Shown here: piece after piece, positions 1 to 64,000 of the stretch | Layout of the letters: every line of letters starts with the position of its first letter | Numbering within the stretch: position 1 is the first letter of the stretch | NCBI RefSeq assembly: GCF_030413175.1 | Contig: NZ_CP129212.1 | Coordinates: 4,998,450-5,062,449, forward strand | Origin: Bradyrhizobium roseum | GTDB lineage: Bacteria; Pseudomonadota; Alphaproteobacteria; Rhizobiales; Xanthobacteraceae | Length of the DNA stretch: 64,000 nucleotides | Reading direction: 5' to 3' | Notes under the pieces: model-generated | Databases searched by the model: none | What the model saw: only the letters and a program-made list of their open reading frames with translations | What the model was told of the DNA's origin: nothing | Translations under genes and position numbers: made by a program

Positions 1-376
1 GCTGAGAACATCCTCCCTCGTCTCGCTGATCTTCTCGCGCCCTGGAGCCGGGATCACATCCCCACCCCTCCCCGCGCGATGACCAAACTGTTTGAGCCAC
101 CTGTGTACCAACTGCGCCGGGAAATCGTTCAGACAATCCGGCACCGTCCGATGCGTTCCACACTACGCGCAGGACCCCGCGCTAGACAACGACGTCGTTA
201 ATTTAAAGTTAACGACGAAGCGCTGACCGCTTTTCAGAAAACAGCAGCACTCCAAGTAGCTTCGCAAAAATCACGATGGCTGATCGAGAACGCGAGGAGC
301 GAGAAAAGTCTCACGTGAGGGATTCGTTCGTGGTCCGGGCCACACGGTTGTACTTCCAAAAACTGCCAGTCTCGCT
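1..376. other. left-edge region without a recognised gene
   Basis: Forward frame 1 is open from the first base to a TAA at 199-201 (about 66 codons). It could be the 3' end of a gene entering from the left, but the reading is Arg/Pro-rich and I recognise no family. A CATCCCCACCCCTCCCCG stretch near 57-74 recurs near 9051-9068 between genes, which favours non-coding DNA. The region ends with the promoter area of the gene at 416. Confidence 0.35.
198..212. promoter_or_regulatory. CtrA-type box TTAA-N7-TTAA
   Basis: Two TTAA half sites lie exactly 7 bases apart, which is the consensus for the alphaproteobacterial cell-cycle regulator CtrA. The flanks extend the symmetry to a perfect 9-bp inverted repeat (193-201 with 209-217). 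It lies about 200 bp upstream of the gene at 416. Binding is inferred from the motif alone. Confidence 0.4.
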
Positions 377-415
377 TTGTTGCTATTAGAGGTTGTCGTG
401 CTAGACACCGGGACT

Positions 416-643
416 ATGGCCGGGAGGAAAGCGGTGGAAGGCTGGCGGGTCGTGGAGTTTGGTCCTCATTCGTTTGGGATTGAGCACGGTACAGACAAGG
501 TTCTCGTCGGAGCTATCGACCTGATTGGCGGGCTCTGGCATGTGGATATCCTTCGGCCGAGCGGCACCATCAACGGCAATTTCGCCGAATACGCCGCTGC
601 TCTTGCTTTCGTCGAGATTGCGTTCGCCGAAACGTCAATATGA
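416..643 (+). CDS. hypothetical protein, 75 aa
   Basis: I do not recognise this family. It is a small soluble protein with no signal peptide or membrane segment; the middle reads as short beta strands (GIEHGTDKVLVGAIDL). ATG at 416 is used; an in-frame TTG at 377 would add 13 residues but has no obvious ribosome binding site. The stop codon overlaps the ATG of the next gene by four bases (ATGA at 640), so the two are probably translationally coupled. A possible CtrA box lies about 200 bp upstream. Confidence 0.5.
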   Translation: MAGRKAVEGWRVVEFGPHSFGIEHGTDKVLVGAIDLIGGLWHVDILRPSGTINGNFAEYAAALAFVEIAFAETSI

Positions 644-1005
644 CCGCAGCGAAAGTTATCGCCGTCGGCCTCGGCCTTTACGCAATCTATCTGCCTGTAG
701 CCTGGCTCATGCATCGAAACTATGAGCTTCCCCCGACACCCTTGGGCAATCCCGTCGAGATGCTGCTGGCCTTCCACCGCGACGAGCCCGATCATTTTGT
801 GGCGCGGTCCCATATCTTTCGCACGACGGTTTTTCCCGACACTTCGCGAATTTCCGTCTACGAAAACCTGACGCCGCTACCCAAGGGGCAAGTCGGCTTC
901 ACGCCAGATCTGGGCGTCTACATCATCCGCCTCAAGACGAGTGACGGTTCTGATCCGCGATCCAATGGGCGCCGGTACTGGGTCGTTGGCGCTCAGGGCG
1001 GCTGA
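640..1005 (+). CDS. hypothetical protein with N-terminal membrane anchor, 121 aa
   Basis: Residues about 5-24 form one hydrophobic segment (VIAVGLGLYAIYLPVAWLM) and the rest is hydrophilic, so this is probably a single-pass inner-membrane protein or an uncleaved-signal protein with a periplasmic domain. No family motif is recognised. It starts inside the stop codon of the preceding gene (ATGA overlap), which supports a two-gene operon. Coding is supported by the overlap and the ordered hydrophobic profile; the function is unknown. Confidence 0.5.
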   Translation: MTAAKVIAVGLGLYAIYLPVAWLMHRNYELPPTPLGNPVEMLLAFHRDEPDHFVARSHIFRTTVFPDTSRISVYENLTPLPKGQVGFTPDLGVYIIRLKTSDGSDPRSNGRRYWVVGAQGG

Positions 1006-1417
1006 GCAACTGACCTGCGTCTACCCCAGCCGGTTGCACGCGAGTAACGCGATCCAATTCAGCATCGACCCGACCGGATTCCTCAGCACGCTCGCAATGC
1101 GCCGTCACGGCAACCTTGCCACACTGGTCCGCCCTCGCCGCAGGTTCGCGATCGGCATCAAGGCTGGCGATCGGGAAGCCGCAAGACAGTCGCTCCAGGT
1201 CACGGCAAGCCCCCCGGGGGAGACACATAAGTTACCGATCCCTTAACGGACATAGTGAATTTAACGTTAACGACGCAAAGCCGTCTCCCGCGCGGCCAAA
1301 TCGCGTTCCCGGCATGGACGCTGCAAAGCCCCTGCTGCACAACACGCCGGGGAAGCGTGTTGCGCAAAAGCGGGACAGAACTGTCTCGCGGAGCAACCCG
1401 GGGGCGAGGATCAGTTC
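1006..1417. other. intergenic region with a near-match CtrA box
   Basis: No convincing gene lies in these 412 bases; the open frames are low-complexity and lack ribosome binding sites. A near-consensus CtrA box (TTAC-N7-TTAA) lies at 1232-1246, and a 10-bp palindrome TTAACGTTAA at 1261-1270. Both are upstream of the PAS_5-type gene at 1418 and are plausible regulatory sites for it. Confidence 0.35.
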
Positions 1418-1972
1418 ATGAAACACCCATCGAGCCGCGATTTCTTCGCCTATTGGGATGCGAAGCGCGGCGATGCGCGGGCGCCGGACCGCAGCGAGAT
1501 CGAACCCGGCGCGGTGCGCGAGCTGCTCGGCGACATCTTCGTGCTTTCCTACGACAGCGACGCCGGCTATCCGTTCCGCGTCGCTGGAACGCGGGTCAGC
1601 GCCCTGCTCGGCCGCGACCTCAAGGATACGAGTTTTGCCGCGCTGTTCACCCCGGACAGCCGCCTCGAGATCGAGGACGTCGTCAGCCACGTGGCCGAGG
1701 AAATGCTGCCGGCCATCGCCGGCATCACCGCCACCTCGGACGACGGGACGACCGCTCATCTGGAGCTGCTGCTGCTGCCGTTCAACAATCGCGCCCATGC
1801 ACCGGTCAGCCTGACCGGCGTGCTGGCTCCATTCGAAAGCGACCTCTGCACGATTTCCGATTTCAAGGTGACGTCGTGGCGCTACCTGCACCGGCCGCAA
1901 AAACTCGTGCCACGCGCCTTGCGCAAGCTCGCCATCGCGCGCGGCTTCATGGTGTATGAGGGCTTGCGGTAA
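1418..1972 (+). CDS. PAS domain-containing protein (PAS_5 type)
   Basis: This 184-residue protein has the shape of the alphaproteobacterial PAS_5 family. The N-terminus has the SRDFFAYWDAKRGDARAPDRSEIEP pattern (broken here by its charged residues), followed by a PAS-like core with FVLSYDSDAGYPFRVAGTR and LLGRDLKDTSF. There is no output domain (kinase, GGDEF or HTH), so it is a stand-alone sensor or structural PAS protein. Members of this family are common in Bradyrhizobium and mostly uncharacterised. It converges on poxB with a 10-base gap. Ligand and partner cannot be told from sequence. Confidence 0.75.
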   Translation: MKHPSSRDFFAYWDAKRGDARAPDRSEIEPGAVRELLGDIFVLSYDSDAGYPFRVAGTRVSALLGRDLKDTSFAALFTPDSRLEIEDVVSHVAEEMLPAIAGITATSDDGTTAHLELLLLPFNNRAHAPVSLTGVLAPFESDLCTISDFKVTSWRYLHRPQKLVPRALRKLAIARGFMVYEGLR

Positions 1973-1982
1973 GGCGGTAGCG

Positions 1983-3719
1983 CTATCGCGACAGCAGGTT
2001 GGTCTTCGCCACGTCGATCACCTCGTCGCCACGCCCGCTCATCACGGCGCGGAGCACCCAGAGGCTAAAGCCCTTGATCTGCTCGGCCGTGATCGTCGGC
2101 GGCAATGACAATTCCTGCGTCGCGGTGACGACATCAAGAACGGCAGGCCCGTCATGGGCCAGCACGTCGCGGATCGCGTTCGGCAGTTCACCCGGATCTT
2201 CCACCCGCACCGCACGAATACCCATGGCCCGGGCCATCGCAGCGAAATCGGGATTTTTGAGATCAACCCCGGTCTCGATGAAGCCGGAGGCCTTCATCTC
2301 CATCGCCACGAACCCCAGCACGCCGTTGTTGAAGATCACGACCTTCACCGGCAGCTTCATCTGCGTCAGCGTGATCAGGTCGCCCATCAGCATGGCAAAC
2401 CCGCCGTCGCCCGACATCGAGACGACCTGCCGCCCCTTCTGCGCTGCCTGCGCGCCGATCGCATGCGCCATCGCGTTGGCCATCGAGCCGTGCACCCAGG
2501 AACCGATCAGGCGCCGGCGGCCGTTCATGGCGAGATAGCGCGCCGCCCAGATCGTCGGCGTGCCGACGTCGGCGGTGAATACCGCGTCCTCAGACGCCTG
2601 CTCGCTCAGGAGGCGCGCCAGATATTGCGGGTGGATCGGCTTCTGCCCCGGCGTTCCCTTGGCGAGGTCATCCAATCCGGCACGCGCCTTCCGGTAGTGC
2701 GCCAGGCTGTCGTCGAGATGCTTGCGATCCGCCTTCGCTGTCAGCTTCGGCAACAACGCGCCGATGGTGGCGCCGACATCGCCGACGAGGCCGAGGTCGA
2801 GCTTGCAGCGGCGGCCGAGGTTTTCGGGCCGGATATCGACCTGCGCGATCTTCGCATCGGTCGGCAGGAACTGCTTGTAGGGGAAATCAGTCCCGAGCAT
2901 CAGCAGAACATCGCACGCATGCATCGCGGCATAGCCGGACGAGAAGCCGATGAAGCCGGTCATCCCGACATCGTAGGGATTGTCGAACTCGACGTGCTCC
3001 TTGCCGCCGAGCGCATGCACGATCGGGCTCTTTAGCGTCTCGGCCAGCCGCATCAGGCCGTCATGGGCGCCGGCACAGCCGCGGCCGCAGAACAGCGTGA
3101 CGCGCTTGGCACCGTTGAGGAGCGTGGCCAGCGCCTCGAGTTCGCCCTCGCCCGGCCGGACGATGGGCTGCGCCGGCAACAACCCCGCATTCGGCGAAAT
3201 GCCGCGCTTGGGCGCCGGACGCAACGCAATATCGCCGGGGATGACGATGACGGCGACGCCGCGCTGGCCCACGGCCGCACGAATGGCGTTTTCGAGGACG
3301 TACGGCAATTGCGCCGGATCGGAAACCAGTTCGCAATAATGGCTGCATTCGCGGAACAGCTCCTGCGGATGCGTCTCCTGAAAATAGCCGCCACCGATTT
3401 CGGCGGACGGGATCTGCGCGGCAATCGCCAGCACCGGCGTGCGGCTGCGGTGCGCATCGAACAGGCCGTTGATGAGATGCAAATTACCCGGCCCGCACGA
3501 CCCCGCGCACACCGCAAGCTCGCCGGTGATCTGCGCCTCGCCCGCGGCGGCAAAGGCTGCGACCTCTTCATGCCGGACGTGAATCCAGTCGATCGCCTTT
3601 CGCTTGCGCAACGCGTCGGTGAGGCCGTTGAGGCTGTCGCCGACGACACCGAAGATGCGCTTGACGCCGGCCTGGGCCAGCGTCTCCGCGACAAGGTCTG
3701 CGACATTGTCGATCGTCAT
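1983..3719 (-). CDS. poxB: pyruvate dehydrogenase (quinone) / pyruvate oxidase, ThDP-dependent
   Basis: The enzyme would oxidatively decarboxylate pyruvate to acetate and CO2 and pass electrons to quinone at the inner membrane. The 578-residue length matches E. coli PoxB (572). The N-terminal domain carries the conserved [10 protein letters not shown] block with the ThDP-activating glutamate near residue 51, followed by the PoxB-like stretches [18 protein letters not shown] and [20 protein letters not shown]. The ThDP/Mg motif SGDG...FNN lies at about residues 432-465. The C-terminus ([24 protein letters not shown]) resembles the lipid-activated membrane-binding tail of E. coli PoxB. It follows the crotonase gene by 14 bases, so the two are probably co-transcribed. 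Confidence 0.9.
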
Positions 3720-3733
3720 GTTGCGACCCTTTC

Positions 3734-4507
3734 TCAGCGTCCGGTGAATACCGCCGCACGTTTTTCGAGGAACGCGTTGCGCCCTTCCACCGCGTCGGCG
3801 CTGAGACGGATTTCCGCCTGCGTTTCGATCTCACGGCGGAACTGATCCTCATAGCCGGCGTGTTCGCTATCGTCGATCAGACGGCGCGTCGCGACCAGCG
3901 CGCGCGTCGGGCCGCTTGCGAGCCTGCGCGCCAGGGCGAGCGCGCCGTCGCGAAGGGACGCATCGTCGATGACTTCACGGACCAGCCCCCACTCTTTTGC
4001 CTGATCGGCCGTCAGCGGCTCGTTGGTCATCATCAGTTCGAGCGCACGCTGCCGGCCGACGAGGCGCGGCAGCATCCAGGTCGAGCCGAGATCGGGAACC
4101 AGCGCAATCCGGCTGAACACCTGAATGAAGCGAGCCGAACGCGCGGCAACGATCATGTCGCCCGCCATCGCAAGGCTGAAGCCGCCGCCGGCCGCGACGC
4201 CGTTGACCGCGACCACGATCGGAACGCGGCACGCACGCATCGCCTTGAACGCCGGCCAGTAATACTTCATCACGCCCGCGGCGATATCGTCACCGAGGAT
4301 CTGGGCGGCCTTGAGGTTCTGGCCCGAGCAGAAACCGCGGCCGGCGCCGGTCAGCACCAGCGCTCTTACCTGCGGATCAGCATCGATTTCGCCGATGGCG
4401 GCCGCAAGATCGCCCAGCAGATCGGGCGTCATGGCGTTCAGCGTCTCCGGCTCGTCCAGCGTCAGCACGCCGACGCTGTCATCGCGTTCCCGCTTCACTC
4501 CCGGCAT
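3734..4507 (-). CDS. enoyl-CoA hydratase/isomerase (crotonase family, PaaG-like)
   Basis: The 257-residue crotonase fold protein has the oxyanion-hole motifs [10 protein letters not shown] and [16 protein letters not shown]. The catalytic block reads [12 protein letters not shown]; aspartate at this position is typical of PaaG-type isomerases rather than classical hydratases, which carry glutamate. The start at 4507 has a GGAGG ribosome binding site 8 bases upstream. Longer in-frame starts (up to 4597) are possible but lack one. It sits 14 bases upstream of poxB and downstream of the DASS transporter on the same strand. The exact acyl-CoA substrate is not deducible. Confidence 0.8.
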
Positions 4508-4672
4508 TTCGAAACCTCCGTTCGCTGTCATTTTTGGCCGGCCCGGCCGGACGCGGCAGCATGACCGATGGTATCGAAACAACCTGGCAAAAGACAATCG
4601 GTTTGCCCGGCATGACCGGGATCGACCGCAGCGGACAGCGAATTCGGGCGGGGCGAACGCCGTCGCGGCGTC

Positions 4673-6187
4673 TCACACGTAACCCAGCCAGCGCCAATAA
4701 GTCGCGGCCAGCAGCATCACCAGCGCAAGCGCGATCACCGTCAGCACCAAGCCCGTGCGGACGAAATCGCGGGCGCTGAATGTGTCGGTGCCATAGGCGA
4801 CCATATTCTGCGGCGCGTTCACCACCAGGATGAAGCCGAAGCTCACCACGAACTGCAGCAGTATGGTCATGCCGATGGCGTTGATGCCGGGCGTCGCCAC
4901 GCTCTTCAGCACGGCAATGACGATCGGAATCATGGCCGATGCCAGCGCCGTGGCGCTGGCGAAGCCGAGGTGAATAACGACCAGGAACAGGCTCATCACG
5001 CCAAGGATGAACAACGTGGTCGCGTTCCTCAGGCCGAATGCATCGACGACGATGTTGGCGAGCCAGGTCGCCGCCGTGGTCTGCAGCAGCGCGGTGCCGA
5101 GGCTGATGCCGACGCCGAACAGCACCACAGTGCCCCACGGGATTTTTGGCTGCGCCTCCTTCCAGCTCATGATGCCAAGGCCCGGCAGGAACATCAGCGC
5201 CACCGCGGTGATGGTCGTCGTGCTGGTATCGAATTTGTGCAGCACACTTTCGGTCGCCCAAAACCCGATCAGCGTGATCGACAGCAGCAGCAGCTTGATC
5301 TCTGACGGCTTCATCGGCCCGAGCTCGGACAGCGATTTGCGGATCCCTTCCCGGCCGCCCGGTACATGCGCCACTTCCGCCGGCATCATCCGTGTCATCA
5401 CGAAATACAGGGCGACACACATCAGCACCGCGAACGGCCCGGCGGCGATCAGCCATTCCAGCCAGGTGACGGTTCGGCCGAACGCCTTCTCGATGAAGCC
5501 GATCGCCACCATGTTTTGCGCGGCCGCGGTCTTGATGCCGACGTTCCAGATGCTTGCGGTCTGCACCGTCGTGATCATCAGCATGCCGGCAAAGGCGCCG
5601 CGCCGGTTGACGCCGAAGGCCGAGATAATGCCGAGCGTGATAGGTACCAGACAGGCCACCCGCGCGGTTGTCGAAGGCACCATCAGCGCGATCACGAAGC
5701 CAACCACAATGGTGCCGATGACGACGTTCCGGGTTTCGGTGCCGGCCCGCGACAGGATGGTCAGCGCGATGCGCTTGTCCAGGCCGGTTGCCGTCATGGC
5801 CGCCGCCAAAAACAGCGCCGCCGCCACCAGCACCAGCGCGGTGTTTGCAAAGCCGCTGAAGGCGAGACCGAGCGCGGCGCTCGTCCCCATCAGCACTTTG
5901 GGATTGGCGACGCTCGGCGCCAGTCCGAGCAGGAACGCCATCAGCGCGGCGATCACGATCGCCGAAACCGCGTAGTCGATCGCCTCCGTCATCCAGACAA
6001 TGATTGCGAAGCCGAGAATGGCGAGCATGCGATGCCCCGCGACCGGCAGGTCCGCCGGCGTCGGCAGCAGCAGAATGACAGCCAGCACGCCGACGGCGAG
6101 CAGCAAGCCCCAGTTGGCCCGGATCCAGCTCTGGCGCCCGTCGCCTGCGACCGAGCCGCCTGCAGATGTCTGTTCTACGATAGCCAT
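4673..6187 (-). CDS. DASS/SLC13-family anion:cation symporter
   Basis: This is a 504-residue inner-membrane transporter with about 11-12 hydrophobic segments, of the divalent anion:Na+ symporter group. Family features include the repeated re-entrant regions (TETRNVVIGTIVVGF and SFGFILVVNAPQNMVAYG near the C-terminus) and a VPSTTARVACLVPI block, which resembles the SNT-type substrate/Na+ motif with altered residues. Likely substrates are di- or tricarboxylates or sulfate. The start at 6187 is preceded by GGGAGGAA. It is first in a reverse-strand run with the crotonase (166 bp away) and poxB, so delivery of a carboxylate to that pathway is possible. Confidence 0.75.
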   Translation of the reverse strand: MAIVEQTSAGGSVAGDGRQSWIRANWGLLLAVGVLAVILLLPTPADLPVAGHRMLAILGFAIIVWMTEAIDYAVSAIVIAALMAFLLGLAPSVANPKVLMGTSAALGLAFSGFANTALVLVAAALFLAAAMTATGLDKRIALTILSRAGTETRNVVIGTIVVGFVIALMVPSTTARVACLVPITLGIISAFGVNRRGAFAGMLMITTVQTASIWNVGIKTAAAQNMVAIGFIEKAFGRTVTWLEWLIAAGPFAVLMCVALYFVMTRMMPAEVAHVPGGREGIRKSLSELGPMKPSEIKLLLLSITLIGFWATESVLHKFDTSTTTITAVALMFLPGLGIMSWKEAQPKIPWGTVVLFGVGISLGTALLQTTAATWLANIVVDAFGLRNATTLFILGVMSLFLVVIHLGFASATALASAMIPIVIAVLKSVATPGINAIGMTILLQFVVSFGFILVVNAPQNMVAYGTDTFSARDFVRTGLVLTVIALALVMLLAATYWRWLGYV

Positions 6188-6381
6188 GCGTGTTCCTCCC
6201 GGAACCGCACCATCGACCGGGATCGCCGGCGCTGTTTTGCGCTGGATCAAGCCGCTCGCTGCCGCGCCGGGACAACCTACCCGCCGCAGCGGCGGTCGGG
6301 CTTTCGCAGCCTCTTTGATCTTGCGCAAGGTACGGTTGCCCTGCCGTCTTTACCCAAGAGGATGGATGCGAGGAATTCCCG

Positions 6382-6792
6382 ATGCGAAAAGCGCCCAGCC
6401 TGTCGATCTCACCGGAAAAAGTGTTTTTCATCGTCACAAAGTCGCGGCAGTCCGACGGCACGGCGACCGAACTGGATGCCAATTCCACGTCCGCCGACGA
6501 CGATGCCGTCCACGGCTCTGACGACAACGGCAGGATCACCGACCGATCGGAGCTAGCCGGCTTCATCCGAGGCCTGAATGTCGACGAGCAGATCGATCTG
6601 GTCGCCTTGATGTGGCTCGGTCGCGGCGACGGCGATCTCGACAGCTGGAAAGACCTGCGTCAGGAGGCTTCACACGCCCACAACAACCGGACGGCGCACT
6701 ACCTGATCGAGACCCCGATGCTTGCCGATTATCTGGAGGAGGCCTTGTCGCAGTTCGGCAAGTCTTTCGAGGATTTCGAGGCGCCTCTCTGA
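6382..6792 (+). CDS. DUF3775 domain-containing protein
   Basis: This 136-residue acidic protein has a DUF3775-type C-terminal half (residues about 56-132): a helical region with LAGFIRGLNVDEQIDLVALMWLGRG split by charged residues, then HNNRTAHYLIETPMLADYLEEAL. The function of the family is unknown. A GAGGAA ribosome binding site precedes ATG 6382. It is divergent from the DASS transporter and 35 bp upstream of the host-attachment gene, probably in one operon with it. Confidence 0.7.
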   Translation: MRKAPSLSISPEKVFFIVTKSRQSDGTATELDANSTSADDDAVHGSDDNGRITDRSELAGFIRGLNVDEQIDLVALMWLGRGDGDLDSWKDLRQEASHAHNNRTAHYLIETPMLADYLEEALSQFGKSFEDFEAPL

Positions 6793-6827
6793 CTTCGCGC
6801 GACATCAACCATCCAGGAGTAGTTCAA

Positions 6828-7280
6828 ATGGACAAGATCAGGATCGGCACGGGCGACTGGATCGTCGTCTGTGATGGCGGCAAGGCGCTGATTCTCGAAA
6901 ACCGTGGCGACCGCGTGTTTCCGAATTTGCATACCAGGGAAGTGCACGAGCTACCGAACCCGTCCACCCATGCGCAGGGCAGCGATGCGCCCGGCCGCGT
7001 GCACCAGTCGGGTGGCGGGGCACGAAGCTCGGTCGAGCAGACCGACTGGCACGACGAGTCAGAGCGAGCATTTCTCAAGACCCTGGCAGAGCGGTTGGAC
7101 GTTGCCGTCACGACCGGCGAAACCTCGGCGGTGACCATTGTCGCCTCGCCTCGCGCGCTCGGCATGATCAGATCGGACTATTCGGCCGCGGTTCGAAAGG
7201 CGCTTCACGGCGAGATCGCCAAGGACCTGATCAAGATGCCGGTCTATGAGATCGAGAAGCAGCTTCTGGCGGGAGCATGA
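6828..7280 (+). CDS. host attachment family protein (baeRF/Host_attach type)
   Basis: The 150-residue protein matches the rhizobial family named for an Agrobacterium protein required for attachment to host cells. It starts with W-I-V-V-C-D-G-G-K-A-L-I-L-E-N, has a variable middle with DWHDESERAFLKTLAERLD, and ends ASPRALGMIRSDYS..GEIAKDL. The fold is related to the archaeal eRF1-like (baeRF) group. It is cytoplasmic by sequence, so a direct adhesive role is unlikely and the name should be used with care. ATG 6828 has AGGAG 8 bases upstream. It probably shares an operon with the DUF3775 gene. Confidence 0.75.
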   Translation: MDKIRIGTGDWIVVCDGGKALILENRGDRVFPNLHTREVHELPNPSTHAQGSDAPGRVHQSGGGARSSVEQTDWHDESERAFLKTLAERLDVAVTTGETSAVTIVASPRALGMIRSDYSAAVRKALHGEIAKDLIKMPVYEIEKQLLAGA

Positions 7281-7450
7281 AAAGGGGGCGGGTTAACGTC
7301 GCGCGCGCCCCTGGGATTCAGCCAAACGCTGCCGAGGGCGGCCAAAACGGGACTCAACGCGCACCTCATTGCCGGCGCCGATAAGACATCGTTAACCCTG
7401 TCAGCCTTAGGGTCTTCCTGACGCCGAGGACCGGCTGTCTGGTGGCGAAG

Positions 7451-8068
7451 ATGTCGTTTGCGCAAAAGAAAACAACCACTCTACCCTCCGCCGAGGAGCG
7501 ACGGCGCTTTCAGCGTGTCAAAGTCCACCTGCTCGGCCGCTACATGTTGCCGGACCGCCGTGAATTTCCTTGCCAGATCATTAACATGTCGCCCGGCGGA
7601 CTGGCCCTGCTGGCGCCCGGCATCGGCAATGTCGGCGACCGCGTGATCGCCTATCTCGATCATATCGGCCGGGTCGAAGGCAAAATCACCCGCATCATCG
7701 ACAACGGCTTTGCGATGACGGTGGGCGCCACCGCGCGCAAGCGCGACAAGCTGGCCGCTCAGCTCACCTGGCTCGCCAACCGCGACATCCTCAACCTACC
7801 GGAAGACCGCCGCCACGACCGCATCATTCCGCGCAATCCGATCGCGCTGATGACGCTCGAGGATGGTAGCAAGATGACCTGCCGCATCATCGACCTCTCG
7901 CTGTCGGGCGCCGCGATCGCCGCGGAAAACCGCCCGCCGCTGAAATCGCTGGTCATGCTGGGCAAGGTGCAGTCCCGCGTGGTGCGAAACCTCGAGGAAG
8001 GCTTCGCGCTGGAGTTCGTCCACGAGCAAGTGGCCGAGGCTATCGAAGACGCGGTTACCGCGCGGTAA
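7451..8068 (+). CDS. tandem PilZ-domain protein, predicted c-di-GMP receptor
   Basis: Two PilZ domains lie in tandem in 205 residues. The first has RRFQR followed by NMSPGGL; the second has RRHDR followed by DLSLSGA. These are the RxxxR and (D/N)xSxxG motifs that bind cyclic di-GMP. No membrane segment or output domain is present. A GTG at 7442 would add three residues. It lies just upstream of the BTLCP protease gene, and both families belong to c-di-GMP signalling in other bacteria, so a shared surface-attachment role is plausible. A TTAACC half-site lies about 60 bp upstream. Confidence 0.85.
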   Translation: MSFAQKKTTTLPSAEERRRFQRVKVHLLGRYMLPDRREFPCQIINMSPGGLALLAPGIGNVGDRVIAYLDHIGRVEGKITRIIDNGFAMTVGATARKRDKLAAQLTWLANRDILNLPEDRRHDRIIPRNPIALMTLEDGSKMTCRIIDLSLSGAAIAAENRPPLKSLVMLGKVQSRVVRNLEEGFALEFVHEQVAEAIEDAVTAR

Positions 8069-8108
8069 AGCGCCGGCCAGCAAACCCCCCCTTCTTTTTA
8101 GCTGAAAA

Positions 8109-8135
8109 GGCGGCATCCGCACCAAGGATGCCGCC
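8109..8135 (+). terminator. rho-independent-like terminator after the PilZ gene
   Basis: A 10-bp perfect stem (GGCGGCATCC with GGATGCCGCC) with a 7-base loop lies about 40 bp after the PilZ stop codon. It is followed by CTTTCCGCGTTTT rather than a clean T-run, so termination may be partial. Confidence 0.5.
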
Positions 8136-8220
8136 CTTTCCGCGTTTTACGGTCTCTCAAACGCGGTTAACGGGGTGGGCTTTCGCGCGCTTTTATGCCG
8201 ACGGCACAACGTCCCGCGCC

Positions 8221-8330
8221 TTAATGCGTAAAATTTGAATCAATTGCAGTTGTTTCAAATTTTATTCGAATTCGATTCAAGTATAAATCAAATTCGCCGC
8301 GAGTTTTACTTGTATTCGCTTCAAATCTAC
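8221..8330. promoter_or_regulatory. AT-rich hairpin and repeat region upstream of the BTLCP gene
   Basis: About 110 bases are strikingly AT-rich for this genome. An imperfect hairpin pairs AAAATTTGAA (8230-8239) with TTCAAATTTT (8254-8263), with three further pairs inside. ATTCAA/TTGAAT-type words recur at 8238, 8255, 8274, 8287 and 8318. It lies 70-180 bp upstream of the BTLCP start, so it may be a promoter with clustered binding sites or a structured leader. The rest of the 8069-8398 gap holds only the terminator at 8109. Confidence 0.4.
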
Positions 8331-8398
8331 TTGCTTGACTTAGCGGCAGCGCAAATCCTCCGTGCGAAACATGGTCCCAACAAGAAACGGGGGCCACC

Positions 8399-9016
8399 AT
8401 GTTTTTCAGGGGACAGGGGAAGGGACTGGCGGTCATCGCCATCCTTCTGGGAATGAGCGTCTCGGCAAAAGCCGGCGACGCCATCTATGCCAGCCTTGGC
8501 GAGACCGCGCGCTCGCCGATCGGCTGGGTCGAATTCTGCGCCGAGAACGCCGGCGAATGCCGCGGCGGCACCTCGCAGCCCCGCGACATCGTGATGTCGC
8601 AGACGGCGTGGCGCGATCTGGTGCGGGTCAACAAGTGGGTGAACGAGACCATCAAGCCGATCACCGACATGGATCATTGGGGTGTGATCGAGAAATGGTC
8701 GTTGCCGACGGACGGTTACGGCGACTGCGAAGACTATGTGCTTCTGAAGCGCAAGATGCTGATCGACGCCGGATGGCCGCGCGAAGCGCTGCTGATCACG
8801 GTGGTGCGCGACAAGAAGGGCGAAGGCCACGCGGTGCTGACGGTGAAGAGCGACAAGGGCGAATTCGTTCTCGACAACCAGAACGAAAGCGTCCTGGCGT
8901 GGACCGACACCGGCTACCGCTTCGTCAAGCGTCAGTCGCAGAGCGATCCCAATCTGTGGGTTTCGCTCGGTGACAGCCGCCCGGCGGTCGCCACCGCTTC
9001 GTCACGCGATCGATAA
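8399..9016 (+). CDS. BTLCP family transglutaminase-like cysteine protease (LapG-like)
   Basis: This is a predicted periplasmic cysteine protease of 205 residues. Residues 1-25 form a signal peptide (hydrophobic core LAVIAILLGMSV, cleavage after SAKA). The catalytic Cys lies in GYGDCEDYV, the His in GEGHAVLTV and the Asp in VLDNQNE, in the expected order. In Pseudomonas the homologue LapG cuts a large surface adhesin under control of a c-di-GMP receptor. No LapD-like inhibitor or RTX adhesin is seen beside it here. The tandem PilZ gene lies upstream, and a strong terminator follows at 9087. Confidence 0.85.
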   Translation: MFFRGQGKGLAVIAILLGMSVSAKAGDAIYASLGETARSPIGWVEFCAENAGECRGGTSQPRDIVMSQTAWRDLVRVNKWVNETIKPITDMDHWGVIEKWSLPTDGYGDCEDYVLLKRKMLIDAGWPREALLITVVRDKKGEGHAVLTVKSDKGEFVLDNQNESVLAWTDTGYRFVKRQSQSDPNLWVSLGDSRPAVATASSRDR

Positions 9017-9086
9017 CGAACAAGGATTTTACGAACCCGCGAGCCGGTCACATCCCCACCCCTCCCCGTCCCAGACCGGTTCGCGC

Positions 9087-9125
9087 GCGGCCACCCTTCC
9101 CCCAAAGGGTGGCCGCAACTTTTTT
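9087..9125 (+). terminator. strong rho-independent terminator after the BTLCP gene
   Basis: A perfect 12-bp stem (GCGGCCACCCTT with AAGGGTGGCCGC) with a 6-base loop is followed within four bases by a run of six T. It lies about 70 bp after the BTLCP stop and should insulate the GNAT gene. Confidence 0.75.
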
Positions 9126-9198
9126 GGCGGGCGGATTTACGAGCTTTCGTTCAGAGACGATAATACGCGCGCCGACTTATTGAAGGACGCCGCCACCG

Positions 9199-9663
9199 AT
9201 GGACATGCTGGTCAAGCTGTATGCGCTGCCGCCCTCCGGCGATGTGTTCGAGCGGCTGGGCCAGGCCTCCATCATAACGCGGCGCGCGCTCGCGCCGGAA
9301 AAGCACACGGTCGTTGGTTGGGTGCGCGAGAATTTCAGCGAGCATTGGGCCAGCGAAGTGGATGTGGCGTTTTCCCGCCAGCCCGTATCCTGCTTCATCG
9401 CCGTCCGGCAAAAGACCATTTTGGGATTTGCCTGCCACGATGCGACCTGCCCGAACTTCTTCGGTCCTACCGGCGTTCACCCGAACGATCGAAAGAGCGG
9501 AATCGGCAAGGCGCTGCTGTTCAACTGCCTCGAAGCGATGAGGCAGCAGGGCTACGGCTACGCCATCATCGGCGGCGTGGGCCCTGCGGAGTTCTATGCA
9601 AAGGCGGTCGGCGCAATACCGATCGAGGGCTCCGAACCCGGTGTCTATCGCGGGCTGCTGTAA
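9199..9663 (+). CDS. GNAT family N-acetyltransferase
   Basis: The 154-residue protein has the GNAT core. A beta4 strand is followed by the acetyl-CoA pyrophosphate loop GVHPNDRKSGIGKALL (residues about 92-107, in the RxxGxG/A pattern), then the AMRQQGYGYAIIGGVGPAEFYAKAVGA segment, cut here by charged residues, which forms the beta5-alpha4 region. ATG 9199 is used; ATG 9205 is also possible. The acceptor substrate is unknown. It is followed by a small remnant at 9678. Confidence 0.8.
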   Translation: MDMLVKLYALPPSGDVFERLGQASIITRRALAPEKHTVVGWVRENFSEHWASEVDVAFSRQPVSCFIAVRQKTILGFACHDATCPNFFGPTGVHPNDRKSGIGKALLFNCLEAMRQQGYGYAIIGGVGPAEFYAKAVGAIPIEGSEPGVYRGLL

Positions 9664-9677
9664 CGCGGGAGCATGTC

Positions 9678-9800
9678 ATGGCCGGGCGCGAGATCGACGT
9701 TATCCGCACCTTGCTGACGTCAAAGCCGAGGCTGGTCGGAGCAGCGGCAGAGAGGCTCCGTGCGCGCGGCTGCGCGGAAGCCGCCGCCGCGGTAAGTTAA
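9678..9800 (+). pseudogene. possible 5' remnant of an alpha/beta hydrolase gene
   Basis: A 40-residue frame with a ribosome-binding-like GGGAG starts MAGREIDVIRTLLTSKPR. This resembles the usual N-terminus of acetyl-hydrolase-type alpha/beta hydrolases in Bradyrhizobium, recalled from memory. After about 20 residues the similarity stops, and an Ala/Arg-rich tail ends at a TAA with no hydrolase core downstream. It is read as a truncated remnant, but it could also be a real small gene. Confidence 0.3.
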
Positions 9801-9948
9801 ACCCGAAGAGCCAATCTGCTGCGTAAAGTCCTGTTCCAGCTGGATTTTTGCCCGCAATTCCCGCGACGCCCCGGCAAATCCGGGGTTTTGGCGCCATTTC
9901 GGCTGTGCTATTTTGGAACTTTAGAATCACGTCCGGATTTGGAGTCGC

Positions 9949-10455
9949 ATGATTGAACTCGCCTCCCGGAGTGCCAGCCCCATCGCGCGTCTCGGCAAAC
10001 AGCCGATTGCGATCGCCGCAGCGGCGCTCGTCCTTGTTGTGCTTGGGGTCAGTTTCATCACCCTCTGGCGCAGCTATACCGGCAACGCGCCTGAAACCGA
10101 TCGCGTGGTCGCGACCCGGCAGTTGCAGGCGCGCGCCACCCAGGCGTCCGAGCAATTGGTCGAGAAGACCAAGGGTCTGGAGGCGACACAGCAGGAATCG
10201 ATCGATCAATTGCAGATGGTGCAGGACCAGTTGCAGACGGTGCGGCGCCTGCTTGCCGCCCAGCAGAACGACACCAGGAAACTTTCCGAGCAGGTCGGAA
10301 CGCTGACTGGAGCCATCGAGGGCCTGCGGCAATCCTTTGCCAGCACACAAGCCTCAGAACCCTCTGCGGCTCCCGCACCGCGCAAACGCGCGGGCAAGGT
10401 GCAGCCGCGCTCGAGCCGCAGCGCCACCCGCAGCCGCGCCAAGGCGCGCAGCTGA
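9949..10455 (+). CDS. membrane-anchored coiled-coil protein, unknown function
   Basis: The 168-residue protein has one hydrophobic segment at residues about 19-41 (IAIAAAALVLVVLGVSFITLW). It is followed by a Gln/Glu-rich region (about 55-135) with heptad-like spacing expected for a coiled coil. The Ala/Pro/Arg/Ser-rich, strongly basic tail is probably disordered. The arrangement suggests an inner-membrane anchor with a periplasmic coiled coil. No enzyme motif is visible and the family is not recognised. Confidence 0.65.
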   Translation: MIELASRSASPIARLGKQPIAIAAAALVLVVLGVSFITLWRSYTGNAPETDRVVATRQLQARATQASEQLVEKTKGLEATQQESIDQLQMVQDQLQTVRRLLAAQQNDTRKLSEQVGTLTGAIEGLRQSFASTQASEPSAAPAPRKRAGKVQPRSSRSATRSRAKARS

Positions 10456-10582
10456 CCGGCGCCCCTATGGCGGCCTTACAACAACCTTCTTTGCAGGCTT
10501 CCTGAACGGCGGCGCTTGGCTTGGCCGGACGATGCGATCCTGTTGACAACCCCCGCGCCCTGCCGCAACTTTTTTTCGCCTT

Positions 10583-10598
10583 TGTGAACTGGTTCACA
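10583..10598. promoter_or_regulatory. 16-bp palindrome, candidate operator
   Basis: TGTGAAC-TG-GTTCACA is a perfect inverted repeat of 7-bp arms, the size of a dimeric repressor site. A TTGACA hexamer lies about 35 bp upstream. It is the main feature, together with the hairpin at 10671, in the 367-base gap between the coiled-coil gene and the dienelactone hydrolase. The regulator is unknown; no regulator gene is adjacent. Confidence 0.4.
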
Positions 10599-10670
10599 CA
10601 TCCCCGCGGAAATCCGGAGCATCCTGTAGTTCACCGGATGGCGTGAGCCGATTTCAATATCCGGGGCTGG

Positions 10671-10712
10671 CAAGGTCGTTGACGGTATACTGCGTCGACG
10701 GCCTTGTTTTTT
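10671..10712 (+). terminator. terminator or attenuator hairpin ahead of the dienelactone hydrolase gene
   Basis: CAAGGTCGTTGAC pairs with GTCGACGGCCTTG (11 of 13 positions, plus G-U pairs) across a 10-base loop and is followed by six T. It lies about 215 bp after the coiled-coil gene and 110 bp before the hydrolase start. It may end the upstream transcript, end a small RNA starting near 10570, or act as an attenuator. Confidence 0.55.
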
Positions 10713-10822
10713 AATCAGTTTTGGTTGTTCCGACTTCTCAGACCAGCCGGCATCTCGCAAGCAGGTGATTTGCGTTCGCTGCGGTTTGCACCCTGAATGC
10801 GCCTCCCAAGAAGGAGAGCCGC

Positions 10823-11710
10823 ATGAGCGCCGAACCCCTGCCAACCTCAGATGTCATCGGGCTGACGAAGGTCGCACCTTTCTCACGACGCGGCTTCATG
10901 ACCGCGTCTGCCGCCGTGACGGCGGGCTATACGCTGGCAGCCGGCCCGGTGCGCGCCGACGTGATCAAAACCGACAGCAGTGGCCTCGTCACCGGCGACG
11001 CCAAGATCAAGGTCGCCGACGGCGAGATGCCCGGTTATTTCGCGAAGCCCGCGGTCGTCAGCAACCCGCCGGTGGTGCTGGTGGCGATGGAGATCTTTGG
11101 CCTGCACGAATACATCAAGGACGTGACCCGGCGGCTCGCCAAGCTCGGCGCGTTCGCGGTGGCGCCGGATTATTATTACCGCAAGGGCGCCGACCTGACC
11201 AAGATCACGGATATTCCGCAGTTGCTTCCGATCGTGAATGCGAAGCCGGACGCCGAGCTGCTATCCGACCTCGACAGCACCGTCGCCTGGGCCAAATCGC
11301 AGGGCGGCGACACGTCAAAGCTGGGAATCATCGGGTTCTGCCGCGGCGGCCGCACGGTCTGGGAATATGCCGCCCACTCCGGCACGCTGAAGGCCGGCGC
11401 CGCGTTCTATGGCCCGCTGATCGATCCGCCGAATCCGGTCTGGCCAAAGAGCCCGACGCAGCTTGCGCCCGAGATGAAAGCGCCCGTCCTGGGCCTCTAC
11501 GGCGAGGCCGACACCGGCATTCCCGTCGCCACGGTGGAAGCCTTCAAGGCCGCATTGGCCGCCAACAAGAAGACGGCCGAGTTCAAGATCTATCCCGCCG
11601 CACCGCATGGCTTCCATGCCGACTATCGCCCGAGCTACCGCAAGGACGCGGCCGAGGACGCCTGGAGCCAGATGCAGACCTGGTTCAAAAAGTACGGCGT
11701 GTTGAGCTAG
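10823..11710 (+). CDS. Tat-exported dienelactone hydrolase family protein
   Basis: The 295-residue alpha/beta hydrolase of the carboxymethylenebutenolidase family carries a twin-arginine signal (SRRGFMTASAAVTAGYTLA, residues about 23-41), so it should be folded before export to the periplasm. The nucleophile is the Cys in GFCRGG, the Asp lies in YGEADTGIP, and the His in PHGFHADYRPSY, giving the Cys-Asp-His triad of this family. GGAG precedes ATG 10823. The physiological ester or lactone is unknown. Proteins of this layout are common in rhizobia. Confidence 0.85.
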   Translation: MSAEPLPTSDVIGLTKVAPFSRRGFMTASAAVTAGYTLAAGPVRADVIKTDSSGLVTGDAKIKVADGEMPGYFAKPAVVSNPPVVLVAMEIFGLHEYIKDVTRRLAKLGAFAVAPDYYYRKGADLTKITDIPQLLPIVNAKPDAELLSDLDSTVAWAKSQGGDTSKLGIIGFCRGGRTVWEYAAHSGTLKAGAAFYGPLIDPPNPVWPKSPTQLAPEMKAPVLGLYGEADTGIPVATVEAFKAALAANKKTAEFKIYPAAPHGFHADYRPSYRKDAAEDAWSQMQTWFKKYGVLS

Positions 11711-11735
11711 CTTCTGTAAGTAGTAGCAGTGGACC

Positions 11736-13598
11736 TCAATAATTGACTGACGCCTGCAGCGAAACACGCCAGGATCCTGCCGGGGTTTGCAGCCCGTCGG
11801 TCATGGCCCTTGCCGCCAGCACTCTGGAATTGAAGTTCGAGCCGGCCGCCAAGTCGAAGCCGGCGCCTAGCGACGACAGCGTGGAGTCGCGCCGGGAAAA
11901 CAGATCCCGCCCCCATCCGACGTCGGCCAGCAGGAACGGCGCCAGCGTGCCCGGCATCCAGGAAGGCATGCTGGGCATCGAGACGTAGAGCGAGTTGCGC
12001 AGGATCATGGCCTGGTCGACCGCGCCGTCTTCGGTCACATAGCCGCGTACGGCGTGGATTCCGCCGAGCCCGATGCGTTCGGTGTCCGGAAGCGGCTTGG
12101 AGGACGCCAACACGGACACTTCCGATTTCAACGACAGGCCCTTCGGCAGCGGCGTCATGCGGCCGAACTCGAGGGTGACAAAGTTGGTCTGCACGTCGGT
12201 GACGCGTCCATTGGTGAAGACGTTCCAGGCGAGCGAATTGTTGCCGGTAAGGATGCCACCGGGATTGGACTTGAAACGAACGTCGAGGGTGTTGCTGCCC
12301 AGATTGTCCGACCACCGCCCGTTCCATCCGACCACCAGTTGGGCAACGTCGGCGCTGCCCTCCGCAACGGGCGTGCCGTCGAAGATGGTGGTGCGCAGCT
12401 GGTGCTTGAGTTCGACACCGCCGAGCAGATCGCCGACCGCAGGCGCCAGCAGATCGGACAGCGCAGTCCGAACGATCGCCGATGCCTGACTGGTTTGCGT
12501 CTTGATCCGGAACAGATTGCTGGGCCGCTCATTGGTCAGCACATGATCGCCGACGACTTCGAGGCTCGTGCGTAATCCGAGCGGCGTCAGCAACCGCCCC
12601 GCCTGGCTGACATACCTGGCGTCGTCGGGCCGGTTGAACAGCCCGTCGTCCACCCAGAAATTGCCGCTGCCGGTGAACTGATAGGAGGCGATGATATCGG
12701 CGGAGGGCGCCCCGCTGGCCCCGACATAATACCGATTGCGGTCGGTCAGGCGTGTGCCGCTGTTGGCGTAGCCGGCATACACCTGCCACGGCTTGCGGTC
12801 CGTCACCTGGATATTGACGTCGGTCAGGCCGAGATCCTTGCCGGGACCAAACACCGCTTCGACCTGCCGAAACGGATTGCGGTTGGCCCAGTCGAGATCG
12901 GTCTCGAGCTTGCGGGCATCGATCTCCTGCCCTGGGACGAGGCGGATGCGGCTTTGCGGATAGCGCTCGGCCGCGGCTCCCGTCACCTTGGTGTTGGCGA
13001 CCTTGAAGACGATGACGCGCAACTGGAGGACGCCGGACGATACTTCCTGCGGCGGCAGCGTGACCGACACGAATGGACGACCGCCGTCGCGGTAGGCCGC
13101 GGCCACCGCCGCCTGCACTTCGGCGATCAGCTTGCGGCTGAGCGGCCGATCGAGGAATGACGTGAGCTGCTCGCGAAGCGCGGCGGCGTCGATTCCGCGG
13201 ACCTCGCTCACATCGATACCCTTCGCGCCCCTGACCGACTTGGCGCCGCCGTCTGCGCCAATCAGGACGATGGCCTGAACGTCGACGCCGAGCGGCGTTG
13301 CGTCGTCGCTCCTGAGAAGTTCGTCGGCCCCGATCTTGACCGCCGACGCGCGGCGCGGCGGCTCCGGCGGCAGATTGCGCTCTACCACCTGTGCCCATGC
13401 GATGCCCTCAGCGGCGATCGCAACAGCGCAGCCCATGATCAGCGCGCAACAGCGGCCGATTCCGCGTCCATCAGGTGTGGCGGTTCGCACCCGATGCGTG
13501 ATGCGTGATGCGAAACGTCGTGTCAACGGCTGCATCATGACGACCGCAGTCTGCCAAGGCTGCGCGATATCGACGCGTGAGTCCGCATGAGTTTGCAC
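11736..13598 (-). CDS. ShlB/FhaC/HecB-type two-partner secretion transporter (TpsB)
   Basis: This outer-membrane Omp85-family protein would secrete the exoprotein encoded directly upstream. Of 620 residues, a signal peptide lies near 48-70 (CCALIMGCAVAIAAEGIAWAQ, 21 residues, broken by context), POTRA-like periplasmic domains span roughly 75-265, and a 16-strand barrel follows. The barrel region carries ShlB-type blocks such as NPGGILTGNNS and ERIGLGGIHAVRGY, the conserved L6-loop-like VRGY motif, and ends in an aromatic C-terminus (SVNY). The first start is GTG 13598; ATG 13538 is an alternative nearer the signal peptide. A CtrA-type box lies about 60 bp upstream. Confidence 0.88.
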   Translation of the reverse strand: MQTHADSRVDIAQPWQTAVVMMQPLTRRFASRITHRVRTATPDGRGIGRCCALIMGCAVAIAAEGIAWAQVVERNLPPEPPRRASAVKIGADELLRSDDATPLGVDVQAIVLIGADGGAKSVRGAKGIDVSEVRGIDAAALREQLTSFLDRPLSRKLIAEVQAAVAAAYRDGGRPFVSVTLPPQEVSSGVLQLRVIVFKVANTKVTGAAAERYPQSRIRLVPGQEIDARKLETDLDWANRNPFRQVEAVFGPGKDLGLTDVNIQVTDRKPWQVYAGYANSGTRLTDRNRYYVGASGAPSADIIASYQFTGSGNFWVDDGLFNRPDDARYVSQAGRLLTPLGLRTSLEVVGDHVLTNERPSNLFRIKTQTSQASAIVRTALSDLLAPAVGDLLGGVELKHQLRTTIFDGTPVAEGSADVAQLVVGWNGRWSDNLGSNTLDVRFKSNPGGILTGNNSLAWNVFTNGRVTDVQTNFVTLEFGRMTPLPKGLSLKSEVSVLASSKPLPDTERIGLGGIHAVRGYVTEDGAVDQAMILRNSLYVSMPSMPSWMPGTLAPFLLADVGWGRDLFSRRDSTLSSLGAGFDLAAGSNFNSRVLAARAMTDGLQTPAGSWRVSLQASVNY

Positions 13599-13658
13599 GT
13601 TCCGACGTTCTGTCGCACACGGTGAACCATGAGCACAGCAACCAATATGGTTAAGGGA

Positions 13659-13673
13659 TTAAAGACGGTTTAA
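13659..13673. promoter_or_regulatory. CtrA-type box TTAA-N7-TTAA between tpsA and tpsB
   Basis: The exact consensus spacing lies in the 206-bp gap between the exoprotein gene and its transporter gene, about 60 bp upstream of the TpsB start. It could give the transporter its own cell-cycle-linked promoter. The assignment rests on motif only. Confidence 0.45.
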
Positions 13674-13804
13674 GGTTGAGTTCCAAACGACACATAACCA
13701 TAGCGTGCGAACGGTTGAAGCGCATTCGCTCGCACCAACTTATGCGTGCAACCACGCATTCGAATGTGGGTGCCGATCAGCCGCGGCCTCACGCGCGCGC
13801 GACC

Positions 13805-16800
13805 TCAATTGTCGGCAAAGGCAGGCAGCCGATGGCGGTTGGCGGCGCCGACGAACTTGGCGCGCTCGCCAATCTGCCGATTGTGCGGATGAGGAAGCTC
13901 CAGGCATTGCCTGGATGCGCAGATGATGGCAGGCGACGGTTGCGCGATGCGCAGCACGGGCTCCCGCATCTGTTGAGGCGGCTGTGGCGCAGGCAGAGCC
14001 ACCCGCGAAGTCACGTAGCTTCCGAGCTCTGCAGTCGGTACGCGAGGGGCGGCCGCCGGCATGACCGTGAGGTTTGCTCCAACAAAGGCGAAGGCATAGT
14101 TGGATGAGGCCGCCAGCGTTCCCTGCGTGATGCCGTAAACGCCGGCATCGCTGGAAGCCGCAGCCGACGTCGCCAGCGCGCCCGACAGCGTGTCGCCATT
14201 GACCAGGCCGGAGCCGCCCACCTGATAGGTGAGCGCCGGATTGGCATCGCCATAGGCGCGGCTCTTGGCATCAGCCGCCACCGTGATCGCACGCGGCGTG
14301 ACCGACAGATTGGCCCCGGTAAACGAGGATATCGCATAGTTCGGCGAGCCCAGCGTGCCTTGCATTATCCCATAGGTGCCGACACCGCTGATTGCGGTCG
14401 CAGGCGTCGCCAGCGTGCCCGACAGCGTGTCGCCGTTCACCAGTCCCGAGCCGCCAACCTGATAAGTCAGCGCAGGATTGGCATCGCCATAGGCGCGACT
14501 CTTCGCATCGGCTGTCACGGTGATCGCGCGAGGCGTGATGGTCAATGTGCCGGGCGCATCGATAAAGCGATAGGCTCGGCCGGAGGCGCTGACGGCACTG
14601 CCGCCGCTGGCGTTGATGGCGTAGGCGCCGGCATTCGAAGTCACCGTCGCTGCCGTCGATACTCCGAGGCCGTTGATGATCCCCGCCGTATCGCCGGCAT
14701 GCAGCCCGTAGATCGAATAGGTGAATGCCGGGTTGGCTTCACCATAGACCCGAGAGGCATTGGCGGGATCGACCCGCAACACATAGTTGACGCCGTAGAG
14801 CTCCGGGTAATAGCCGACGCTGGGCGCGGACCAGACGGTGGCGAGATCCCAGCCCGCGTAGGTTGACGCATAATTTGCCGAATTCTGCATCTCGCTGGTG
14901 GTGAGACCGGTGATGCCGGTGCTTGCGCCGCTGCCGACGGCATTCGCCCTTCCGGACGTCACGGTGTCCCAATAGGACGACGTGACGGCCGCGGTGCCGC
15001 CAACCGATCCGATCAAGCCGCCAGCCGCCGCCGTGCCGGAGGTCGAAACGGCGCTCGCGGCGCCGGTCGCGTAGGTCTGGGTGACCGCCCCGGTGCTGAT
15101 GTGGCTGCCGATCAGTCCCCCTGCCATCGCCGACCCGGCAGCGGAGGTGGCACTGGCCGCACCGGACGCATAAGACTGAGCAACGGTGGCCCCGCCGACG
15201 TTCCTGCCGACCAATCCGCCGGTCGTGGTCGTCCCGGCGGCCGAGACGGCGCTGGCTGCACCGGTCGCGTAAGACAGCGTGAGCGTAGCCGTGCTGCCGT
15301 TGCTGCCAATCAATCCTCCCGCCGACGTGGCCGTGGCCGCTGCATATGTCGACGTTACATCCACGGACCCTGTCGCATGGGACCGGGTGACCAGCCCGGA
15401 GTTGCTGCCGACCAGTCCTCCGCCGAACAACGAGGTGACGGTCGACGACGCAACGCTGACAGCTCCGGTCGCGTAGGAATTTTCGATGGAGGCTCCCACG
15501 GAGTTGACGCCGGCCAATCCCCCGCCGAGCGATGTGGCCGTCACGGCGCCGGTGGCGTAGGAATCGACGATGGTTGGCGTGCCAGTGCTGTTGAAGCCGA
15601 CCAGGCCGCCAACACCTTGGCTGCCGCCGCTGACCGCTCCCGTCGCATAGCTTCTAAGTATGCGGCCATTGTTCTGAGCGGTGAGGCCGCCGGCACGCGT
15701 GGCTCCGTTACCGGCCGTCACATTGCCGGTCGCGTAACTGTCCTGGATGATGCCGGACCCGTTATTCCATCCGACCAGACCACCCATGGAGGAGCTGGCG
15801 GCGGTCAGTCCCGTGACCGTGACCGCTGCCGAGCTATTGGCGACGCTACCGTGACTCTCGCCCACCAATCCGCCGCCATAGCCTCCGGCTACCACCACAC
15901 CGGTCGCCGAGGCATTGCTGATGGCCCCCGATGACTGGCCGGCCAGGGTTCCAACGCGATTCAGCCCAGTCATGCTGGCGGCCTGCAAGCTGACATTGCT
16001 CAGTGTGGAGCCCGCGGCATATCCGAAAAGGCCTACATAGCTGGTCGACGGCAGGTTGATCGCAAGGTTTGAGATCACGTGGTCTTGTCCGTCGAAACTC
16101 CCGGTGAACTGTGAGGAGAGATCGCCGATGGGCGAAAAGCCGGTCGATGCCCACATGCCGGGATACTTGCCTCCCACAGCGAGACCGCTCGAAAAATCGA
16201 TGTTGGCGGCAAGCTTGTAGCTCGCGCCGAGGTCCATCGCCATCAACTGAAGCTGATGGGCATTTGCAATGTTGGTCGAATATTCCCACTGGCCGAATGG
16301 ACGAGTCCGGCCATCGATCATGAACCAGCCGGTGGACGCGTTGCCCTCGGTGAAGTCGAAATTGCCATACGCGCTCTGCTTGAACGCATAGTTGGCTGCC
16401 GCTGACTGCGCCGGATCGCTGGTTACGGCGGTCAGGCCGGACGGCGCGGTGCCCGCGCCAATTCCAGCCGATTGGCCCGTCGAATAGCTGTCCCAGTACG
16501 ACAGCAAGACGCTGTCGGTGTCGCCGTTGTCGTTGTTGCCGACCAGTCCCCCGACATTGGCCGTACCACTCACCGGCCCCGTCGCGTACGACTCAGTGAT
16601 GTAGCCCCCATTGTAGCCGACCAGACCGCCGACCTCGCTGACGCCGCTCACCGCCCCGGTCGCATAGGACCGCGTGATGTCACCCCAGGTGGAGCCGACC
16701 AGTCCCCCGACATTCGACGTACCGGTCACGGCCCCTGCGGCGTAGGATTGGGTGATCGAACCGGCATAATAGCCAGCCAGACCACCGACCTCGCTGACAC

Positions 16801-19396
16801 CGCTCACCGCTCCTGTGGCGTAGGATTGTGCGATGGTGCCCCAGCCGTAGCCGACCAGTCCCCCGACATTCGACGTGCCACTGACCTGTCCAGTGGCATA
16901 GGACTGGGCAATACTGTCCTCACTTTGCCCGGCCAGACCGCCAACCAGATTGACGCCGCTGACCGCTCCGGTCGCATAGGATTGCGTGATGTTCCCCCAG
17001 TTGTGGCCGACCAGCCCGCCGACCAAATCTGTCGCAGTAACGGCTCCGGTCGCGTAGGACTGCGTGATGTCGCCGTCGTTGAACCCGACCAGGCCGCCCG
17101 CGATGGAGGTCGTCGCGGTCACTGCGCCAGTGGCGTGGGACTGTGTGATCAAGCCATAGTTGAATCCGACCAACCCGCCTGCGCCGGAATTGGTGCTGGC
17201 GACCGTTCCGGTCGCATAGGCGTTTGCAATGGTGCCATAATTGCCCCCGACGAGCGCCGCCGCTGCGACGCGACCGGTGACGGAGCCGCCCAGCAGCCCG
17301 ACATTGCCCACGGTCCCCCCGCTGCCCACCATGCCGAACAGCGCGGCATAATCAGCGGCGGGCCTATTGATGACGAGACTTGAAATGGTGTGACCTTGGC
17401 CATCGAATGATCCGCGGAACTCCGCGCCGGGCACACCTACCGGTGCGAACCCCGCGCCGCCGTTCCACGTCGTCGTTGCGGCAGCATTGATGTCGCGGCC
17501 GAGCGCATAGGCACCCAACACGTAGTTTTGCATGTTCTGCAGGTCGTACACCGTATTGACCAGCATGTAGGCGTTGAGTGTGGCGCCACCGGTGACGTTG
17601 CCGCTGAAATTAGTTCGCGAGGGCGCAGTGTATTTGATGGCATTGACGCTCGAATTGCCGCCGGTCGGATTGTAGAAGATCGAGACCGTCCCCGCGGTCG
17701 ATATCTGCCCTCCGCCGAATGTCACGGTGCCTGTCCCCGTACCGGAATTGTCGGCGCGCAGCACCACGCCGCCGCCGCCGGTGCTCGTGATGTTGGCGTT
17801 GACCGCGATGTTGCGATAGGCGCTGAGCGTCAGCGTCGCATTGGTCAACCAGTTGATGCTGCTCGCCACCGTGATGTCACCGCTGCCACCGCTGCCGGAA
17901 GCACTTGTCAGCTGGGTGACGTTGCTGCCTCCGTTCAGCGCGCTCGCGATGGTGCCGGCGAGCGTCGCATCGATCGTCAGATCCACGGGATCGAGCAGCC
18001 ATGCACCGCCCCTGCCGGCATTGACGCTGCCACCGGAGAAGTTGAACACATGTCCCGAGGTCTCGATGAAGCCGCCACGCAGACCCTGCGTACTGATGGC
18101 GCCGGCAAACGACGTCGTACCATCCGACCAAACCACCACATTGCCGCCGGCACCTGACGTGCCGTCGGCCGTGATCGTCGCACCCGCCTCGATCGTCGTG
18201 GTCTGCGCGTTGGCGATGGTCTGAGGCAGAAACTTCAGCGCGGCGTCCGATCCGCCGAGCCGGTCGCCACCGATCAACACGGTGCCGCCCGATGTACCGC
18301 TGCCGTCGATCGCAGCGCCTGAAGCCAGGATGACGTCTTTTCCGGTCACCACGACAGTGCCGCCGGCGCCGCCACTCCCCTTCGCCTCGATCGCGCCGCC
18401 GACCGTGACCTTGTCGCCGCTGATGACGACGTCTCCGCCGGTGAGCGAACGCCGCGACGCGACGCCTGCACGCTTCGGCGCGGACGCTGCGTCCGCCTGA
18501 ATACGCCGCGCGACAATTTTCTGCGTCACGTTGACGGAACCACTCTCGGAAGTGAGAAAAATTCTTCCGCCCTTGCTGGCGACGCCGGTCGCCGTGATGG
18601 CCCGCCCGGTGTTGCCGGCAAGCGCATAGACGTTGCCGCCGTTGGCGCGCAACTCTACTTCCGCAGCACGGATCGCACCGCTGTTGCGAATCTCGCCGTC
18701 CTGCGCCGGAAGCCGCACCAGCACTTTGCCATTGCCGAGCGAGCCGTCGCTCAGCACCACCTCGCTCCCGGAAGCCATCGCGGCGGTGCCGTTGCGCGCC
18801 GTCAGCGAGCCGTCGTTGCGAACCTGGCGCGCGACCAGGATGACGTCGCCCTTCGACGCCCCGATCTGGCCGAGATTGACCACCGAGGCTTTGCTGTTGC
18901 CGCTGAAGGTCAGCGCGCCGCCGGCCTGGAAATCCGCATCTTTCACATCCAGCGTCGAAGCCACGAAACTGCCGCCGGTCTTGACCACGCCGGTCGGTCC
19001 GACGACGACGCCTGCCGGATTGACGAGATAGACGGAGCCGGTTGCGGATACGAGCCCGTTGATCGATGACGGCACGTTGCCGGTCACGCGGTTGAGAGTC
19101 GCGCCGCTGCCGTTATTGAATTGGACCTGGTTGCCCTGCCCGACCGAAAAGCTCGACCAGTTGACGATGCCGGTGGCGCTCGACTGGGAAACCGTGAGGC
19201 TTGTCGGCGACGGCGAGCCAATTGCGACGTTGCCGCTGACCACCGTTCCACCGGTCGGTAGCGATTGCGCCACCGATGACTGCGCGCAACCGATGCCCCA
19301 CAACAGTGGGATCACGCTGACGGAGGCTCGGAACTCCCTCCTGCTCGGCTTGATGGCAGATACGAGATGCCGCGTAGACCAGAATGAGACGATCAT
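13805..19396 (-). CDS. large two-partner secretion exoprotein (TpsA, filamentous haemagglutinin type) with GLUG and MBG repeats
   Basis: This is a 1863-residue predicted surface adhesin. A signal region (to about residue 45) is followed by the TPS secretion domain (about 45-165, with FNNGSGATLNRVTG and VYLVNPAGVVVGPTGVV). Two blocks of GLUG-like repeats (about 700-955 and 1130-1485, pattern GGLVG..ITQSYATGAV) come next, then three MBG-type immunoglobulin-like repeats (about 1540-1785, ADAKSRAYGDANPALTY). The short tail has two Cys. There is no autotransporter barrel, consistent with export by the TpsB encoded downstream. The ATG at 19396 lacks a strong ribosome binding site. Its role in adhesion or aggregation is inferred from the architecture. 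Confidence 0.85.
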   Translation of the reverse strand: MIVSFWSTRHLVSAIKPSRREFRASVSVIPLLWGIGCAQSSVAQSLPTGGTVVSGNVAIGSPSPTSLTVSQSSATGIVNWSSFSVGQGNQVQFNNGSGATLNRVTGNVPSSINGLVSATGSVYLVNPAGVVVGPTGVVKTGGSFVASTLDVKDADFQAGGALTFSGNSKASVVNLGQIGASKGDVILVARQVRNDGSLTARNGTAAMASGSEVVLSDGSLGNGKVLVRLPAQDGEIRNSGAIRAAEVELRANGGNVYALAGNTGRAITATGVASKGGRIFLTSESGSVNVTQKIVARRIQADAASAPKRAGVASRRSLTGGDVVISGDKVTVGGAIEAKGSGGAGGTVVVTGKDVILASGAAIDGSGTSGGTVLIGGDRLGGSDAALKFLPQTIANAQTTTIEAGATITADGTSGAGGNVVVWSDGTTSFAGAISTQGLRGGFIETSGHVFNFSGGSVNAGRGGAWLLDPVDLTIDATLAGTIASALNGGSNVTQLTSASGSGGSGDITVASSINWLTNATLTLSAYRNIAVNANITSTGGGGVVLRADNSGTGTGTVTFGGGQISTAGTVSIFYNPTGGNSSVNAIKYTAPSRTNFSGNVTGGATLNAYMLVNTVYDLQNMQNYVLGAYALGRDINAAATTTWNGGAGFAPVGVPGAEFRGSFDGQGHTISSLVINRPAADYAALFGMVGSGGTVGNVGLLGGSVTGRVAAAALVGGNYGTIANAYATGTVASTNSGAGGLVGFNYGLITQSHATGAVTATTSIAGGLVGFNDGDITQSYATGAVTATDLVGGLVGHNWGNITQSYATGAVSGVNLVGGLAGQSEDSIAQSYATGQVSGTSNVGGLVGYGWGTIAQSYATGAVSGVSEVGGLAGYYAGSITQSYAAGAVTGTSNVGGLVGSTWGDITRSYATGAVSGVSEVGGLVGYNGGYITESYATGPVSGTANVGGLVGNNDNGDTDSVLLSYWDSYSTGQSAGIGAGTAPSGLTAVTSDPAQSAAANYAFKQSAYGNFDFTEGNASTGWFMIDGRTRPFGQWEYSTNIANAHQLQLMAMDLGASYKLAANIDFSSGLAVGGKYPGMWASTGFSPIGDLSSQFTGSFDGQDHVISNLAINLPSTSYVGLFGYAAGSTLSNVSLQAASMTGLNRVGTLAGQSSGAISNASATGVVVAGGYGGGLVGESHGSVANSSAAVTVTGLTAASSSMGGLVGWNNGSGIIQDSYATGNVTAGNGATRAGGLTAQNNGRILRSYATGAVSGGSQGVGGLVGFNSTGTPTIVDSYATGAVTATSLGGGLAGVNSVGASIENSYATGAVSVASSTVTSLFGGGLVGSNSGLVTRSHATGSVDVTSTYAAATATSAGGLIGSNGSTATLTLSYATGAASAVSAAGTTTTGGLVGRNVGGATVAQSYASGAASATSAAGSAMAGGLIGSHISTGAVTQTYATGAASAVSTSGTAAAGGLIGSVGGTAAVTSSYWDTVTSGRANAVGSGASTGITGLTTSEMQNSANYASTYAGWDLATVWSAPSVGYYPELYGVNYVLRVDPANASRVYGEANPAFTYSIYGLHAGDTAGIINGLGVSTAATVTSNAGAYAINASGGSAVSASGRAYRFIDAPGTLTITPRAITVTADAKSRAYGDANPALTYQVGGSGLVNGDTLSGTLATPATAISGVGTYGIMQGTLGSPNYAISSFTGANLSVTPRAITVAADAKSRAYGDANPALTYQVGGSGLVNGDTLSGALATSAAASSDAGVYGITQGTLAASSNYAFAFVGANLTVMPAAAPRVPTAELGSYVTSRVALPAPQPPQQMREPVLRIAQPSPAIICASRQCLELPHPHNRQIGERAKFVGAANRHRLPAFADN
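14033..14530 (-). repeat. 237-bp tandem repeat encoding MBG domains
   Basis: Two near-identical copies are offset by 237 bp (79 residues); for example CGCCAGCG(C/T)GCCCGACAG at 14171 and 14408. They encode the last two MBG domains of the exoprotein. The high DNA identity suggests recent duplication or ongoing gene conversion. Confidence 0.75.
16530..17290 (-). repeat. 78-bp tandem repeats encoding GLUG motifs
   Basis: Repeats of about 78 bp (26 residues) run through the first GLUG block of the exoprotein, with anchors near 16539, 16618, 16696, 16776, 16852 and 16928. Two variants alternate (SNVGGLVG and SEVGGLAG forms), implying a 156-bp dimeric unit was amplified. Confidence 0.7.
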
Positions 19397-19684
19397 CGAA
19401 CCACCATGCGCTGAAAGGCGACCGCACCGTTCCGTCTCTGAAATTTTTTGCCGACAGGCACGGTTCCATGCACACGCCGTTACCGTCGCAGATTCCTATC
19501 TAAGGATGTATCAACCAATACAGGCAACTTATCGAAAAATTGTAAATAACGATCGCACTAAACGGCTGCGCCCCCCCGAGCATCGCCAAATCCGACTGCG
19601 CGACGTACCGTATCGGATGCTGTCATCAGCCGTAGAACTGCGGCAGCTCATGCAGGCTGGCGTCATGCCGGCCGCAGTTCGATA

Positions 19685-20155
19685 TCAACAACCGCGGCAA
19701 ATGCTCTTGATCTTGCGATCGACCTCCTTGTTCTCTTTTTCGACCGCCACGTCACCGCTCCGCTGCGGACCTGTGATATCCGAGCCTGATCCCGCACCTC
19801 TTGCCGACCCCGTTGTCACGCCGCTGCCGGTGCTGGCGCCCGAGCCTGAGCCTGAAGACTGCGCCGTGCCTGCGCTGTTGGTGCCCGGCGCGCGCGGCGA
19901 TGACATGCGGGACGCGTTGCCCGCACCGCTCGGATCTTCGCCGGCATTGTTCAGTCCGCCGGGAGTCGCGGGACCGGACGGGACCCCGGTGACGCCTTGC
20001 GAGCCGGCACCGGCCGAGCCTGCGCTCGGAGAGCCGGCGGCGCTGCCGCTGCCGCTGCCGCCGGCTGAACCGCCAGCGCTTTGGCCAAATGACGCGACAG
20101 GCGATATCAGGATGGTGATTGCCGCAACGGCGGCGGCTGTAGACGCTAGTTTCAT
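19685..20155 (-). CDS. secreted Gly/Ser/Ala-rich low-complexity protein
   Basis: The start at 20155 has GGGAG just upstream; a longer frame to 20230 is unlikely. Residues 1-24 are a signal peptide (MKLASTAAAVAAITILISPV, cleavage near SFG). The next ~100 residues are Gly, Ser, Ala and Pro repeats, and a charged tail (VAVEKENKEVDRKIKSICRGC) ends with two Cys. No fold is predicted for the low-complexity part. The gene lies 288 bp upstream of the exoprotein gene on the same strand; a cell-surface role is possible but unproven. The 288-bp spacer is relatively AT-rich and probably holds the exoprotein promoter. Confidence 0.65.
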   Translation of the reverse strand: MKLASTAAAVAAITILISPVASFGQSAGGSAGGSGSGSAAGSPSAGSAGAGSQGVTGVPSGPATPGGLNNAGEDPSGAGNASRMSSPRAPGTNSAGTAQSSGSGSGASTGSGVTTGSARGAGSGSDITGPQRSGDVAVEKENKEVDRKIKSICRGC

Positions 20156-20206
20156 TTGAATCTCCCTTTCGAAAGCAACGACTAGGCCCTGGCCCTTGTT
20201 CCTGCC

Positions 20207-20231
20207 GGAACGATTCCCTTGCCCGGTCATT
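20207..20231 (+). promoter_or_regulatory. possible EcfG-type general stress promoter (weak)
   Basis: GGAAC-N16-CATT resembles the alphaproteobacterial general stress sigma factor promoter (GGAAC-N16/17-CGTT) but differs in the -10 element. It lies 36 bp upstream of the gene at 20267, which precedes an Rmf-like gene; stress control would fit. Low confidence. Confidence 0.25.
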
Positions 20232-20266
20232 GATTTTCACCCGTTGGAAGCTTGGAGTGATCGCGC

Positions 20267-20494
20267 TTGCGAAAATTGATCGCCTTCGACGATGACACGC
20301 TGGGCAAGCTGACCCGGCTCGCGCGCGACCGGATGGGGACATTGCAGGAATTGGCCGACGAGGCGTTTGCCGACGTTCTCAAGAAGCACGGCATTCCGGT
20401 CGACCTCAGAGACGCGTTGCGAAAGAGCGCGCGAATGCCAGAGGACACAACGCCGAAGAAGACCCGACCAAGAACTGGAAAGGCACGATCATGA
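20267..20494 (+). CDS. small hypothetical protein, ribbon-helix-helix-like, 75 aa
   Basis: A TTG start with TGGAG upstream opens a 75-residue basic protein. The N-terminal MRKLIAFDDDTLGKLTRLARD..GTLQELADEAF resembles a beta strand followed by two helices, as in ribbon-helix-helix DNA-binding proteins. The C-terminus is Lys/Arg/Thr-rich. No toxin gene is adjacent, so an antitoxin role is not supported. Its stop overlaps the ATG of the next gene (ATGA at 20491), which implies translational coupling. Confidence 0.6.
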   Translation: MRKLIAFDDDTLGKLTRLARDRMGTLQELADEAFADVLKKHGIPVDLRDALRKSARMPEDTTPKKTRPRTGKARS

Positions 20495-20658
20495 ACTCAG
20501 ATCCCGACCCGTTCGAGCAGGGCGAGCGCGCCGCACGCCAAAGCATTCCGGCGGAGGCCAATCCGTATCAGGATGGCAGCGAGCAGCACGCGCTGTGGGC
20601 CGCCGGCCATGAGAAAATCGCCGGCGCTCGCGAGGCGAATGAAAGCGAAGATACCTAG
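20491..20658 (+). CDS. Rmf/CrpP-like small protein, 55 aa
   Basis: This short gene starts in an ATGA overlap with the gene before it. The protein keeps the spacing of the ribosome modulation factor/CrpP group: G-E-R-A-A-R, then N-P-Y, then a Trp (ALWAAGHE) before a Gly. In Rmf the pattern is G..A...G....CPY......W..G. Rmf dimerises ribosomes in stationary phase, and other members of this small fold do different things. The Cys before Pro-Tyr is replaced by Asn here. The family assignment is an inference from the pattern. Confidence 0.55.
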   Translation: MNSDPDPFEQGERAARQSIPAEANPYQDGSEQHALWAAGHEKIAGAREANESEDT

Positions 20659-20670
20659 GCTCGCTTTTGC

Positions 20671-21201
20671 TCAGCCGATCTTCTTCAGCCCGCTTTTGAA
20701 TCGCGGCCCGTTGCGCTGATATGACTGTGCGGCGCGCCCCATCGCCGCCGATTGCTCCGGCGTCAACGCCCGGACGACGCGCGCGGGCGCGCCGATGATC
20801 AGGGAATATACGGGATATTCCTTACCCTCGGTAATGATCGAGCCGGCGCCGACAACGCTGCCGCGACGTATCCGCGCGCCATTCATGACGATCGAGCCCA
20901 TGCCGACCAGCGTGTCATCCTCGAGCGTGCAACCGTGCAGAATCACATTGTGGCCGACCGTGCAGTTGGTTCCGATGGTCAGGGGAAAGCCGGGATCGGT
21001 ATGGCAGGTGCAATTGTCCTGCACGTTGGAGCCCTCGCCGATCTCAATCCACTCATTGTCGCCGCGCAGCACCGCGCCGAACCAGACGCTCGCCGCGTTC
21101 AGAAGACGCACCTTGCCGATCACGGTCGCCGTATCCGCGATGAAATAATTTCCGTCAGCCGGGAGATCAGGCCCCTGCCCGTCGAGTTGGTAGATCGCCA
21201 T
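20671..21201 (-). CDS. gamma-carbonic anhydrase family protein (YrdA/CaiE-like)
   Basis: A left-handed beta-helix trimer-forming protein of 176 residues made of hexapeptide repeats (ADTATVIGKVRL, NVQDNCTCHTD, TVGHNVILHGCTLED). The metal-binding histidines are seen in CTCHTD, GHNVILHGC, as in YrdA-type members. Catalytic activity as carbonic anhydrase is uncertain in this subgroup. Its ribosome binding site appears to lie within a perfect hairpin (21208-21231) that ends only seven bases before the ATG. Confidence 0.85.
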   Translation of the reverse strand: MAIYQLDGQGPDLPADGNYFIADTATVIGKVRLLNAASVWFGAVLRGDNEWIEIGEGSNVQDNCTCHTDPGFPLTIGTNCTVGHNVILHGCTLEDDTLVGMGSIVMNGARIRRGSVVGAGSIITEGKEYPVYSLIIGAPARVVRALTPEQSAAMGRAAQSYQRNGPRFKSGLKKIG

Positions 21202-21207
21202 AGCAAA

Positions 21208-21231
21208 AAGGTCTCCGTTACCGGAGACCTT
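21208..21231 (-). terminator. perfect hairpin with T-run directly upstream of the gamma-carbonic anhydrase gene
   Basis: Read on the reverse strand, AAGGTCTCCG and CGGAGACCTT form a 10-bp stem with a 4-base loop, followed by five T and then the ATG of the gamma-carbonic anhydrase gene. It looks like the terminator of the membrane protein gene upstream (21272-21601), but its 3' arm contains the only GGAG-like ribosome binding site for the next gene. Confidence 0.6.
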
Positions 21232-21271
21232 GGCATAGCCGCGGGCGGAGGATCAAGCGAGCACTATGGCC

Positions 21272-21601
21272 TCATGCCAGCATGCCGGTGGCGCGCAGCG
21301 TCATCAGGAAGAACGTGCCGGACATCAGGCTCCAGAAGCCGGAAAGCACGGTCGCCATCATCACGAATTCGAAGCGGCGGCTTTCGATCCTGGCACCACG
21401 CAGCGTATTGCGCATGATGATGAAGGGGGCGGCGAACACCAGGAACGGCACGGCTGCGAACGTCTTCGGCGCCACGCCTTCGCCGAGCAGTCCGAACCCT
21501 GCCGGCCGCGCCGCCATCGCCTGATAGCCGCTGGTGAGCACGCCGGCGAACGCAAAGCCGATGCACAATGCGAACAGGGAATTCAACGCATCGGGCGACA
21601 T
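21272..21601 (-). CDS. small conserved membrane protein (possibly DUF6949)
   Basis: This 109-residue protein has three or four hydrophobic segments (LFALCIGFAFAGVL, AAVPFLVFAAPFIIM, FVMMATVLSGFWSLM). It ends LRATGMLA. The start at 21601 has GGGGGAAG upstream; an in-frame start at 21664 is less likely. I believe it belongs to a Rhizobiales family of unknown function (DUF6949), from memory. A CtrA-type box lies about 70 bp upstream, shared with the divergent gene at 21766. A terminator-like hairpin follows. Confidence 0.6.
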   Translation of the reverse strand: MSPDALNSLFALCIGFAFAGVLTSGYQAMAARPAGFGLLGEGVAPKTFAAVPFLVFAAPFIIMRNTLRGARIESRRFEFVMMATVLSGFWSLMSGTFFLMTLRATGMLA

Positions 21602-21671
21602 GGCAACTTCCCCCACTCCGAAAGAACGCGCTTTGCTTTCGCAAATTTGGCGAGCGGCCGCCACAGCATCC

Positions 21672-21686
21672 TTAAGGAAAGGTTAA
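21672..21686. promoter_or_regulatory. CtrA-type box TTAA-N7-TTAA in a divergent promoter region
   Basis: The exact consensus lies in the 164-bp gap between divergent genes: 71 bp upstream of the membrane protein start (21601, reverse) and 80 bp upstream of the start at 21766 (forward). It could control both. Motif evidence only. Confidence 0.45.
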
Positions 21687-21765
21687 TGGCCGGCTGGCGG
21701 GCGCCGTTTGCGCATGGCTGACGAAGCCGTCACTCCCGTGAAATCATGAGGAAATCACCTGTCCC

Positions 21766-22536
21766 ATGGCATATTCGCCAGATGATTCGCGCCTTGCTTC
21801 CCCAATCAGTGCCTCGCTCATGACCCTGCTTTCGACGGCCCAGCACTTCGCCCGGGACACCCGCAGGAAGCGGCGCTCGCACATGACCCTGATCATGGCC
21901 GCGGCGGCTCTCACCGCGGGTGCCGTAGCGCTGGTCGCCTATCTGCTATGGCCGACGTGGGTCGCGCGCCCCGCCGGCGCACCCAACCGATTGCCGGTCA
22001 GCGTCGGCGGCACGCTATTCAACGTGCCAACCACGGCCATCCGCCGGAAAATCCAGCGCCACTCCGGCCCGCAGGAGCGCGTCGATCTCAATTTCGTCTT
22101 CCCGTCGCTGGAACCGCCAGATGCGCCGAAGCACGTCAGCGCCGATACGGTGGAGGAAAAGGTGCAGCCGATCGACCGGATCTTCGTCTCGATATCGGCC
22201 CATCATGATGCACTGGCGCCGGACTTGCGTGTCCGCACGATCTACCCGCGCTACCTCGCGCCGGCCTCGACGCCGGTCGATGACGCTCTGACGATGCGCA
22301 CGTTTCGAGAAGGCTCGCCCTACGCCAATGAAGATCTGTTCTCCGCCGCGGCGCCCGCCCTTAACGCGCGCTGCTCGCGCGACGGCCTGACGCCGGGCAT
22401 GTGCCTGAGCGAGCGCCGCATCGACGGCGCCGATCTCACGTTCCGCTTTCCGCGGAGTTGGCTTTCGCAATGGCGTGACGTTGCGAATGCGATAGATCGC
22501 CTGACGATGCAGATGCAGGGACCGAAGGGATGGTAG
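21766..22536 (+). CDS. hypothetical inner-membrane-anchored protein, 256 aa
   Basis: Residues about 40-65 form one hydrophobic segment (MTLIMAAAALTAGAVALVAYLLWP, quoted in part), preceded by basic residues (RRKRRS). This gives a short cytoplasmic N-terminus and a large periplasmic domain. That domain has Pro-rich and Asp-rich stretches and two Cys around CSRDGLTPGMC that could form a disulfide. Similar proteins occur in Bradyrhizobium without assigned function. A CtrA-type box upstream is shared with the divergent gene. Confidence 0.6.
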   Translation: MAYSPDDSRLASPISASLMTLLSTAQHFARDTRRKRRSHMTLIMAAAALTAGAVALVAYLLWPTWVARPAGAPNRLPVSVGGTLFNVPTTAIRRKIQRHSGPQERVDLNFVFPSLEPPDAPKHVSADTVEEKVQPIDRIFVSISAHHDALAPDLRVRTIYPRYLAPASTPVDDALTMRTFREGSPYANEDLFSAAAPALNARCSRDGLTPGMCLSERRIDGADLTFRFPRSWLSQWRDVANAIDRLTMQMQGPKGW

Positions 22537-22544
22537 GATTTCGT

Positions 22545-22672
22545 AGGGCGGGCTGAGCGACTTGTCCGCCGTAGCTCAACGGGCGAAGGCGGAAGCGTGC
22601 GCACCCTTTTGCGGCTTGCTCGGTAACGGAGGGTGGGCACGTCGCTTGCGCTCGTGTGCCCACCTACAACGT
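22545..22672. repeat. dispersed intergenic repeat with inverted GTGGGCAC arms
   Basis: The sequence between the convergent genes has the look of a common Bradyrhizobiaceae intergenic repeat (GTAGGGCGGGCTGAGCGAC, then CGAAGGCGGAAGCG). It ends in an inverted repeat, GTGGGCAC at 22633-22640 with GTGCCCAC at 22656-22663. It may also end transcription of both neighbours. Confidence 0.5.
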
Positions 22673-22684
22673 CACGGCATCGCC

Positions 22685-22915
22685 TCAGCCGACGTCGGCA
22701 AGGTCTTCCTCGAGAATCGCCATCTGGAACTGGAACGAGCGGTCGTCGTCCTCGTCATCGACGAACAGCACGCCGATGAATTCCTCGCCGATATAGACTT
22801 CGGCGGAGTCGTCCTTTTTCGGACGCGGCACAACGCGGATCTTAGGATTGCCGAATACGCGCTTAAGATAGGCGTCGAGCTTCCTGACTTCCTGAACGTC
22901 CACGGCGGTCTCCAA
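22685..22915 (-). CDS. DUF3126 family protein
   Basis: This 76-residue acidic protein matches the short alphaproteobacterial DUF3126 family: EVRKLDAYLKRVFGNPKIRV, then AEVYIGEEFIGVLFVDDEDDDRSFQF (cut by its acidic residues), then MAILEEDL. The function is unknown. It lies 97 bp downstream of cysE on the same strand, an order I recall as common in Rhizobiales, which suggests a link to serine acetylation or its regulation. Confidence 0.85.
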   Translation of the reverse strand: METAVDVQEVRKLDAYLKRVFGNPKIRVVPRPKKDDSAEVYIGEEFIGVLFVDDEDDDRSFQFQMAILEEDLADVG

Positions 22916-23011
22916 TCGGATTCTTTGAATTTCCGGGAGGTTTTTAGGACGAGACGGCGCAGACTACCAGCCGTAACTTCACAAATACGGCCGCAGGAAA
23001 CGTGTGGAAAA

Positions 23012-23839
23012 TCAAAGGCCGATGGCGCCCAGCATTTGATCCATGGTGCGCGACGGCTCCGCGCAGCCGGCCTCGCCGACGATCTTCGCGGGAACGCCAG
23101 CCACCGTGACGTTGTGAGGCACCGGCTTGACCACCACCGAGCCTGCCGCAATGCGCGCACAATGGCCGATCTCGATATTGCCAAGTATTTTTGCGCCTGC
23201 CCCGATCAGGACACCGCGCCTGATCTTCGGGTGGCGGTCCTCGTTTTCCTTGCCGGTGCCGCCTAGCGTGACGCCATGAAGGATCGAGACGTCATCGTCG
23301 ATCACGGCCGTTTCGCCGCAGACGAAGCCGGTCGCATGATCGAGGAAGACGCCGCGGCCGATCCTGGCGGCAGGGTTGATATCGGTCTGAAACACCGCCG
23401 ATGAGCGGCTCTGCAGGTAGAAGGCGAAATCCTTGCGGCCCTTCTGAAAAAGCCAGTACGCGAGACGATGGGTCTGCAGCGCGTGAAAACCCTTGAAATA
23501 GAGCAGCGGGTCGATGAAGCGCGAGGTGGCCGGATCGCGATCATAGACCGCGACCAGATCGGCGCGGAACGCGTTGCCGAGATCGGGTTCGTCGCGCAGC
23601 GCCTCGTCATAGGTCTGGCGGATCAGATCGCCCGACAGCGCCGAATGATCGAGCCGCTCGGCGATACGATGCACCACCGAATCCTCGAGACGCTCGTGAT
23701 GCAGCACGGTCGAATAGATGAAGGATGCGAGTTCAGGCTCGCGGCGGACGATGTCTTCCGCCTCGCCGCGGACACGGTCCCAGATCGGATCGAGGGCGGC
23801 CAGCTTCGAGCCCTGCGGATTGGCGTGATGCATTGCCAT
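23012..23839 (-). CDS. cysE: serine O-acetyltransferase
   Basis: The enzyme transfers acetyl from acetyl-CoA to L-serine, the first step of cysteine synthesis in the cytoplasm. The 275-residue form starting at 23839 fits the family; upstream in-frame starts to 23968 look spurious. The N-terminal helical domain is present (LASFIYSTVLHHERLEDSVVHRIAERL in part). The hexapeptide beta-helix follows, with DINPAARIGRGVFLDHATGFV and ILHGVTLGGTGK, the acetyl-CoA and active-site loop. The C-terminus (AEPSRTMDQMLGAIGL) ends in Leu rather than the Ile typical of the tail that docks into cysteine synthase. Confidence 0.92.
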   Translation of the reverse strand: MAMHHANPQGSKLAALDPIWDRVRGEAEDIVRREPELASFIYSTVLHHERLEDSVVHRIAERLDHSALSGDLIRQTYDEALRDEPDLGNAFRADLVAVYDRDPATSRFIDPLLYFKGFHALQTHRLAYWLFQKGRKDFAFYLQSRSSAVFQTDINPAARIGRGVFLDHATGFVCGETAVIDDDVSILHGVTLGGTGKENEDRHPKIRRGVLIGAGAKILGNIEIGHCARIAAGSVVVKPVPHNVTVAGVPAKIVGEAGCAEPSRTMDQMLGAIGL

Positions 23840-24073
23840 GGATGGCTCTCGCAATTCAGCTTGGTTGACCGATACTATAGCACGGCCGGGGGTGGCTGTC
23901 CCGGGCAGGCCTCGGCAGCGTAAACTGCTGCTGAATGCCATTGGGGCTGGTTCAAGGTGGTCAGTCAATTCGGGAAATCAAGCCGGATAATGACCGGGTA
24001 TTGATCAATTTTGGCCTGTCAGGCATGACCAGCATGCTGGGCTGAATGCGGGGGGGGCATCATTACGCACATA

Positions 24074-25546
24074 TTGCGGGCGCGGACCGCTGCCAGTGCG
24101 CGGTCGGCTTGGATCGCAGCCGTGGCCATTCCGTTGATGCTGCTGGCCCCTGCCCTGTGGAACGGCTATCCCCTGCTCCAGTGGGATACCGGTGGCTATC
24201 TCGCGCGATGGTACGAAGGCTATCTGGTGCCGAGCCGCTCGACAACGTTCGGGCTCTATCTTCATTTCGGCGAAGATTCGAACTTCTGGATCAACCTCGG
24301 GATCAACGCGCTGGCGACGTTGTGGATCTTGCAGTTGACGCTGCGCGTACTCGGTATCGGCCAGCCGTTGCGGCTCTTGGCCGTCAGCCTCGTGCTGGTT
24401 TTGACCACCTCGCTGCCATGGCTTGCCAGCACGCTGCTGACCGACATTTTCGCTGGCCTGTCCGTTCTGGCACTCTTTATGCTGGCTGCGCATGGCGCGC
24501 GGATATCGGTCGTCGAGAAATGCCTGCTGTTCGGCCTCACCGCTTTCGCCGCAGCGACGCACAGCGCGACATTCGCGGTACTGCTCGGACTATGCTGCGC
24601 AGGCTGGATTGCACGGCCGTTCTTGCGGGGACGAATTTCCGTTGCGGGGCTGGCGCAGGGCAGCCTCACCATCGTCGCCGGCGCGGCTCTTCTGCTGTCG
24701 ACGAATTTCGCGCTGTCCGGGAAACTGGCTTGGACGCCTGGCGGTTTTGGCGTCGCGTTCGGACGGATGCTGCAGGATGGCATTGTCGCGCAGTATTTGC
24801 ACGATCAATGTCCCAAGCAAGACTTCAAGCTTTGCCCCTATCGCGACCGGCTGCCGGCCACGGCGGACCAGTTCCTGTGGGGCAACAGCATGTTCAACAC
24901 GCTCGGCCGCTTTCAGGGACTGAACGACGAAATGGGGTTCATCGTGCTGCATTCGCTGGCCGAATATCCGGCCTGGCAGGCCAAGGCAGCGCTGGCGGGA
25001 ACGCTGCAGCAACTTGGGCAGGTCGCGTCGGGTGAAGGCATCGGTGTCTGGCTTGGCCATACCTATGGCATCATGGAACGCTTTCTCCCCGCACAATTGA
25101 AGCCGATGCGCGCGGCGCAGCAGCAGCGCTGGCGTTTCGATTTCACCGCGATCAACCGCCTTCACGTTCCCGTCGCGCTGGCGTCGATGCTGCTGGCCGC
25201 CATCCTGTTCGGCTACGGCATCCTGCGCCGGCCGTTCGACGATCTGACCTTGCTCGCCGGCACCGTCACATCAGCGTTGCTCGGCAACGCGTTTATCTGC
25301 GCGGTGATATCAGGGCCGCATGATCGTTACGGCGCGCGCATGGCTTGGCTTGCGACCATGGTGGTGCTGATCACCTGCGTCAGGCATTCCGCCGGTGAGG
25401 ATGAGCACGGGGGATCATTGCCGACGCGACAGGAAGTCGACGACACCGGCCTTGTAGACCTTGTCGCCGACCGCGCGCATGTGATCGCGGTTCGGAATGT
25501 CGAGCACCTCGGCGCCCGGAATGATGTTCCCGAGCGCCGCGGCTGA
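24074..25546 (+). CDS. polytopic membrane protein of unknown function
   Basis: The product has about 10 hydrophobic segments. A periplasmic-looking loop in the middle is Cys-containing (HDQCPKQDFKLCPYRDRLP). The N-terminal LQWDTGGYLARWYEGYL resembles the first loop of glycosyltransferase-C-type or dolichol-mannosyltransferase-like membrane proteins, but no clear motif supports an enzyme call. The start is TTG 24074. The last ~45 residues after the final membrane segment (near 25385) overlap the 3' end of the opposite-strand hydrolase and look unnatural; a frame change just before 25400 would end the protein at a TGA there. Confidence 0.6.
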   Translation: MRARTAASARSAWIAAVAIPLMLLAPALWNGYPLLQWDTGGYLARWYEGYLVPSRSTTFGLYLHFGEDSNFWINLGINALATLWILQLTLRVLGIGQPLRLLAVSLVLVLTTSLPWLASTLLTDIFAGLSVLALFMLAAHGARISVVEKCLLFGLTAFAAATHSATFAVLLGLCCAGWIARPFLRGRISVAGLAQGSLTIVAGAALLLSTNFALSGKLAWTPGGFGVAFGRMLQDGIVAQYLHDQCPKQDFKLCPYRDRLPATADQFLWGNSMFNTLGRFQGLNDEMGFIVLHSLAEYPAWQAKAALAGTLQQLGQVASGEGIGVWLGHTYGIMERFLPAQLKPMRAAQQQRWRFDFTAINRLHVPVALASMLLAAILFGYGILRRPFDDLTLLAGTVTSALLGNAFICAVISGPHDRYGARMAWLATMVVLITCVRHSAGEDEHGGSLPTRQEVDDTGLVDLVADRAHVIAVRNVEHLGARNDVPERRG

Positions 25547-26179
25547 ACCGGCGATTTCGTCGTTGGTGCCGACCGCGATCAGCACGGGCACGCCGATCCC
25601 TGCGGCTTCCTCAGACGTCATCAACCGCCGCGAACCGCGCAGGCAGGCGGCAAGCGCGCGGCGGTCGGAGCGGGTCTGGTCGGCAAAGGCGCGAAACGTC
25701 CGTCCGACCGGATCGGTCACATCGTCCAGCGAGAGCGCTTCCAGCGCGGTGGCCACGTTCTCACCGGGGCCGCCCCCCTCGATCAATCCAATACCGATGC
25801 CGCCGAGGATCGCCGAGCGCAGCCGTTGCGGCTGCTCGCGCGCCAACATCGCCGTCATGCGCGATCCCAGCGAATAGCCCATCACGTCGGCGCGCGCGAT
25901 TTGGAGATGATCCAGCAGCGCGATCACGTCACCAGCCATGGTCGCGATTTCGTAGTCGGCGCAATCATAGAGCTTTTCGGAATCGCCGTGGCCGCGATTG
26001 TCGAGCGCGATGACGCGTCGGCCGTCCTTTCTCAGATCGGAAACCCAGGTCGGATACACCCAATTGACGTTCTTGCTGGAGGCAAAACCGTGCACGAGAA
26101 CGATCGGATCGCCCTCCCCTTCATCGAGATAAGCAATTTCGACGTTGCCGTTGTGAAAACTCGGCATCAGCAATTCCAT
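25415..26179 (-). CDS. alpha/beta hydrolase
   Basis: A 254-residue alpha/beta hydrolase fold protein. It has the oxyanion block VLVHGFASS, a DNRGHGDS motif, the nucleophile elbow GYSLGS (Ser), an Asp region around VGTNDEIAG and the catalytic His in NRDHMRAVG. ATG 26167 (MPSFHNG) is an alternative start nearer to related proteins. No cofactor or lid domain points to a substrate. Its 3' end overlaps the opposite membrane protein gene by 132 bp. Confidence 0.82.
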   Translation of the reverse strand: MELLMPSFHNGNVEIAYLDEGEGDPIVLVHGFASSKNVNWVYPTWVSDLRKDGRRVIALDNRGHGDSEKLYDCADYEIATMAGDVIALLDHLQIARADVMGYSLGSRMTAMLAREQPQRLRSAILGGIGIGLIEGGGPGENVATALEALSLDDVTDPVGRTFRAFADQTRSDRRALAACLRGSRRLMTSEEAAGIGVPVLIAVGTNDEIAGSAAALGNIIPGAEVLDIPNRDHMRAVGDKVYKAGVVDFLSRRQ

Positions 26180-26227
26180 GTTTTGGGGATCGGAATGGGC
26201 GATCTTGCAATGGCTGCACGCTTAACC

Positions 26228-27370
26228 CTATGCGGCAGCGCCCGCCAGCGCCGGGCCGGACGGCAAGCAGGCCCCTGCCGCCTGCTTTCTCAATCGCCGC
26301 GCCTTGCTACGGCGCAGCCAGGCTTCGGTGGCCCGCTCGGTGGTCGCCTTGATCGACAACAGAAAACCGAACAACGCCAGCAACGCACCGAACACCCACA
26401 TCGTCAGATTGAAGGTGCCGGCGGCCAGCAGCAGCGCGCCGCGGCCGAGCACCTTCAAGATCGCACGGGTCTGGCCGCCCTTGGATTCGGCAAGCCGGGC
26501 GGCGCGCGCGACATCCTTCGGCCCTTGCGCGATGCGCAGCGTGTCGAGCGCACCTCGGGTGCCGGCTTTCTCGCCGACACGCCCGACGTCCTTCGCCAGC
26601 CGCACCAGCGCGCCGGCCTTTTCGGCGCGGTACGCCGCCTTGATCGCCCTGATGGTTTCGCCGGGCCGAAGCACCGAGCTCTTCGCGACCGCCTGCTGCA
26701 GCAGCGGCGCATCGACGACCTCGCGCGCCGAGCGACCGGCCCACTGCGTCAGCCCTTCGCCCAATCGCCCGACCTTGCGGGCGTCCTTGACCATGGAAAG
26801 ACCGGCGCGCACCGGTGCGACACCGCCGACGGAGACATAGGTCGCGGCGGTCACCGCGAGGCCAACGGTTGCGAGACCGAGCACCAGCCGGTCGACTTCC
26901 TCGCCGGTCGCCAGATGCTTGCCCTCGCGCAAGACGTCCCTGATGTCGCCAAAAACGAAGAGATCGCCAGCCACCGTGCCCGACAGGCTCGCGACGTCGT
27001 CGGCAGTACCGGTCACCAGGCCGGTGGCAAAGCGTTTGGCAAAATGCGACGCAGTGCCTGCGTCGGCAACGGCGTCGCTGACGCGCTTCGACAGTTCGTC
27101 GCTGACGGCAACGCCCTTGTCGCGGGCGAGCTCAACGAAGCTGTTGGCAAGATCGGAATCACCCGCCGCAAGGGCAGCCTCGATATTTTCGACGACCAGC
27201 GCCTGGTTGCTTCGCAGGGCGGAATTGATCTGGATATCCGACAGCGCCGCGGGATCTTCCTGCGCCGCCAGCACAGCCCCGGCATCGCGGGCGTGCGGCC
27301 ACAACGCAGCGCACACGGCTACGCTGAGCGCCAATCCCGCCAGAGCAGTGCTGAGCCGCAGCCGCATCAT
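26228..27370 (-). CDS. hypothetical membrane protein, 380 aa
   Basis: The N-terminus is a signal anchor (LSTALAGLALSVAVCAALWP), and further hydrophobic stretches lie at about 167-190 and 325-350. The region between is rich in Ala, Arg and Lys with long predicted helices. The C-terminus is basic (RRSKARRLRKQ). Related proteins are conserved in Rhizobiales without known function. It ends 48 bp before the hydrolase start on the same strand, so the two may be co-transcribed. The 251-bp gap upstream to the divergent zinc-finger gene presumably carries both promoters. Confidence 0.6.
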   Translation of the reverse strand: MMRLRLSTALAGLALSVAVCAALWPHARDAGAVLAAQEDPAALSDIQINSALRSNQALVVENIEAALAAGDSDLANSFVELARDKGVAVSDELSKRVSDAVADAGTASHFAKRFATGLVTGTADDVASLSGTVAGDLFVFGDIRDVLREGKHLATGEEVDRLVLGLATVGLAVTAATYVSVGGVAPVRAGLSMVKDARKVGRLGEGLTQWAGRSAREVVDAPLLQQAVAKSSVLRPGETIRAIKAAYRAEKAGALVRLAKDVGRVGEKAGTRGALDTLRIAQGPKDVARAARLAESKGGQTRAILKVLGRGALLLAAGTFNLTMWVFGALLALFGFLLSIKATTERATEAWLRRSKARRLRKQAAGACLPSGPALAGAAA

Positions 27371-27621
27371 CCAAAAAAGCCCAATGTTTCGGTCTGCCTC
27401 AAGATGGGTATGCCGCTTTTACGACACAACCGCCCCGACGAAAGAAGGGCTTTTCTCCCACGACAAGATTGTGTCGAATTTGCATAAGCAAATGTGCGGC
27501 TGGGACCCTTCAGATTCGGCTCTAGGAATCATCAGCACCCGCCATTATGGTTCGCGGCGTTTCGAGGCTGCCGCGTCGCGTTGATTGCGTCCGCCCGTCG
27601 TTGCTATCTAAGGTGAAGCTG

Positions 27622-27867
27622 ATGTCCGACCATGTCGTCCCGCATTTTCATAACGACGCCGGAGTCTCGGTGATCGAGATCGGCTCGCAGGAATTCATGT
27701 GCGTGGGCGCCAACCCGCCGTTCGACCATCCGCACGTGTTCCTCGACCTCGGCAACGACAACGAGATTATCTGCCCGTATTGCTCTACCCTGTACCGTTT
27801 TGCCGCCGACCTTGCCGCGGGCGAGGCGCGCCCGCCCGAATGCGTGGTGAAGGACAAGGTCGCCTGA
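27622..27867 (+). CDS. zinc-finger domain-containing protein (zf-CHCC, NDUFS6-like)
   Basis: An 81-residue protein with the zf-CHCC signature: the Cys in EFMCVGANPPFDHPHVFLDLG (quoted in part), a His in DHPH, and the CPYC pair (ICPYCSTLY) bind zinc. The family is related to the C-terminal zinc domain of mitochondrial complex I subunit NDUFS6 and is nearly universal in alphaproteobacteria. ATG 27622 has an AAGGTGAA ribosome binding site. It lies seven bases upstream of the FAD monooxygenase gene, in one operon with it. Confidence 0.88.
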   Translation: MSDHVVPHFHNDAGVSVIEIGSQEFMCVGANPPFDHPHVFLDLGNDNEIICPYCSTLYRFAADLAAGEARPPECVVKDKVA

Positions 27868-27874
27868 CCTTTCG

Positions 27875-29077
27875 GTGGCTGCTCCGCGCACTATCATCGT
27901 TGCTGGTGCCGGGATCGGGGGACTGACGGCAGCGCTTTCGCTTGCCGCAAAAGGTTTTCGCGTCGTCATTCTGGAAAAGACCGAACGACTGGAGGAAGCC
28001 GGCGCCGGGCTGCAGCTGTCACCGAACGCCAGCCGAGTCCTCGTCGACCTTGGCCTGAGGCCGAGGCTCGCCTCGCGCGCGGTGACGCCCGAGGCCGTCA
28101 ACATCATGAGCGCGCGCGCCGGCGGCGAAATCGCGCGCCTGCCGCTAGGTGAGGCTGCCGGCCTACGTGCGGGCGCGCCCTATTGGGTGATGCATCGCGC
28201 CGACCTGCAGGGCGCCCTGCAGGCCGCGGTCAATGATCACCCGGATATCGATCTGCGGCTCGGCTGCCAGTTCGAGGACGTGACGGCGCATGCCAAGGGG
28301 CTGACGGTGGTCCAGCGGCGCGGCGACAGCCGGCAGCAGGAACTGGCGGCGGCGCTGGTCGGCGCCGACGGCATCTGGTCGACGGTACGGAACCACCTGT
28401 TCCCGGCGGTGCAGCCGCAGTTCTCCGGCCTGATCGCCTGGCGCGGAACCCTCGATGCGACAACGCTGCCGCGCGAATATACCGCGCCGCGGGTACAGCT
28501 CTGGATGGGGCCGGACGCGCATCTGGTCGCCTATCCGATCTCGGCGGCGCGGCAGATCAATGTCGTCGCCATCGTGCCGGGAACCTGGAACAGGCCGGGC
28601 TGGAGCGCGCCCGGCGACGCCAATGAACTGAAAAACGCCTTCGCCTCGCAACGCTGGCCGTCGACGGCTCGCATGTTGCTCGGCGCCGTCGACGGCTGGC
28701 GGCGCTGGGCGCTGTTCACGCTGCCGGATCTCGGCGAATGGACCGATGGTTCGATCGCGCTGCTTGGCGATGCGGCCCATGCCATGCTGCCATTCGCCGC
28801 GCAGGGTGCGGGAATGGCGATCGAGGACGCCGCGGTGCTTGCAAAAACCTTGAGCGAAAGCCCCGGCGACTCGATTGCGGGCATCCCGCAGGCGCTGAAG
28901 CGATATGGCCGGCAGCGGCGCGACCGCGTGCTGCGGGTGCAGCGCGCCGCACGGCAACAGGGGCGCATCTATCATCTCACCGGCCCGCTGGCGCTGGCGC
29001 GCGACCTCGCGATCCGGGCAATGGGCCCGCAGCGCATGCTGGCGCGGCAGAACTGGATCTATGACTGGCGGGTGTGA
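27875..29077 (+). CDS. FAD-dependent monooxygenase (salicylate hydroxylase/UbiH-like)
   Basis: A 400-residue group A flavoprotein monooxygenase. It has the Rossmann motif GAGIGG (residues 11-16), the DG motif in VGADGIWSTVR that contacts FAD and NAD(P)H, and the GD motif in LLGDAAHAMLPFAAQGAGMAIEDA (cut here), which binds the FAD ribose. The start is GTG, seven bases after the zinc-finger gene. It would hydroxylate an aromatic substrate with O2 and NAD(P)H; which one is unknown. Confidence 0.85.
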   Translation: MAAPRTIIVAGAGIGGLTAALSLAAKGFRVVILEKTERLEEAGAGLQLSPNASRVLVDLGLRPRLASRAVTPEAVNIMSARAGGEIARLPLGEAAGLRAGAPYWVMHRADLQGALQAAVNDHPDIDLRLGCQFEDVTAHAKGLTVVQRRGDSRQQELAAALVGADGIWSTVRNHLFPAVQPQFSGLIAWRGTLDATTLPREYTAPRVQLWMGPDAHLVAYPISAARQINVVAIVPGTWNRPGWSAPGDANELKNAFASQRWPSTARMLLGAVDGWRRWALFTLPDLGEWTDGSIALLGDAAHAMLPFAAQGAGMAIEDAAVLAKTLSESPGDSIAGIPQALKRYGRQRRDRVLRVQRAARQQGRIYHLTGPLALARDLAIRAMGPQRMLARQNWIYDWRV

Positions 29078-29094
29078 GGGGCCCCTATGATCCC

Positions 29095-29517
29095 TCAATT
29101 CGCGCCAGCGCTTCCCTTCTTGCGGCCCTTGGCGGGGGCCGACGCCAGCGATGGCGGGGCTTCCGGCTTTGAATCCTGGCACCGGTTGCGCTGCCAGGCC
29201 TCCTCGGCCAGCTTCGATTGCCCGCGCAACGCAATGTAGTCGTTGCGATAGGCCATTTCCGCCACCACCGGGCCGGCGACGCCGGTTTCAGCCTTCGTCA
29301 TCAGCCCCTGCAATTCAGCGGTCTTGGTCGCGAGGTTCTTGCGCTCCGGCTCGAGCTGCTTGCAATCGTAGAGGTCGTATTTGGCGGGATCGGCAAAGGC
29401 CGGCGAAATCGTGTCGCTCATCCCGGCACAGCCGGACAGGCCGGCCCCAAGCATGACCAGCGCCAGCGCCGCGAGGCCGCGCGAGGAGAATTGGCGATGG
29501 GACAGCGAGTTGGGCAT
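29095..29517 (-). CDS. predicted lipoprotein, 140 aa
   Basis: The start at 29517 has GAAGGT upstream; a longer frame to 29745 is unlikely. The signal ends in the lipobox LSGC (ALALVMLGAGLSGCAGMSD), so the mature protein starts with a lipid-modified Cys. The rest is helical (LEPERKNLATKTAELQGLMTKAE) with a basic Lys/Gly tail. The pattern YDCKQL..RCQ gives two further Cys that could pair. Similar small lipoproteins occur throughout Bradyrhizobium; the function is unknown. Confidence 0.7.
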   Translation of the reverse strand: MPNSLSHRQFSSRGLAALALVMLGAGLSGCAGMSDTISPAFADPAKYDLYDCKQLEPERKNLATKTAELQGLMTKAETGVAGPVVAEMAYRNDYIALRGQSKLAEEAWQRNRCQDSKPEAPPSLASAPAKGRKKGSAGAN

Positions 29518-29831
29518 TGGACCTTCGTTAAGTGCATTATGTTGAGAATGCCTAAAGCCTTTTCCAGTCCGATGGAATCGAAACTGAAAGGTTCTTGTTC
29601 TCAATTTTGCGCGTTCTCTTGACGCGAACCGGTTTCCCCCCGGATCAAGTCCGGGACAAGCTTTCGCTGGAAAACGCCCTGAAGCCTGCCGCAGGTAAAC
29701 ACCCCAAGTGTCCGCATTGAGGCTTTGCTTTGGTGGCTTGCTCACTTAAAGGTGGGGAGCGTCTTGTCCGGATAGCTTGCCAATTCCACTTCACCGGAAA
29801 ACGCGCTAAGTAGCTGATATATTGAGACTAA

Positions 29832-29918
29832 GCGGACGTGGCGGAACTGGTAGACGCAAGGGACTTAAAATCCCTCGATGGCAACGTCGTGTGGGTTCGA
29901 GTCCCACCGCCCGCACCA
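29832..29918 (+). tRNA. tRNA-Leu(UAA)
   Basis: A class II cloverleaf of 87 bases including an encoded CCA. The anticodon stem AGGGA/TCCCT encloses the loop CTTAAAA, giving anticodon TAA at 29866-29868. A long variable arm follows, and the T-arm GTGGG-TTCGA-(GT)CCCAC is canonical. The acceptor stem GCGGACG pairs with CGCCCGC with one A-C mismatch (fifth pair). It would read UUA and UUG leucine codons. Confidence 0.95.
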
Positions 29919-30074
29919 GCCTTCGCTCGCGAAGCGGCTGAAGGCTGCCACGCCGAAGCCGGCAGGCGAAGGCGGGCTTGTTTCCGCGAGCTACTGCTTG
30001 GCAGGCGACGCGAAGACCGTAAGGTCGAAGCGGGTCCGGCATAGCTTGAGCGCAGCAAAGGCGAAGACGGACTG
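29919..30074. repeat. repeat-like sequence at the tRNA-Leu 3' side
   Basis: Directly after the CCA lies CTTCGCTCGCGAAG, a small hairpin, followed by several GAAGGC/GGCGAAGGCGGG words related to each other and to a repeat style often seen after tRNA genes in Bradyrhizobium. It may act as the tRNA terminator or be an integration scar. No attachment-site duplication was found within the window. Confidence 0.3.
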
Positions 30075-30674
30075 GTGAGACCGGGGACCCCATTGGCACA
30101 ATCCCAACTTTTTGAAATGCGCCGGCTGGAGATGCTGAGCAACACCATTTTCGGCGTTGCCATGACCCTGCTCGCCTATGATCTCCCAAAGGCGTCCAGC
30201 TTTAAAAACGCGCCCGACTGGCATGATCTGCTGCGCATCTATGCGCAGCCGGTCATCGCGCTGATGATCAGCTTCATCGTCGCCGGCATGTTCTGGTTCA
30301 GCCATCACCGCCGGCTGGCGGTGGCGCCGGAAGCCAGTCGAGGCGTCGTGTTTCTCAACCTGTTCTTTCTGCTCTCGATCATCATTTTGCCGGTGACCAA
30401 CGGACTCTACGGCGCCTACCGGCTCGATGGAGTGCTGGCGGTGCTCTACGGGCTTCACCTGACCATCATCGCTTCGCTCAACGTGGTGCTGTGGATTTTC
30501 GCGCTCAGGGGCCGCAGCGATCCGCATTTGATGGCGACGGCGATGCTTCCAGTATTCGTGTTCGTGTTTGGAACGGCCGTTGCCCTGGTCTCGCCGAAAG
30601 TTGCACAGTTCACCTGGTGCCTGGCGTTCCTGGCCCCCGTTGCAGGCTGGCTCGCAGCGCGACGCGCGGGCTAA
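30075..30674 (+). CDS. TMEM175/DUF1211-family membrane protein
   Basis: A 199-residue protein with six hydrophobic segments. The first is preceded by EMRRLEMLSNTIFGVAMTLL, a degenerate form of the RxxxFSDxxxAxxxTLL filter motif of TMEM175 potassium channels; the Phe-Ser-Asp core is altered to Leu-Ser-Asn. HHRRLAVAP follows the third segment. Bacterial members conduct K+ as tetramers in known cases; with the altered motif the function is uncertain. The start may be GTG 30075 or TTG 30093. The gene overlaps the 3' end of the acyltransferase gene by four bases. Confidence 0.75.
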   Translation: MRPGTPLAQSQLFEMRRLEMLSNTIFGVAMTLLAYDLPKASSFKNAPDWHDLLRIYAQPVIALMISFIVAGMFWFSHHRRLAVAPEASRGVVFLNLFFLLSIIILPVTNGLYGAYRLDGVLAVLYGLHLTIIASLNVVLWIFALRGRSDPHLMATAMLPVFVFVFGTAVALVSPKVAQFTWCLAFLAPVAGWLAARRAG

Positions 30675-31408
30675 CGGGCTACCTTCGCCTCAGCGATCGT
30701 GAGCAACCGGCCCGCCTCCTCCACGATCATCCGCTCCATCTTTTCCTGGAACTCCTTGCGCGGCAGGCCGGGCGCGATCGGCGGCAGAAACGACAGGGTG
30801 ATGGTGCCCGAATGCATCATCAGGGTCTTCTTGCCCCAGAACAGGCCGGAATTGCACGCCGCCGGCACGACGGGGACTTCGAGGTTCGTGTACAGCGCGG
30901 AAATGCCCGCTGATTGAAACGTCATGGGCTCGTCGATCGCCTGCCGCGTGCCCTGCGGAAACAACAGCGCCTTGCGTCCCTCGCCGACCGCGCGCTTCGC
31001 TTCATCGACCATCTGGCGCAGCGCCTGGCGGCCCGCCGAGCGGTCAACCAGGATCATCGGATAACGCTCCAGAAACCAGCCGACGAGGGGCAGCTTACGC
31101 AACTCCTTCTTGGCGACGATGCTGGCGTCCGGGAAGATCACGCAGAGCGCCGCGGTCTCCCACAGCGATTGATGATTGCAGGCGATGATGCAGGGCCCGT
31201 CGGGAACGTGCTCGCGCCCCTCGACGCGATAATCAAGGCCGACGACATATTTCATCAGAAACATGATGCCGTTGGCCCAGACCTGGGACACCGCGCGCAC
31301 CGTGGCACTGCTCGCCTTGAACAGCGCCAGGAACGGCACCGACAGCGCAACCACCAGCGTCAGGATCACCACGGCGGCATCGAACAGGATCGACCTCAGA
31401 TAATGCAA
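30671..31408 (-). CDS. lysophospholipid acyltransferase (PlsC-like 1-acylglycerol-3-phosphate acyltransferase)
   Basis: A 245-residue membrane-associated acyltransferase with an N-terminal hydrophobic segment (ILFDAAVVILTLVVALSV). The catalytic block reads NHQSLWET, so the usual HX4D is HX4E here. PQGTRQ stands where EGTRS-type motifs bind the phosphate. It would acylate lysophosphatidic acid or a related lysolipid at the inner membrane. Genomes of this group carry several such genes, so it may not be the housekeeping plsC. Confidence 0.82.
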   Translation of the reverse strand: MHYLRSILFDAAVVILTLVVALSVPFLALFKASSATVRAVSQVWANGIMFLMKYVVGLDYRVEGREHVPDGPCIIACNHQSLWETAALCVIFPDASIVAKKELRKLPLVGWFLERYPMILVDRSAGRQALRQMVDEAKRAVGEGRKALLFPQGTRQAIDEPMTFQSAGISALYTNLEVPVVPAACNSGLFWGKKTLMMHSGTITLSFLPPIAPGLPRKEFQEKMERMIVEEAGRLLTIAEAKVAR

Positions 31409-31878
31409 ACGTCCGTCCCCTCAGGCCTCGATGCGGCCTCCCTTACAGCACTTTTCGCAGGTAGCACAATTGCGGCCACGCGCTGGAATGGGGCTCACGA
31501 TGGATCAGCCCGATCAGCCCCGTACGGTCGACTTCGTCGCCTTGCCCTATCGTTGAAACGTTGCCCGGCGTCGGGCTTTTGCGGCCGATCGGGCGCCGAA
31601 CGTGTCTGCGAATTAATGCTGGAACATCCGGGAGCGCATCCGCCCTGAGGAACGCAACGCAAACAAAAATGTTGTCATGCACAATAGGAGCGCGATGACA
31701 TGGCTAGCGAACAAACCTTGGATAAACCCGCAGTCGTCGGGCGCAAATTATCCCCGTCCCGGCGGGTCTCTCATCCCCAACAGCCGCAAATTCCTTCCCC
31801 GCTGTCGAGTGACGGCCTGGAGCTTATGAGGGATACCCATTGCTGACGTGTGATCGCGTGACCACGAGGGGTTGCGTT
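31409..31878. other. 470-bp region without a convincing gene
   Basis: It lies upstream of the acyltransferase and downstream of the ABC ATPase, both on the reverse strand, so it should hold the acyltransferase promoter. A 48-codon forward frame at 31700-31846 (MASEQTLDKPAVVG...) has AGGAG upstream and could be a small gene, but I recognise nothing in it. A 79-codon reverse frame (31443-31682) looks fortuitous. Confidence 0.35.
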
Positions 31879-33495
31879 CTACGCGCTCGCGGCAAATTCC
31901 TGATGGCGGCCGGGCGCCGCATCGAACAGCGCCTTGGTATATTCGTGCTGGGGCGCGGCAAAGACGTCGGCCGTGACGCCCTGCTCGACGATCACCCCAC
32001 GCTGCATGACGGCGATGCGGTCGCAGACTTGTGCGGCCACCCTTAGATCATGGGTGATGAACAAGACCGCCAAATTGAATTTGCGGCGCACCTCATCCAA
32101 CAGCTTCAACACCTGATCCTGAACGGAGACATCGAGCGCCGACACCGGCTCGTCGCCGATCAGCAATTCGGGCTCCATCGCCAGTGCGCGGGCGATGCAG
32201 ATCCGTTGCCGCTGGCCCCCGGAGAACTGATGCGGAAACCGGTCGAGCGCAGCCGGCGGCAAATGCACCACCGCCATCAGGTCGCGCGCACGCTGCATCG
32301 CCTCCTTGCGGCCGAGGCCGAAATTCATCGGCCCCTCGATGATCGCCTCCCCCACCGTACGGCGTGGGTTGAGCGAACGATATGGATCCTGGAAAATGAA
32401 CTGGATGCGTCGGCGCATCGGGCGGAACTTTGATTCGCGCATCGCCGCGATATCGATGCCGTCGACCTTGATGCCGCCCCCGGTGGCGTCGACCAGCCGC
32501 GCCACGCAGCGCGCCACGGTGGACTTGCCGGACCCGGACTCACCGACAATGCCGAGCGTCTCGCCGCGGCGGATCGTCAGCGAGACGTCCTTGACCGCGG
32601 CCACCACGCGCGCCTTCGGCTGGAACAGCGAGCGCTTGCCGTAGGTCTTGAAGAGATTTTCGGTCTGCAGGACCACCGGACCGGTCACCGGGGACCGCTT
32701 CGGCGGCGTCATGCTCGGCACCGCGGCCAGCAGCATCCTCGTATAGTCCTCGCGCGGCTTGCGCAGCACTTCCTCGCAAGGCCCCTGCTCCACGATCCGG
32801 CCCATCTGCATCACTACCACGCGGTCGGCGATCTCGGAAACGACGCCGAAATCATGGGTGATGAACAGCACGCCGGTTTTCTTGCGGCCCTGCATTTCCT
32901 TGACCAGCTTGAGGATCTGCGCCTGCGTGGTGACGTCGAGCGCTGTCGTCGGCTCGTCGGCGATCAACAACGCGGGATCGAGCACCAGCGCCGCCGCGAT
33001 CATGATCCGCTGGCGCTGACCACCGGAAAGCTGGTGCGGATAGGCGTCGATCATCTGTTCGGGATCGGGCAGATGAACCGCCCGCATGATCTCGAGCACG
33101 CGCGCGCGCTGTTCCTTCTGGTCCAGGCTGGTGTGCACCTCCAGCACTTCTCGGATCTGGTCGCCGACGCGCTCTACCGGGTTGAGCGCGGTCATCGGCT
33201 CCTGGAACACCATCGCCATGCGCGTGCCGCGGATCGCGCGCAATTCGGCGTCAGTCTTGGTTAGCAGTTGATCGCCCTGCAGCCGGATCGCGCCGCTCTC
33301 GACCTGCATCGCGCCTTTCGGCAGCAGGCCCATCACGGCTTGCGCCGTCACCGACTTGCCGGAACCGGACTCACCCACCACGCAGACGATCTCATCGGCG
33401 CCGACGGTCAGGTTGATGCCCTGCACCGCATGCGTTCGGTCGCCGCCCTTGATGGCAACCGAAAGATTCGAGACTTCGAGGACGGTATCGCTCAC
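31879..33495 (-). CDS. dipeptide/oligopeptide ABC transporter, fused double ATPase
   Basis: Two complete ABC ATPase domains are fused in 538 residues. Walker A GESGSGKS lies at residues 41-48 and again near 317, each with an LSGGQRQR or FSGGQRQR signature and Walker B LLIADEP/LLIGDEP. This corresponds to DppD plus DppF in one chain, powering the two permeases encoded directly upstream. The start is GTG, one base after the stop codon of the permease. It is the last gene of the importer operon. Confidence 0.92.
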   Translation of the reverse strand: MSDTVLEVSNLSVAIKGGDRTHAVQGINLTVGADEIVCVVGESGSGKSVTAQAVMGLLPKGAMQVESGAIRLQGDQLLTKTDAELRAIRGTRMAMVFQEPMTALNPVERVGDQIREVLEVHTSLDQKEQRARVLEIMRAVHLPDPEQMIDAYPHQLSGGQRQRIMIAAALVLDPALLIADEPTTALDVTTQAQILKLVKEMQGRKKTGVLFITHDFGVVSEIADRVVVMQMGRIVEQGPCEEVLRKPREDYTRMLLAAVPSMTPPKRSPVTGPVVLQTENLFKTYGKRSLFQPKARVVAAVKDVSLTIRRGETLGIVGESGSGKSTVARCVARLVDATGGGIKVDGIDIAAMRESKFRPMRRRIQFIFQDPYRSLNPRRTVGEAIIEGPMNFGLGRKEAMQRARDLMAVVHLPPAALDRFPHQFSGGQRQRICIARALAMEPELLIGDEPVSALDVSVQDQVLKLLDEVRRKFNLAVLFITHDLRVAAQVCDRIAVMQRGVIVEQGVTADVFAAPQHEYTKALFDAAPGRHQEFAASA

Positions 33496-33496
33496 A

Positions 33497-34420
33497 TCAC
33501 ACCCGCTTTGCCATTTTTGGATCGAGCGTATCGCGCAGGCCGTCGCCGAGCACGTTGACGGCGAGTATCGTCAGCGCGAGGCAGACGCCGGGATAGATGA
33601 TGTTGTGCGGGAACAGGCTGAACACTTCTCTTCCCGCGGCCATGATGTTGCCCCAGGTCGGCACTTCCGGCGGAACGCCGATGCCGAGGAACGACAAAAT
33701 GGCTTCGATGAGGATGGCGGACGCGCAGATGAAGGTGCCCTGCACGATCATCGGCGCGATCGTGTTGGGCAACACATGCCGCCACAGCAGTTTTGGCGTT
33801 GACGTGCCGAGCGTCACCGCGGCCTCCACGTAAGGCTCCTCGCGCACGCTGAGCACGATCGAGCGCACCAGCCGGACGACACCGGGAATCTGGGGGACGG
33901 TGATGGCGATGATGACGGTCAGCACGCTGGAGCGGAACAGCGACACCATGGCGATCGCCAGCAGGATGGCCGGGATCGCCATCAACCCGTCCATGATCCG
34001 CATGATCACGGCGTCCAGAACCCGGAAGAAGCCGGCCAGCACCCCGATCAACAGGCCGACGGCGACGCTGATCAGCGCCACGGAAACGCCGACCAGCAGC
34101 GAGACACGCGCTCCATAGATCACGCGGCTGTAGACGTCGCGTCCAAGCCCGTCGGTGCCAAAGGCGGCGATCATCTTGATGCGTTCGCCGGTATCTGTGC
34201 GGATCGTGAACTCGGCGCCGGGAACCTTGTTGCGGGCGATCGGATTGATCGCCGTGGGGTCGATGGTGCCGAGCCAAGGCGCCAGCAGCCCCATCAGCAG
34301 GGCAATCGCGATGATCGTGGCGCCGAACATCACGCTCGGGTTACTCAGCAATTTGCGAAGCGCGGCCGGCTTGCCCGGGCTTGCCGGCAGAACGGGTTCG
34401 TTGATTGTCGCGTCCACCAT
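33497..34420 (-). CDS. dipeptide/oligopeptide ABC transporter permease (DppC-like)
   Basis: A 307-residue inner-membrane permease with about six hydrophobic segments, a DppC-type N-terminal extension with the GTDGLGRDVYSRVIYGARVSL region (split by charge), and the cytoplasmic EAA loop (EAAVTLGTSTPKLLWRHVLPN). It pairs with the DppB-like permease whose stop codon overlaps its ATG (TGATG), giving tight coupling. Confidence 0.92.
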   Translation of the reverse strand: MVDATINEPVLPASPGKPAALRKLLSNPSVMFGATIIAIALLMGLLAPWLGTIDPTAINPIARNKVPGAEFTIRTDTGERIKMIAAFGTDGLGRDVYSRVIYGARVSLLVGVSVALISVAVGLLIGVLAGFFRVLDAVIMRIMDGLMAIPAILLAIAMVSLFRSSVLTVIIAITVPQIPGVVRLVRSIVLSVREEPYVEAAVTLGTSTPKLLWRHVLPNTIAPMIVQGTFICASAILIEAILSFLGIGVPPEVPTWGNIMAAGREVFSLFPHNIIYPGVCLALTILAVNVLGDGLRDTLDPKMAKRV

Positions 34421-35367
34421 CAGTAGCGAATCCTGGGATCGAGCACGGTATAGAGCATGTCAACGGCGAGGTTGATCATCACGTAGACAAACGAGAACAG
34501 CAGAATCACGGCCTGGATCGTCGGATAATCGCGCGCCAGTACAGCGTCGACCGTCAGCCTGCCGAGGCCTGGAATCGTGAACACACTTTCGGTCACGACG
34601 ACGCCGCCGATCAGGAGCGCCACGCCGAGACCGATCACGGTGACGATCGGCACCGCCGCGTTGCGCAGCGCGTGGCGGAACAGCACCTTCCGCTCGGTCT
34701 GTCCCTTGGCGCGCGCGGTTCGGATGTAGTCTTCCGAGAGCACCTCGAGCACGCTGGTGCGGGTCATGCGGGCGATCAGCGCCACATAGATCACGGACAG
34801 CGTCACCGACGGTAATAGCAGCCTTAGCGCCCAGCCGCCGACGCCTTCGGATATCCGCTGATAGCCCTGCACCGGCAGCCAGTTCAGCCAGATGGAAAAC
34901 ACGTAGATCAGGAGATAGCCGACCACGAATACCGGCACGGAAAATCCGAGCACCGAAAATCCCATGACGATTCGATCGAGCCAGCTGCCCTGCCAATGCG
35001 CCGCCATCACGCCGAGCGGCACCGCGACGCACACGGCGATCAGCATGGTGAAGAAGGCCAGCGAGAGCGTAGGTTCGATCCGCTCGCCGATCAGCGCCGC
35101 CACCGTCTTCTTGAAGAAGAAGCTCTCGCCGAAATCGCCGGTCAGCACCCGGCCCGACCAGATGGCGAACTGCTGCAACATCGGCTGGTCGAGACCGAGT
35201 TGCTGGCGGATTTGCGCGATCTGCTCGCTATTGGCGCTGTCGCCGGCCAGAATCGCCGCCGGATCCGACGGCGTCATCCGCAGCATCAGGAAGATGAAGA
35301 CGGCCACGACCAGCATCACCGGAATGGTGCCGAGCAGTCGCCGGAATAGATAGCCATACATGGACAT
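34420..35367 (-). CDS. dipeptide/oligopeptide ABC transporter permease (DppB-like)
   Basis: A 315-residue permease. The N-terminus YLFRRLLGTIPVMLVVAVFIF is typical of DppB, followed by RMTPSDPAAILAGD. The EAA-type loop (RTARAKGQTERKVLFRHALRN, cut at the ends) lies near residues 210-230. It is encoded 63 bp after the substrate-binding protein, from which it is separated by a stable hairpin. Confidence 0.92.
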   Translation of the reverse strand: MSMYGYLFRRLLGTIPVMLVVAVFIFLMLRMTPSDPAAILAGDSANSEQIAQIRQQLGLDQPMLQQFAIWSGRVLTGDFGESFFFKKTVAALIGERIEPTLSLAFFTMLIAVCVAVPLGVMAAHWQGSWLDRIVMGFSVLGFSVPVFVVGYLLIYVFSIWLNWLPVQGYQRISEGVGGWALRLLLPSVTLSVIYVALIARMTRTSVLEVLSEDYIRTARAKGQTERKVLFRHALRNAAVPIVTVIGLGVALLIGGVVVTESVFTIPGLGRLTVDAVLARDYPTIQAVILLFSFVYVMINLAVDMLYTVLDPRIRY

Positions 35368-35391
35368 GGTTTGCCCGACCTTGAAACGGCA

Positions 35392-35416
35392 CGGGCGGAG
35401 GAATCTCCTCCGCCCG
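35392..35416 (-). other. intercistronic 11-bp hairpin between the binding protein and the first permease
   Basis: CGGGCGGAGGA and TCCTCCGCCCG form a perfect stem with a 3-base loop in the 62-bp gap, without a T-run. Hairpins in this place usually protect the upstream message from 3' decay, so the binding protein is made in excess over the membrane components. Confidence 0.55.
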
Positions 35417-35429
35417 CATTGCTCTCAAC

Positions 35430-37010
35430 TCACTTGGTGAGTTCGATGTTCCAGAACACCGGCGCCGGCGCAGTGACGAACCCCTTGACGTTCTTGCGCA
35501 TCGCGACCGGCTGCACGTATTCGCCGACCGGGATCTCGGGTGTCGTCTCGATGGCGCGCAGTTGCACCGCCTCGGCAATCGCCTTCTGCTTGGCCGGGTC
35601 GGTTTCGCGGGCGAAGTCATCGCGCAGCTTTTCGAGTTCGGCATCGCACGGCCAGCCGAACAGCGCCTTGTCGCATGACGAGTTCAGATAGGCCGTCGAC
35701 ACCGGGTTCATCACGTCGGCGGCAACCCAGGCGGTCAGGAACGCGTTCCAGCCGCCGGCATTGGGTGCGTCCTTCTTGGACCGGCGCGCGACCACGGACT
35801 GCCAATCCATCGACTGCATGTCGACCTTGAAGCCCGCCTTCTCCATCAGCGACTTGGCGACCGGTGCGAGGTTGGTCAGCACCTTCAGATCGGTCGAGTG
35901 CATCAGCACGACCGGGGTGCCGTCGTAACCGGCCTCCTTCAGCAGTTCCTGCGCCTTCTTGACGTTGGAAGTGAGAAGTCCGTCCATCCCCTTGGTCGAC
36001 GCAAACGGCGTACCGCAGATGAACAGCGCCTTGCACTCCTTGATGTAGTCGGGATCGCCGATGGTCGCCATCAGGAAATCTTCCTGATTGAAGGCGTACC
36101 AAAGCGCCTTGCGGATCTTCGGATTGTCGAACGGCTTGTGGATATGGTTGGGACGGAAGACGTATTGCCCCTTCAGCGGCGGCGAAATAATCACCGAGAC
36201 GTTGGGGTCCTTCTTCAGGGTGCCCAGCAAGTCATGGCTTGGCTGCTCGACCATGTCGAGTTCGCCTTTGGAGAGTGCATTGACGGCCTGCTGCGCGTCG
36301 GAAATCGCGCGCCACTCGACGCGGTCGACCTTGACGACCTTGCCGCCGGCCATGCCGGACGCCGGTTCGCTGCGCGGCTTGTATTTGTCGAACTTGACGT
36401 AGACCGTCTTGTCGCCCGGCTTCCATTCATCCTTCTTGAATACGAAGGGGCCCGACCCGGTGAAATCCTCGATCTGCTTGCTCGGATCGGTTTCCGCGAC
36501 ACGCTTGGGCATCATGAACGGCACGTTCGACGAGGGCTTCGACAGGCCGAGAAGCACAAGACCTGTCGGTTCCTTGAGCTTGATGGTGAAAGTCTTGGCA
36601 TCGACCGCGGCAATCGAGTCGACGAACGTCATCATCTTCTGGCCGAGGGAATCCTTGGCGGACCAGCGCTTGATCGATGCGATGCAATCTTCCGACGTGA
36701 CCGGTTGACCATCGTGCCACAGCAGTCCTTCGCGCAAGGTGAAGGTGTAGCTCTTGCCGTCTGCCGCGGCTTCGTATTTCTCCACCATCTGCGGCTTGAT
36801 CTCGCCCTTTTCGTCCTGCGCGAGCAGCACGTCGTAGATCATGTAGCCGTGGTTGCGGACGATGTAGGCCGTGGTCCAGATCGGGTCGAGAATCTTCAAA
36901 TCCGAATGCATGACGACGCGCAACGTGGTCTCGGCAAGCGCCGGGGCTGCCATGGCCGCCAGGCTGCCGACACAAGTCGCGGCAATAATCGTTTTTCTAA
37001 ACACGTTCAT
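35430..37010 (-). CDS. ABC transporter substrate-binding protein, family 5 (dipeptide type)
   Basis: A 526-residue periplasmic binding protein with a signal peptide (IIAATCVGSLAAMAAPALA) and the family-5 features FTLREGLLWHDGQPVTSEDC and LDPIWTTAYIVRNHGYMIYD (cut). It also has GSGPFVFKKDEWKPGD. Related proteins bind peptides, opines, nickel or glycosides. With four amide/peptide-cleaving enzymes encoded divergently, a peptide or acyl-amino acid ligand is likely. It is first in the importer operon. Confidence 0.9.
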   Translation of the reverse strand: MNVFRKTIIAATCVGSLAAMAAPALAETTLRVVMHSDLKILDPIWTTAYIVRNHGYMIYDVLLAQDEKGEIKPQMVEKYEAAADGKSYTFTLREGLLWHDGQPVTSEDCIASIKRWSAKDSLGQKMMTFVDSIAAVDAKTFTIKLKEPTGLVLLGLSKPSSNVPFMMPKRVAETDPSKQIEDFTGSGPFVFKKDEWKPGDKTVYVKFDKYKPRSEPASGMAGGKVVKVDRVEWRAISDAQQAVNALSKGELDMVEQPSHDLLGTLKKDPNVSVIISPPLKGQYVFRPNHIHKPFDNPKIRKALWYAFNQEDFLMATIGDPDYIKECKALFICGTPFASTKGMDGLLTSNVKKAQELLKEAGYDGTPVVLMHSTDLKVLTNLAPVAKSLMEKAGFKVDMQSMDWQSVVARRSKKDAPNAGGWNAFLTAWVAADVMNPVSTAYLNSSCDKALFGWPCDAELEKLRDDFARETDPAKQKAIAEAVQLRAIETTPEIPVGEYVQPVAMRKNVKGFVTAPAPVFWNIELTK

Positions 37011-37415
37011 TCCTTCACCTCCGTTGTCGTCTCAACGCCCGAATGCCTATTGTTCGAGCGCCTGCCCGGTTTCTGACCGGACTATAGGGTCGATATTCAG
37101 CTTCACAACACCCTTTTGACCCGACGACACTGGGGACGCCAGCGCTCAGGCAGAAATCAGGACAGCCCTCCGGACAAGTCCTTTTGCGGCCGGCTTGCGC
37201 CCGCCGCCGGATGGATTGCAGTCCCGGTTAAGCTCCGCCAACACGCCTCGTCAAACGTCTACAATCAAGAATGATGCCAGAATTACCATTACGCTGACCG
37301 GGCACCGAGCAGGCTCCAAGCGCTTCATGTTTTCCCTTTACAAATCTACCGCCGATCCTTCTCGTAAAGGCCCGCATCGAACCCAAACATTCCGGCCCAA
37401 CCGGGAGAGCCCATC
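37011..37415. other. divergent promoter region of the importer and peptidase genes
   Basis: These 405 bases separate the importer operon (reverse) from the M20 gene (forward). They become AT-richer near 37255-37345 (ACAATCAAGAATGATGCC and nearby). I find no open frame worth calling and no clear palindromic operator. Confidence 0.4.
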
Positions 37416-38546
37416 ATGAATCCTGCCAACCTTCCCTTCGATTCCGAAACCATGCTGCAGGGCCTGCGGGCCTGGGTGGAATGCGAAAGCCCGACCTGGG
37501 ATGCGCCCGCGGTCGATCGCATGCTCGATCTTGCGGCGCGCGAAATGGCCATCATGGGTGCGACCATCGAACGCATCGCCGGGCGCCAGGGTTTTGCCGG
37601 CTGCGTCCGCGCGCGCTTCCCTCACCCGAAGCAGGGCGAGCCCGGAATCCTGATCGCGGGTCATCTCGATACCGTTCATCCCGTCGGCACGCTGGAGAAG
37701 CTGGCGTGGCGGCGCGACGGCAACAAATGCTTCGGCCCCGGTATCTTCGACATGAAGGGCGGCAACTACCTCACCCTCGAAGCGATCCGGCAACTGGCCC
37801 GCGCCGCGTTCACGACGCCGCTGCCGATCACGGTGCTGTTCACGCCGGACGAAGAGGTCGGCACGCCTTCGACCCGCGACATCATCGAGGCCGAGGCGGC
37901 GCGCAACAAATATGTGCTGGTGCCAGAGCCGGGCCGCCCCAACAACGGCGTGGTCACCGGGCGATACGCCATCGCCCGCTTCAATCTGGAAGCCGTCGGC
38001 AGGCCGAGCCATGCCGGCGCCACGCTTTCATCCGGCCGTTCCGCGATCCGCGAGATGGCACGCCAGATCATCGCCATCGACGGCATGACGACCGAAGATT
38101 GCACTTTTTCGGTCGGCGTCGTGCATGGCGGCCAATGGGTCAATTGCGTTGCCACGACCTGCAGCGGCGAAGCGCTCAGCATGGCCAAGCGACAGTCCGA
38201 CCTCGATCGCGGCGTCGAGCGGATGCTCGCGCTGTCCGGCAGCAGCAACGACGTGACGTTCAAGGTGACGCGCGGCGTGACTCGGCCGGTGTGGGAACCG
38301 GACGCGGGCACCATGGCGCTTTATGAACACGCCCGCGGGATTGCGAAAGACATGGGCCTCGAGCTCCCGCATGGCAGCGCAGGCGGCGGCTCAGACGGCA
38401 ATTTTACGGGTGCCATGGGCATCCCCACCCTCGATGGCCTGGGCGTTCGCGGCGCCGATGCCCATACGCTCAACGAGCATATCGAGGTCGACAGCCTGGC
38501 CGAGCGCGGCCGTCTGATGGCGGGATTGCTGGCGACGCTGAGTTGA
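37416..38546 (+). CDS. M20 family metallopeptidase (glutamate carboxypeptidase/CPG2-like)
   Basis: A two-zinc exopeptidase of 376 residues. Zinc ligands and catalytic residues are visible: GHLDTVHP (His, Asp), FDMKGGN (bridging Asp), TPDEEVG (catalytic Glu and ligand Glu), VPEPG, and the C-terminal TLNEH. No signal peptide is seen, so it acts in the cytoplasm, probably removing a C-terminal glutamate or similar residue from an imported peptide or folate-like amide. It is the first forward gene opposite the importer operon. Confidence 0.88.
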   Translation: MNPANLPFDSETMLQGLRAWVECESPTWDAPAVDRMLDLAAREMAIMGATIERIAGRQGFAGCVRARFPHPKQGEPGILIAGHLDTVHPVGTLEKLAWRRDGNKCFGPGIFDMKGGNYLTLEAIRQLARAAFTTPLPITVLFTPDEEVGTPSTRDIIEAEAARNKYVLVPEPGRPNNGVVTGRYAIARFNLEAVGRPSHAGATLSSGRSAIREMARQIIAIDGMTTEDCTFSVGVVHGGQWVNCVATTCSGEALSMAKRQSDLDRGVERMLALSGSSNDVTFKVTRGVTRPVWEPDAGTMALYEHARGIAKDMGLELPHGSAGGGSDGNFTGAMGIPTLDGLGVRGADAHTLNEHIEVDSLAERGRLMAGLLATLS

Positions 38547-38565
38547 ACGACGTCATCCTCTCCCC

Positions 38566-38647
38566 GTCATTGCGAGTAAAGCGAAGCAATCCATGCCGCC
38601 ACGCGCTGAAGCATGGATTGCTTCGTCGCTTCGCTCCTCGCAATGAC
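38566..38647. repeat. palindromic intergenic repeat, GTCATTGCGAG family
   Basis: An 82-bp element with inverted ends GTCATTGCGAG...CTCGCAATGAC and internal mirrored GCGAAGCAATCCAT / ATGGATTGCTTCG. It belongs to the same family as 48236-48318. It lies between the M20 and M81 genes. Confidence 0.85.
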
Positions 38648-38777
38648 GGGGCTAATCACGGTGCCAGACAATTACTAACGCCCACGCGGCATGCAAAACG
38701 GGATTGCTCCCGCGCTTGCGCTTGACGCGATGTCACGCTTAACGTCCCCCAACCAAAAACAGTGGCCGAGAGACTTG

Positions 38778-40280
38778 ATGACCCGCATCGCCGTTGGCGC
38801 CTTTCTGCATGAGACCAATACGTTCGCGCCGACCAAAGCGACCTATGAGAATTTCGTCCATGGCGGCGGTTGGCCGTCGATGGCGCACGGGGCCGACGTG
38901 CTCAAGGCGATGCGCAAGATCAATGTCGGCCTGGCCGGCTTCGTCGAGGCGGCCGAAGCCAATGGCTGGGAACTGGTCCCGACCATCTCGGCGGCCGCGG
39001 TCCCCTCCGCGCATGTCACCACCGACGCCTTCGAGCGCATCATGAAGGAAATGGTCGACGGCATTGCCGCGGCGGGACCGATCGATGCCGTCTATCTCGA
39101 CCTGCACGGCGCCATGGTGACCGAACGTCATGACGACGGCGAAGCCGAAACGCTGGCCCGCGTGCGCAAGGTGATCGGCAAGGATCTGCCGCTGGTGGTG
39201 AGCCTCGACCTGCATGCCAACGTCTCGCCCGAAATGATGGAGCATGCGGACGCGCTGATCGCCTACCGCACCTATCCCCACGTCGACATGGCCGAAACCG
39301 GCCGCGCCTGCGCCAAACATCTCGGGCTGATGCTGCAGACGAAAACGCGCTTTGCAAAAGCATTCCGGCAATTGCCGTTTCTGATCCCGATCTCCTGGCA
39401 ATGCACCAACGACCAGCCGACCAAGGGCATCTACGAAAAGCTTGCCGCGCTCGAAAGCGACGCGGTGCCGACGCTGTCGTTTGCGCCGGGCTTTCCCGCG
39501 GCCGATTTCCGCGATTGCGGGCCGAGCGTGTTCGCCTATGGCCGGACGCAGGCTGACGCCGATGCCGCCGCCGATAAACTGGCGGCTCTGGTCGAAAGCC
39601 ACGAGGACGATTTCGATGGACGGATCTATTCGCCGGATGACGGCGTTCGCCTCGCGATGGAGCTGGCCAAATCGGCGACGAAACCGATCGTCATCGCCGA
39701 CACCCAGGACAATCCCGGCGCCGGCGGCGATTCCGACACGACAGGGATGCTGCGCGCGCTGGTACGCAACGGCGCATCCGGCGCCACCGGCGTGATCTAC
39801 GATCCGGAATCGGCCCGCGCCGCGCATGCGGCCGGCGTCGGCGCCACCGTAACACTCGATCTCGGCGGCAAGTCCGGTATACAAGGCGATGCGCCGTACC
39901 GGGAAAGTTTTATCGTCGAAAAACTGTCGGATGGAAACTTCGTGGCGACCGGCCCCTATTACCGCGGACGCGACATGGAGATGGGACCGTCAGCCTGCCT
40001 GCGCATCGGCAATGTCCGCGTGGTCGTCGGCTCCTACAAGGCGCAGCTCGCGGACCAGGCGATGTATCGCTATGTCGGGATCGAGCCGACCGAGCAGAAA
40101 ATCCTGGTCAACAAAAGCTCCGTACACTTCCGCGCCGATTTCGAACCGATCGCCGAAAAACTCCTGATCTGCGCTGCACCGGGCGCAATGCCGGCCGACA
40201 CGGCAACCCTGCCATGGACGCGGCTGCGCCCCGGCATCCGCATCAAACCGAACGGCCCCGCCTTCGCCCCATCCGCTTAA
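38778..40280 (+). CDS. M81 family metallopeptidase (MlrC-like)
   Basis: A 500-residue member of the microcystinase C family. Metal-site motifs are visible: GAFLHETNTF at the N-terminus, YLDLHGAMVTE, and DTQDNPGAGGDSDTTGML. The MlrC C-terminal domain is present too. MlrC of sphingomonads cuts linear fragments of microcystin; most homologues, including rhizobial ones, have unknown peptide or amide substrates. ATG 38778 (MTRIAVGAF) is chosen over an upstream frame to 38691 because it fits the family start. It lies between two M20 enzymes. Confidence 0.88.
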   Translation: MTRIAVGAFLHETNTFAPTKATYENFVHGGGWPSMAHGADVLKAMRKINVGLAGFVEAAEANGWELVPTISAAAVPSAHVTTDAFERIMKEMVDGIAAAGPIDAVYLDLHGAMVTERHDDGEAETLARVRKVIGKDLPLVVSLDLHANVSPEMMEHADALIAYRTYPHVDMAETGRACAKHLGLMLQTKTRFAKAFRQLPFLIPISWQCTNDQPTKGIYEKLAALESDAVPTLSFAPGFPAADFRDCGPSVFAYGRTQADADAAADKLAALVESHEDDFDGRIYSPDDGVRLAMELAKSATKPIVIADTQDNPGAGGDSDTTGMLRALVRNGASGATGVIYDPESARAAHAAGVGATVTLDLGGKSGIQGDAPYRESFIVEKLSDGNFVATGPYYRGRDMEMGPSACLRIGNVRVVVGSYKAQLADQAMYRYVGIEPTEQKILVNKSSVHFRADFEPIAEKLLICAAPGAMPADTATLPWTRLRPGIRIKPNGPAFAPSA

Positions 40281-40315
40281 TCTCGCTCCACCTCTCCAGT
40301 CACGGGATAACAGAC

Positions 40316-41488
40316 ATGCCAACCATCGACCGCATCGACGGCTATGCCGAGGAACTCACCGCCATCAGACGCGATCTGCATGCCCATCCCGAGATCGGCT
40401 TCGAGGAAGTGCGCACGTCCGGAATCGTCGCGGAGAAGCTGAAGGGATGGGGCATCGAGGTGCATCGCGGCCTCGGCGGCACCGGCGTGATCGGCGTGCT
40501 GAAGGGCAAGGGCAGCGGCGGCAAGCGCATCGGGCTGCGCGCCGACATGGACGCGCTTCCGATGGAAGAGAATACCAATTTGAAATGGCGCTCGACGATT
40601 CCCGGCCGCTTCCACGGCTGCGGCCATGACGGCCACACCACCATGCTGCTCGGCACCGCGCGCTACCTGGCCGAAACGAAAAATTTTGACGGCACCGTGC
40701 ATTTCATCTTCCAGCCCGCCGAGGAAGGCCTCGGCGGCGCACGCGCGATGATCAAGGACGGTCTGTTCGAAAAATTCCCCTGCGACGAAGTCTATGGCCT
40801 GCACAACGCCCCGGACCTCAACCATGGCGAGATCGCGATCCTGCCGGGACCGGCGATGGCCGGCGCGGACTTCTTCGACATCACCATCCAGGGCTACGGC
40901 GCCCATGGCGCGATGCCGGAACGCTCCAAGGACGCGGTCATTATCGCGACGACGCTGACGCAGGCGCTGCAGTCCATCGTCAGCCGCAACGTCGATCCGC
41001 TGAAATCGGCGGTGCTGTCGGTCACGCAGATCCATGCCGGCTCCGCCAACAACGTGATCCCCGGCGACGCCCGGCTCGGCGGCACCGTGCGCGCCTTCGA
41101 CGATGGCGTCCGCGCGCTGATCCGCGACCGGATGCGCAAGATCTGCGCCGGCGTTGCCGCGACGTTCGAATGCGAGATCACCGCCGACATCCGCGACACG
41201 TTCAGCGTGCTCGTCAACCAGGAAGAACAGTCGAGAGTGGTCGAGGCTGTGGCGAAGACCATCGTCGATCCCGCCAATGTGCTGACGCGCTCGGCGCCGA
41301 AGATGGGCAGCGAGGATTTCGCCGACATGATGCAGGCGATTCCAGGCGCCTATTTCTGGATCGGTCACGACGGCTCGGTGCCGGTGCACAATGCAGGCTT
41401 TGTGCTCGACGACAAGATCCTGCCGATCGGCGCCAGCATGTTCGCCCGCATCATCGAAACCCGTCTTCCGGCAAGTTCGCATGCATAA
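40316..41488 (+). CDS. M20 family amidohydrolase (hippurate hydrolase/aminoacylase-like)
   Basis: A 390-residue cytoplasmic enzyme that would cleave N-acyl amino acids. Motifs: DLHAHPEIGFEE, GCGHDGHTTMLLG (metal ligands), QPAEEGLGGARAM, HNAPDL and the C-terminal KMGSEDFADM. These define the M20D group. ATG 40316 is supported by the family start. Its stop overlaps the ATG of the amidase by eight bases, so the two are coupled. Confidence 0.9.
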   Translation: MPTIDRIDGYAEELTAIRRDLHAHPEIGFEEVRTSGIVAEKLKGWGIEVHRGLGGTGVIGVLKGKGSGGKRIGLRADMDALPMEENTNLKWRSTIPGRFHGCGHDGHTTMLLGTARYLAETKNFDGTVHFIFQPAEEGLGGARAMIKDGLFEKFPCDEVYGLHNAPDLNHGEIAILPGPAMAGADFFDITIQGYGAHGAMPERSKDAVIIATTLTQALQSIVSRNVDPLKSAVLSVTQIHAGSANNVIPGDARLGGTVRAFDDGVRALIRDRMRKICAGVAATFECEITADIRDTFSVLVNQEEQSRVVEAVAKTIVDPANVLTRSAPKMGSEDFADMMQAIPGAYFWIGHDGSVPVHNAGFVLDDKILPIGASMFARIIETRLPASSHA

Positions 41489-42905
41489 ACCCGTCGCCGA
41501 AGAAGAGATCACCTCGCTGCATGACCTTTCCGCGACGGACCTGATCGCGGGTTATCGCGCCAAGCAGTTCTCGCCCTCGGAAGTGCTGGAGGAAGTGATC
41601 GGGCATGTCGGAGCGTGGGAGCCGCATATCAAGGCGCTCTATCTGTTCGATCCCGAGGCTGCGCGCGCTGCCGCAAAAGTCTCGACCGACCGCTGGCAGA
41701 AGGGCGAGCCCGCTGGCACGCTCGACGGGATTCCGGTCACCATCAAGGACAACATGGCCACCAAGGGCCAGCCGGTGCCGCTGGGGTCGGCCAGCGTCAA
41801 GCAGGTAGCAGCCGAGAAGGATTCACCGCCCGCCGCACGGTTGCGCGAGTCAGGCGCGATCATCTTCGCCAAGACTACGATGCCGGACTACGGCATGCTC
41901 TCGTCGGGCCTCTCCAGTTTCCATCCCCTCACCCGAAATCCCTGGGATCTCAGCAAGAACGCCGGCGGCTCCTCGTCCGGCGCCGGCGCTGCGGCTGCAG
42001 CCGGCTACGGCCCGCTGCACCTCGGCACCGATATCGGCGGTTCGATCCGGCTGCCGGGCTCATGGTGCGGTCTCGTTGCGCTGAAGCCGAGTTTTGGCCG
42101 TGTGCCGATCGATCCACCCTATGTCGGCCGCGTCGCCGGCCCGATGACCCGCACCGTCGACGATGCGGCGCTGATGATGTGCGTGCTGTCGAAGCCGGAC
42201 CGCCGCGACGGCACTAGCCTGCCGGCCGACAGCAGCCTGCACTGGAAGGTCATCGATAAGCCGCCGCGCAAGCTGCGCCTCGGCCTGATGCTCGACGCCG
42301 GCGCGGGCCAGCCGCTGGAAAGCGAGGTGCGCAACGTTGCCGTGAAGGCCGCCAAGGCGTTCGAATCCGCCGGCGCCGTTATCACCGAGATCGACGGCAT
42401 CCTGACGCGCGAAATGCTCGACGGGCTCGATCATTTCTGGCGCGCCCGGCTGTGGGACGATCTCTCGAAGCTCTCGCCGGACGAGCGCGGCAAGACGCTG
42501 CCTTACATCGTCAAATGGGCGGAATCGGCGGCGAAGCTTTCGGGCGTCGACGTCGTCAGGGGATTCAACGCCACGATGGCGATCCGCGCAGCGGCGGCAA
42601 ATCTTTTCCACGATCTTGATTACGTCATTTCCCCGGTGTCGCCGGTGGTGAATTTTCCGGCGGAGTTCGCCTCCCCGGTCAACGATCCGGATCGGCCGTT
42701 CGAGCACATTGCCTTCACCGTGCCGTGGAACATGGCGGAAAATCCGGCGATCTCGGTCAATGGCGGTTACGACGCAAAAGGGTTTCCGATCGGCGTGCAG
42801 ATCGTCGGCCGTCGCTTCGACGACATCGGCGTGCTCGGCATGGCCAAGACGTTCGAGGGCCTGCGCGGCCCACAGCGGCCATGGCCCTCGCCGCCGAAGA
42901 AGTAG
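41481..42905 (+). CDS. amidase (amidase signature family)
   Basis: A 474-residue amidase with the Ser-cisSer-Lys triad: Lys in VTIKDN, the signature GGSSSGAGAAAAAGYG, and the nucleophile Ser in TDIGGSIRLPGSWCG. It is related to amidases acting on carboxamides and aryl amides; the precise substrate is unknown. It overlaps the M20 amidohydrolase gene by eight bases and ends the catabolic run before a palindromic repeat. Confidence 0.9.
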   Translation: MHKPVAEEEITSLHDLSATDLIAGYRAKQFSPSEVLEEVIGHVGAWEPHIKALYLFDPEAARAAAKVSTDRWQKGEPAGTLDGIPVTIKDNMATKGQPVPLGSASVKQVAAEKDSPPAARLRESGAIIFAKTTMPDYGMLSSGLSSFHPLTRNPWDLSKNAGGSSSGAGAAAAAGYGPLHLGTDIGGSIRLPGSWCGLVALKPSFGRVPIDPPYVGRVAGPMTRTVDDAALMMCVLSKPDRRDGTSLPADSSLHWKVIDKPPRKLRLGLMLDAGAGQPLESEVRNVAVKAAKAFESAGAVITEIDGILTREMLDGLDHFWRARLWDDLSKLSPDERGKTLPYIVKWAESAAKLSGVDVVRGFNATMAIRAAAANLFHDLDYVISPVSPVVNFPAEFASPVNDPDRPFEHIAFTVPWNMAENPAISVNGGYDAKGFPIGVQIVGRRFDDIGVLGMAKTFEGLRGPQRPWPSPPKK

Positions 42906-42913
42906 CTCTCACC

Positions 42914-43027
42914 GTCATTCCGGGGCGGCGCGTAGCGCCGAATCCGGAATCCAAGCGTAGACATATTCGACCGTAAGTGTGGATGCATGGATTCCGGGTT
43001 CGCCGCTTCGCGGCGCACCGGAATGAC
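42914..43027. repeat. palindromic intergenic repeat, GTCATTCCGG family
   Basis: A 114-bp element with mirrored ends GTCATTCCGG...CCGGAATGAC, internal GGAATCCA/TGGATTCC and a GGCGGCGCG/CGCGGCGC core. Same family as 53981, 60223 and 63923. It lies between the amidase and crotonase genes. Confidence 0.85.
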
Positions 43028-43072
43028 GATATAGGAACCACCAACGCAAGAAACGCAACGGAAGGAAACCCC

Positions 43073-43963
43073 ATGGCCTACGAGACCATCAAATACGAGG
43101 TCGAGGACCAGATCCTCACCATCACCCTGAACCGGCCCGACAAGCTCAACGCCTTCAACGGCACGATGCAGCAGGAAATGATCGACGCCTTCGACGCGGC
43201 CGACAGGGACGACAACATCCGTGCCATCATTGTCACCGGCGCAGGCCGCGGTTTCTGCGCCGGCGCCGACCTCTCCTCCGGGGCCAACACGTTTGACCGC
43301 GACGCGCGGCGCGGCCCGGTGAAGCGGCTCGCCGACGGCAAGGTCGACTACAGCGATCCCCAAGTGCGCGACGGCGGTGGCCAGGTGACGCTGCGGATCT
43401 TCAAATGCCTCAAGCCCGTGATCGCCGCGGTGAACGGGCCCGCCGTCGGCATCGGCGTCACCATGCAGTTGGCGATGGACATCCGCATTGCGTCGGAAGC
43501 CGCGCGCTTCGGTTTTGTATTCTCGCAGCGCGGCATCGTGCCGGAAGCCGCCTCGAGCTGGTTCCTGCCACGCATCGTCGGCATCTCGCAGGCCTTGGAA
43601 TGGTGCTATTCGGGCCGCGTGTTCCCGGCGCAGGAAGCGCTCGCCGGCCGCCTTGTCAGCAAGGTGGTGCCGCCGGACGATTTGCTGCCGACCGCGCGAG
43701 CATTGGCAAAAGAATTCGCCGCCAAGACAGCACCGGTATCGGTGGCGCTGATCCGGCAGATGATGTGGCGCATGATGGGGGCCGATGATCCGATGGAAGC
43801 CCACAAGGTCGACAGCCGCGGCATCTATGCGCGCGGGCGCAGCGACGACGTCAAGGAAGGCGTGGTTTCATTCCTGGAAAAGCGCCCGGCGCAATTCAAG
43901 GACAAGGTGTCGAACGATATGCCAGACTACTTCCCGTGGTGGCAGGAACGCGAATATAAGTGA
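43073..43963 (+). CDS. enoyl-CoA hydratase/isomerase (crotonase family)
   Basis: A 296-residue crotonase with the oxyanion motifs GRGFCAGADL and NGPAVGIGVTMQLAMD and a catalytic Glu in GIVPEAASSW. It carries an insertion of about 35 residues after the first motif and a C-terminal FPWWQEREYK tail. GGAAGGAAA precedes ATG 43073. It overlaps the hydrolase gene downstream by four bases (GTGA). The acyl-CoA substrate is not deducible; it may feed beta-oxidation. Confidence 0.85.
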   Translation: MAYETIKYEVEDQILTITLNRPDKLNAFNGTMQQEMIDAFDAADRDDNIRAIIVTGAGRGFCAGADLSSGANTFDRDARRGPVKRLADGKVDYSDPQVRDGGGQVTLRIFKCLKPVIAAVNGPAVGIGVTMQLAMDIRIASEAARFGFVFSQRGIVPEAASSWFLPRIVGISQALEWCYSGRVFPAQEALAGRLVSKVVPPDDLLPTARALAKEFAAKTAPVSVALIRQMMWRMMGADDPMEAHKVDSRGIYARGRSDDVKEGVVSFLEKRPAQFKDKVSNDMPDYFPWWQEREYK

Positions 43964-44637
43964 GCGAACAGCGCGCATCGGCCAACGCGACGCAAGACGG
44001 CGTCGTCCTGCTGCACGGCATCAGCAGGACCGCGCTATCATTTCGAAAGATGCAACTGGCGCTGGGGCGCGCTGGTTTCGCTACCCTCAATCTGGACTAT
44101 GAAAGCCGCCGCAAGGCGCTGGAGGGGCTGGCGGAAGACATCCATCCCGCCATCCGGAGCTTTGCCGATCGCATCGACGGCTCGATCCATTTCGTCTGCC
44201 ATTCCATGGGCGGGCTGTTGGCCCGCGTCTATATTGCCAGGCACCGGCCAGAACGCCTCGGCCGCGTCGTGATGCTGGGCACGCCGAACAGCGGCAGCGA
44301 AATCGCCGACCGACTAAAGCATTTCGGCGCTTATCGCGCCTTCTTTGGACCGGCCGGACAGCAACTCGGCACAAAACGGGACGACGCGATCAATGCGCTG
44401 TTTCCGGCGGTCGATTATCCTGTCGGCATCATCGCCGGAAACCGGTCGATCGATCCGGTGGCCGGCAAGATGCTGCCGAAACCGCATGACGGCCGGGTGT
44501 CGGTGGAAAACACAAGGGTCGCCGGCATGGCCGACCATCTCGTGATCAACACGGCGCATCCCTGGCTGGTGCGAAACAACGTCGCCGTCGCGCAGACGAT
44601 CGCATTCCTGCAGGATGGTGCGTTCGTGAAGCCGTGA
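43960..44637 (+). CDS. lipase/esterase-like alpha/beta hydrolase
   Basis: A 225-residue alpha/beta hydrolase with VVLLHGISRT at the oxyanion position and the nucleophile elbow CHSMGG, followed by LGTPNSGSE, which is typical of bacterial triacylglycerol-lipase-like and LipA-related hydrolases. The His is probably in DHLVINTAHP. The GTG start overlaps the crotonase stop. No signal peptide is seen, so it is cytoplasmic. Confidence 0.8.
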   Translation: MSEQRASANATQDGVVLLHGISRTALSFRKMQLALGRAGFATLNLDYESRRKALEGLAEDIHPAIRSFADRIDGSIHFVCHSMGGLLARVYIARHRPERLGRVVMLGTPNSGSEIADRLKHFGAYRAFFGPAGQQLGTKRDDAINALFPAVDYPVGIIAGNRSIDPVAGKMLPKPHDGRVSVENTRVAGMADHLVINTAHPWLVRNNVAVAQTIAFLQDGAFVKP

Positions 44638-44644
44638 CGCGTCA

Positions 44645-45619
44645 TCACCCCATCATCAGCGCGACGCGGCCGATCGCCTTGCGCTCGATCAGCAGCCGCA
44701 TCGCCATCGCATAATCTTCCAGCGGCAGGCGGTGCGAGATGTTGGGGCGGATCGTTCCGGCTTCCGCCCACTCCGTCAGCTTCCTGATCCTGACTTCGCC
44801 GAGCGCAGGATTCTTCCGCACCGCTTCGCCGGCGCGGACGCCGAGCACGCTGGCGCCCTTGATCATCAGAAGGTTGGTCTTTGCGAGACCGATGCCGCCG
44901 GTGAAGCCGACGATCAGCAGACGTGCGCCCCAATTGATGCATCGCATCGAGTTCTCGAACACCTCGCCACCGACAGGATCGAACACCACGTCCGCCCCCC
45001 GGCCGTCAGTGATGCGCTTGACGGCGTCACGAAACGGCTCCTGGTCGTAGCGGATGAGATGATCGGCGCCCCTCGCCTGCGCAATCGCCAGCTTGTCGTC
45101 GCTGGAAGCGGTCGCGATCACGGTCGCACCCAGCATCTTTCCGATCTCGACGGCGGCGAGTCCGACACCGCCGCCGGCGCCATGCACCAGCAGCACCTCG
45201 CCCGGCTCGAGCCGGCCGCGGTCGATCAGCGCGTGATAGGCGGTGCCATGGCCTGCGAGGAACGTCGCGCCCTCGGCATAGTCGAACGTCGACGGCAGCT
45301 TGACGAGCTGCGAGGGCATGGCGATTGCTTCATCGCAATAGGCGCCATGGCGCATCTTGACGATCACGCGGTCACCCACGGTGACACCTTCGGCTGCATT
45401 CACTTCGACCACATCGCCGGCAGCTTCGACGCCCGGCGTGAACGGCAGCGGCGGCTTGAGCTGATACTGACCCGCCGCCATCAAGACATCGGGAAAATTG
45501 ATCCCGGCGGCGCGGATGGCGACGCGCACCTGACCGAGGGCCAGGGGGACAGCGTCAAACGTTTCCAGACGCAGGCTCTCGGGCGGGCCGAGTTCGCGGC
45601 AGACGACGGCTTTCGGCAT
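44645..45619 (-). CDS. NADPH:quinone oxidoreductase family protein (zinc-free MDR)
   Basis: A 324-residue medium-chain dehydrogenase/reductase of the quinone oxidoreductase branch. It has AAGINFPDVLMAAG, the Rossmann motif VHGAGGGVGLAAVE, and DPVGGEVFE. The zinc ligands of alcohol dehydrogenases are absent. It would reduce quinones or alpha,beta-unsaturated carbonyls with NADPH. Its ATG overlaps the stop of the upstream isomerase-like gene by one base (TGATG), so the pair is co-translated. Confidence 0.88.
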   Translation of the reverse strand: MPKAVVCRELGPPESLRLETFDAVPLALGQVRVAIRAAGINFPDVLMAAGQYQLKPPLPFTPGVEAAGDVVEVNAAEGVTVGDRVIVKMRHGAYCDEAIAMPSQLVKLPSTFDYAEGATFLAGHGTAYHALIDRGRLEPGEVLLVHGAGGGVGLAAVEIGKMLGATVIATASSDDKLAIAQARGADHLIRYDQEPFRDAVKRITDGRGADVVFDPVGGEVFENSMRCINWGARLLIVGFTGGIGLAKTNLLMIKGASVLGVRAGEAVRKNPALGEVRIRKLTEWAEAGTIRPNISHRLPLEDYAMAMRLLIERKAIGRVALMMG

Positions 45620-46227
45620 CAGGCGGCCCGCGCTTTCAGGCGCTCCAGCGCCTCGCGGATCAGCGGCATGCGGTCGTTGCCGAAATACATGTCGGTCTTG
45701 TCGACAAAGATCGTGGGTGAGCCGAAACCGCCGCGTGCCATCACCTCATCGGTATTGGCCTTGAGCTGATCCTTGATCCCCTGCTGGCCGATGGCTTCGA
45801 AAAACTTGACGTGATCGACGCCGGCCTTCTTGCAGACCTCGGTCAGCACCGAATCCTGCGAGATGTCCTTGTCACCGCCCCAATAGGCCTCGAACGCGGC
45901 GGTGGCGAACGGCACCATATCTTTTCCAAGCCAGATGCAGCCGCGCATCGCCTTGACACTGTTCACGGGAAACACCGTCGGCGGCATCTTGATGGTGAGC
46001 CCCGCCGAGCGCGCCCAGTCGGCAAGATCCTTTTTCATGTAGCGCGCCTTGAGCGGCACCGGCGTTTCGCGTGAGGCGTAGACGCTGGGATTGACGGTGT
46101 TGAAGATCCCGCCGACCAGGATCGGCCGCCACGTGATCTCGACGCCGAGCTCTTTTGCCAGCGGCTGGATGTTGTGGAAGGCGAGATAGGTCCAGGGACT
46201 GGAGCAGTCGAAGAAGAATTCGAGCAT
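45619..46227 (-). CDS. 2-hydroxychromene-2-carboxylate isomerase-like protein (DsbA/GST-kappa fold)
   Basis: A 202-residue thioredoxin-fold protein. The start at 46227 has AAGGAAA upstream. MLEFFFDCSSPWTYLAF carries the Ser (CSSPWTY) that binds glutathione in HCCA isomerases and kappa-class GSTs. Near the C-terminus GGFGSPTIFVDKTDMYFG has the cis-Pro and the GN-D region (FGNDRMP). HCCA isomerase acts in naphthalene degradation, but most such homologues have other glutathione-dependent roles. It is coupled to the quinone oxidoreductase gene. Confidence 0.85.
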   Translation of the reverse strand: MLEFFFDCSSPWTYLAFHNIQPLAKELGVEITWRPILVGGIFNTVNPSVYASRETPVPLKARYMKKDLADWARSAGLTIKMPPTVFPVNSVKAMRGCIWLGKDMVPFATAAFEAYWGGDKDISQDSVLTEVCKKAGVDHVKFFEAIGQQGIKDQLKANTDEVMARGGFGSPTIFVDKTDMYFGNDRMPLIREALERLKARAA

Positions 46228-46250
46228 CGGGATTTCCTTTTGTTTGCTTT

Positions 46251-46391
46251 CTTCTCCCTCTCCACGTTCTTCACGGGGAGAGGGTCGGGGTGAGGGGCTG
46301 CTTCCGCAAACTCGCTGGCAGTTGGACTCGCGGAAGCAGCCCCTCACCCGGCGCTACGCGCCGACCTCTCCCCGCGAAGAGCGGGGCGAGG
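46251..46391. repeat. palindromic intergenic repeat, CTCTCCCC/GGGGAGAG family
   Basis: A 141-bp element between the GST and HCCA-isomerase genes. It carries GGTCGGGGTGAGGGGCTGC mirrored by GCAGCCCCTCACCCGGC and flanking GGGGAGAG/CTCTCCCC words. Same family as 48961-49091. Confidence 0.85.
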
Positions 46392-47087
46392 TTAAGATCT
46401 CATCTCCTTCGCCCGCGCGCCAAACATGTTCTTCCGCGCTTCCTCATCGAACGGCTCTTTCACGAACTTTCCGATCGCAAGACCCGCCTGCACCTGCGGC
46501 CGCGCGCGGACCTCGGCGTACCAGCGCTTGACGTTCGGATAGTCATCGAGCGTGAAGCCCTGCGCCTTGTGGGTCATGGTCCAGGGGAAGCAGGCGATAT
46601 CGGCGATCGAATAATCGCCGGCGACACAGGCGCCGGTCTTGCCGAGTTGACGGTCGAGCACACCATAGAGCCGCGCCGCCTCGTCGCGGTAACGCTCGAT
46701 CGCATACGGGATCTTCTCCGCCGCATAGAGCGCAAAATGGCCGTGCTGGCCGAGCATGGGCCCGAGCCCGCTCATCTGCCACATCAGCCATTGCATGACG
46801 CGGGAGCGCGCCCGCGTTTCCGTCGGCAAAAAGCGCCCGGTCTTGTCGGCGAGGTAGATCAGGATCGCCCCGGTCTCGAACACCGAAAACGGCTCACCGC
46901 CGTCCGCGGGATCATGGTCGACGATGGCCGGAATGCGGTTGTTCGGGCTGATCGCCAGGAATTCCGGCCTGAACTGCTCGCCTGCGCGGATGTTGACGGG
47001 GACGACCCGGTAGGGAAGCCCGAGTTCCTCCAGCATGATCGAGATTTTCCAGCCATTGGGCGTCGGCGCGTAATGCAGGTCGATCAT
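46392..47087 (-). CDS. glutathione S-transferase (YfcG/Ure2p-like)
   Basis: A 231-residue GST. The N-terminal thioredoxin fold has LHYAPTPNGWKISIMLEE, the NNRIPAIVDHDP cis-Pro region and FETGAILIYLADK (the glutathione-binding E-S/T motif, here ETGA). The helical C-terminal domain has GDYSIADIACFPW with the N-capping Asp. The Thr-Pro-Asn N-terminus is typical of the YfcG group, which has disulfide-bond reductase activity. The start at 47087 has GGGGAG upstream. Confidence 0.88.
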   Translation of the reverse strand: MIDLHYAPTPNGWKISIMLEELGLPYRVVPVNIRAGEQFRPEFLAISPNNRIPAIVDHDPADGGEPFSVFETGAILIYLADKTGRFLPTETRARSRVMQWLMWQMSGLGPMLGQHGHFALYAAEKIPYAIERYRDEAARLYGVLDRQLGKTGACVAGDYSIADIACFPWTMTHKAQGFTLDDYPNVKRWYAEVRARPQVQAGLAIGKFVKEPFDEEARKNMFGARAKEMRS

Positions 47088-47205
47088 GGCTCCCCTTGGC
47101 GGCCGAGGCGGGAAACATTCCACGGGACGGCCACTTTTGTTGTTCTGTACCTCGATCATAAGACATGGCAGAGAGGCGCTCAATCAGAACCAACGGGAGG
47201 CCCCC

Positions 47206-48228
47206 ATGCTGTTTCCAACCACCATCGCAGGCTCGCTGCCCAAGCCGGAATGGCTGGCCGAGCCGAACATGCTGTGGGCACCCTGGAAGTCGAAGGGCGA
47301 GGAACTCGCCCGCGCCAAGCGCGACGCCACCATGCTGGCGATCAAGCTGCAGGAGGATGCCGGCGTCGACATCGTCACCGAGGGCGAGCAGGCCCGCCAG
47401 CATTTCGTCCACGGTTTTCTGGAGAAGGTCGACGGCATCGATTTCGCCCACAAGGTCGAGATGGGCATCCGCAATGACCGCTATAAGGCGATGGTGCCGC
47501 AGGTAACCGCGCCGCTGACGCTGAAGGGCCGCGTCCATGCCGACGAGGCGCGCGTCGCCCGCACCCACACCACCCGCAAGCTGAAATTCACCCTGCCCGG
47601 CCCGATGACCATCGCCGACACCGTCGCCGACAAATATTACGGCGACAAGGTCAAGATGGCGTTCGCCTTTGCCGAACTGCTCAACGCCGAGGCCAAGGCG
47701 CTGCAGGCCGATGGCGTCGACGTGATCCAGTTCGACGAACCCGCCTTCAACGTCTTCATGGACGAAGTCTCCGACTGGGGCATCAAGGCGCTGGAGCGCG
47801 CCGCCGAGGGCCTGACCTGCACCACCGCCGTCCACATCTGCTACGGCTACGGCATCAAGGCCAATACCGACTGGAAAGAAACGCTGGGCGCCGAGTGGCG
47901 GCAGTACGAGGATATTTTCCCGGCGATCGCCAGGAGCCCGATCCAGCAGGTCGCGATCGAGTGCCGGAATTCAAAAGTGCCGCTGGACCTGCTGGCGCTG
48001 CTCCCCGGCAAGATCATCCAGGCCGGCGTGATCGATGTGGCCAGCGACACGGTGGAGACGGCCGAGGATGTCGTCAAGGTGATCGAGGCGGTGTCAAAAT
48101 TCGTGCCGCTCAGCAACATCGTCGCCACGACCAATTGCGGCATGGCGCCGATGCGAAGGGATATCGCGGAGGCGAAGCTGACCGCGCTGGGTGCGGGCGC
48201 AAAGCTGGCGCGGCAGAAACTGGGGTGA
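47206..48228 (+). CDS. core-MetE type cobalamin-independent methionine synthase family protein
   Basis: A 340-residue protein equal to the catalytic C-terminal half of MetE. Zinc ligands are visible: His and Cys in VHICYG, Glu in VAIECRN, and Cys in TTNCGM. FDEPAFNVF contains the conserved substrate Asp/Glu. The N-terminal folate-capturing half of long MetE is missing. GGGAGG precedes ATG 47206. Core-MetE proteins of other bacteria transfer methyl groups to homocysteine, with the donor (folate or a corrinoid protein) differing between groups. No corrinoid protein gene is adjacent. Confidence 0.85.
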   Translation: MLFPTTIAGSLPKPEWLAEPNMLWAPWKSKGEELARAKRDATMLAIKLQEDAGVDIVTEGEQARQHFVHGFLEKVDGIDFAHKVEMGIRNDRYKAMVPQVTAPLTLKGRVHADEARVARTHTTRKLKFTLPGPMTIADTVADKYYGDKVKMAFAFAELLNAEAKALQADGVDVIQFDEPAFNVFMDEVSDWGIKALERAAEGLTCTTAVHICYGYGIKANTDWKETLGAEWRQYEDIFPAIARSPIQQVAIECRNSKVPLDLLALLPGKIIQAGVIDVASDTVETAEDVVKVIEAVSKFVPLSNIVATTNCGMAPMRRDIAEAKLTALGAGAKLARQKLG

Positions 48229-48235
48229 GGAAGTC

Positions 48236-48318
48236 GTCATTGCGAGCGAAGCGAAGCAATCCATAGCGCGGCATAACGGAAAGATGGATTGCTTCGTCGC
48301 TTTGCTCCTCGCAATCAC
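48236..48318. repeat. palindromic intergenic repeat, GTCATTGCGAG family
   Basis: An 83-bp element like 38566-38647: GTCATTGCGAGCGAAGCG...CGTCGCTTTGCTCCTCGCAA. One terminal position is changed (CAATCAC instead of CAATGAC). It lies between the convergent metE-like gene and the unknown gene at 48331. Confidence 0.85.
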
Positions 48319-48330
48319 GGCGAAAAACCA

Positions 48331-48948
48331 TTAGCCCAGTGCACTCGGATGCAATACAGGCCGATACCCTGCACCGAGCGCCCGCAATGTCGATGGCGGC
48401 GTGAGTAGCACCGCGTCTCCGGTTCTCTCCTCCACCTTACCATACCCAACCATCGACCATTGGAGCGCCCTGCCCTGCACGATCAGAAAACTCTCGTTGC
48501 CCGCCAGCACCATCGCGCCGTCGGGCAATTGCGCCACCGGCATCGGCAGAGGATGGAGCCGCTTCTTGCCGCGATCAAGACGCTCGCCATGCAGCACGGC
48601 ATCGATTTCCTTCGCGCGAATGCCCTTTACGCCACTGCCCTCTTCCCATGCCGCGCGAAACCGGTTCGCGTCCTCGCGGCGACAGAAGAAGCATGGGCGG
48701 TGGCCGGCGGCGAAGGCGGTCGCCTCATCGAGAAAGAACAGTTCGGTCCAACTTCGCCGCCCCATCACCGGCCGCCGCCAGCCTCTGAATTCGCAAAGGC
48801 AGGTGATCCAGGCCGGGCTCGACCAGCGCTTGTTCAGCAGCGTTTTGGTTGCGGGGTCATGGATGATGCCGCGGTTGCCGGTGAACCAGCCGCGGTGCGG
48901 GCTGGCGATGATGTCGCCGGTGGGGGTGACGCGGTTTTGCAGGGGCAT
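48331..48948 (-). CDS. conserved protein of unknown function with a HRPC-x2-C motif
   Basis: A 205-residue soluble protein. It has GIIHDPATKTLLNKRWSSPAWI, then LFFLDEATAFAAGHRPCFFCRR (quoted in part) and ALGAGYRPVLHPS at the end. I recall similar proteins in Actinobacteria and other phyla, none with a known role. The G-H-R-P-C-x-x-C-R block resembles the zinc-binding Cys pair of the Ada N-terminal domain (RPCKRC), though the other two Cys are not clearly matched; CLCEF upstream could supply them. ATG 48948 has AGGA eight bases upstream. Confidence 0.65.
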   Translation of the reverse strand: MPLQNRVTPTGDIIASPHRGWFTGNRGIIHDPATKTLLNKRWSSPAWITCLCEFRGWRRPVMGRRSWTELFFLDEATAFAAGHRPCFFCRREDANRFRAAWEEGSGVKGIRAKEIDAVLHGERLDRGKKRLHPLPMPVAQLPDGAMVLAGNESFLIVQGRALQWSMVGYGKVEERTGDAVLLTPPSTLRALGAGYRPVLHPSALG

Positions 48949-48960
48949 GAGGTATTCCTA

Positions 48961-49091
48961 CTCCTTCTCCCCGCGCTTGCGGGGAGAAGGTCGGGATGAG
49001 GGGCTGTCTCCACGAGCACCGAATGCGCGGAGAGTCCCCCTCACCCGGATCGCCGAGGCGATCCGACCTCTCCCCGCAAGCGGGGCGAGGT
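48961..49091. repeat. palindromic intergenic repeat, CTCTCCCC/GGGGAGAG family
   Basis: A 131-bp element between the unknown gene and the phosphoribosyltransferase gene: CTTCTCCCCGCGCTTGCGGG, AGGTCGGGATGAGGGGCTG, mirrored by CCCCTCACCCGGATCG and CCGACCTCTCCCCGC. Same family as 46251-46391. Confidence 0.85.
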
Positions 49092-49099
49092 AAGAAAGA

Positions 49100-49609
49100 T
49101 CACGGCCGGAGCGGCGGCTGGAACGACAGCGCGGTATCCCAGGGAAAATGGATCCAGGTATCCTGCGACACTTCCGTGATGAACGTATCGACCAGCGGCT
49201 TGCCCTGCGGCTTGGCGTAGACGGCGGCAAAATGCGCGTCGGGCATCATCGAGCGCACCAGCCGCCCGGTCTTGCCGGTGTCGACGAGGTCGTCGACAAT
49301 CAAGAGCCCCTTGCCGGTCCCGCCGCCGAGTTTTGCGACCTCGTCCGAGACGCCCTTGAGCGCCTTTAGGTCGCCCTGTCGCGTGTGATCGTAGCTGGCG
49401 ATGCACACGGTATCGATGACGCGGATGCCGAGTTCGCGCGCCACGATGGCCGCCGGCACCAGCCCGCCGCGGGTGATCGCGATGATGGCGTGAAACGGCC
49501 CGACCTCGTTGAGCCGCCAGGTCAGTGCCCGGCAATCCCGGTGAAACTGGTCCCAGGAAACTGGAAAGGCCTTTTCCGGCGGCGGCGTGGCTTTGTCCCC
49601 TGCGGTCAC
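49100..49609 (-). CDS. gpt: xanthine phosphoribosyltransferase
   Basis: The enzyme salvages xanthine and guanine to their nucleoside monophosphates using PRPP. The PRPP motif [10 protein letters not shown] is clear, with [11 protein letters not shown] and IHFPWDTA near the C-terminus. The GTG at 49609 has CGGAG eight bases upstream and fits the family; a TTG at 49627 would add six residues. Length is 169 residues against about 152 in E. coli, the difference being an N-terminal Pro-rich stretch. Confidence 0.88.
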
Positions 49610-49660
49610 GGGCGTGCTCCGGAACAATCGATCAATTCTGTCTCCCGTATTCGCGCGTCG

Positions 49661-50392
49661 CTATTTCGCAAGGCCCGCCAGCATCTCCTTCACCGCCATC
49701 ATTGCGGCGGCGAGCTTTTCCGGATCGCGCGAGCGCACCACGAGGTTGGTGTTGGGCTTCTTGTCCTCGTCCTGGAACGGGTAGCTGCCGATGATGGTGT
49801 CGGGATGGGCGTTGGCGATCTCGCGCAACGGCCCGCCGATGTCGCCTTCCCGCGCGTTGGCGCGGACCGTGTCCGAGAGCATCCGCACGCCCGATTTCAG
49901 CTTGGGCGCGACGATGTCCATCATCGCCTGCATGATCGAGGGGATGCCGGCCATCACGATGACATTGCCGAGCTTGAAGCCGGGCGCCAGGATGGTGGCG
50001 CTCTGGATCAGGTCGGCACCGTCGGGGACGCGCGCCATGCGCAGCCGCGCCTCGTTGAGATCCTGCTCGGTCCAGCGCTCGCGGAACCGCGCCACGACCT
50101 CCGGATGATGGTCGATCCCGACACCGAACGCCTTCGCGACGCTGTCGGCCGTGATGTCGTCATGGGTCGGCCCGATGCCGCCGGTGGTAAAGACGTAAGT
50201 GTAGCGATTCCGCAGGGCGTTCAGGGCGTCGATAATGTCCTGCTCCTCGTCGGCGACGACGCGGACCTCCTTGAGGTCGATCCCGATATTGGTCAGGTAT
50301 TCGGCGATGAAGCCGATGTTCTTGTCCTTGGTCCGGCCGGACAGGATCTCGTCGCCAATGACCAGAATACCCGCCGTGACAATCTCGCTCAT
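49661..50392 (-). CDS. CinA-type molybdopterin-binding domain protein
   Basis: A 243-residue protein equal to the N-terminal half of CinA. It has ILVIGDEILSGRTKDKN, the TTGGIGPTHDDIT motif of the MoaB/Mog-like fold, and MAGIPSIMQAM. The C-terminal nicotinamide-nucleotide amidase domain is absent. CinA N-terminal domains have been linked to pyrophosphatase activity on nucleotide sugars such as ADP-ribose. The start at 50392 has GGGGAAG upstream. Confidence 0.85.
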   Translation of the reverse strand: MSEIVTAGILVIGDEILSGRTKDKNIGFIAEYLTNIGIDLKEVRVVADEEQDIIDALNALRNRYTYVFTTGGIGPTHDDITADSVAKAFGVGIDHHPEVVARFRERWTEQDLNEARLRMARVPDGADLIQSATILAPGFKLGNVIVMAGIPSIMQAMMDIVAPKLKSGVRMLSDTVRANAREGDIGGPLREIANAHPDTIIGSYPFQDEDKKPNTNLVVRSRDPEKLAAAMMAVKEMLAGLAK

Positions 50393-50612
50393 GACTTCCC
50401 CTCGCCTAGTACCCGTACCTTGCGCAAGCAACGCATTGAAGTCACGGGGGTTTGCTGCCGAAATAAGCACCCGGCAGCCCTTTTTTAGGGCAGCGCGGCG
50501 GACCACCCTACGAAATGCCGCGGGCCAATGCATATCGCGCTGGCCCGAGCCTTGCTACCATCCCGTGAAGTCATGCACTGTGCCGCATGGCCTCCGGAGA
50601 CAGTCAGAATTT

Positions 50613-52031
50613 ATGGCAATTGCCTTCGATGAAATGAACGTACCCGGCGGTGACCTCCGCCCGGCCTATCGGGAGCTCTCCCGCTGGCTGAAGGAGACGC
50701 CTCCCGACGCCCTGGAATACCGCCGCCAGGAGGCGGAACTGCTGTTCCGCCGGATCGGCATCACCTTTGCCGTCTATGGCGACGCCGAGGCCCAGGAACG
50801 GCTGATCCCGTTCGACGTGATCCCGCGAATCATTTCGGCCAAGGAATGGGCCACGCTGGAAAGCGGCCTAAAGCAGCGGGTCCGCGCGCTGAACATGTTC
50901 CTGCGCGACATCTACCACAGCCGCGACATCCTGCGCGCCAATATCATTCCCGACGACCTGATCTTCCAGAACCCGGTGTTCCGCCCGGAGATGAACGGCC
51001 AGGACGTGCCGCACGATGTCTATGTGCACATCGCCGGCATCGACATCGTCCGGACCGACGCCGACAATTTCATCGTGCTGGAGGACAATGCGCGGACGCC
51101 TTCGGGCGTCTCCTACATGCTGGAAAACCGCGAAATCATGATGCGGCTGTTTCCGGACCTGTTCGCCCGACACCGTGTCGCACCGGTGGAGCGCTATCCC
51201 GATGCGTTGCTCTCGACGTTGCGCTCGGTGGCGCCGCTGTCGGCTTCGGCGGAGCCGACCGTCGCACTGATGACGCCCGGCGTCTACAATTCCGCCTATT
51301 ACGAACATTCGTTCCTGGCCGACAAACTCGGAATCGAACTGGTCGAGGGCCGCGACCTCGTGGTCAAGAGCGACGAGGTGTTCATGCGCACCACCGAGGG
51401 GCTGAAGCGCGTCGACGTGATCTACCGCCGCGTCGACGACGATTTCCTCGACCCCCTCACCTTCCGCCCGGATTCGGCGCTCGGCGTTCCCGGGCTGATG
51501 TCAGCCTATGCGGCCGGCAACGTCACGCTGGCGAACGCGGTCGGCACAGGAATCGCCGACGACAAGGCGATCTATTCCTACATGCCCCAGGTCGTGAAAT
51601 TCTATCTCGGCGAAGAACCGATCCTGAAGAACGTGCCGACCTGGCGCTGCCGCGAGCCGAAGGACCTGTCCTATGTGCTCGACCATCTCGGTGACCTCGT
51701 CGTCAAGGAAGTGCATGGCTCCGGCGGCTACGGCATGCTGATCGGACCTGCCGCGACGAAAGCGACGATCGAGGCGTTCCGCGACAAGCTCAAGCGCGAG
51801 CCGGAGGGCTTCATCGCCCAGCCGACGCTGGCGCTGTCGACCTGCCCGACCTGCACGGCGTCGGGGCTGGCGCCGCGCCACGTCGATCTCAGGCCGTTCG
51901 TGCTGACGGGCAGCAAGCAGGTCACCATCGTGCCGGGCGGGCTGACGCGGGTGGCGCTGAAGGAAGGCTCGCTGGTGGTCAATTCGAGCCAGGGCGGCGG
52001 CACCAAGGACACCTGGATACTGGACGAGTAG
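50613..52031 (+). CDS. circularly permuted type 2 ATP-grasp protein
   Basis: A 472-residue predicted amide-bond ligase of the circularly permuted ATP-grasp family (formerly DUF404/DUF407). Features include RVRALNMFLRDIYHSRDIL, the acidic block FIVLEDNARTPSGVSYM, VVKEVHGSGGYGM (glycine-rich ATP loop), HVDLRPFVL and SQGGGTKDTWIL. It would activate a carboxylate as acyl phosphate and join it to an amine, possibly a short peptide. GGAGA lies upstream of ATG 50613. It heads the ATP-grasp, alpha-E, transglutaminase run. Confidence 0.9.
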   Translation: MAIAFDEMNVPGGDLRPAYRELSRWLKETPPDALEYRRQEAELLFRRIGITFAVYGDAEAQERLIPFDVIPRIISAKEWATLESGLKQRVRALNMFLRDIYHSRDILRANIIPDDLIFQNPVFRPEMNGQDVPHDVYVHIAGIDIVRTDADNFIVLEDNARTPSGVSYMLENREIMMRLFPDLFARHRVAPVERYPDALLSTLRSVAPLSASAEPTVALMTPGVYNSAYYEHSFLADKLGIELVEGRDLVVKSDEVFMRTTEGLKRVDVIYRRVDDDFLDPLTFRPDSALGVPGLMSAYAAGNVTLANAVGTGIADDKAIYSYMPQVVKFYLGEEPILKNVPTWRCREPKDLSYVLDHLGDLVVKEVHGSGGYGMLIGPAATKATIEAFRDKLKREPEGFIAQPTLALSTCPTCTASGLAPRHVDLRPFVLTGSKQVTIVPGGLTRVALKEGSLVVNSSQGGGTKDTWILDE

Positions 52032-52047
52032 AGAGCGAAATCTTCGT

Positions 52048-52992
52048 ATGCTGTCGCGCACCGCCGAAAACCTGTACTGGCTGGCCCGCTATGTCGAGCG
52101 CGCCGAATACATCGCGCGCACCATCGACGCGACCCTGCGCGTCACCGCGCTCCCCGCCGCCTACATCGGCAAGACCAACGAGTGGGAATCGGCGCTGCTG
52201 ACCGCGGGCGTCAGCGCGAGCTTTTACGAAACCTATCAGGAAGCCAGCGAGCAGAACGTCGTCGAGTATCTGGCATTCTCGCCGTCCAATCCCTCCTCGA
52301 TCAAGAACTGCATCGAGGCTGCTCGACTCAATTCGCGATCCGTGCGCACCGCGCTGACATCGGAGATGTGGGACACCATCAATTCGGCCTGGATCGAGCT
52401 GCAGGAAGTCTGGGGCAAGGGCACCTCCAGCCGCGAGGAGCTGGCGCGGTTTCTCCGTTTCGTGCAGGAGACGTCACTGCGCTTCGACGGCTCGGCCTAC
52501 CGGACCATGCTGCGCAACGACGCCTACTGGTTCTCCCGCCTCGGGCTGCATCTGGAACGCGCCGACAACACCGCCCGCATTCTGGACGTGAAATATCATG
52601 TGCTGCTGCCCGAGGAGGAACATGTCGGCGGCCCCCTCGACTATTACCAGTGGACCTCGATCCTGCGCTCGGTCTCGGCGCTGACGGCCTATCACTGGGT
52701 CTATCGCGAGACGCTGAAACCCTGGCTGATCGCCGACTTGCTCATCCTCAACGACACGCTGCCGCGGTCGCTGGCGAGCTGCTACAGCAATTTGGTACGC
52801 AATCTCGACCAGATCGGCGTCGCCTATGGCCGCCAGGGCGCCTCCCAGCGCCATGCCCGCGGCGTCCGCAACCGACTTGAACACAGCCATATGGACGATA
52901 TCTTCCAGCACGGCGTCCATGAGTTCATCCAGGAATTCATTTCGGACAACGCCCGGCTGGGTGAGATCATCACCAAGCAATATTTGATTTAG
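52048..52992 (+). CDS. alpha-E domain-containing protein
   Basis: A 314-residue all-helical protein of the alpha-E (DUF403) family. It starts with the family signature LSRTAENLYWLARYVERAE (19 residues) and carries SLRFDGSAYRTMLRNDAYWF and RADNTARILDVKYH. The domain has no known activity and is found almost only with ATP-grasp and transglutaminase genes, so it is thought to act with them. It starts 16 bp after the ATP-grasp gene. Confidence 0.92.
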   Translation: MLSRTAENLYWLARYVERAEYIARTIDATLRVTALPAAYIGKTNEWESALLTAGVSASFYETYQEASEQNVVEYLAFSPSNPSSIKNCIEAARLNSRSVRTALTSEMWDTINSAWIELQEVWGKGTSSREELARFLRFVQETSLRFDGSAYRTMLRNDAYWFSRLGLHLERADNTARILDVKYHVLLPEEEHVGGPLDYYQWTSILRSVSALTAYHWVYRETLKPWLIADLLILNDTLPRSLASCYSNLVRNLDQIGVAYGRQGASQRHARGVRNRLEHSHMDDIFQHGVHEFIQEFISDNARLGEIITKQYLI

Positions 52993-53016
52993 TGCGATGG
53001 ATGCCACCAAAACACC

Positions 53017-53100
53017 GTCATGGCCGGGCTTGTCCCGGCCATCCACGTCTGCTTTGAGAGTAAGGAAGACGTGGGTGCCCGGCACGAGGCCGGGCATGAC
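53017..53100. repeat. palindromic intergenic repeat, GTCATGGCCGGGC family
   Basis: An 84-bp element between the alpha-E and transglutaminase genes, with mirrored ends GTCATGGCCGGGC...GCCGGGCATGAC and a CCACGTCT/AGACGTGG inner pair. It fills nearly all of the 128-bp spacer of what looks like an operon. Confidence 0.8.
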
Positions 53101-53120
53101 GCTCCAGATCCGGTTCCACC

Positions 53121-53957
53121 ATGCGCCTGCGAATTGCCCACACCACGAGCTATCGCTACGAGCCGCCCGCCTCGGGCGTGATCCAGATCCTGCGCATGAC
53201 GCCCGGCAGCCATGACGGGCAGTATGTCGCCGAATGGCAGATCGACGTCTCGACCGATTCCCGGCTCGACACCCATCAAGACGCGTTCGGCAACGTCACC
53301 CACGTGCTCACCCACGGGCCGATCGCCGATCTCACCATCCATGTCGGGGGCCTGATCGAAACCCACGACACCGGCGGCGTGCTGCGCGGCACCGACGAGC
53401 GTTTTCCGCCCGGCCTGTTCCTGCGTACGACTCCGCTTACCGAGGTCAATCCGGCGATGGCGACGTTTGCCCGCGAGATGCGGGCGGAGTCCGACGGCGA
53501 CGTGCTCGGTTTCCTGCACGCGCTGATGGTGCAGATCAACGAGCACATGACGTTCGACGAAGACCCCACCAATTCGGGCACGTCGGCGGCGGAAGCCTTC
53601 GCGCTCCGGCGCGGCGTCTGCCAGGACTACGCCCATATCTTCATCGCGTGCGCGCGCACCGGCGGCATCCCCGCCCGCTTCGTCTCCGGGCATTTTATGC
53701 GCTCCGACGGCACCACGCAGCAGCAGGCAGGTCACGCCTGGGCGGAATCCTATGTGCCTGACCTGGGCTGGGTCGGCTTCGATCCCGCCAACGGCATCTG
53801 CACCACCGACGCCCACGCCCGCGTCGCGATCGGCCTCGACTATCTCGGCGCCGCGCCGGTGCGCGGCACGCGATATGGCGGCGGGGCGGAGACGCTGACG
53901 GTGTCGGTCAAGGTCGAACAGGCCGCGCGGCCCGGGCAGTGGCAGAGCCAGCAGTAA
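53121..53957 (+). CDS. transglutaminase-like family protein
   Basis: A 278-residue papain-fold protein. An N-terminal beta domain (LRIAHTTSYRYEPPASGVIQ) is followed by the transglutaminase core with the catalytic Cys in RRGVCQDYAHIF, His in GHAWAESYV and Asp in GFDPANG. Proteins of this family are thought to act as peptidases or amide transferases rather than classical protein cross-linkers. No signal peptide is seen, so it is cytoplasmic. Its upstream region has only a weak ribosome binding site next to the palindromic repeat. Confidence 0.9.
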   Translation: MRLRIAHTTSYRYEPPASGVIQILRMTPGSHDGQYVAEWQIDVSTDSRLDTHQDAFGNVTHVLTHGPIADLTIHVGGLIETHDTGGVLRGTDERFPPGLFLRTTPLTEVNPAMATFAREMRAESDGDVLGFLHALMVQINEHMTFDEDPTNSGTSAAEAFALRRGVCQDYAHIFIACARTGGIPARFVSGHFMRSDGTTQQQAGHAWAESYVPDLGWVGFDPANGICTTDAHARVAIGLDYLGAAPVRGTRYGGGAETLTVSVKVEQAARPGQWQSQQ

Positions 53958-53980
53958 GCGGGGGCCACTCAGCGTCAGCC

Positions 53981-54079
53981 GTCATTCCGGGGCTCGCGTA
54001 GCGAGAACCCGGAATCCGACGTGCACCAGCGTTGCTGTTAGTTGGATCCCGGGTTCGCGAAGGCGCGCCCCGGGATGAC
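53981..54079. repeat. palindromic intergenic repeat, GTCATTCCGG family
   Basis: A 99-bp element with mirrored ends GTCATTCCGGGGC...GCCCCGGGATGAC and inner GGATCC/GGAATCC words, between the transglutaminase gene and the convergent binding-protein gene. Confidence 0.85.
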
Positions 54080-54092
54080 ATCTTTCCGATCA

Positions 54093-55703
54093 TCACTTGT
54101 CCAGCCAAACGTCCTCGAAGCGCAGATTGTTGTACTGGCTGTTGTCGTGCGGCTTGAAATTCTTCACGTGCGGCTGCCAGCAATTGCCGGCCGAACCATG
54201 CAGGATCACGGGACGCGCGGCGTCCTCCACCAGGATCCGCTCGATATCCCAGACCATCTTGCGCCGCTTTTCCTTGTCGAGTTCGCGGGACTGCGCCGCC
54301 AGCAGCTTGTCGACGTCGGCGTTGCAATACTGGGTGTAGTTGCGTTCGGAGTTACACGAATAGTTCTCGACGATGTTGCCGTCGGGGTCGTCGACGCTGA
54401 CGCCGGTGACGTTGAGGCCGATCGTATAATCCTTGCGCTGCAGTTTGGCGTACCAGCGCGGCGTATCCAGAATGTCGAGCTCGGCGACGATGTAGATCTT
54501 CTTGAGCTGGTCGGAGACGATCACGGCTGGATCGCGGTAGGTCGGCAGGTTGCGCGTCTGAATCTTGATCTGCAGCGGCTTGGCATCGCTATAACCGAGC
54601 TTCTGCATGATGGCCTGTGCCTCGGCGAGGTTCTTTTCCGCTTCGGAGCCGTAGCCGGTCAAAGCGGCCTGCATCTCCGCGGGCATGCCCCACTCGCCCT
54701 CCGGCTTTGGCAGCATCGCCCCACCCAGCCGCGCGGTGCCTTCCATCAAAATGCTATTGAACGGCTTGCGGTCCAGCGCCAGCGACATCGCCTTGCGCAT
54801 TTCCGGATTGTCGAACGGCGGATTGACGCGGTTGACCATCAGGTTGATCAGCGTGCCGGTCGTGATCACCTCGCAGATCGCGTTCGGCGCCCGCGCCTTG
54901 ACGTCCTTCATCAGGGGAATGCTGACGTCGGAGGGAAAGGTGATGTCGTAATCGCCGGTCGAGAACGCCAGCATGCGCGTGGCACGGCTGTCGATGGTGC
55001 GCACCGTGATTTCGTCAAGATAGGGCCGGTCCTTCTTCCAGTATTCCGGATTGCGCACGAGGCGGATTGAATCGCCGCGCTTGAACTCGACGAACTTGAA
55101 GGGACCGGTGCCGACCGGCTTGGTACGCATCACCTGCTGCGGCACGTGACAGGGATAGACCGCGGAGAAGGCGCTCGCGAGCAATACCGGCAGGCTCGGC
55201 TGCGGCTCGCTCAACTCGAAGGTCGCTTCGTAATCGCCGTTGACGCTGACGTCCTGCAGCTTGGTGTACCAGACTTTTCGCGGATTGCGCTTGAAGTCCT
55301 GCGTCTCGGCCTTGCCGATCAGCATCCGCCAGGTGCACTGCACATCTTTCGCGGTGAACGGCTGGCCGTCGTGCCATTTGACGCCCTGCCGCAGCTTGAA
55401 CGTCAACCTCGTATTGGTTTGATCCCACGCCCAGCTTTCGGCGAGATCGGGAATGACGGTCTCGATGCTCTCGTGCACCTTGGCGGGATCGAACGTCACC
55501 AGATTGTTGAAGACCGCGGCAAAAGGCATCACCGAGGCAATCGTCGATTCTTCCAGCAGCGAGGTCGAAGGCGGGTTGTCGTTGTGATAGAGCCTGAGCG
55601 TGCCGCCCTTTTTCTGCGCGGCGGCAGGGCTGGCGGCAACCAGTGCGATGCTAAGCAGCGCCAGGGACGCGGCAGGCTCGAGTAAGGACCGCTTGGCGCG
55701 CAT
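54093..55703 (-). CDS. orphan ABC transporter substrate-binding protein, family 5
   Basis: A 536-residue periplasmic protein with a signal peptide (SLALLSIALVAASPAAAQ). Family-5 features: RLTFKLRQGVKWHDGQPFTAKDV (cut), GTGPFKFVEFKRGD and FDNPEMRKAMSLALDRK. It resembles dipeptide/oligopeptide binding proteins. No permease or ATPase gene is adjacent, unlike the importer at 31.9-37.0 kb. It lies on the reverse strand between the transglutaminase and the Anbu peptidase genes, which raises the possibility that it binds a product of that system. Confidence 0.88.
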   Translation of the reverse strand: MRAKRSLLEPAASLALLSIALVAASPAAAQKKGGTLRLYHNDNPPSTSLLEESTIASVMPFAAVFNNLVTFDPAKVHESIETVIPDLAESWAWDQTNTRLTFKLRQGVKWHDGQPFTAKDVQCTWRMLIGKAETQDFKRNPRKVWYTKLQDVSVNGDYEATFELSEPQPSLPVLLASAFSAVYPCHVPQQVMRTKPVGTGPFKFVEFKRGDSIRLVRNPEYWKKDRPYLDEITVRTIDSRATRMLAFSTGDYDITFPSDVSIPLMKDVKARAPNAICEVITTGTLINLMVNRVNPPFDNPEMRKAMSLALDRKPFNSILMEGTARLGGAMLPKPEGEWGMPAEMQAALTGYGSEAEKNLAEAQAIMQKLGYSDAKPLQIKIQTRNLPTYRDPAVIVSDQLKKIYIVAELDILDTPRWYAKLQRKDYTIGLNVTGVSVDDPDGNIVENYSCNSERNYTQYCNADVDKLLAAQSRELDKEKRRKMVWDIERILVEDAARPVILHGSAGNCWQPHVKNFKPHDNSQYNNLRFEDVWLDK

Positions 55704-55948
55704 GGTGGCCTCCCAATCTTTTTGTTCTTTTCGACGGTCAGACTGCCGGAGGCCGACGGCTTAATCAACACTTGTAAAAGGCCTCCCAAGCCCGGCCCTG
55801 CCACGACTGTGCCGATCGCAGTACCTGCCTCCCCGCGAGCCGGTTTATCGGCCTGATGGCATGCCGCCCCGCGGGAATTGGGGTTGGATGCCACTCTGAA
55901 ATTGGCTACTAGTTGCCCCGCCGTAAATGGACGGCTCGGGGACATGGA

Positions 55949-56707
55949 ATGACTTATTGTTGCGGAATTCTGGTGCGGGACGGGCTCGTGATGATCGCGG
56001 ACACCCGTACCAACGCCGGCCTCGACAACGTCTCGACCTTCCGCAAGCTGCATATTTTCTCCAATCCGGGCGACCGCATCATGGCGATCGCCAGCGCCGG
56101 CAATCTAGCGATCAGCCAGTCGGTGCTGTCGACCCTGACCGAGGGCATCGAAGATCCCACCACCGGCGAGGTCGAGACGCTGATGAACGCCCCGACCATG
56201 TTCCAGGCGGCGCAGCGCATCGGGCGCGCGATACGTCTGGTCCATGCCACCGAAGGCCCGGCGCTGCGATCCGAAGATGTCTCCTTCGACGTCTCCTTCC
56301 TGTTCGGCGGTCAGATCAAGGGCTCGCGGATGCGACTGTTCATGGTCTACACCGCCGGCAATTTCATCGAATGCACCACCGATACGCCCTACTTGCAGAT
56401 CGGGGAGCATAAATACGGCAAGCCGGTGCTCGACCGCGCGATGCATTACGACGTCGAGCTGTACGAAGCGCTGAAGACCGGCCTGATCTCGATGGATTCG
56501 ACCATGCGCTCCAACCTTGGCGTTGGGCTTCCCATCGACGTGCTGGTGGTCCGCAGCGATGCCTGCGAGGCCGACCTCAACCACCGCATCGAGGCCGGCG
56601 AGCCCTATTTCCACGACCTGCGCTCGCGCTGGTCGGCGGCATTGCGCGCGGCGCACCAGAATATTCCAAGACCACCCTACAAAACCCAGACAGAAGCAAA
56701 AAACTGA
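55949..56707 (+). CDS. Anbu, proteasome-like Ntn-hydrolase peptidase
   Basis: A 252-residue member of the Anbu (ancestral beta subunit) family, related to proteasome beta subunits and HslV. The initiator Met is followed by Thr (M-T-Y-C-C-G-I), so removal of Met exposes the Thr1 nucleophile without a propeptide. Asp at position 17 (MIADTR) and Lys at about 32 (FRKLHIF) match the proteasome active site. Known Anbu structures are open-ring or helical assemblies with weak or no measured peptidase activity. ATG 55949 is required by the Thr1 logic. The SDR gene follows 14 bases later. Confidence 0.9.
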
Positions 56708-56721
56708 AGGCGAGGAAGAAA

Positions 56722-57486
56722 ATGGCCGACGCAACCAACAAGATCGCAATCGTGACCGGTGCCGGCACCGGCGTCGGGCGCGCCGCATCGCTGGCGTTGA
56801 TGAATGCCGGCTTTACCGTCGTGCTCGCCGGTCGCCGCATGGAGATGCTGGAAGAAACCAAGAAGCTTGGCGACAATGTCGGCAAGAGCCTGTGTGTTTC
56901 CGCCGACATGACCGACCCCGGCTCGATCGCGGCGCTGTTTGCCAAGACGATGGACACCTACGGCCGGCTCGACGTTCTCTTCAACAATGCCGGCATGGGC
57001 GCACCGCCGGTCAATTTCGAGGACCTGCCGCTGGAGCAGTGGCAGGCCGTGGTGAACACCAACCTCACCGGCCCCTTCCTGTGCACCCAGCACGCCTTCC
57101 GCATCATGAAGGACCAGAAGCCGATGGGCGGCCGCATCATCAACAACGGCTCGATCTCGGCGCACGCGCCGCGGCCGTATTCCTCGGCCTATACTTCGAC
57201 CAAGCATGCGATCACGGGCCTGACCAAGGCCTCCAACCTCGACGGCCGCAAATACGACATCGCGGTCGGCCAGGTCGATATCGGCAACGCGGCAACCCCG
57301 ATGACCGATCGCATGGTCAATGGCCCCGGCGTGATGCAGCCCGACGGCACGATGATGCACGAGCCGCGCATGGATGCGAAGGCGGTCGGCGACGCGGTGG
57401 CCTACATGGCCGGACTTCCGCTCGATGCGAACGTGCTGTTCATGACTGTCATGGCGACCAAGATGCCGTTCGTGGGACGGGGGTAA
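56722..57486 (+). CDS. SDR family oxidoreductase
   Basis: A 254-residue classical short-chain dehydrogenase. It has the NAD(P) motif [12 protein letters not shown], a catalytic Ser in NGSISAH and YTSTK (Y-x3-K). GAGGAAG precedes the ATG, which lies 14 bases after the Anbu gene, so the two are probably co-transcribed. The substrate is unknown; there is no sign that it belongs biochemically to the peptidase system beyond position. Confidence 0.88.
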
Positions 57487-57609
57487 CCGGCCTCCATCCA
57501 AAAATCTGCAAAACAACCCCATGCACAGTAGGCGTCAAGGGGGATTTTGTTTCCCGGGTGATGGTGAGCTGAGCGACCTCTGCGCGACAAAACCGTGGAG
57601 CGAGCTGCC

Positions 57610-58833
57610 CTACTCCAGCCGCTCGACCTTACGCAGCGACGGGAACAGCTTCATCCATAGCAGCGCGATCGCGACCGTGCCGACGCCGCCAAGCACGGCG
57701 GCTGGCACCGTTCCCAGCAACGCCGCGGTGACGCCGCTTTCGAACTGGCCGAGCTGGTTCGAGGCGTTAATGAACAGGAAATTGACCGCGCCGACCCGGC
57801 CGCGCATCTCGTCGGGCGTCGAGAGCTGCACCAGCGAGAAGCGGATCACCACGCTGATCGTATCGGCCGCGCCAAGCACCGCCAGCGCCAGCACCGACAG
57901 CCACATCCATTGCGACAGCGCGAACACCACCGTCGCCACACCGAACACGATCACCGCCTGGAACATCCGCAGCCCGACAAGGCGATTGATGCTGTGGCGG
58001 GCCAGCACGATGGTCATCAGGAGCGCGCCGACGGCGGGCGCCGCACGCAAAATGCCGAGGCCGAGCGGGCCGGCCTCGAGAATATCGCGCGCGTAAATCG
58101 GCAGCAACGCGACGACGCCGCCGAACAGCACCGCGAACAGGTCGAGCGAGATGGTGCCGAGGATTGCCGGGTTGTTGCGGATGAAGCGGACGCCGGCAAA
58201 CACGTCGTCCGCGAGCGAATCCGCTTTCGCGAGCTCCTGCTTTTCGGTGTAGATGAAGCCGGTGAGAACCGCGCCGACGAGCCAGAAGGCGACGATGACG
58301 AAATATGGCAGGCTCGGCGCGAACACAAAGACCAGCCCGCCGAGCGCGGGTCCGGCGATGGTCGCGACCTGGGCTGCGCCGGAAGAGATCGCGGTCGCAC
58401 GCTGCACCGAGCCTTTCGGCACGATCAGCGGCAGCAGCGCGGCTGTCGCCGGGCTCTCGAAAGCGCCGGCGACGCCGATCACGAAGGTGGCGATGAATAT
58501 CTGCGGCACGGTGAGCCAGCCGGCAAAGGTGCTGACGGCCAGAAACAGCGCGGTGGCCGCTTCCGCCAGCTGGCAAAGCTGCACCACGCGCTTGCGCTCG
58601 AACCGGTCGGCCGCGTGGCCGGCGACGAAAACCAGCAGCGCCGTGGGCAGGAATTGCACCAGCCCGACCATGCCGAGCTGAAAGGCGCTGCCGGTGAGTT
58701 CGTAGACCTGCCAGCCGATCGCGACCGCAGCGATCTGGCTGGCGAAGCGCGACAGGCTGCGCGACAACAGGAAGAACAGAAACGGCGCGTGCCTGAGCAA
58801 TTCGCGGGCGCCGACCGGCATCGTGGAGGACAT
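57610..58833 (-). CDS. MFS transporter (MFS_3/enterobactin-exporter-like)
   Basis: A 407-residue transporter with 12 hydrophobic segments. Typical blocks include FASQIAAVAIGWQVYELTGS, cut at its ends, and FVAGHAADRFERKRV (the loop 2-3 motif). The architecture is that of EntS-type exporters of siderophores, drugs or other small molecules. ATG 58833 is used; TTG 58839 is in frame. It is divergent from the nucleoside transporter, with 111 bp between them. Confidence 0.82.
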   Translation of the reverse strand: MSSTMPVGARELLRHAPFLFFLLSRSLSRFASQIAAVAIGWQVYELTGSAFQLGMVGLVQFLPTALLVFVAGHAADRFERKRVVQLCQLAEAATALFLAVSTFAGWLTVPQIFIATFVIGVAGAFESPATAALLPLIVPKGSVQRATAISSGAAQVATIAGPALGGLVFVFAPSLPYFVIVAFWLVGAVLTGFIYTEKQELAKADSLADDVFAGVRFIRNNPAILGTISLDLFAVLFGGVVALLPIYARDILEAGPLGLGILRAAPAVGALLMTIVLARHSINRLVGLRMFQAVIVFGVATVVFALSQWMWLSVLALAVLGAADTISVVIRFSLVQLSTPDEMRGRVGAVNFLFINASNQLGQFESGVTAALLGTVPAAVLGGVGTVAIALLWMKLFPSLRKVERLE

Positions 58834-58944
58834 GGGCAAGAGCGGTGGCCGAGCGGGATGCCGATGTCAACGGGCGGCCCCGCAACACGGCATTGCGCGC
58901 CTGCGCGGCGCAGGCATAATCGCTGCCGGGGTTTTGGGGGATTC

Positions 58945-60213
58945 ATGCTGCAACTGCAATCGGCGTTTGGCGTGCTGGCATTGCTGGCGATCGCGTGGGC
59001 GCTCAGTGAGAACCGCCGCGCGGTATCGCTCCGTCAAACCGCCATCGGGCTCGCCATCACCGTCGTCACCGCGCTGGTGCTGCTCAAGCTGCCACCGGTG
59101 GCAAAAGCGTTCGGCGCCATCAATGACGCCGTCAACACCATTTCGGCGGCAACGCGCGCCGGCACCTCCTTCGTATTCGGCTATCTCGGCGGCGGCGCCC
59201 TGCCCTTCGATCTCAAGGCAGCGGGCGCGGATTTCATCCTGGCGTTCCAGGCGCTGCCAATCATCCTGGTCATGAGCGTTTTGACGACGCTGCTGTTCTA
59301 CTGGCGCATCCTGCCGCCGATCGTGCGCGGCATGGCGTGGCTGCTGGAACGCACGCTCGGCGTCGGTGGCGCGGTGGGGTTGTCGACCGCGGCCAATATC
59401 TTTCTCGGCATGGTCGAGGCGCCGCTGTTTATACGTCCCTATCTGGCGCAGCTCACCCGCAGCGAGTTGTTCATGGTGATGACCGGCGGCATGGCCGGCA
59501 TCGCCGGCACCGTGCTGGTGCTCTACGCCACCTTCCTCGCGCCGCTGATCCCGGACGCCGCGGCGCATTTCGTCATCGCCTCGGTGCTGGGCGCGCCGGC
59601 GGCCATTCTCGTCAGCCTGATCATGGTGCCAGAGACGTCAGACAAACGCACCGGCGGATCGTCAGAATATCCCCGGATCGCTGGCAATCCTAAGATGCAA
59701 ACCTCGAGCACCATGGATGCGATCGTCAACGGTACCACGGCCGGACTTGAACTGTTGCTCAACATCGTCGCCATGCTGCTGGTACTGGTGGCGCTGGTCT
59801 ATCTCGCCAACGCTATCCTCGGCTTGCTGCCAGAGATCGGCGGCGCCAAACTTTCGCTGCAGCGCCTGCTCGGCTACCTGATGGCGCCGGTATGCTGGCT
59901 GATGGGACTGCCCTGGCCGCAGGCGGTCACCGCTGGAAGTCTGATGGGCATCAAGACCGTCCTCAACGAACTGATTGCCTATGTCGAGTTTTCAAAGCTG
60001 GGCACGGACGCGCTCGATCCGCGCTCGCGGCTGATCATGCTGTATGCGCTGTGCGGCTTTGCCAATTTCGCCAGCCTCGGCATCATGATCGGCGGCCTCG
60101 GCACCATGGCGCCGGAGCGGCGCGAGGAGATCAATGCGCTGGGGCTGAAGTCGATCGTGTCAGGCACGCTGGCGACATGTCTGATGGGCGCGGTGGTGGG
60201 GGTGATGACGTGA
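58945..60213 (+). CDS. NupC/CNT family nucleoside transporter
   Basis: A 422-residue concentrative nucleoside transporter with about 10 membrane segments. Family features are GTSFVFGYLGGGALPF, AANIFLGMVEAPLFIRPYL (substrate site), GTVLVLYATFL, and GFANFASLGIMIGGLGTMAPERR (cut), which forms the second half of the site. It would take up nucleosides with H+ or Na+. The GGGGG upstream of ATG 58945 is the ribosome binding site. Confidence 0.9.
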   Translation: MLQLQSAFGVLALLAIAWALSENRRAVSLRQTAIGLAITVVTALVLLKLPPVAKAFGAINDAVNTISAATRAGTSFVFGYLGGGALPFDLKAAGADFILAFQALPIILVMSVLTTLLFYWRILPPIVRGMAWLLERTLGVGGAVGLSTAANIFLGMVEAPLFIRPYLAQLTRSELFMVMTGGMAGIAGTVLVLYATFLAPLIPDAAAHFVIASVLGAPAAILVSLIMVPETSDKRTGGSSEYPRIAGNPKMQTSSTMDAIVNGTTAGLELLLNIVAMLLVLVALVYLANAILGLLPEIGGAKLSLQRLLGYLMAPVCWLMGLPWPQAVTAGSLMGIKTVLNELIAYVEFSKLGTDALDPRSRLIMLYALCGFANFASLGIMIGGLGTMAPERREEINALGLKSIVSGTLATCLMGAVVGVMT

Positions 60214-60222
60214 GGCGCCGCT

Positions 60223-60319
60223 GTCATTCCAGGGCGCGCGTAGCGCGAGCCCGGAATCCATCGAGCCGCGGAGCAAGTGGTAAATTGGATTCCGGGTTCG
60301 CTTCGCGCCCCGGAATGAC
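60223..60319. repeat. palindromic intergenic repeat, GTCATTCCGG family
   Basis: A 97-bp element with ends GTCATTCCAGGGCGCG...CGCCCCGGAATGAC and inner GGAATCCA/TGGATTCC, between the convergent nucleoside transporter and cupin genes. Confidence 0.85.
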
Positions 60320-60321
60320 GG

Positions 60322-60864
60322 CTAGCTCGCCAATTCCACCGTCTTGAACTCCGCCGGCAAGATCACCTCCAGCAGCTCAACGTCGTCTGAATAATCCAGG
60401 ATCATGTGCTTGACGCGCGGCGGCTGGGTCCAGGCGCTCCCAACTTTCATCAGCGTCTCGCCCTCGCCTTCCATGTAGGTCTTCACCCAGCCCTTGAGCA
60501 CGTAGACCATCTGGAATTCAATGTCGTGGTAATGCAGTTTTGAAACCTCCGCCGGATTGCAGGGCCCCTGCAGGCGGATCACCTGCGCGTGCGCCAGGCC
60601 GTGCGTAGCTTCCGCGATTCCGAGATCGCGGTACTTCGCATAGGTGCGCAGACCGTCGGCCTTGAAATCTTCTTCGCGGTGATGGCTGACGGCGATGCGC
60701 TGCTTCGGTCGGACCTTCTTGACCGGCTTCGCTTTGACGACGCCCGTCGCCTTCGACGCGATGGTCTTGCGGGCTGATGATTTCGCTGCCGTCTTGTGGC
60801 CCGACCATTTCTTCTTCACGGCGGGTTGCGCGGCAGCGCGCGACGTGACTTTCTTGCTGGCCAT
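60322..60864 (-). CDS. cupin domain-containing protein with basic N-terminal tail
   Basis: A 180-residue protein. Residues 1-75 are Lys/Ala/Ser-rich and strongly basic, resembling a nucleic-acid-binding or histone-H1-like tail. Residues 95-175 form a cupin beta barrel with the metal-binding LHYHDIEFQMVYVLKGWV pattern (His, His, Glu) and the second motif around PPRVKHMIL. The start at 60864 has GGGAGG upstream. The cupin domain may bind a metal and a small molecule; the fusion with a basic tail is unusual. Confidence 0.75.
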   Translation of the reverse strand: MASKKVTSRAAAQPAVKKKWSGHKTAAKSSARKTIASKATGVVKAKPVKKVRPKQRIAVSHHREEDFKADGLRTYAKYRDLGIAEATHGLAHAQVIRLQGPCNPAEVSKLHYHDIEFQMVYVLKGWVKTYMEGEGETLMKVGSAWTQPPRVKHMILDYSDDVELLEVILPAEFKTVELAS

Positions 60865-60917
60865 CTGTGCCTCCCTTTTTTGTTTGTGGTGGGAGGCTAA
60901 CACAAATTTCGCCGCGT

Positions 60918-61000
60918 ATGGGTAGAGCGCAGCGAAACCCATCCTCTTGCTGCATCCGCGGCGAACGCAGCGATGGGTATCGCTTTCGCTCCACCCATCC
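60918..61000. repeat. palindromic intergenic repeat, ATGGGT/ACCCAT family
   Basis: An 83-bp element with ATGGGTAGAGCGCAGCGAAACCCAT (cut to note its arms) and a second ATGGGTATCGC...CCACCCAT, between the usg and cupin genes. It is a distinct family from the other repeats in the window. Confidence 0.7.
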
Positions 61001-61020
61001 GACGACCGTACCGCTGGCTC

Positions 61021-61308
61021 TCAATGCAGCCGAAACACCCCATCGACCGCGCGCAGTTCGGCCGGCTTGATCAGCTTGGAGTGCGCCACCGTAACGGAGT
61101 ACAGCGGGCCATCGAGCTTTTCCTGCCAGAAGGCGAGGAAATCCTTCAGCGCCGGGAATTTGGGAAACAGATCGTAGTTCTGCCAGACATAGGTCTGCAG
61201 CAATGAGGGATGATCCGGCATCCGATACAGGATTTGCGCCGTCGTCAGCCCATAACCCAACACCTGCTTCCGGAAGTCTTCGGAAGCAACTCCAACCTGC
61301 GAGACCAT
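61021..61308 (-). CDS. Usg family protein
   Basis: A 95-residue protein of the alphaproteobacterial Usg-like family, first noted beside a trp operon. It has GYGLTTAQILYRMPDHPSLLQ (cut), then YVWQNYDLFPKFPALKDFLAFW and VAHSKLIKPAE. The function is unknown. The start at 61308 has a GGAGG eight bases upstream, and a longer frame to 61353 is unlikely. It is divergent from groES, and the CIRCE operators lie in the shared 382-bp promoter region. Confidence 0.85.
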   Translation of the reverse strand: MVSQVGVASEDFRKQVLGYGLTTAQILYRMPDHPSLLQTYVWQNYDLFPKFPALKDFLAFWQEKLDGPLYSVTVAHSKLIKPAELRAVDGVFRLH

Positions 61309-61432
61309 GCCAATACCTCCATTGCTGGAGCGCATTTGTCGTGGTGGCCACACACCGAGCCAACCCCGGCGGAGATGCGCTCACATGAGAGAAATGTGAC
61401 GCACGATACCAACCCATCACAAGCCTAAATGT

Positions 61433-61447
61433 TTAACGATCTGTTGA
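61433..61447. promoter_or_regulatory. near-match CtrA box TTAA-N7-TTGA
   Basis: Seven of eight half-site bases match the CtrA consensus with correct spacing, in the usg/groES divergent region just upstream of the first CIRCE element. Weak evidence. Confidence 0.25.
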
Positions 61448-61458
61448 AAAAGGTCGCG

Positions 61459-61485
61459 TTAGCAGCAGCTTACCGCACGTGCTAA
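61459..61485 (+). promoter_or_regulatory. CIRCE-like operator 1 upstream of groES
   Basis: TTAGCAGCA-N9-ACGTGCTAA has the outer six pairs and exact 9-base spacer of the HrcA operator CIRCE (TTAGCACTC-N9-GAGTGCTAA). The inner three pairs are degenerate. It lies about 205 bp upstream of groES. Confidence 0.55.
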
Positions 61486-61532
61486 TACGGGGACCGGCCG
61501 GCGGCCGGGCCAGTTAATCATGATGAATGAAA

Positions 61533-61559
61533 TTGGCAGGCGTCACATTTGAGTGCCAA
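61533..61559 (+). promoter_or_regulatory. CIRCE operator 2 upstream of groES
   Basis: TTGGCAGGC-N9-GAGTGCCAA keeps the 9-base spacer and the right half nearly intact (GAGTGC-CAA). HrcA binding would repress groESL at normal temperature. It lies 131 bp upstream of groES. A CTTG motif (61577) with CCTAAAT 16 bp on, inside a CTTGT/ACAAG repeat, could be a heat-shock sigma promoter. Confidence 0.7.
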
Positions 61560-61690
61560 ATTTTCTGCTAGAAGCCCTTGTCCCCCGAACAAGAGTGGCC
61601 TAAATCAGCCGCAGCCGCGCTGGCACTCGCCTACGCGGACTGCCAAAACTCCAGAATTTGACAACATCTTCAGAAACTTAGGAGGACTGC

Positions 61691-62008
61691 ATGAAATTCC
61701 GTCCGCTTCACGACCGCGTCGTGGTCAAGCGCATCGACGCCGAAGAGAAGACCGCTGGCGGCATCATCATTCCGGACAGTGCCAAGGAAAAGCCCTCGCA
61801 GGGCGAAATCGTCGCCGTTGGCCCGGGTGGCCGCGACGAGGCCGGCAAGCTGATCCCGATCGACCTCAAGGTCGGCGACCGCGTCCTGTTCGGCAAGTGG
61901 TCGGGCACCGAAGTCAAGATCGACGGTGAGGATCTCCTGATCATGAAGGAGTCCGACGTCATGGGCGTGCTCGACGTCCCCGCCGGCGCCAAGAAGAAGG
62001 CCGCCTAA
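61691..62008 (+). CDS. groES: co-chaperonin GroES
   Basis: A 105-residue co-chaperonin that caps GroEL and closes the folding chamber. [15 protein letters not shown] at the start, the mobile loop [18 protein letters not shown] and [20 protein letters not shown] (cut) are diagnostic. A basic C-terminal tail (AGAKKKAA) extends it beyond the 97-residue E. coli protein, as in other rhizobia. AGGAGG precedes the ATG. It forms an operon with groEL, 142 bp downstream. Confidence 0.97.
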
Positions 62009-62021
62009 GCCACAGCCGTTC

Positions 62022-63794
<1,773 letters not shown>

Positions 63795-63824
63795 TCCAGC
63801 CATTCAGGCGATATCAAGGAATGC

Positions 63825-63853
63825 AAAACCCCGGCAGCGATGCCGGGGTTTTT
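63825..63853 (+). terminator. rho-independent terminator of groESL
   Basis: AAAACCCCGGCA and TGCCGGGGTTTT form a perfect 12-bp stem with a GCGA tetraloop, ending in five T. It lies 31 bp after the groEL stop. Confidence 0.92.
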
Positions 63854-63922
63854 GTTTGGGGGGTACGATCAGCGATGTCGCCACAGTTGATGTTCCCTGC
63901 GCACGAGCGATACCATTGCCGC

Positions 63923-63960
63923 GTCATTCCGGGGCTCGCGAAGCGAGAGCCCGGAATCCA
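63923..63960. repeat. half of a GTCATTCCGG-family palindromic repeat
   Basis: GTCATTCCGGGGCTCGCG...AGCCCGGAATCCA is the left half of the family seen at 42914, 53981 and 60223. The expected mirrored half is not seen before the window ends; instead a GIY-YIG gene starts 15 bases later. Confidence 0.7.
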
Positions 63961-63975
63961 ACTATCGGCTCGCTC

Positions 63976-64000
63976 ATGGCCTATTACGTTTACCTGCTCG
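63976..64000 (+). CDS. start of a GIY-YIG nuclease family gene (partial)
   Basis: The last 25 bases encode M-A-Y-Y-V-Y-L-L, the usual N-terminus of small GIY-YIG proteins of the UPF0213/YhbQ type (the YVYLL strand holds the first Tyr of the motif). Only eight residues are visible, so the call rests on pattern memory. It continues beyond the window. Confidence 0.5.

Follow-up and report, generated by a model that had tools for sequence, protein, structure and literature searches.

A Bradyrhizobium version of the Anbu operon, preceded by a sigma-54-like site

Results and Discussion

The gene cluster at positions 50613 to 57486 of the window (the whole 64,000-nucleotide stretch of Bradyrhizobium roseum DNA that was analysed) is the Bradyrhizobium copy of the known Anbu operon, and it is ordinary in kind. 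Anbu itself is a bacterial relative of the proteasome that was named in 2008. The four-gene operon (ATP-grasp, alpha-E, transglutaminase, Anbu) is already in print, as is the idea of a writer and an eraser of one modification; passages in PMC5666114 and PMC6376114 present the operon and cite Valas and Bourne 2008 and Iyer et al. 2009. We read the cluster, with slightly less than even confidence, as a predicted amide-conjugation system whose expression would depend on sigma-54 and would most probably start when nitrogen is limiting.

Gene content of the locus

Three forward genes open the cluster. The first (50613..52031) encodes a circularly permuted ATP-grasp protein, a predicted amide ligase, which matches the Pfam families PF14403 (E 4.7e-170; 566 bits against a cut-off of 32; full length, profile positions 1-374 of 374) and PF04174 (E 6.8e-163) and has a solved relative in the PDB (3n6x, E 6.3e-208). 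It is followed by an alpha-E protein (52048..52992) with a full-length match to PF04168 (E 4.5e-92; 309 bits, cut-off 20.8), an ERA-x3-AR-x2-D pattern at residues 17-27 that is repeated at 170-180, and an all-helical predicted structure (mean pLDDT 92.9); no PDB relative of this protein was found by sequence at E<=0.001. The third gene (53121..53957) encodes a transglutaminase-like thiol enzyme (PF01841, E 1.3e-22; PF08379, E 6.7e-19) whose putative triad C167, H205 and D221 is complete in the alignment. Anbu, an Ntn-hydrolase of the proteasome family, lies on the same strand at 55949..56707; it matches PF00227 (Proteasome; E 3.8e-6, 27.1 bits, cut-off 22.4) and can be called Anbu because solved structures match it, namely five distinct PDB sequences named Anbu (three) or Peptidase (two), the best being 5loy (E 2.9e-81). 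Its N-terminus is Met followed by Thr-Tyr, with Asp17 and Lys32 numbered from the Thr. The original prediction's description of these genes and of the Anbu residues agrees with the open reading frames, coordinates, Pfam assignments and PDB matches.

The last gene, 14 bp past Anbu, encodes a short-chain dehydrogenase/reductase (SDR; 56722..57486, forward; PF00106, E 6.8e-47). All five forward genes of the original list are real, but the list left out a minus-strand gene (54093..55703) for an ABC-transporter peptide-type substrate-binding protein (SBP_bac_5, E 1.5e-71), which is an insertion and not part of the core. The order and shared strand of the four core families are kept in the window despite this interruption. 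Because the inserted gene separates the transglutaminase from Anbu on the opposite strand, it is unlikely that Anbu shares one transcript with the first three genes here.

Co-occurrence and conservation of the four families

Co-occurrence of the four core families had been proposed as a check, and it is strongly borne out. Among 121 genomes sampled at the level of the order, ATP-grasp and alpha-E are found in an identical set of 87; Anbu is present in 76 of these, leaving 11 that have ATP-grasp and alpha-E without it, and in 0 of the 34 that lack the pair. The four genes are colinear and in the same orientation at 63/85 order-level loci, and for this reason the arrangement is not due to chance; Anbu is found anywhere in the fetched stretch at 70/85, a count that includes stretches shortened by contig ends. 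Each alignment retains invariant residues: those of ATP-grasp (n=126), the ER residues of alpha-E (E17 and R18, n=125), and Thr1, Asp17 and Lys32 of Anbu, which are unchanged in 93/93 aligned sequences and in 80/80 Bradyrhizobium copies.

The two neighbours behave differently from this core. The coupling of the SDR to Anbu that had been predicted is real within the genus, where the SDR follows Anbu at 80/80 loci, but not as a part of the core, since only 5/85 order-level stretches contain it, three of them from the same genus or family. The SDR is therefore a fixed partner of Anbu in Bradyrhizobium and rare outside; the 14-bp gap is genuine, and the genus keeps the two genes together. The SBP_bac_5 gene is sporadic, occupying this position at 19/80 Bradyrhizobium loci (not all of them complete) and 0/85 order loci. 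It is, with the SDR, a local addition.

A sigma-54-like site before the operon

A sigma-54 (-24/-12) promoter-like site, TGGCCCG-N4-TTGCT, lies at 50541..50556 on the forward strand and begins 72 bp ahead of the ATP-grasp start codon. It scores 19.2 of 20.2 on our own scale, whose weights and thresholds we built from the consensus. Four sites of at least 18.5 occur on the two strands of the whole window, so a single site proves nothing by itself. The site is kept in 70/71 Bradyrhizobium upstream regions (the window counted), with 1.99 bits in the core against 1.22 in the flanks, and it carries the conserved GG-N10-GC core in a TGGCAC/TTGC context. In the order sample, with a range (-140..-16) that was chosen after the window score had been seen, 16/85 upstreams reach at least 18.5 against 0.25 expected in shuffles, and 69/85 fall below; no site of this score occurs there on the reverse strand, or before alpha-E, the transglutaminase or Anbu. 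The class sample (-180..-16) is the cleaner test and gives 4/40 against 0.125 expected; at the looser cut of 17 there are six forward and four reverse matches. The site is therefore enriched in the order, but patchily. No site of at least 18.5 precedes Anbu at the 80 Bradyrhizobium loci, and in the window the binding-protein gene stands between the sigma-54-like site and Anbu.

A look upstream of the operon for NtrC and NifA sites gave nothing convincing; the best NtrC-type match in the window has 8/12 letters of the consensus. The conserved sigma-54-like site fits the nitrogen and NtrC control published for other bacteria. In P. putida, the genes for a proteasome beta subunit (PP_2685) and an ATP-grasp protein (PP_2688) are reported, in a passage of PMC8050072, to rise by 4.4 and 4.0 log2 on nitrate versus ammonium, and an increase of Anbu in nitrogen-limited P. 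putida is cited within PMC5666114. The B. cenocepacia genes I35_5080-83 are listed among NtrC/sigma-54 targets in a passage of PMC5491218 that does not name Anbu, and COG3484 is placed in a predicted sigma-54 regulon in part of PMC12316311. A passage of PMC5666114 also describes operon expression as unchanged under various conditions, and the operon as dispensable without stress. On sequence grounds, the site suggests a condition under which a function of Anbu might be found.

Loss of the transglutaminase cysteine

The original prediction had the transglutaminase and Anbu acting jointly as the eraser of a modification, and comparison speaks against this pairing. In 40 of the 178 genomes sampled (a partly hand-chosen set, so that this is not a prevalence), the catalytic Cys of the operon transglutaminase is gone, in some of them together with the His, while the Anbu residues never vary; the two are therefore not equivalent erasers. 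All 70 readable copies from the 80 Bradyrhizobium loci retain the Cys. The set includes 77 added genomes, 17 of them the best matches of a Cys-less query and 60 chosen from its matches (20 without and 40 with DUF2126). One genome of the set (G087), brought in by that query, has a transglutaminase that is not beside alpha-E; it keeps the Cys and has DUF2126.

A second locus of this type lies about 2.5 Mb away in the same genome, beyond the DNA on which the original prediction was based, and encodes a DUF2126 ligase, a fused ATP-grasp/alpha-E protein and a second transglutaminase. The DUF2126 ligase locus is present in 39/40 Cys-less genomes versus 63/138 that keep the Cys. In every copy read, the second-locus transglutaminase and DUF2126 N-terminal domain keep their Cys; these readings cover four of the 40 Cys-less genomes (G095, G099, G085, G045) and matches of at least 190 bits (second transglutaminase) or 500 bits (DUF2126). 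Since the Cys is lost almost only where this locus exists and the Anbu residues are constant, the pattern suggests that the transglutaminase step may be replaceable in trans by the second gene set, whereas the Anbu threonine apparently is not. Beyond the class, most of the Pseudomonadota sampled that carry the two sets have them physically joined, with Anbu beside DUF2126. We found no published account, in the open-licence literature, of the transglutaminase Cys depending on a second locus. Tentatively, and with a good deal of doubt, we propose that a single nitrogen-regulated conjugation pathway could be divided between the operon and the DUF2126/fused-ligase locus, to which it is not linked, with a Cys-enzyme step in common. 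In genomes that have the second locus, the operon transglutaminase would then be free to turn into a non-catalytic subunit.

Either this sharing or simple decay could account for the losses. We think it rather unlikely that the operon transglutaminase is simply a redundant gene in the course of being lost, for example in large genomes, and that the loci share nothing. Cys-less copies do diverge faster (41% identity to the window, n=10, against 54% for Cys copies, n=32; ATP-grasp identity is 71% and 73%), the occasional loss of the His also fits decay, and in one genome without DUF2126 (G432) alpha-E sits beside Anbu, and no transglutaminase was found within 1.5 kb. Yet the Cys-less copies are still open frames beside alpha-E, 5/5 tested retain both domain matches, and the losses fall on DUF2126-bearing branches more than random placement allows (0/50000 on the alpha-E tree and 314/50000 on the transglutaminase tree, under a null that ignores genome size).

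Proposed mechanism and its alternatives

In the conjugation system that we favour, sigma-54 and an enhancer-binding protein would transcribe the first three genes from the site observed. ATP-grasp, with alpha-E as its obligate partner, would then activate a carboxylate with ATP and couple this to a peptide or protein amine, as its family suggests; passages of PMC6376114 report that the ATP-grasp protein frees phosphate from ATP. To judge from the loss pattern only, a transglutaminase-type Cys enzyme, either the operon copy or one supplied in trans by the DUF2126/second-transglutaminase locus, may act on the same product. Finally, Thr1 of Anbu could hydrolyse the product, returning amino acids or the tag. 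Passages of PMC6376114 describe no peptidase activity for Anbu of three species, with proteasome substrates uncleaved, and no specific pull-down of operon partners by Y. bercovieri Anbu; co-expression, according to part of PMC5666114, yielded no other Anbu form.

The substrate might instead be no protein at all. The system would then make and break a small peptide or amide metabolite (perhaps a gamma-linked nitrogen or redox compound), with Anbu and the Cys enzyme as its hydrolases, an alternative that we take seriously while thinking it somewhat improbable. The ATP-grasp relative of known structure, 3n6x, bears the name putative glutathionylspermidine synthase, nitrogen control would suit a storage or salvage compound, and Anbu, an open ring that lacks a partner unfoldase, displayed no peptidase activity (passages of PMC5666114 and PMC6376114). 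Against this, among the window genes that were looked for in the order sample, none that could serve a metabolite is kept next to the four core genes. It is far less probable that in Bradyrhizobium Anbu and the SDR form a unit of their own, which happens to lie close to the ligase operon but has ceased to work with it. The gap between the transglutaminase and Anbu does range across the genus between 126 bp and 9.9 kb, whereas that between Anbu and the SDR stays below 70 bp at all but two loci; Anbu lacks a sigma-54 site of its own at the threshold used, and it is reversed relative to ATP-grasp at 7/70 order loci. But its absence from all 34 genomes without ATP-grasp and alpha-E means that the dependence persists even where the neighbours have been rearranged.

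Comparison with known systems

These data narrow the function of Anbu, which occurs only with the ligase and alpha-E and whose threonine was never lost in the sequences read, while the transglutaminase Cys was lost repeatedly. The sigma-54-like site and the second locus point to nitrogen limitation, and to both loci, as the place to look for that function. With its four families, their order and Thr1/Asp17/Lys32, this locus is a member of the published Anbu operon group; it departs from the published form in its interruption by a binding-protein gene, in the SDR that accompanies Anbu in Bradyrhizobium, and in the sigma-54-like site ahead of it. An open dodecameric Anbu ring has been published for other species (in a passage of PMC5666114). 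The DUF2126 locus of this genome shares its ligase, alpha-E and transglutaminase families with the operon, but has no Anbu beside it. In their 2009 abstract, Iyer and co-workers reportedly place a circularly permuted glutamine-synthetase-like ligase in the same proposed tagging system.

The Pup-proteasome system of actinobacteria also combines a ligase with a proteasome-family hydrolase, and in mycobacteria it is linked to nitrogen starvation. It uses the Pup tag, the ligase PafA and an AAA unfoldase, whereas Anbu is an open ring with no partner AAA ATPase, as passages of PMC5666114 describe it. What the Anbu operon has in common with it is the pairing of a ligase and a proteasome-family hydrolase, together with a probable link to nitrogen.

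Organization and conservation of the locus

The four core genes of the original prediction, together with the SDR gene, are all present as described in this single-contig, 7.3 Mb genome, in forward orientation: ATP-grasp (50613–52031), alpha-E (52048–52992), transglutaminase (53121–53957), Anbu (55949–56707) and SDR (56722–57486). To these we add a peptide-type substrate-binding protein gene on the minus strand (54093–55703). The best start for Anbu is the ATG at 55949, giving a Met-Thr-Tyr N-terminus; there is also an in-frame TTG upstream, at 55913. The neighbours upstream of ATP-grasp, divergent from it, encode a MoCF/CinA-type protein and a xanthine phosphoribosyltransferase.

Among 121 order-level genomes, alpha-E and ATP-grasp occur in exactly the same 87, which include all 76 that have Anbu, while Anbu is absent from all 34 outside this set (Fisher 8e-21 for Anbu versus ATP-grasp/alpha-E, uncorrected for kinship). 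Stretches fetched around the unfused ATP-grasp gave 85 order-level loci, window excluded; Anbu lies within the stretch at 70 of them and the standard order and orientation are found in 63, with the SDR in five and the binding protein in none. The proposed co-occurrence is therefore confirmed for the core families (Anbu in 76/87 versus 0/34) but not for the SDR, whose coupling to Anbu holds within Bradyrhizobium but not across the order. In the best 80 genome-contig loci for the window Anbu (90–100% identity, titled Bradyrhizobium with three exceptions), the SDR follows Anbu in every case, and 19 have the binding protein, with some of the loci truncated. The gap between transglutaminase and Anbu (53957–55949 in the window) is between 126 bp and 9.9 kb long in those of these loci (L133–L212) that show both genes. 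Given these figures, Anbu–SDR is a fixed pair in Bradyrhizobium, and the stretch before Anbu often carries insertions. Where ATP-grasp is visible in the Bradyrhizobium loci (68), the CinA-type gene accompanies it in 64. One of the 80 records, L172 (JAUEPE010000008.1), is titled Frankia sp. RB7, with an Anbu 94% identical to that of the window; probably either its title or its assembly is wrong.

Alpha-E is predicted with confidence to be all-helical (mean pLDDT 92.9); a fold comparison gave no informative match. The motif ERA-x3-AR-x2-D occurs twice with identical internal spacing (residues 17–27 and 170–180), which suggests that the protein arose by internal duplication.

A sigma-54-like site upstream of ATP-grasp

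The sequence TGGCCCG-N4-TTGCT lies upstream of the ATP-grasp ATG, beginning 72 bp and ending 56 bp before it. Upstream regions were scanned with one weighted score (maximum 20.2, our own weights from the consensus), using a strict cut of 18.5 and a looser one of 17. At the strict cut, 16 of 85 order-level ATP-grasp upstreams have a site, versus a shuffle mean of 0.25 (highest 3 in 200 runs); no such site appears on their reverse strand, or before alpha-E (84 upstreams), transglutaminase (81) or Anbu (70) in the same sample. A separate class sample gave 4/40 versus 0.125 for shuffles (highest 2) and none in reverse; at the cut of 17 it gave six forward versus four reverse matches, so that only the strict cut separates the strands. 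Within Bradyrhizobium, every one of the 65 upstreams that are 150 bp or longer passes the strict cut of 18.5, and motif-anchored comparison finds the site in 70 of 71 (68 Bradyrhizobium loci, two same-genus genomes and the window), the one exception being an upstream of just 66 bp. Conservation over 69 aligned upstreams is 1.99 bits in the core, 1.47 in the spacer and 1.22 in the flanks. Beyond this genus the site is patchy, 69 of the 85 order-level loci being below 18.5.

No enhancer-binding site was found upstream of ATP-grasp. Also conserved in Bradyrhizobium, upstream of the sigma-54-like site, are a T-run (50481–50486), AAATGC (50513–50518) and TATCGCG (50533–50539), possibly binding sites. 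Since the published P. putida expression (PMC8050072) already agrees with a sigma-54 link, this link is not wholly new; what is added is the Bradyrhizobium footprint.

Conditional loss of the transglutaminase cysteine

Anbu retains Thr1, Asp17 and Lys32 in 93/93 sequences. Cys167 of the operon transglutaminase is replaced by various residues in 15 of 109 (12 of the 87 with Anbu). Transglut_core and the N-terminal domain are still recognized in all five of the Cys-less proteins that were tested.

The loss goes with the presence of an unlinked second locus, which in our genome lies at about 2.505–2.512 Mb (C1:2505102-2511842; L118:1358-8098) and encodes DUF2126 (1107 aa, with an N-terminal transglutaminase domain), a fused ATP-grasp/alpha-E ligase (836 aa) and a second transglutaminase (292 aa). 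Reportedly, Iyer 2009 also assigned to the system a ligase resembling a circularly permuted glutamine synthetase, and we take DUF2126 to be that enzyme. After nine loci whose transglutaminase match lay outside the operon position were dropped, 100 genomes remained, and the fused gene is present in 15/15 Cys-less versus 35/85 others (Fisher 1.8e-5). In the second set, made up of 77 further genomes, DUF2126 is present in 25/25 versus 27/52 (4.7e-6). Pooling the two partly hand-chosen sets, the first labelled by the fused gene and the second by DUF2126, gives 40/40 versus 63/138; DUF2126 as sole label gives 39/40 versus 63/138 (Fisher 2.1e-10), the exception (genome G130) having the fused ligase and neither DUF2126 nor Anbu. 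Parsimony places the losses in 15 clades on the alpha-E tree, 14 of them in DUF2126 backgrounds, or in 10 on the transglutaminase tree, nine of them so placed; random placement equalled this clustering in 0/50000 and 314/50000 trials, respectively. The second-locus transglutaminase keeps its Cys in 18/18 matches (17 genes, L002 and L118 being one and the same), as does the DUF2126 N-terminal domain in 44/44, several being repeat matches of one gene; these readings include only four of the 40 Cys-less genomes.

In the phylum sample, 33 of 80 genomes have Anbu, and DUF2126 was found in 14 of the 20 searched, which include all 18 Anbu genomes outside the class. The two genes lie at most 1 kb apart in 11 of these 14 (loci L360-L365, L370-L372, L375 and L377-L389, from outside the class); of the other three, G423 has them 282 kb from each other, and G425 and G154 have them on separate contigs. 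Eight of the 11 have an unfused ATP-grasp, a fused-size ATP-grasp frame (848–922 aa), Anbu and DUF2126 within about 10 kb. This adjacency and clustering support a single pathway shared by the operon and the second locus, in line with the published idea. In G432, a genome without DUF2126, alpha-E directly adjoins Anbu, and no transglutaminase was matched within 1.5 kb of them; this genome therefore fits a dispensable operon transglutaminase, not an obligatory supply by DUF2126.

Relation to the known operon

Two features, both correlational, are worth following: the sigma-54 footprint and the conditional Cys loss. The cluster itself is genuine but of an ordinary kind, belonging to an operon that is already known. 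PMC5666114 and PMC6376114, citing Iyer 2009 and Valas and Bourne 2008, already present the operon of four genes and the proposal that a tag is made and removed. PMC6376114 saw no peptidase activity for Anbu from three species and reports that specific pull-down of operon partners failed; it also describes the release of phosphate from ATP by the ATP-grasp protein.
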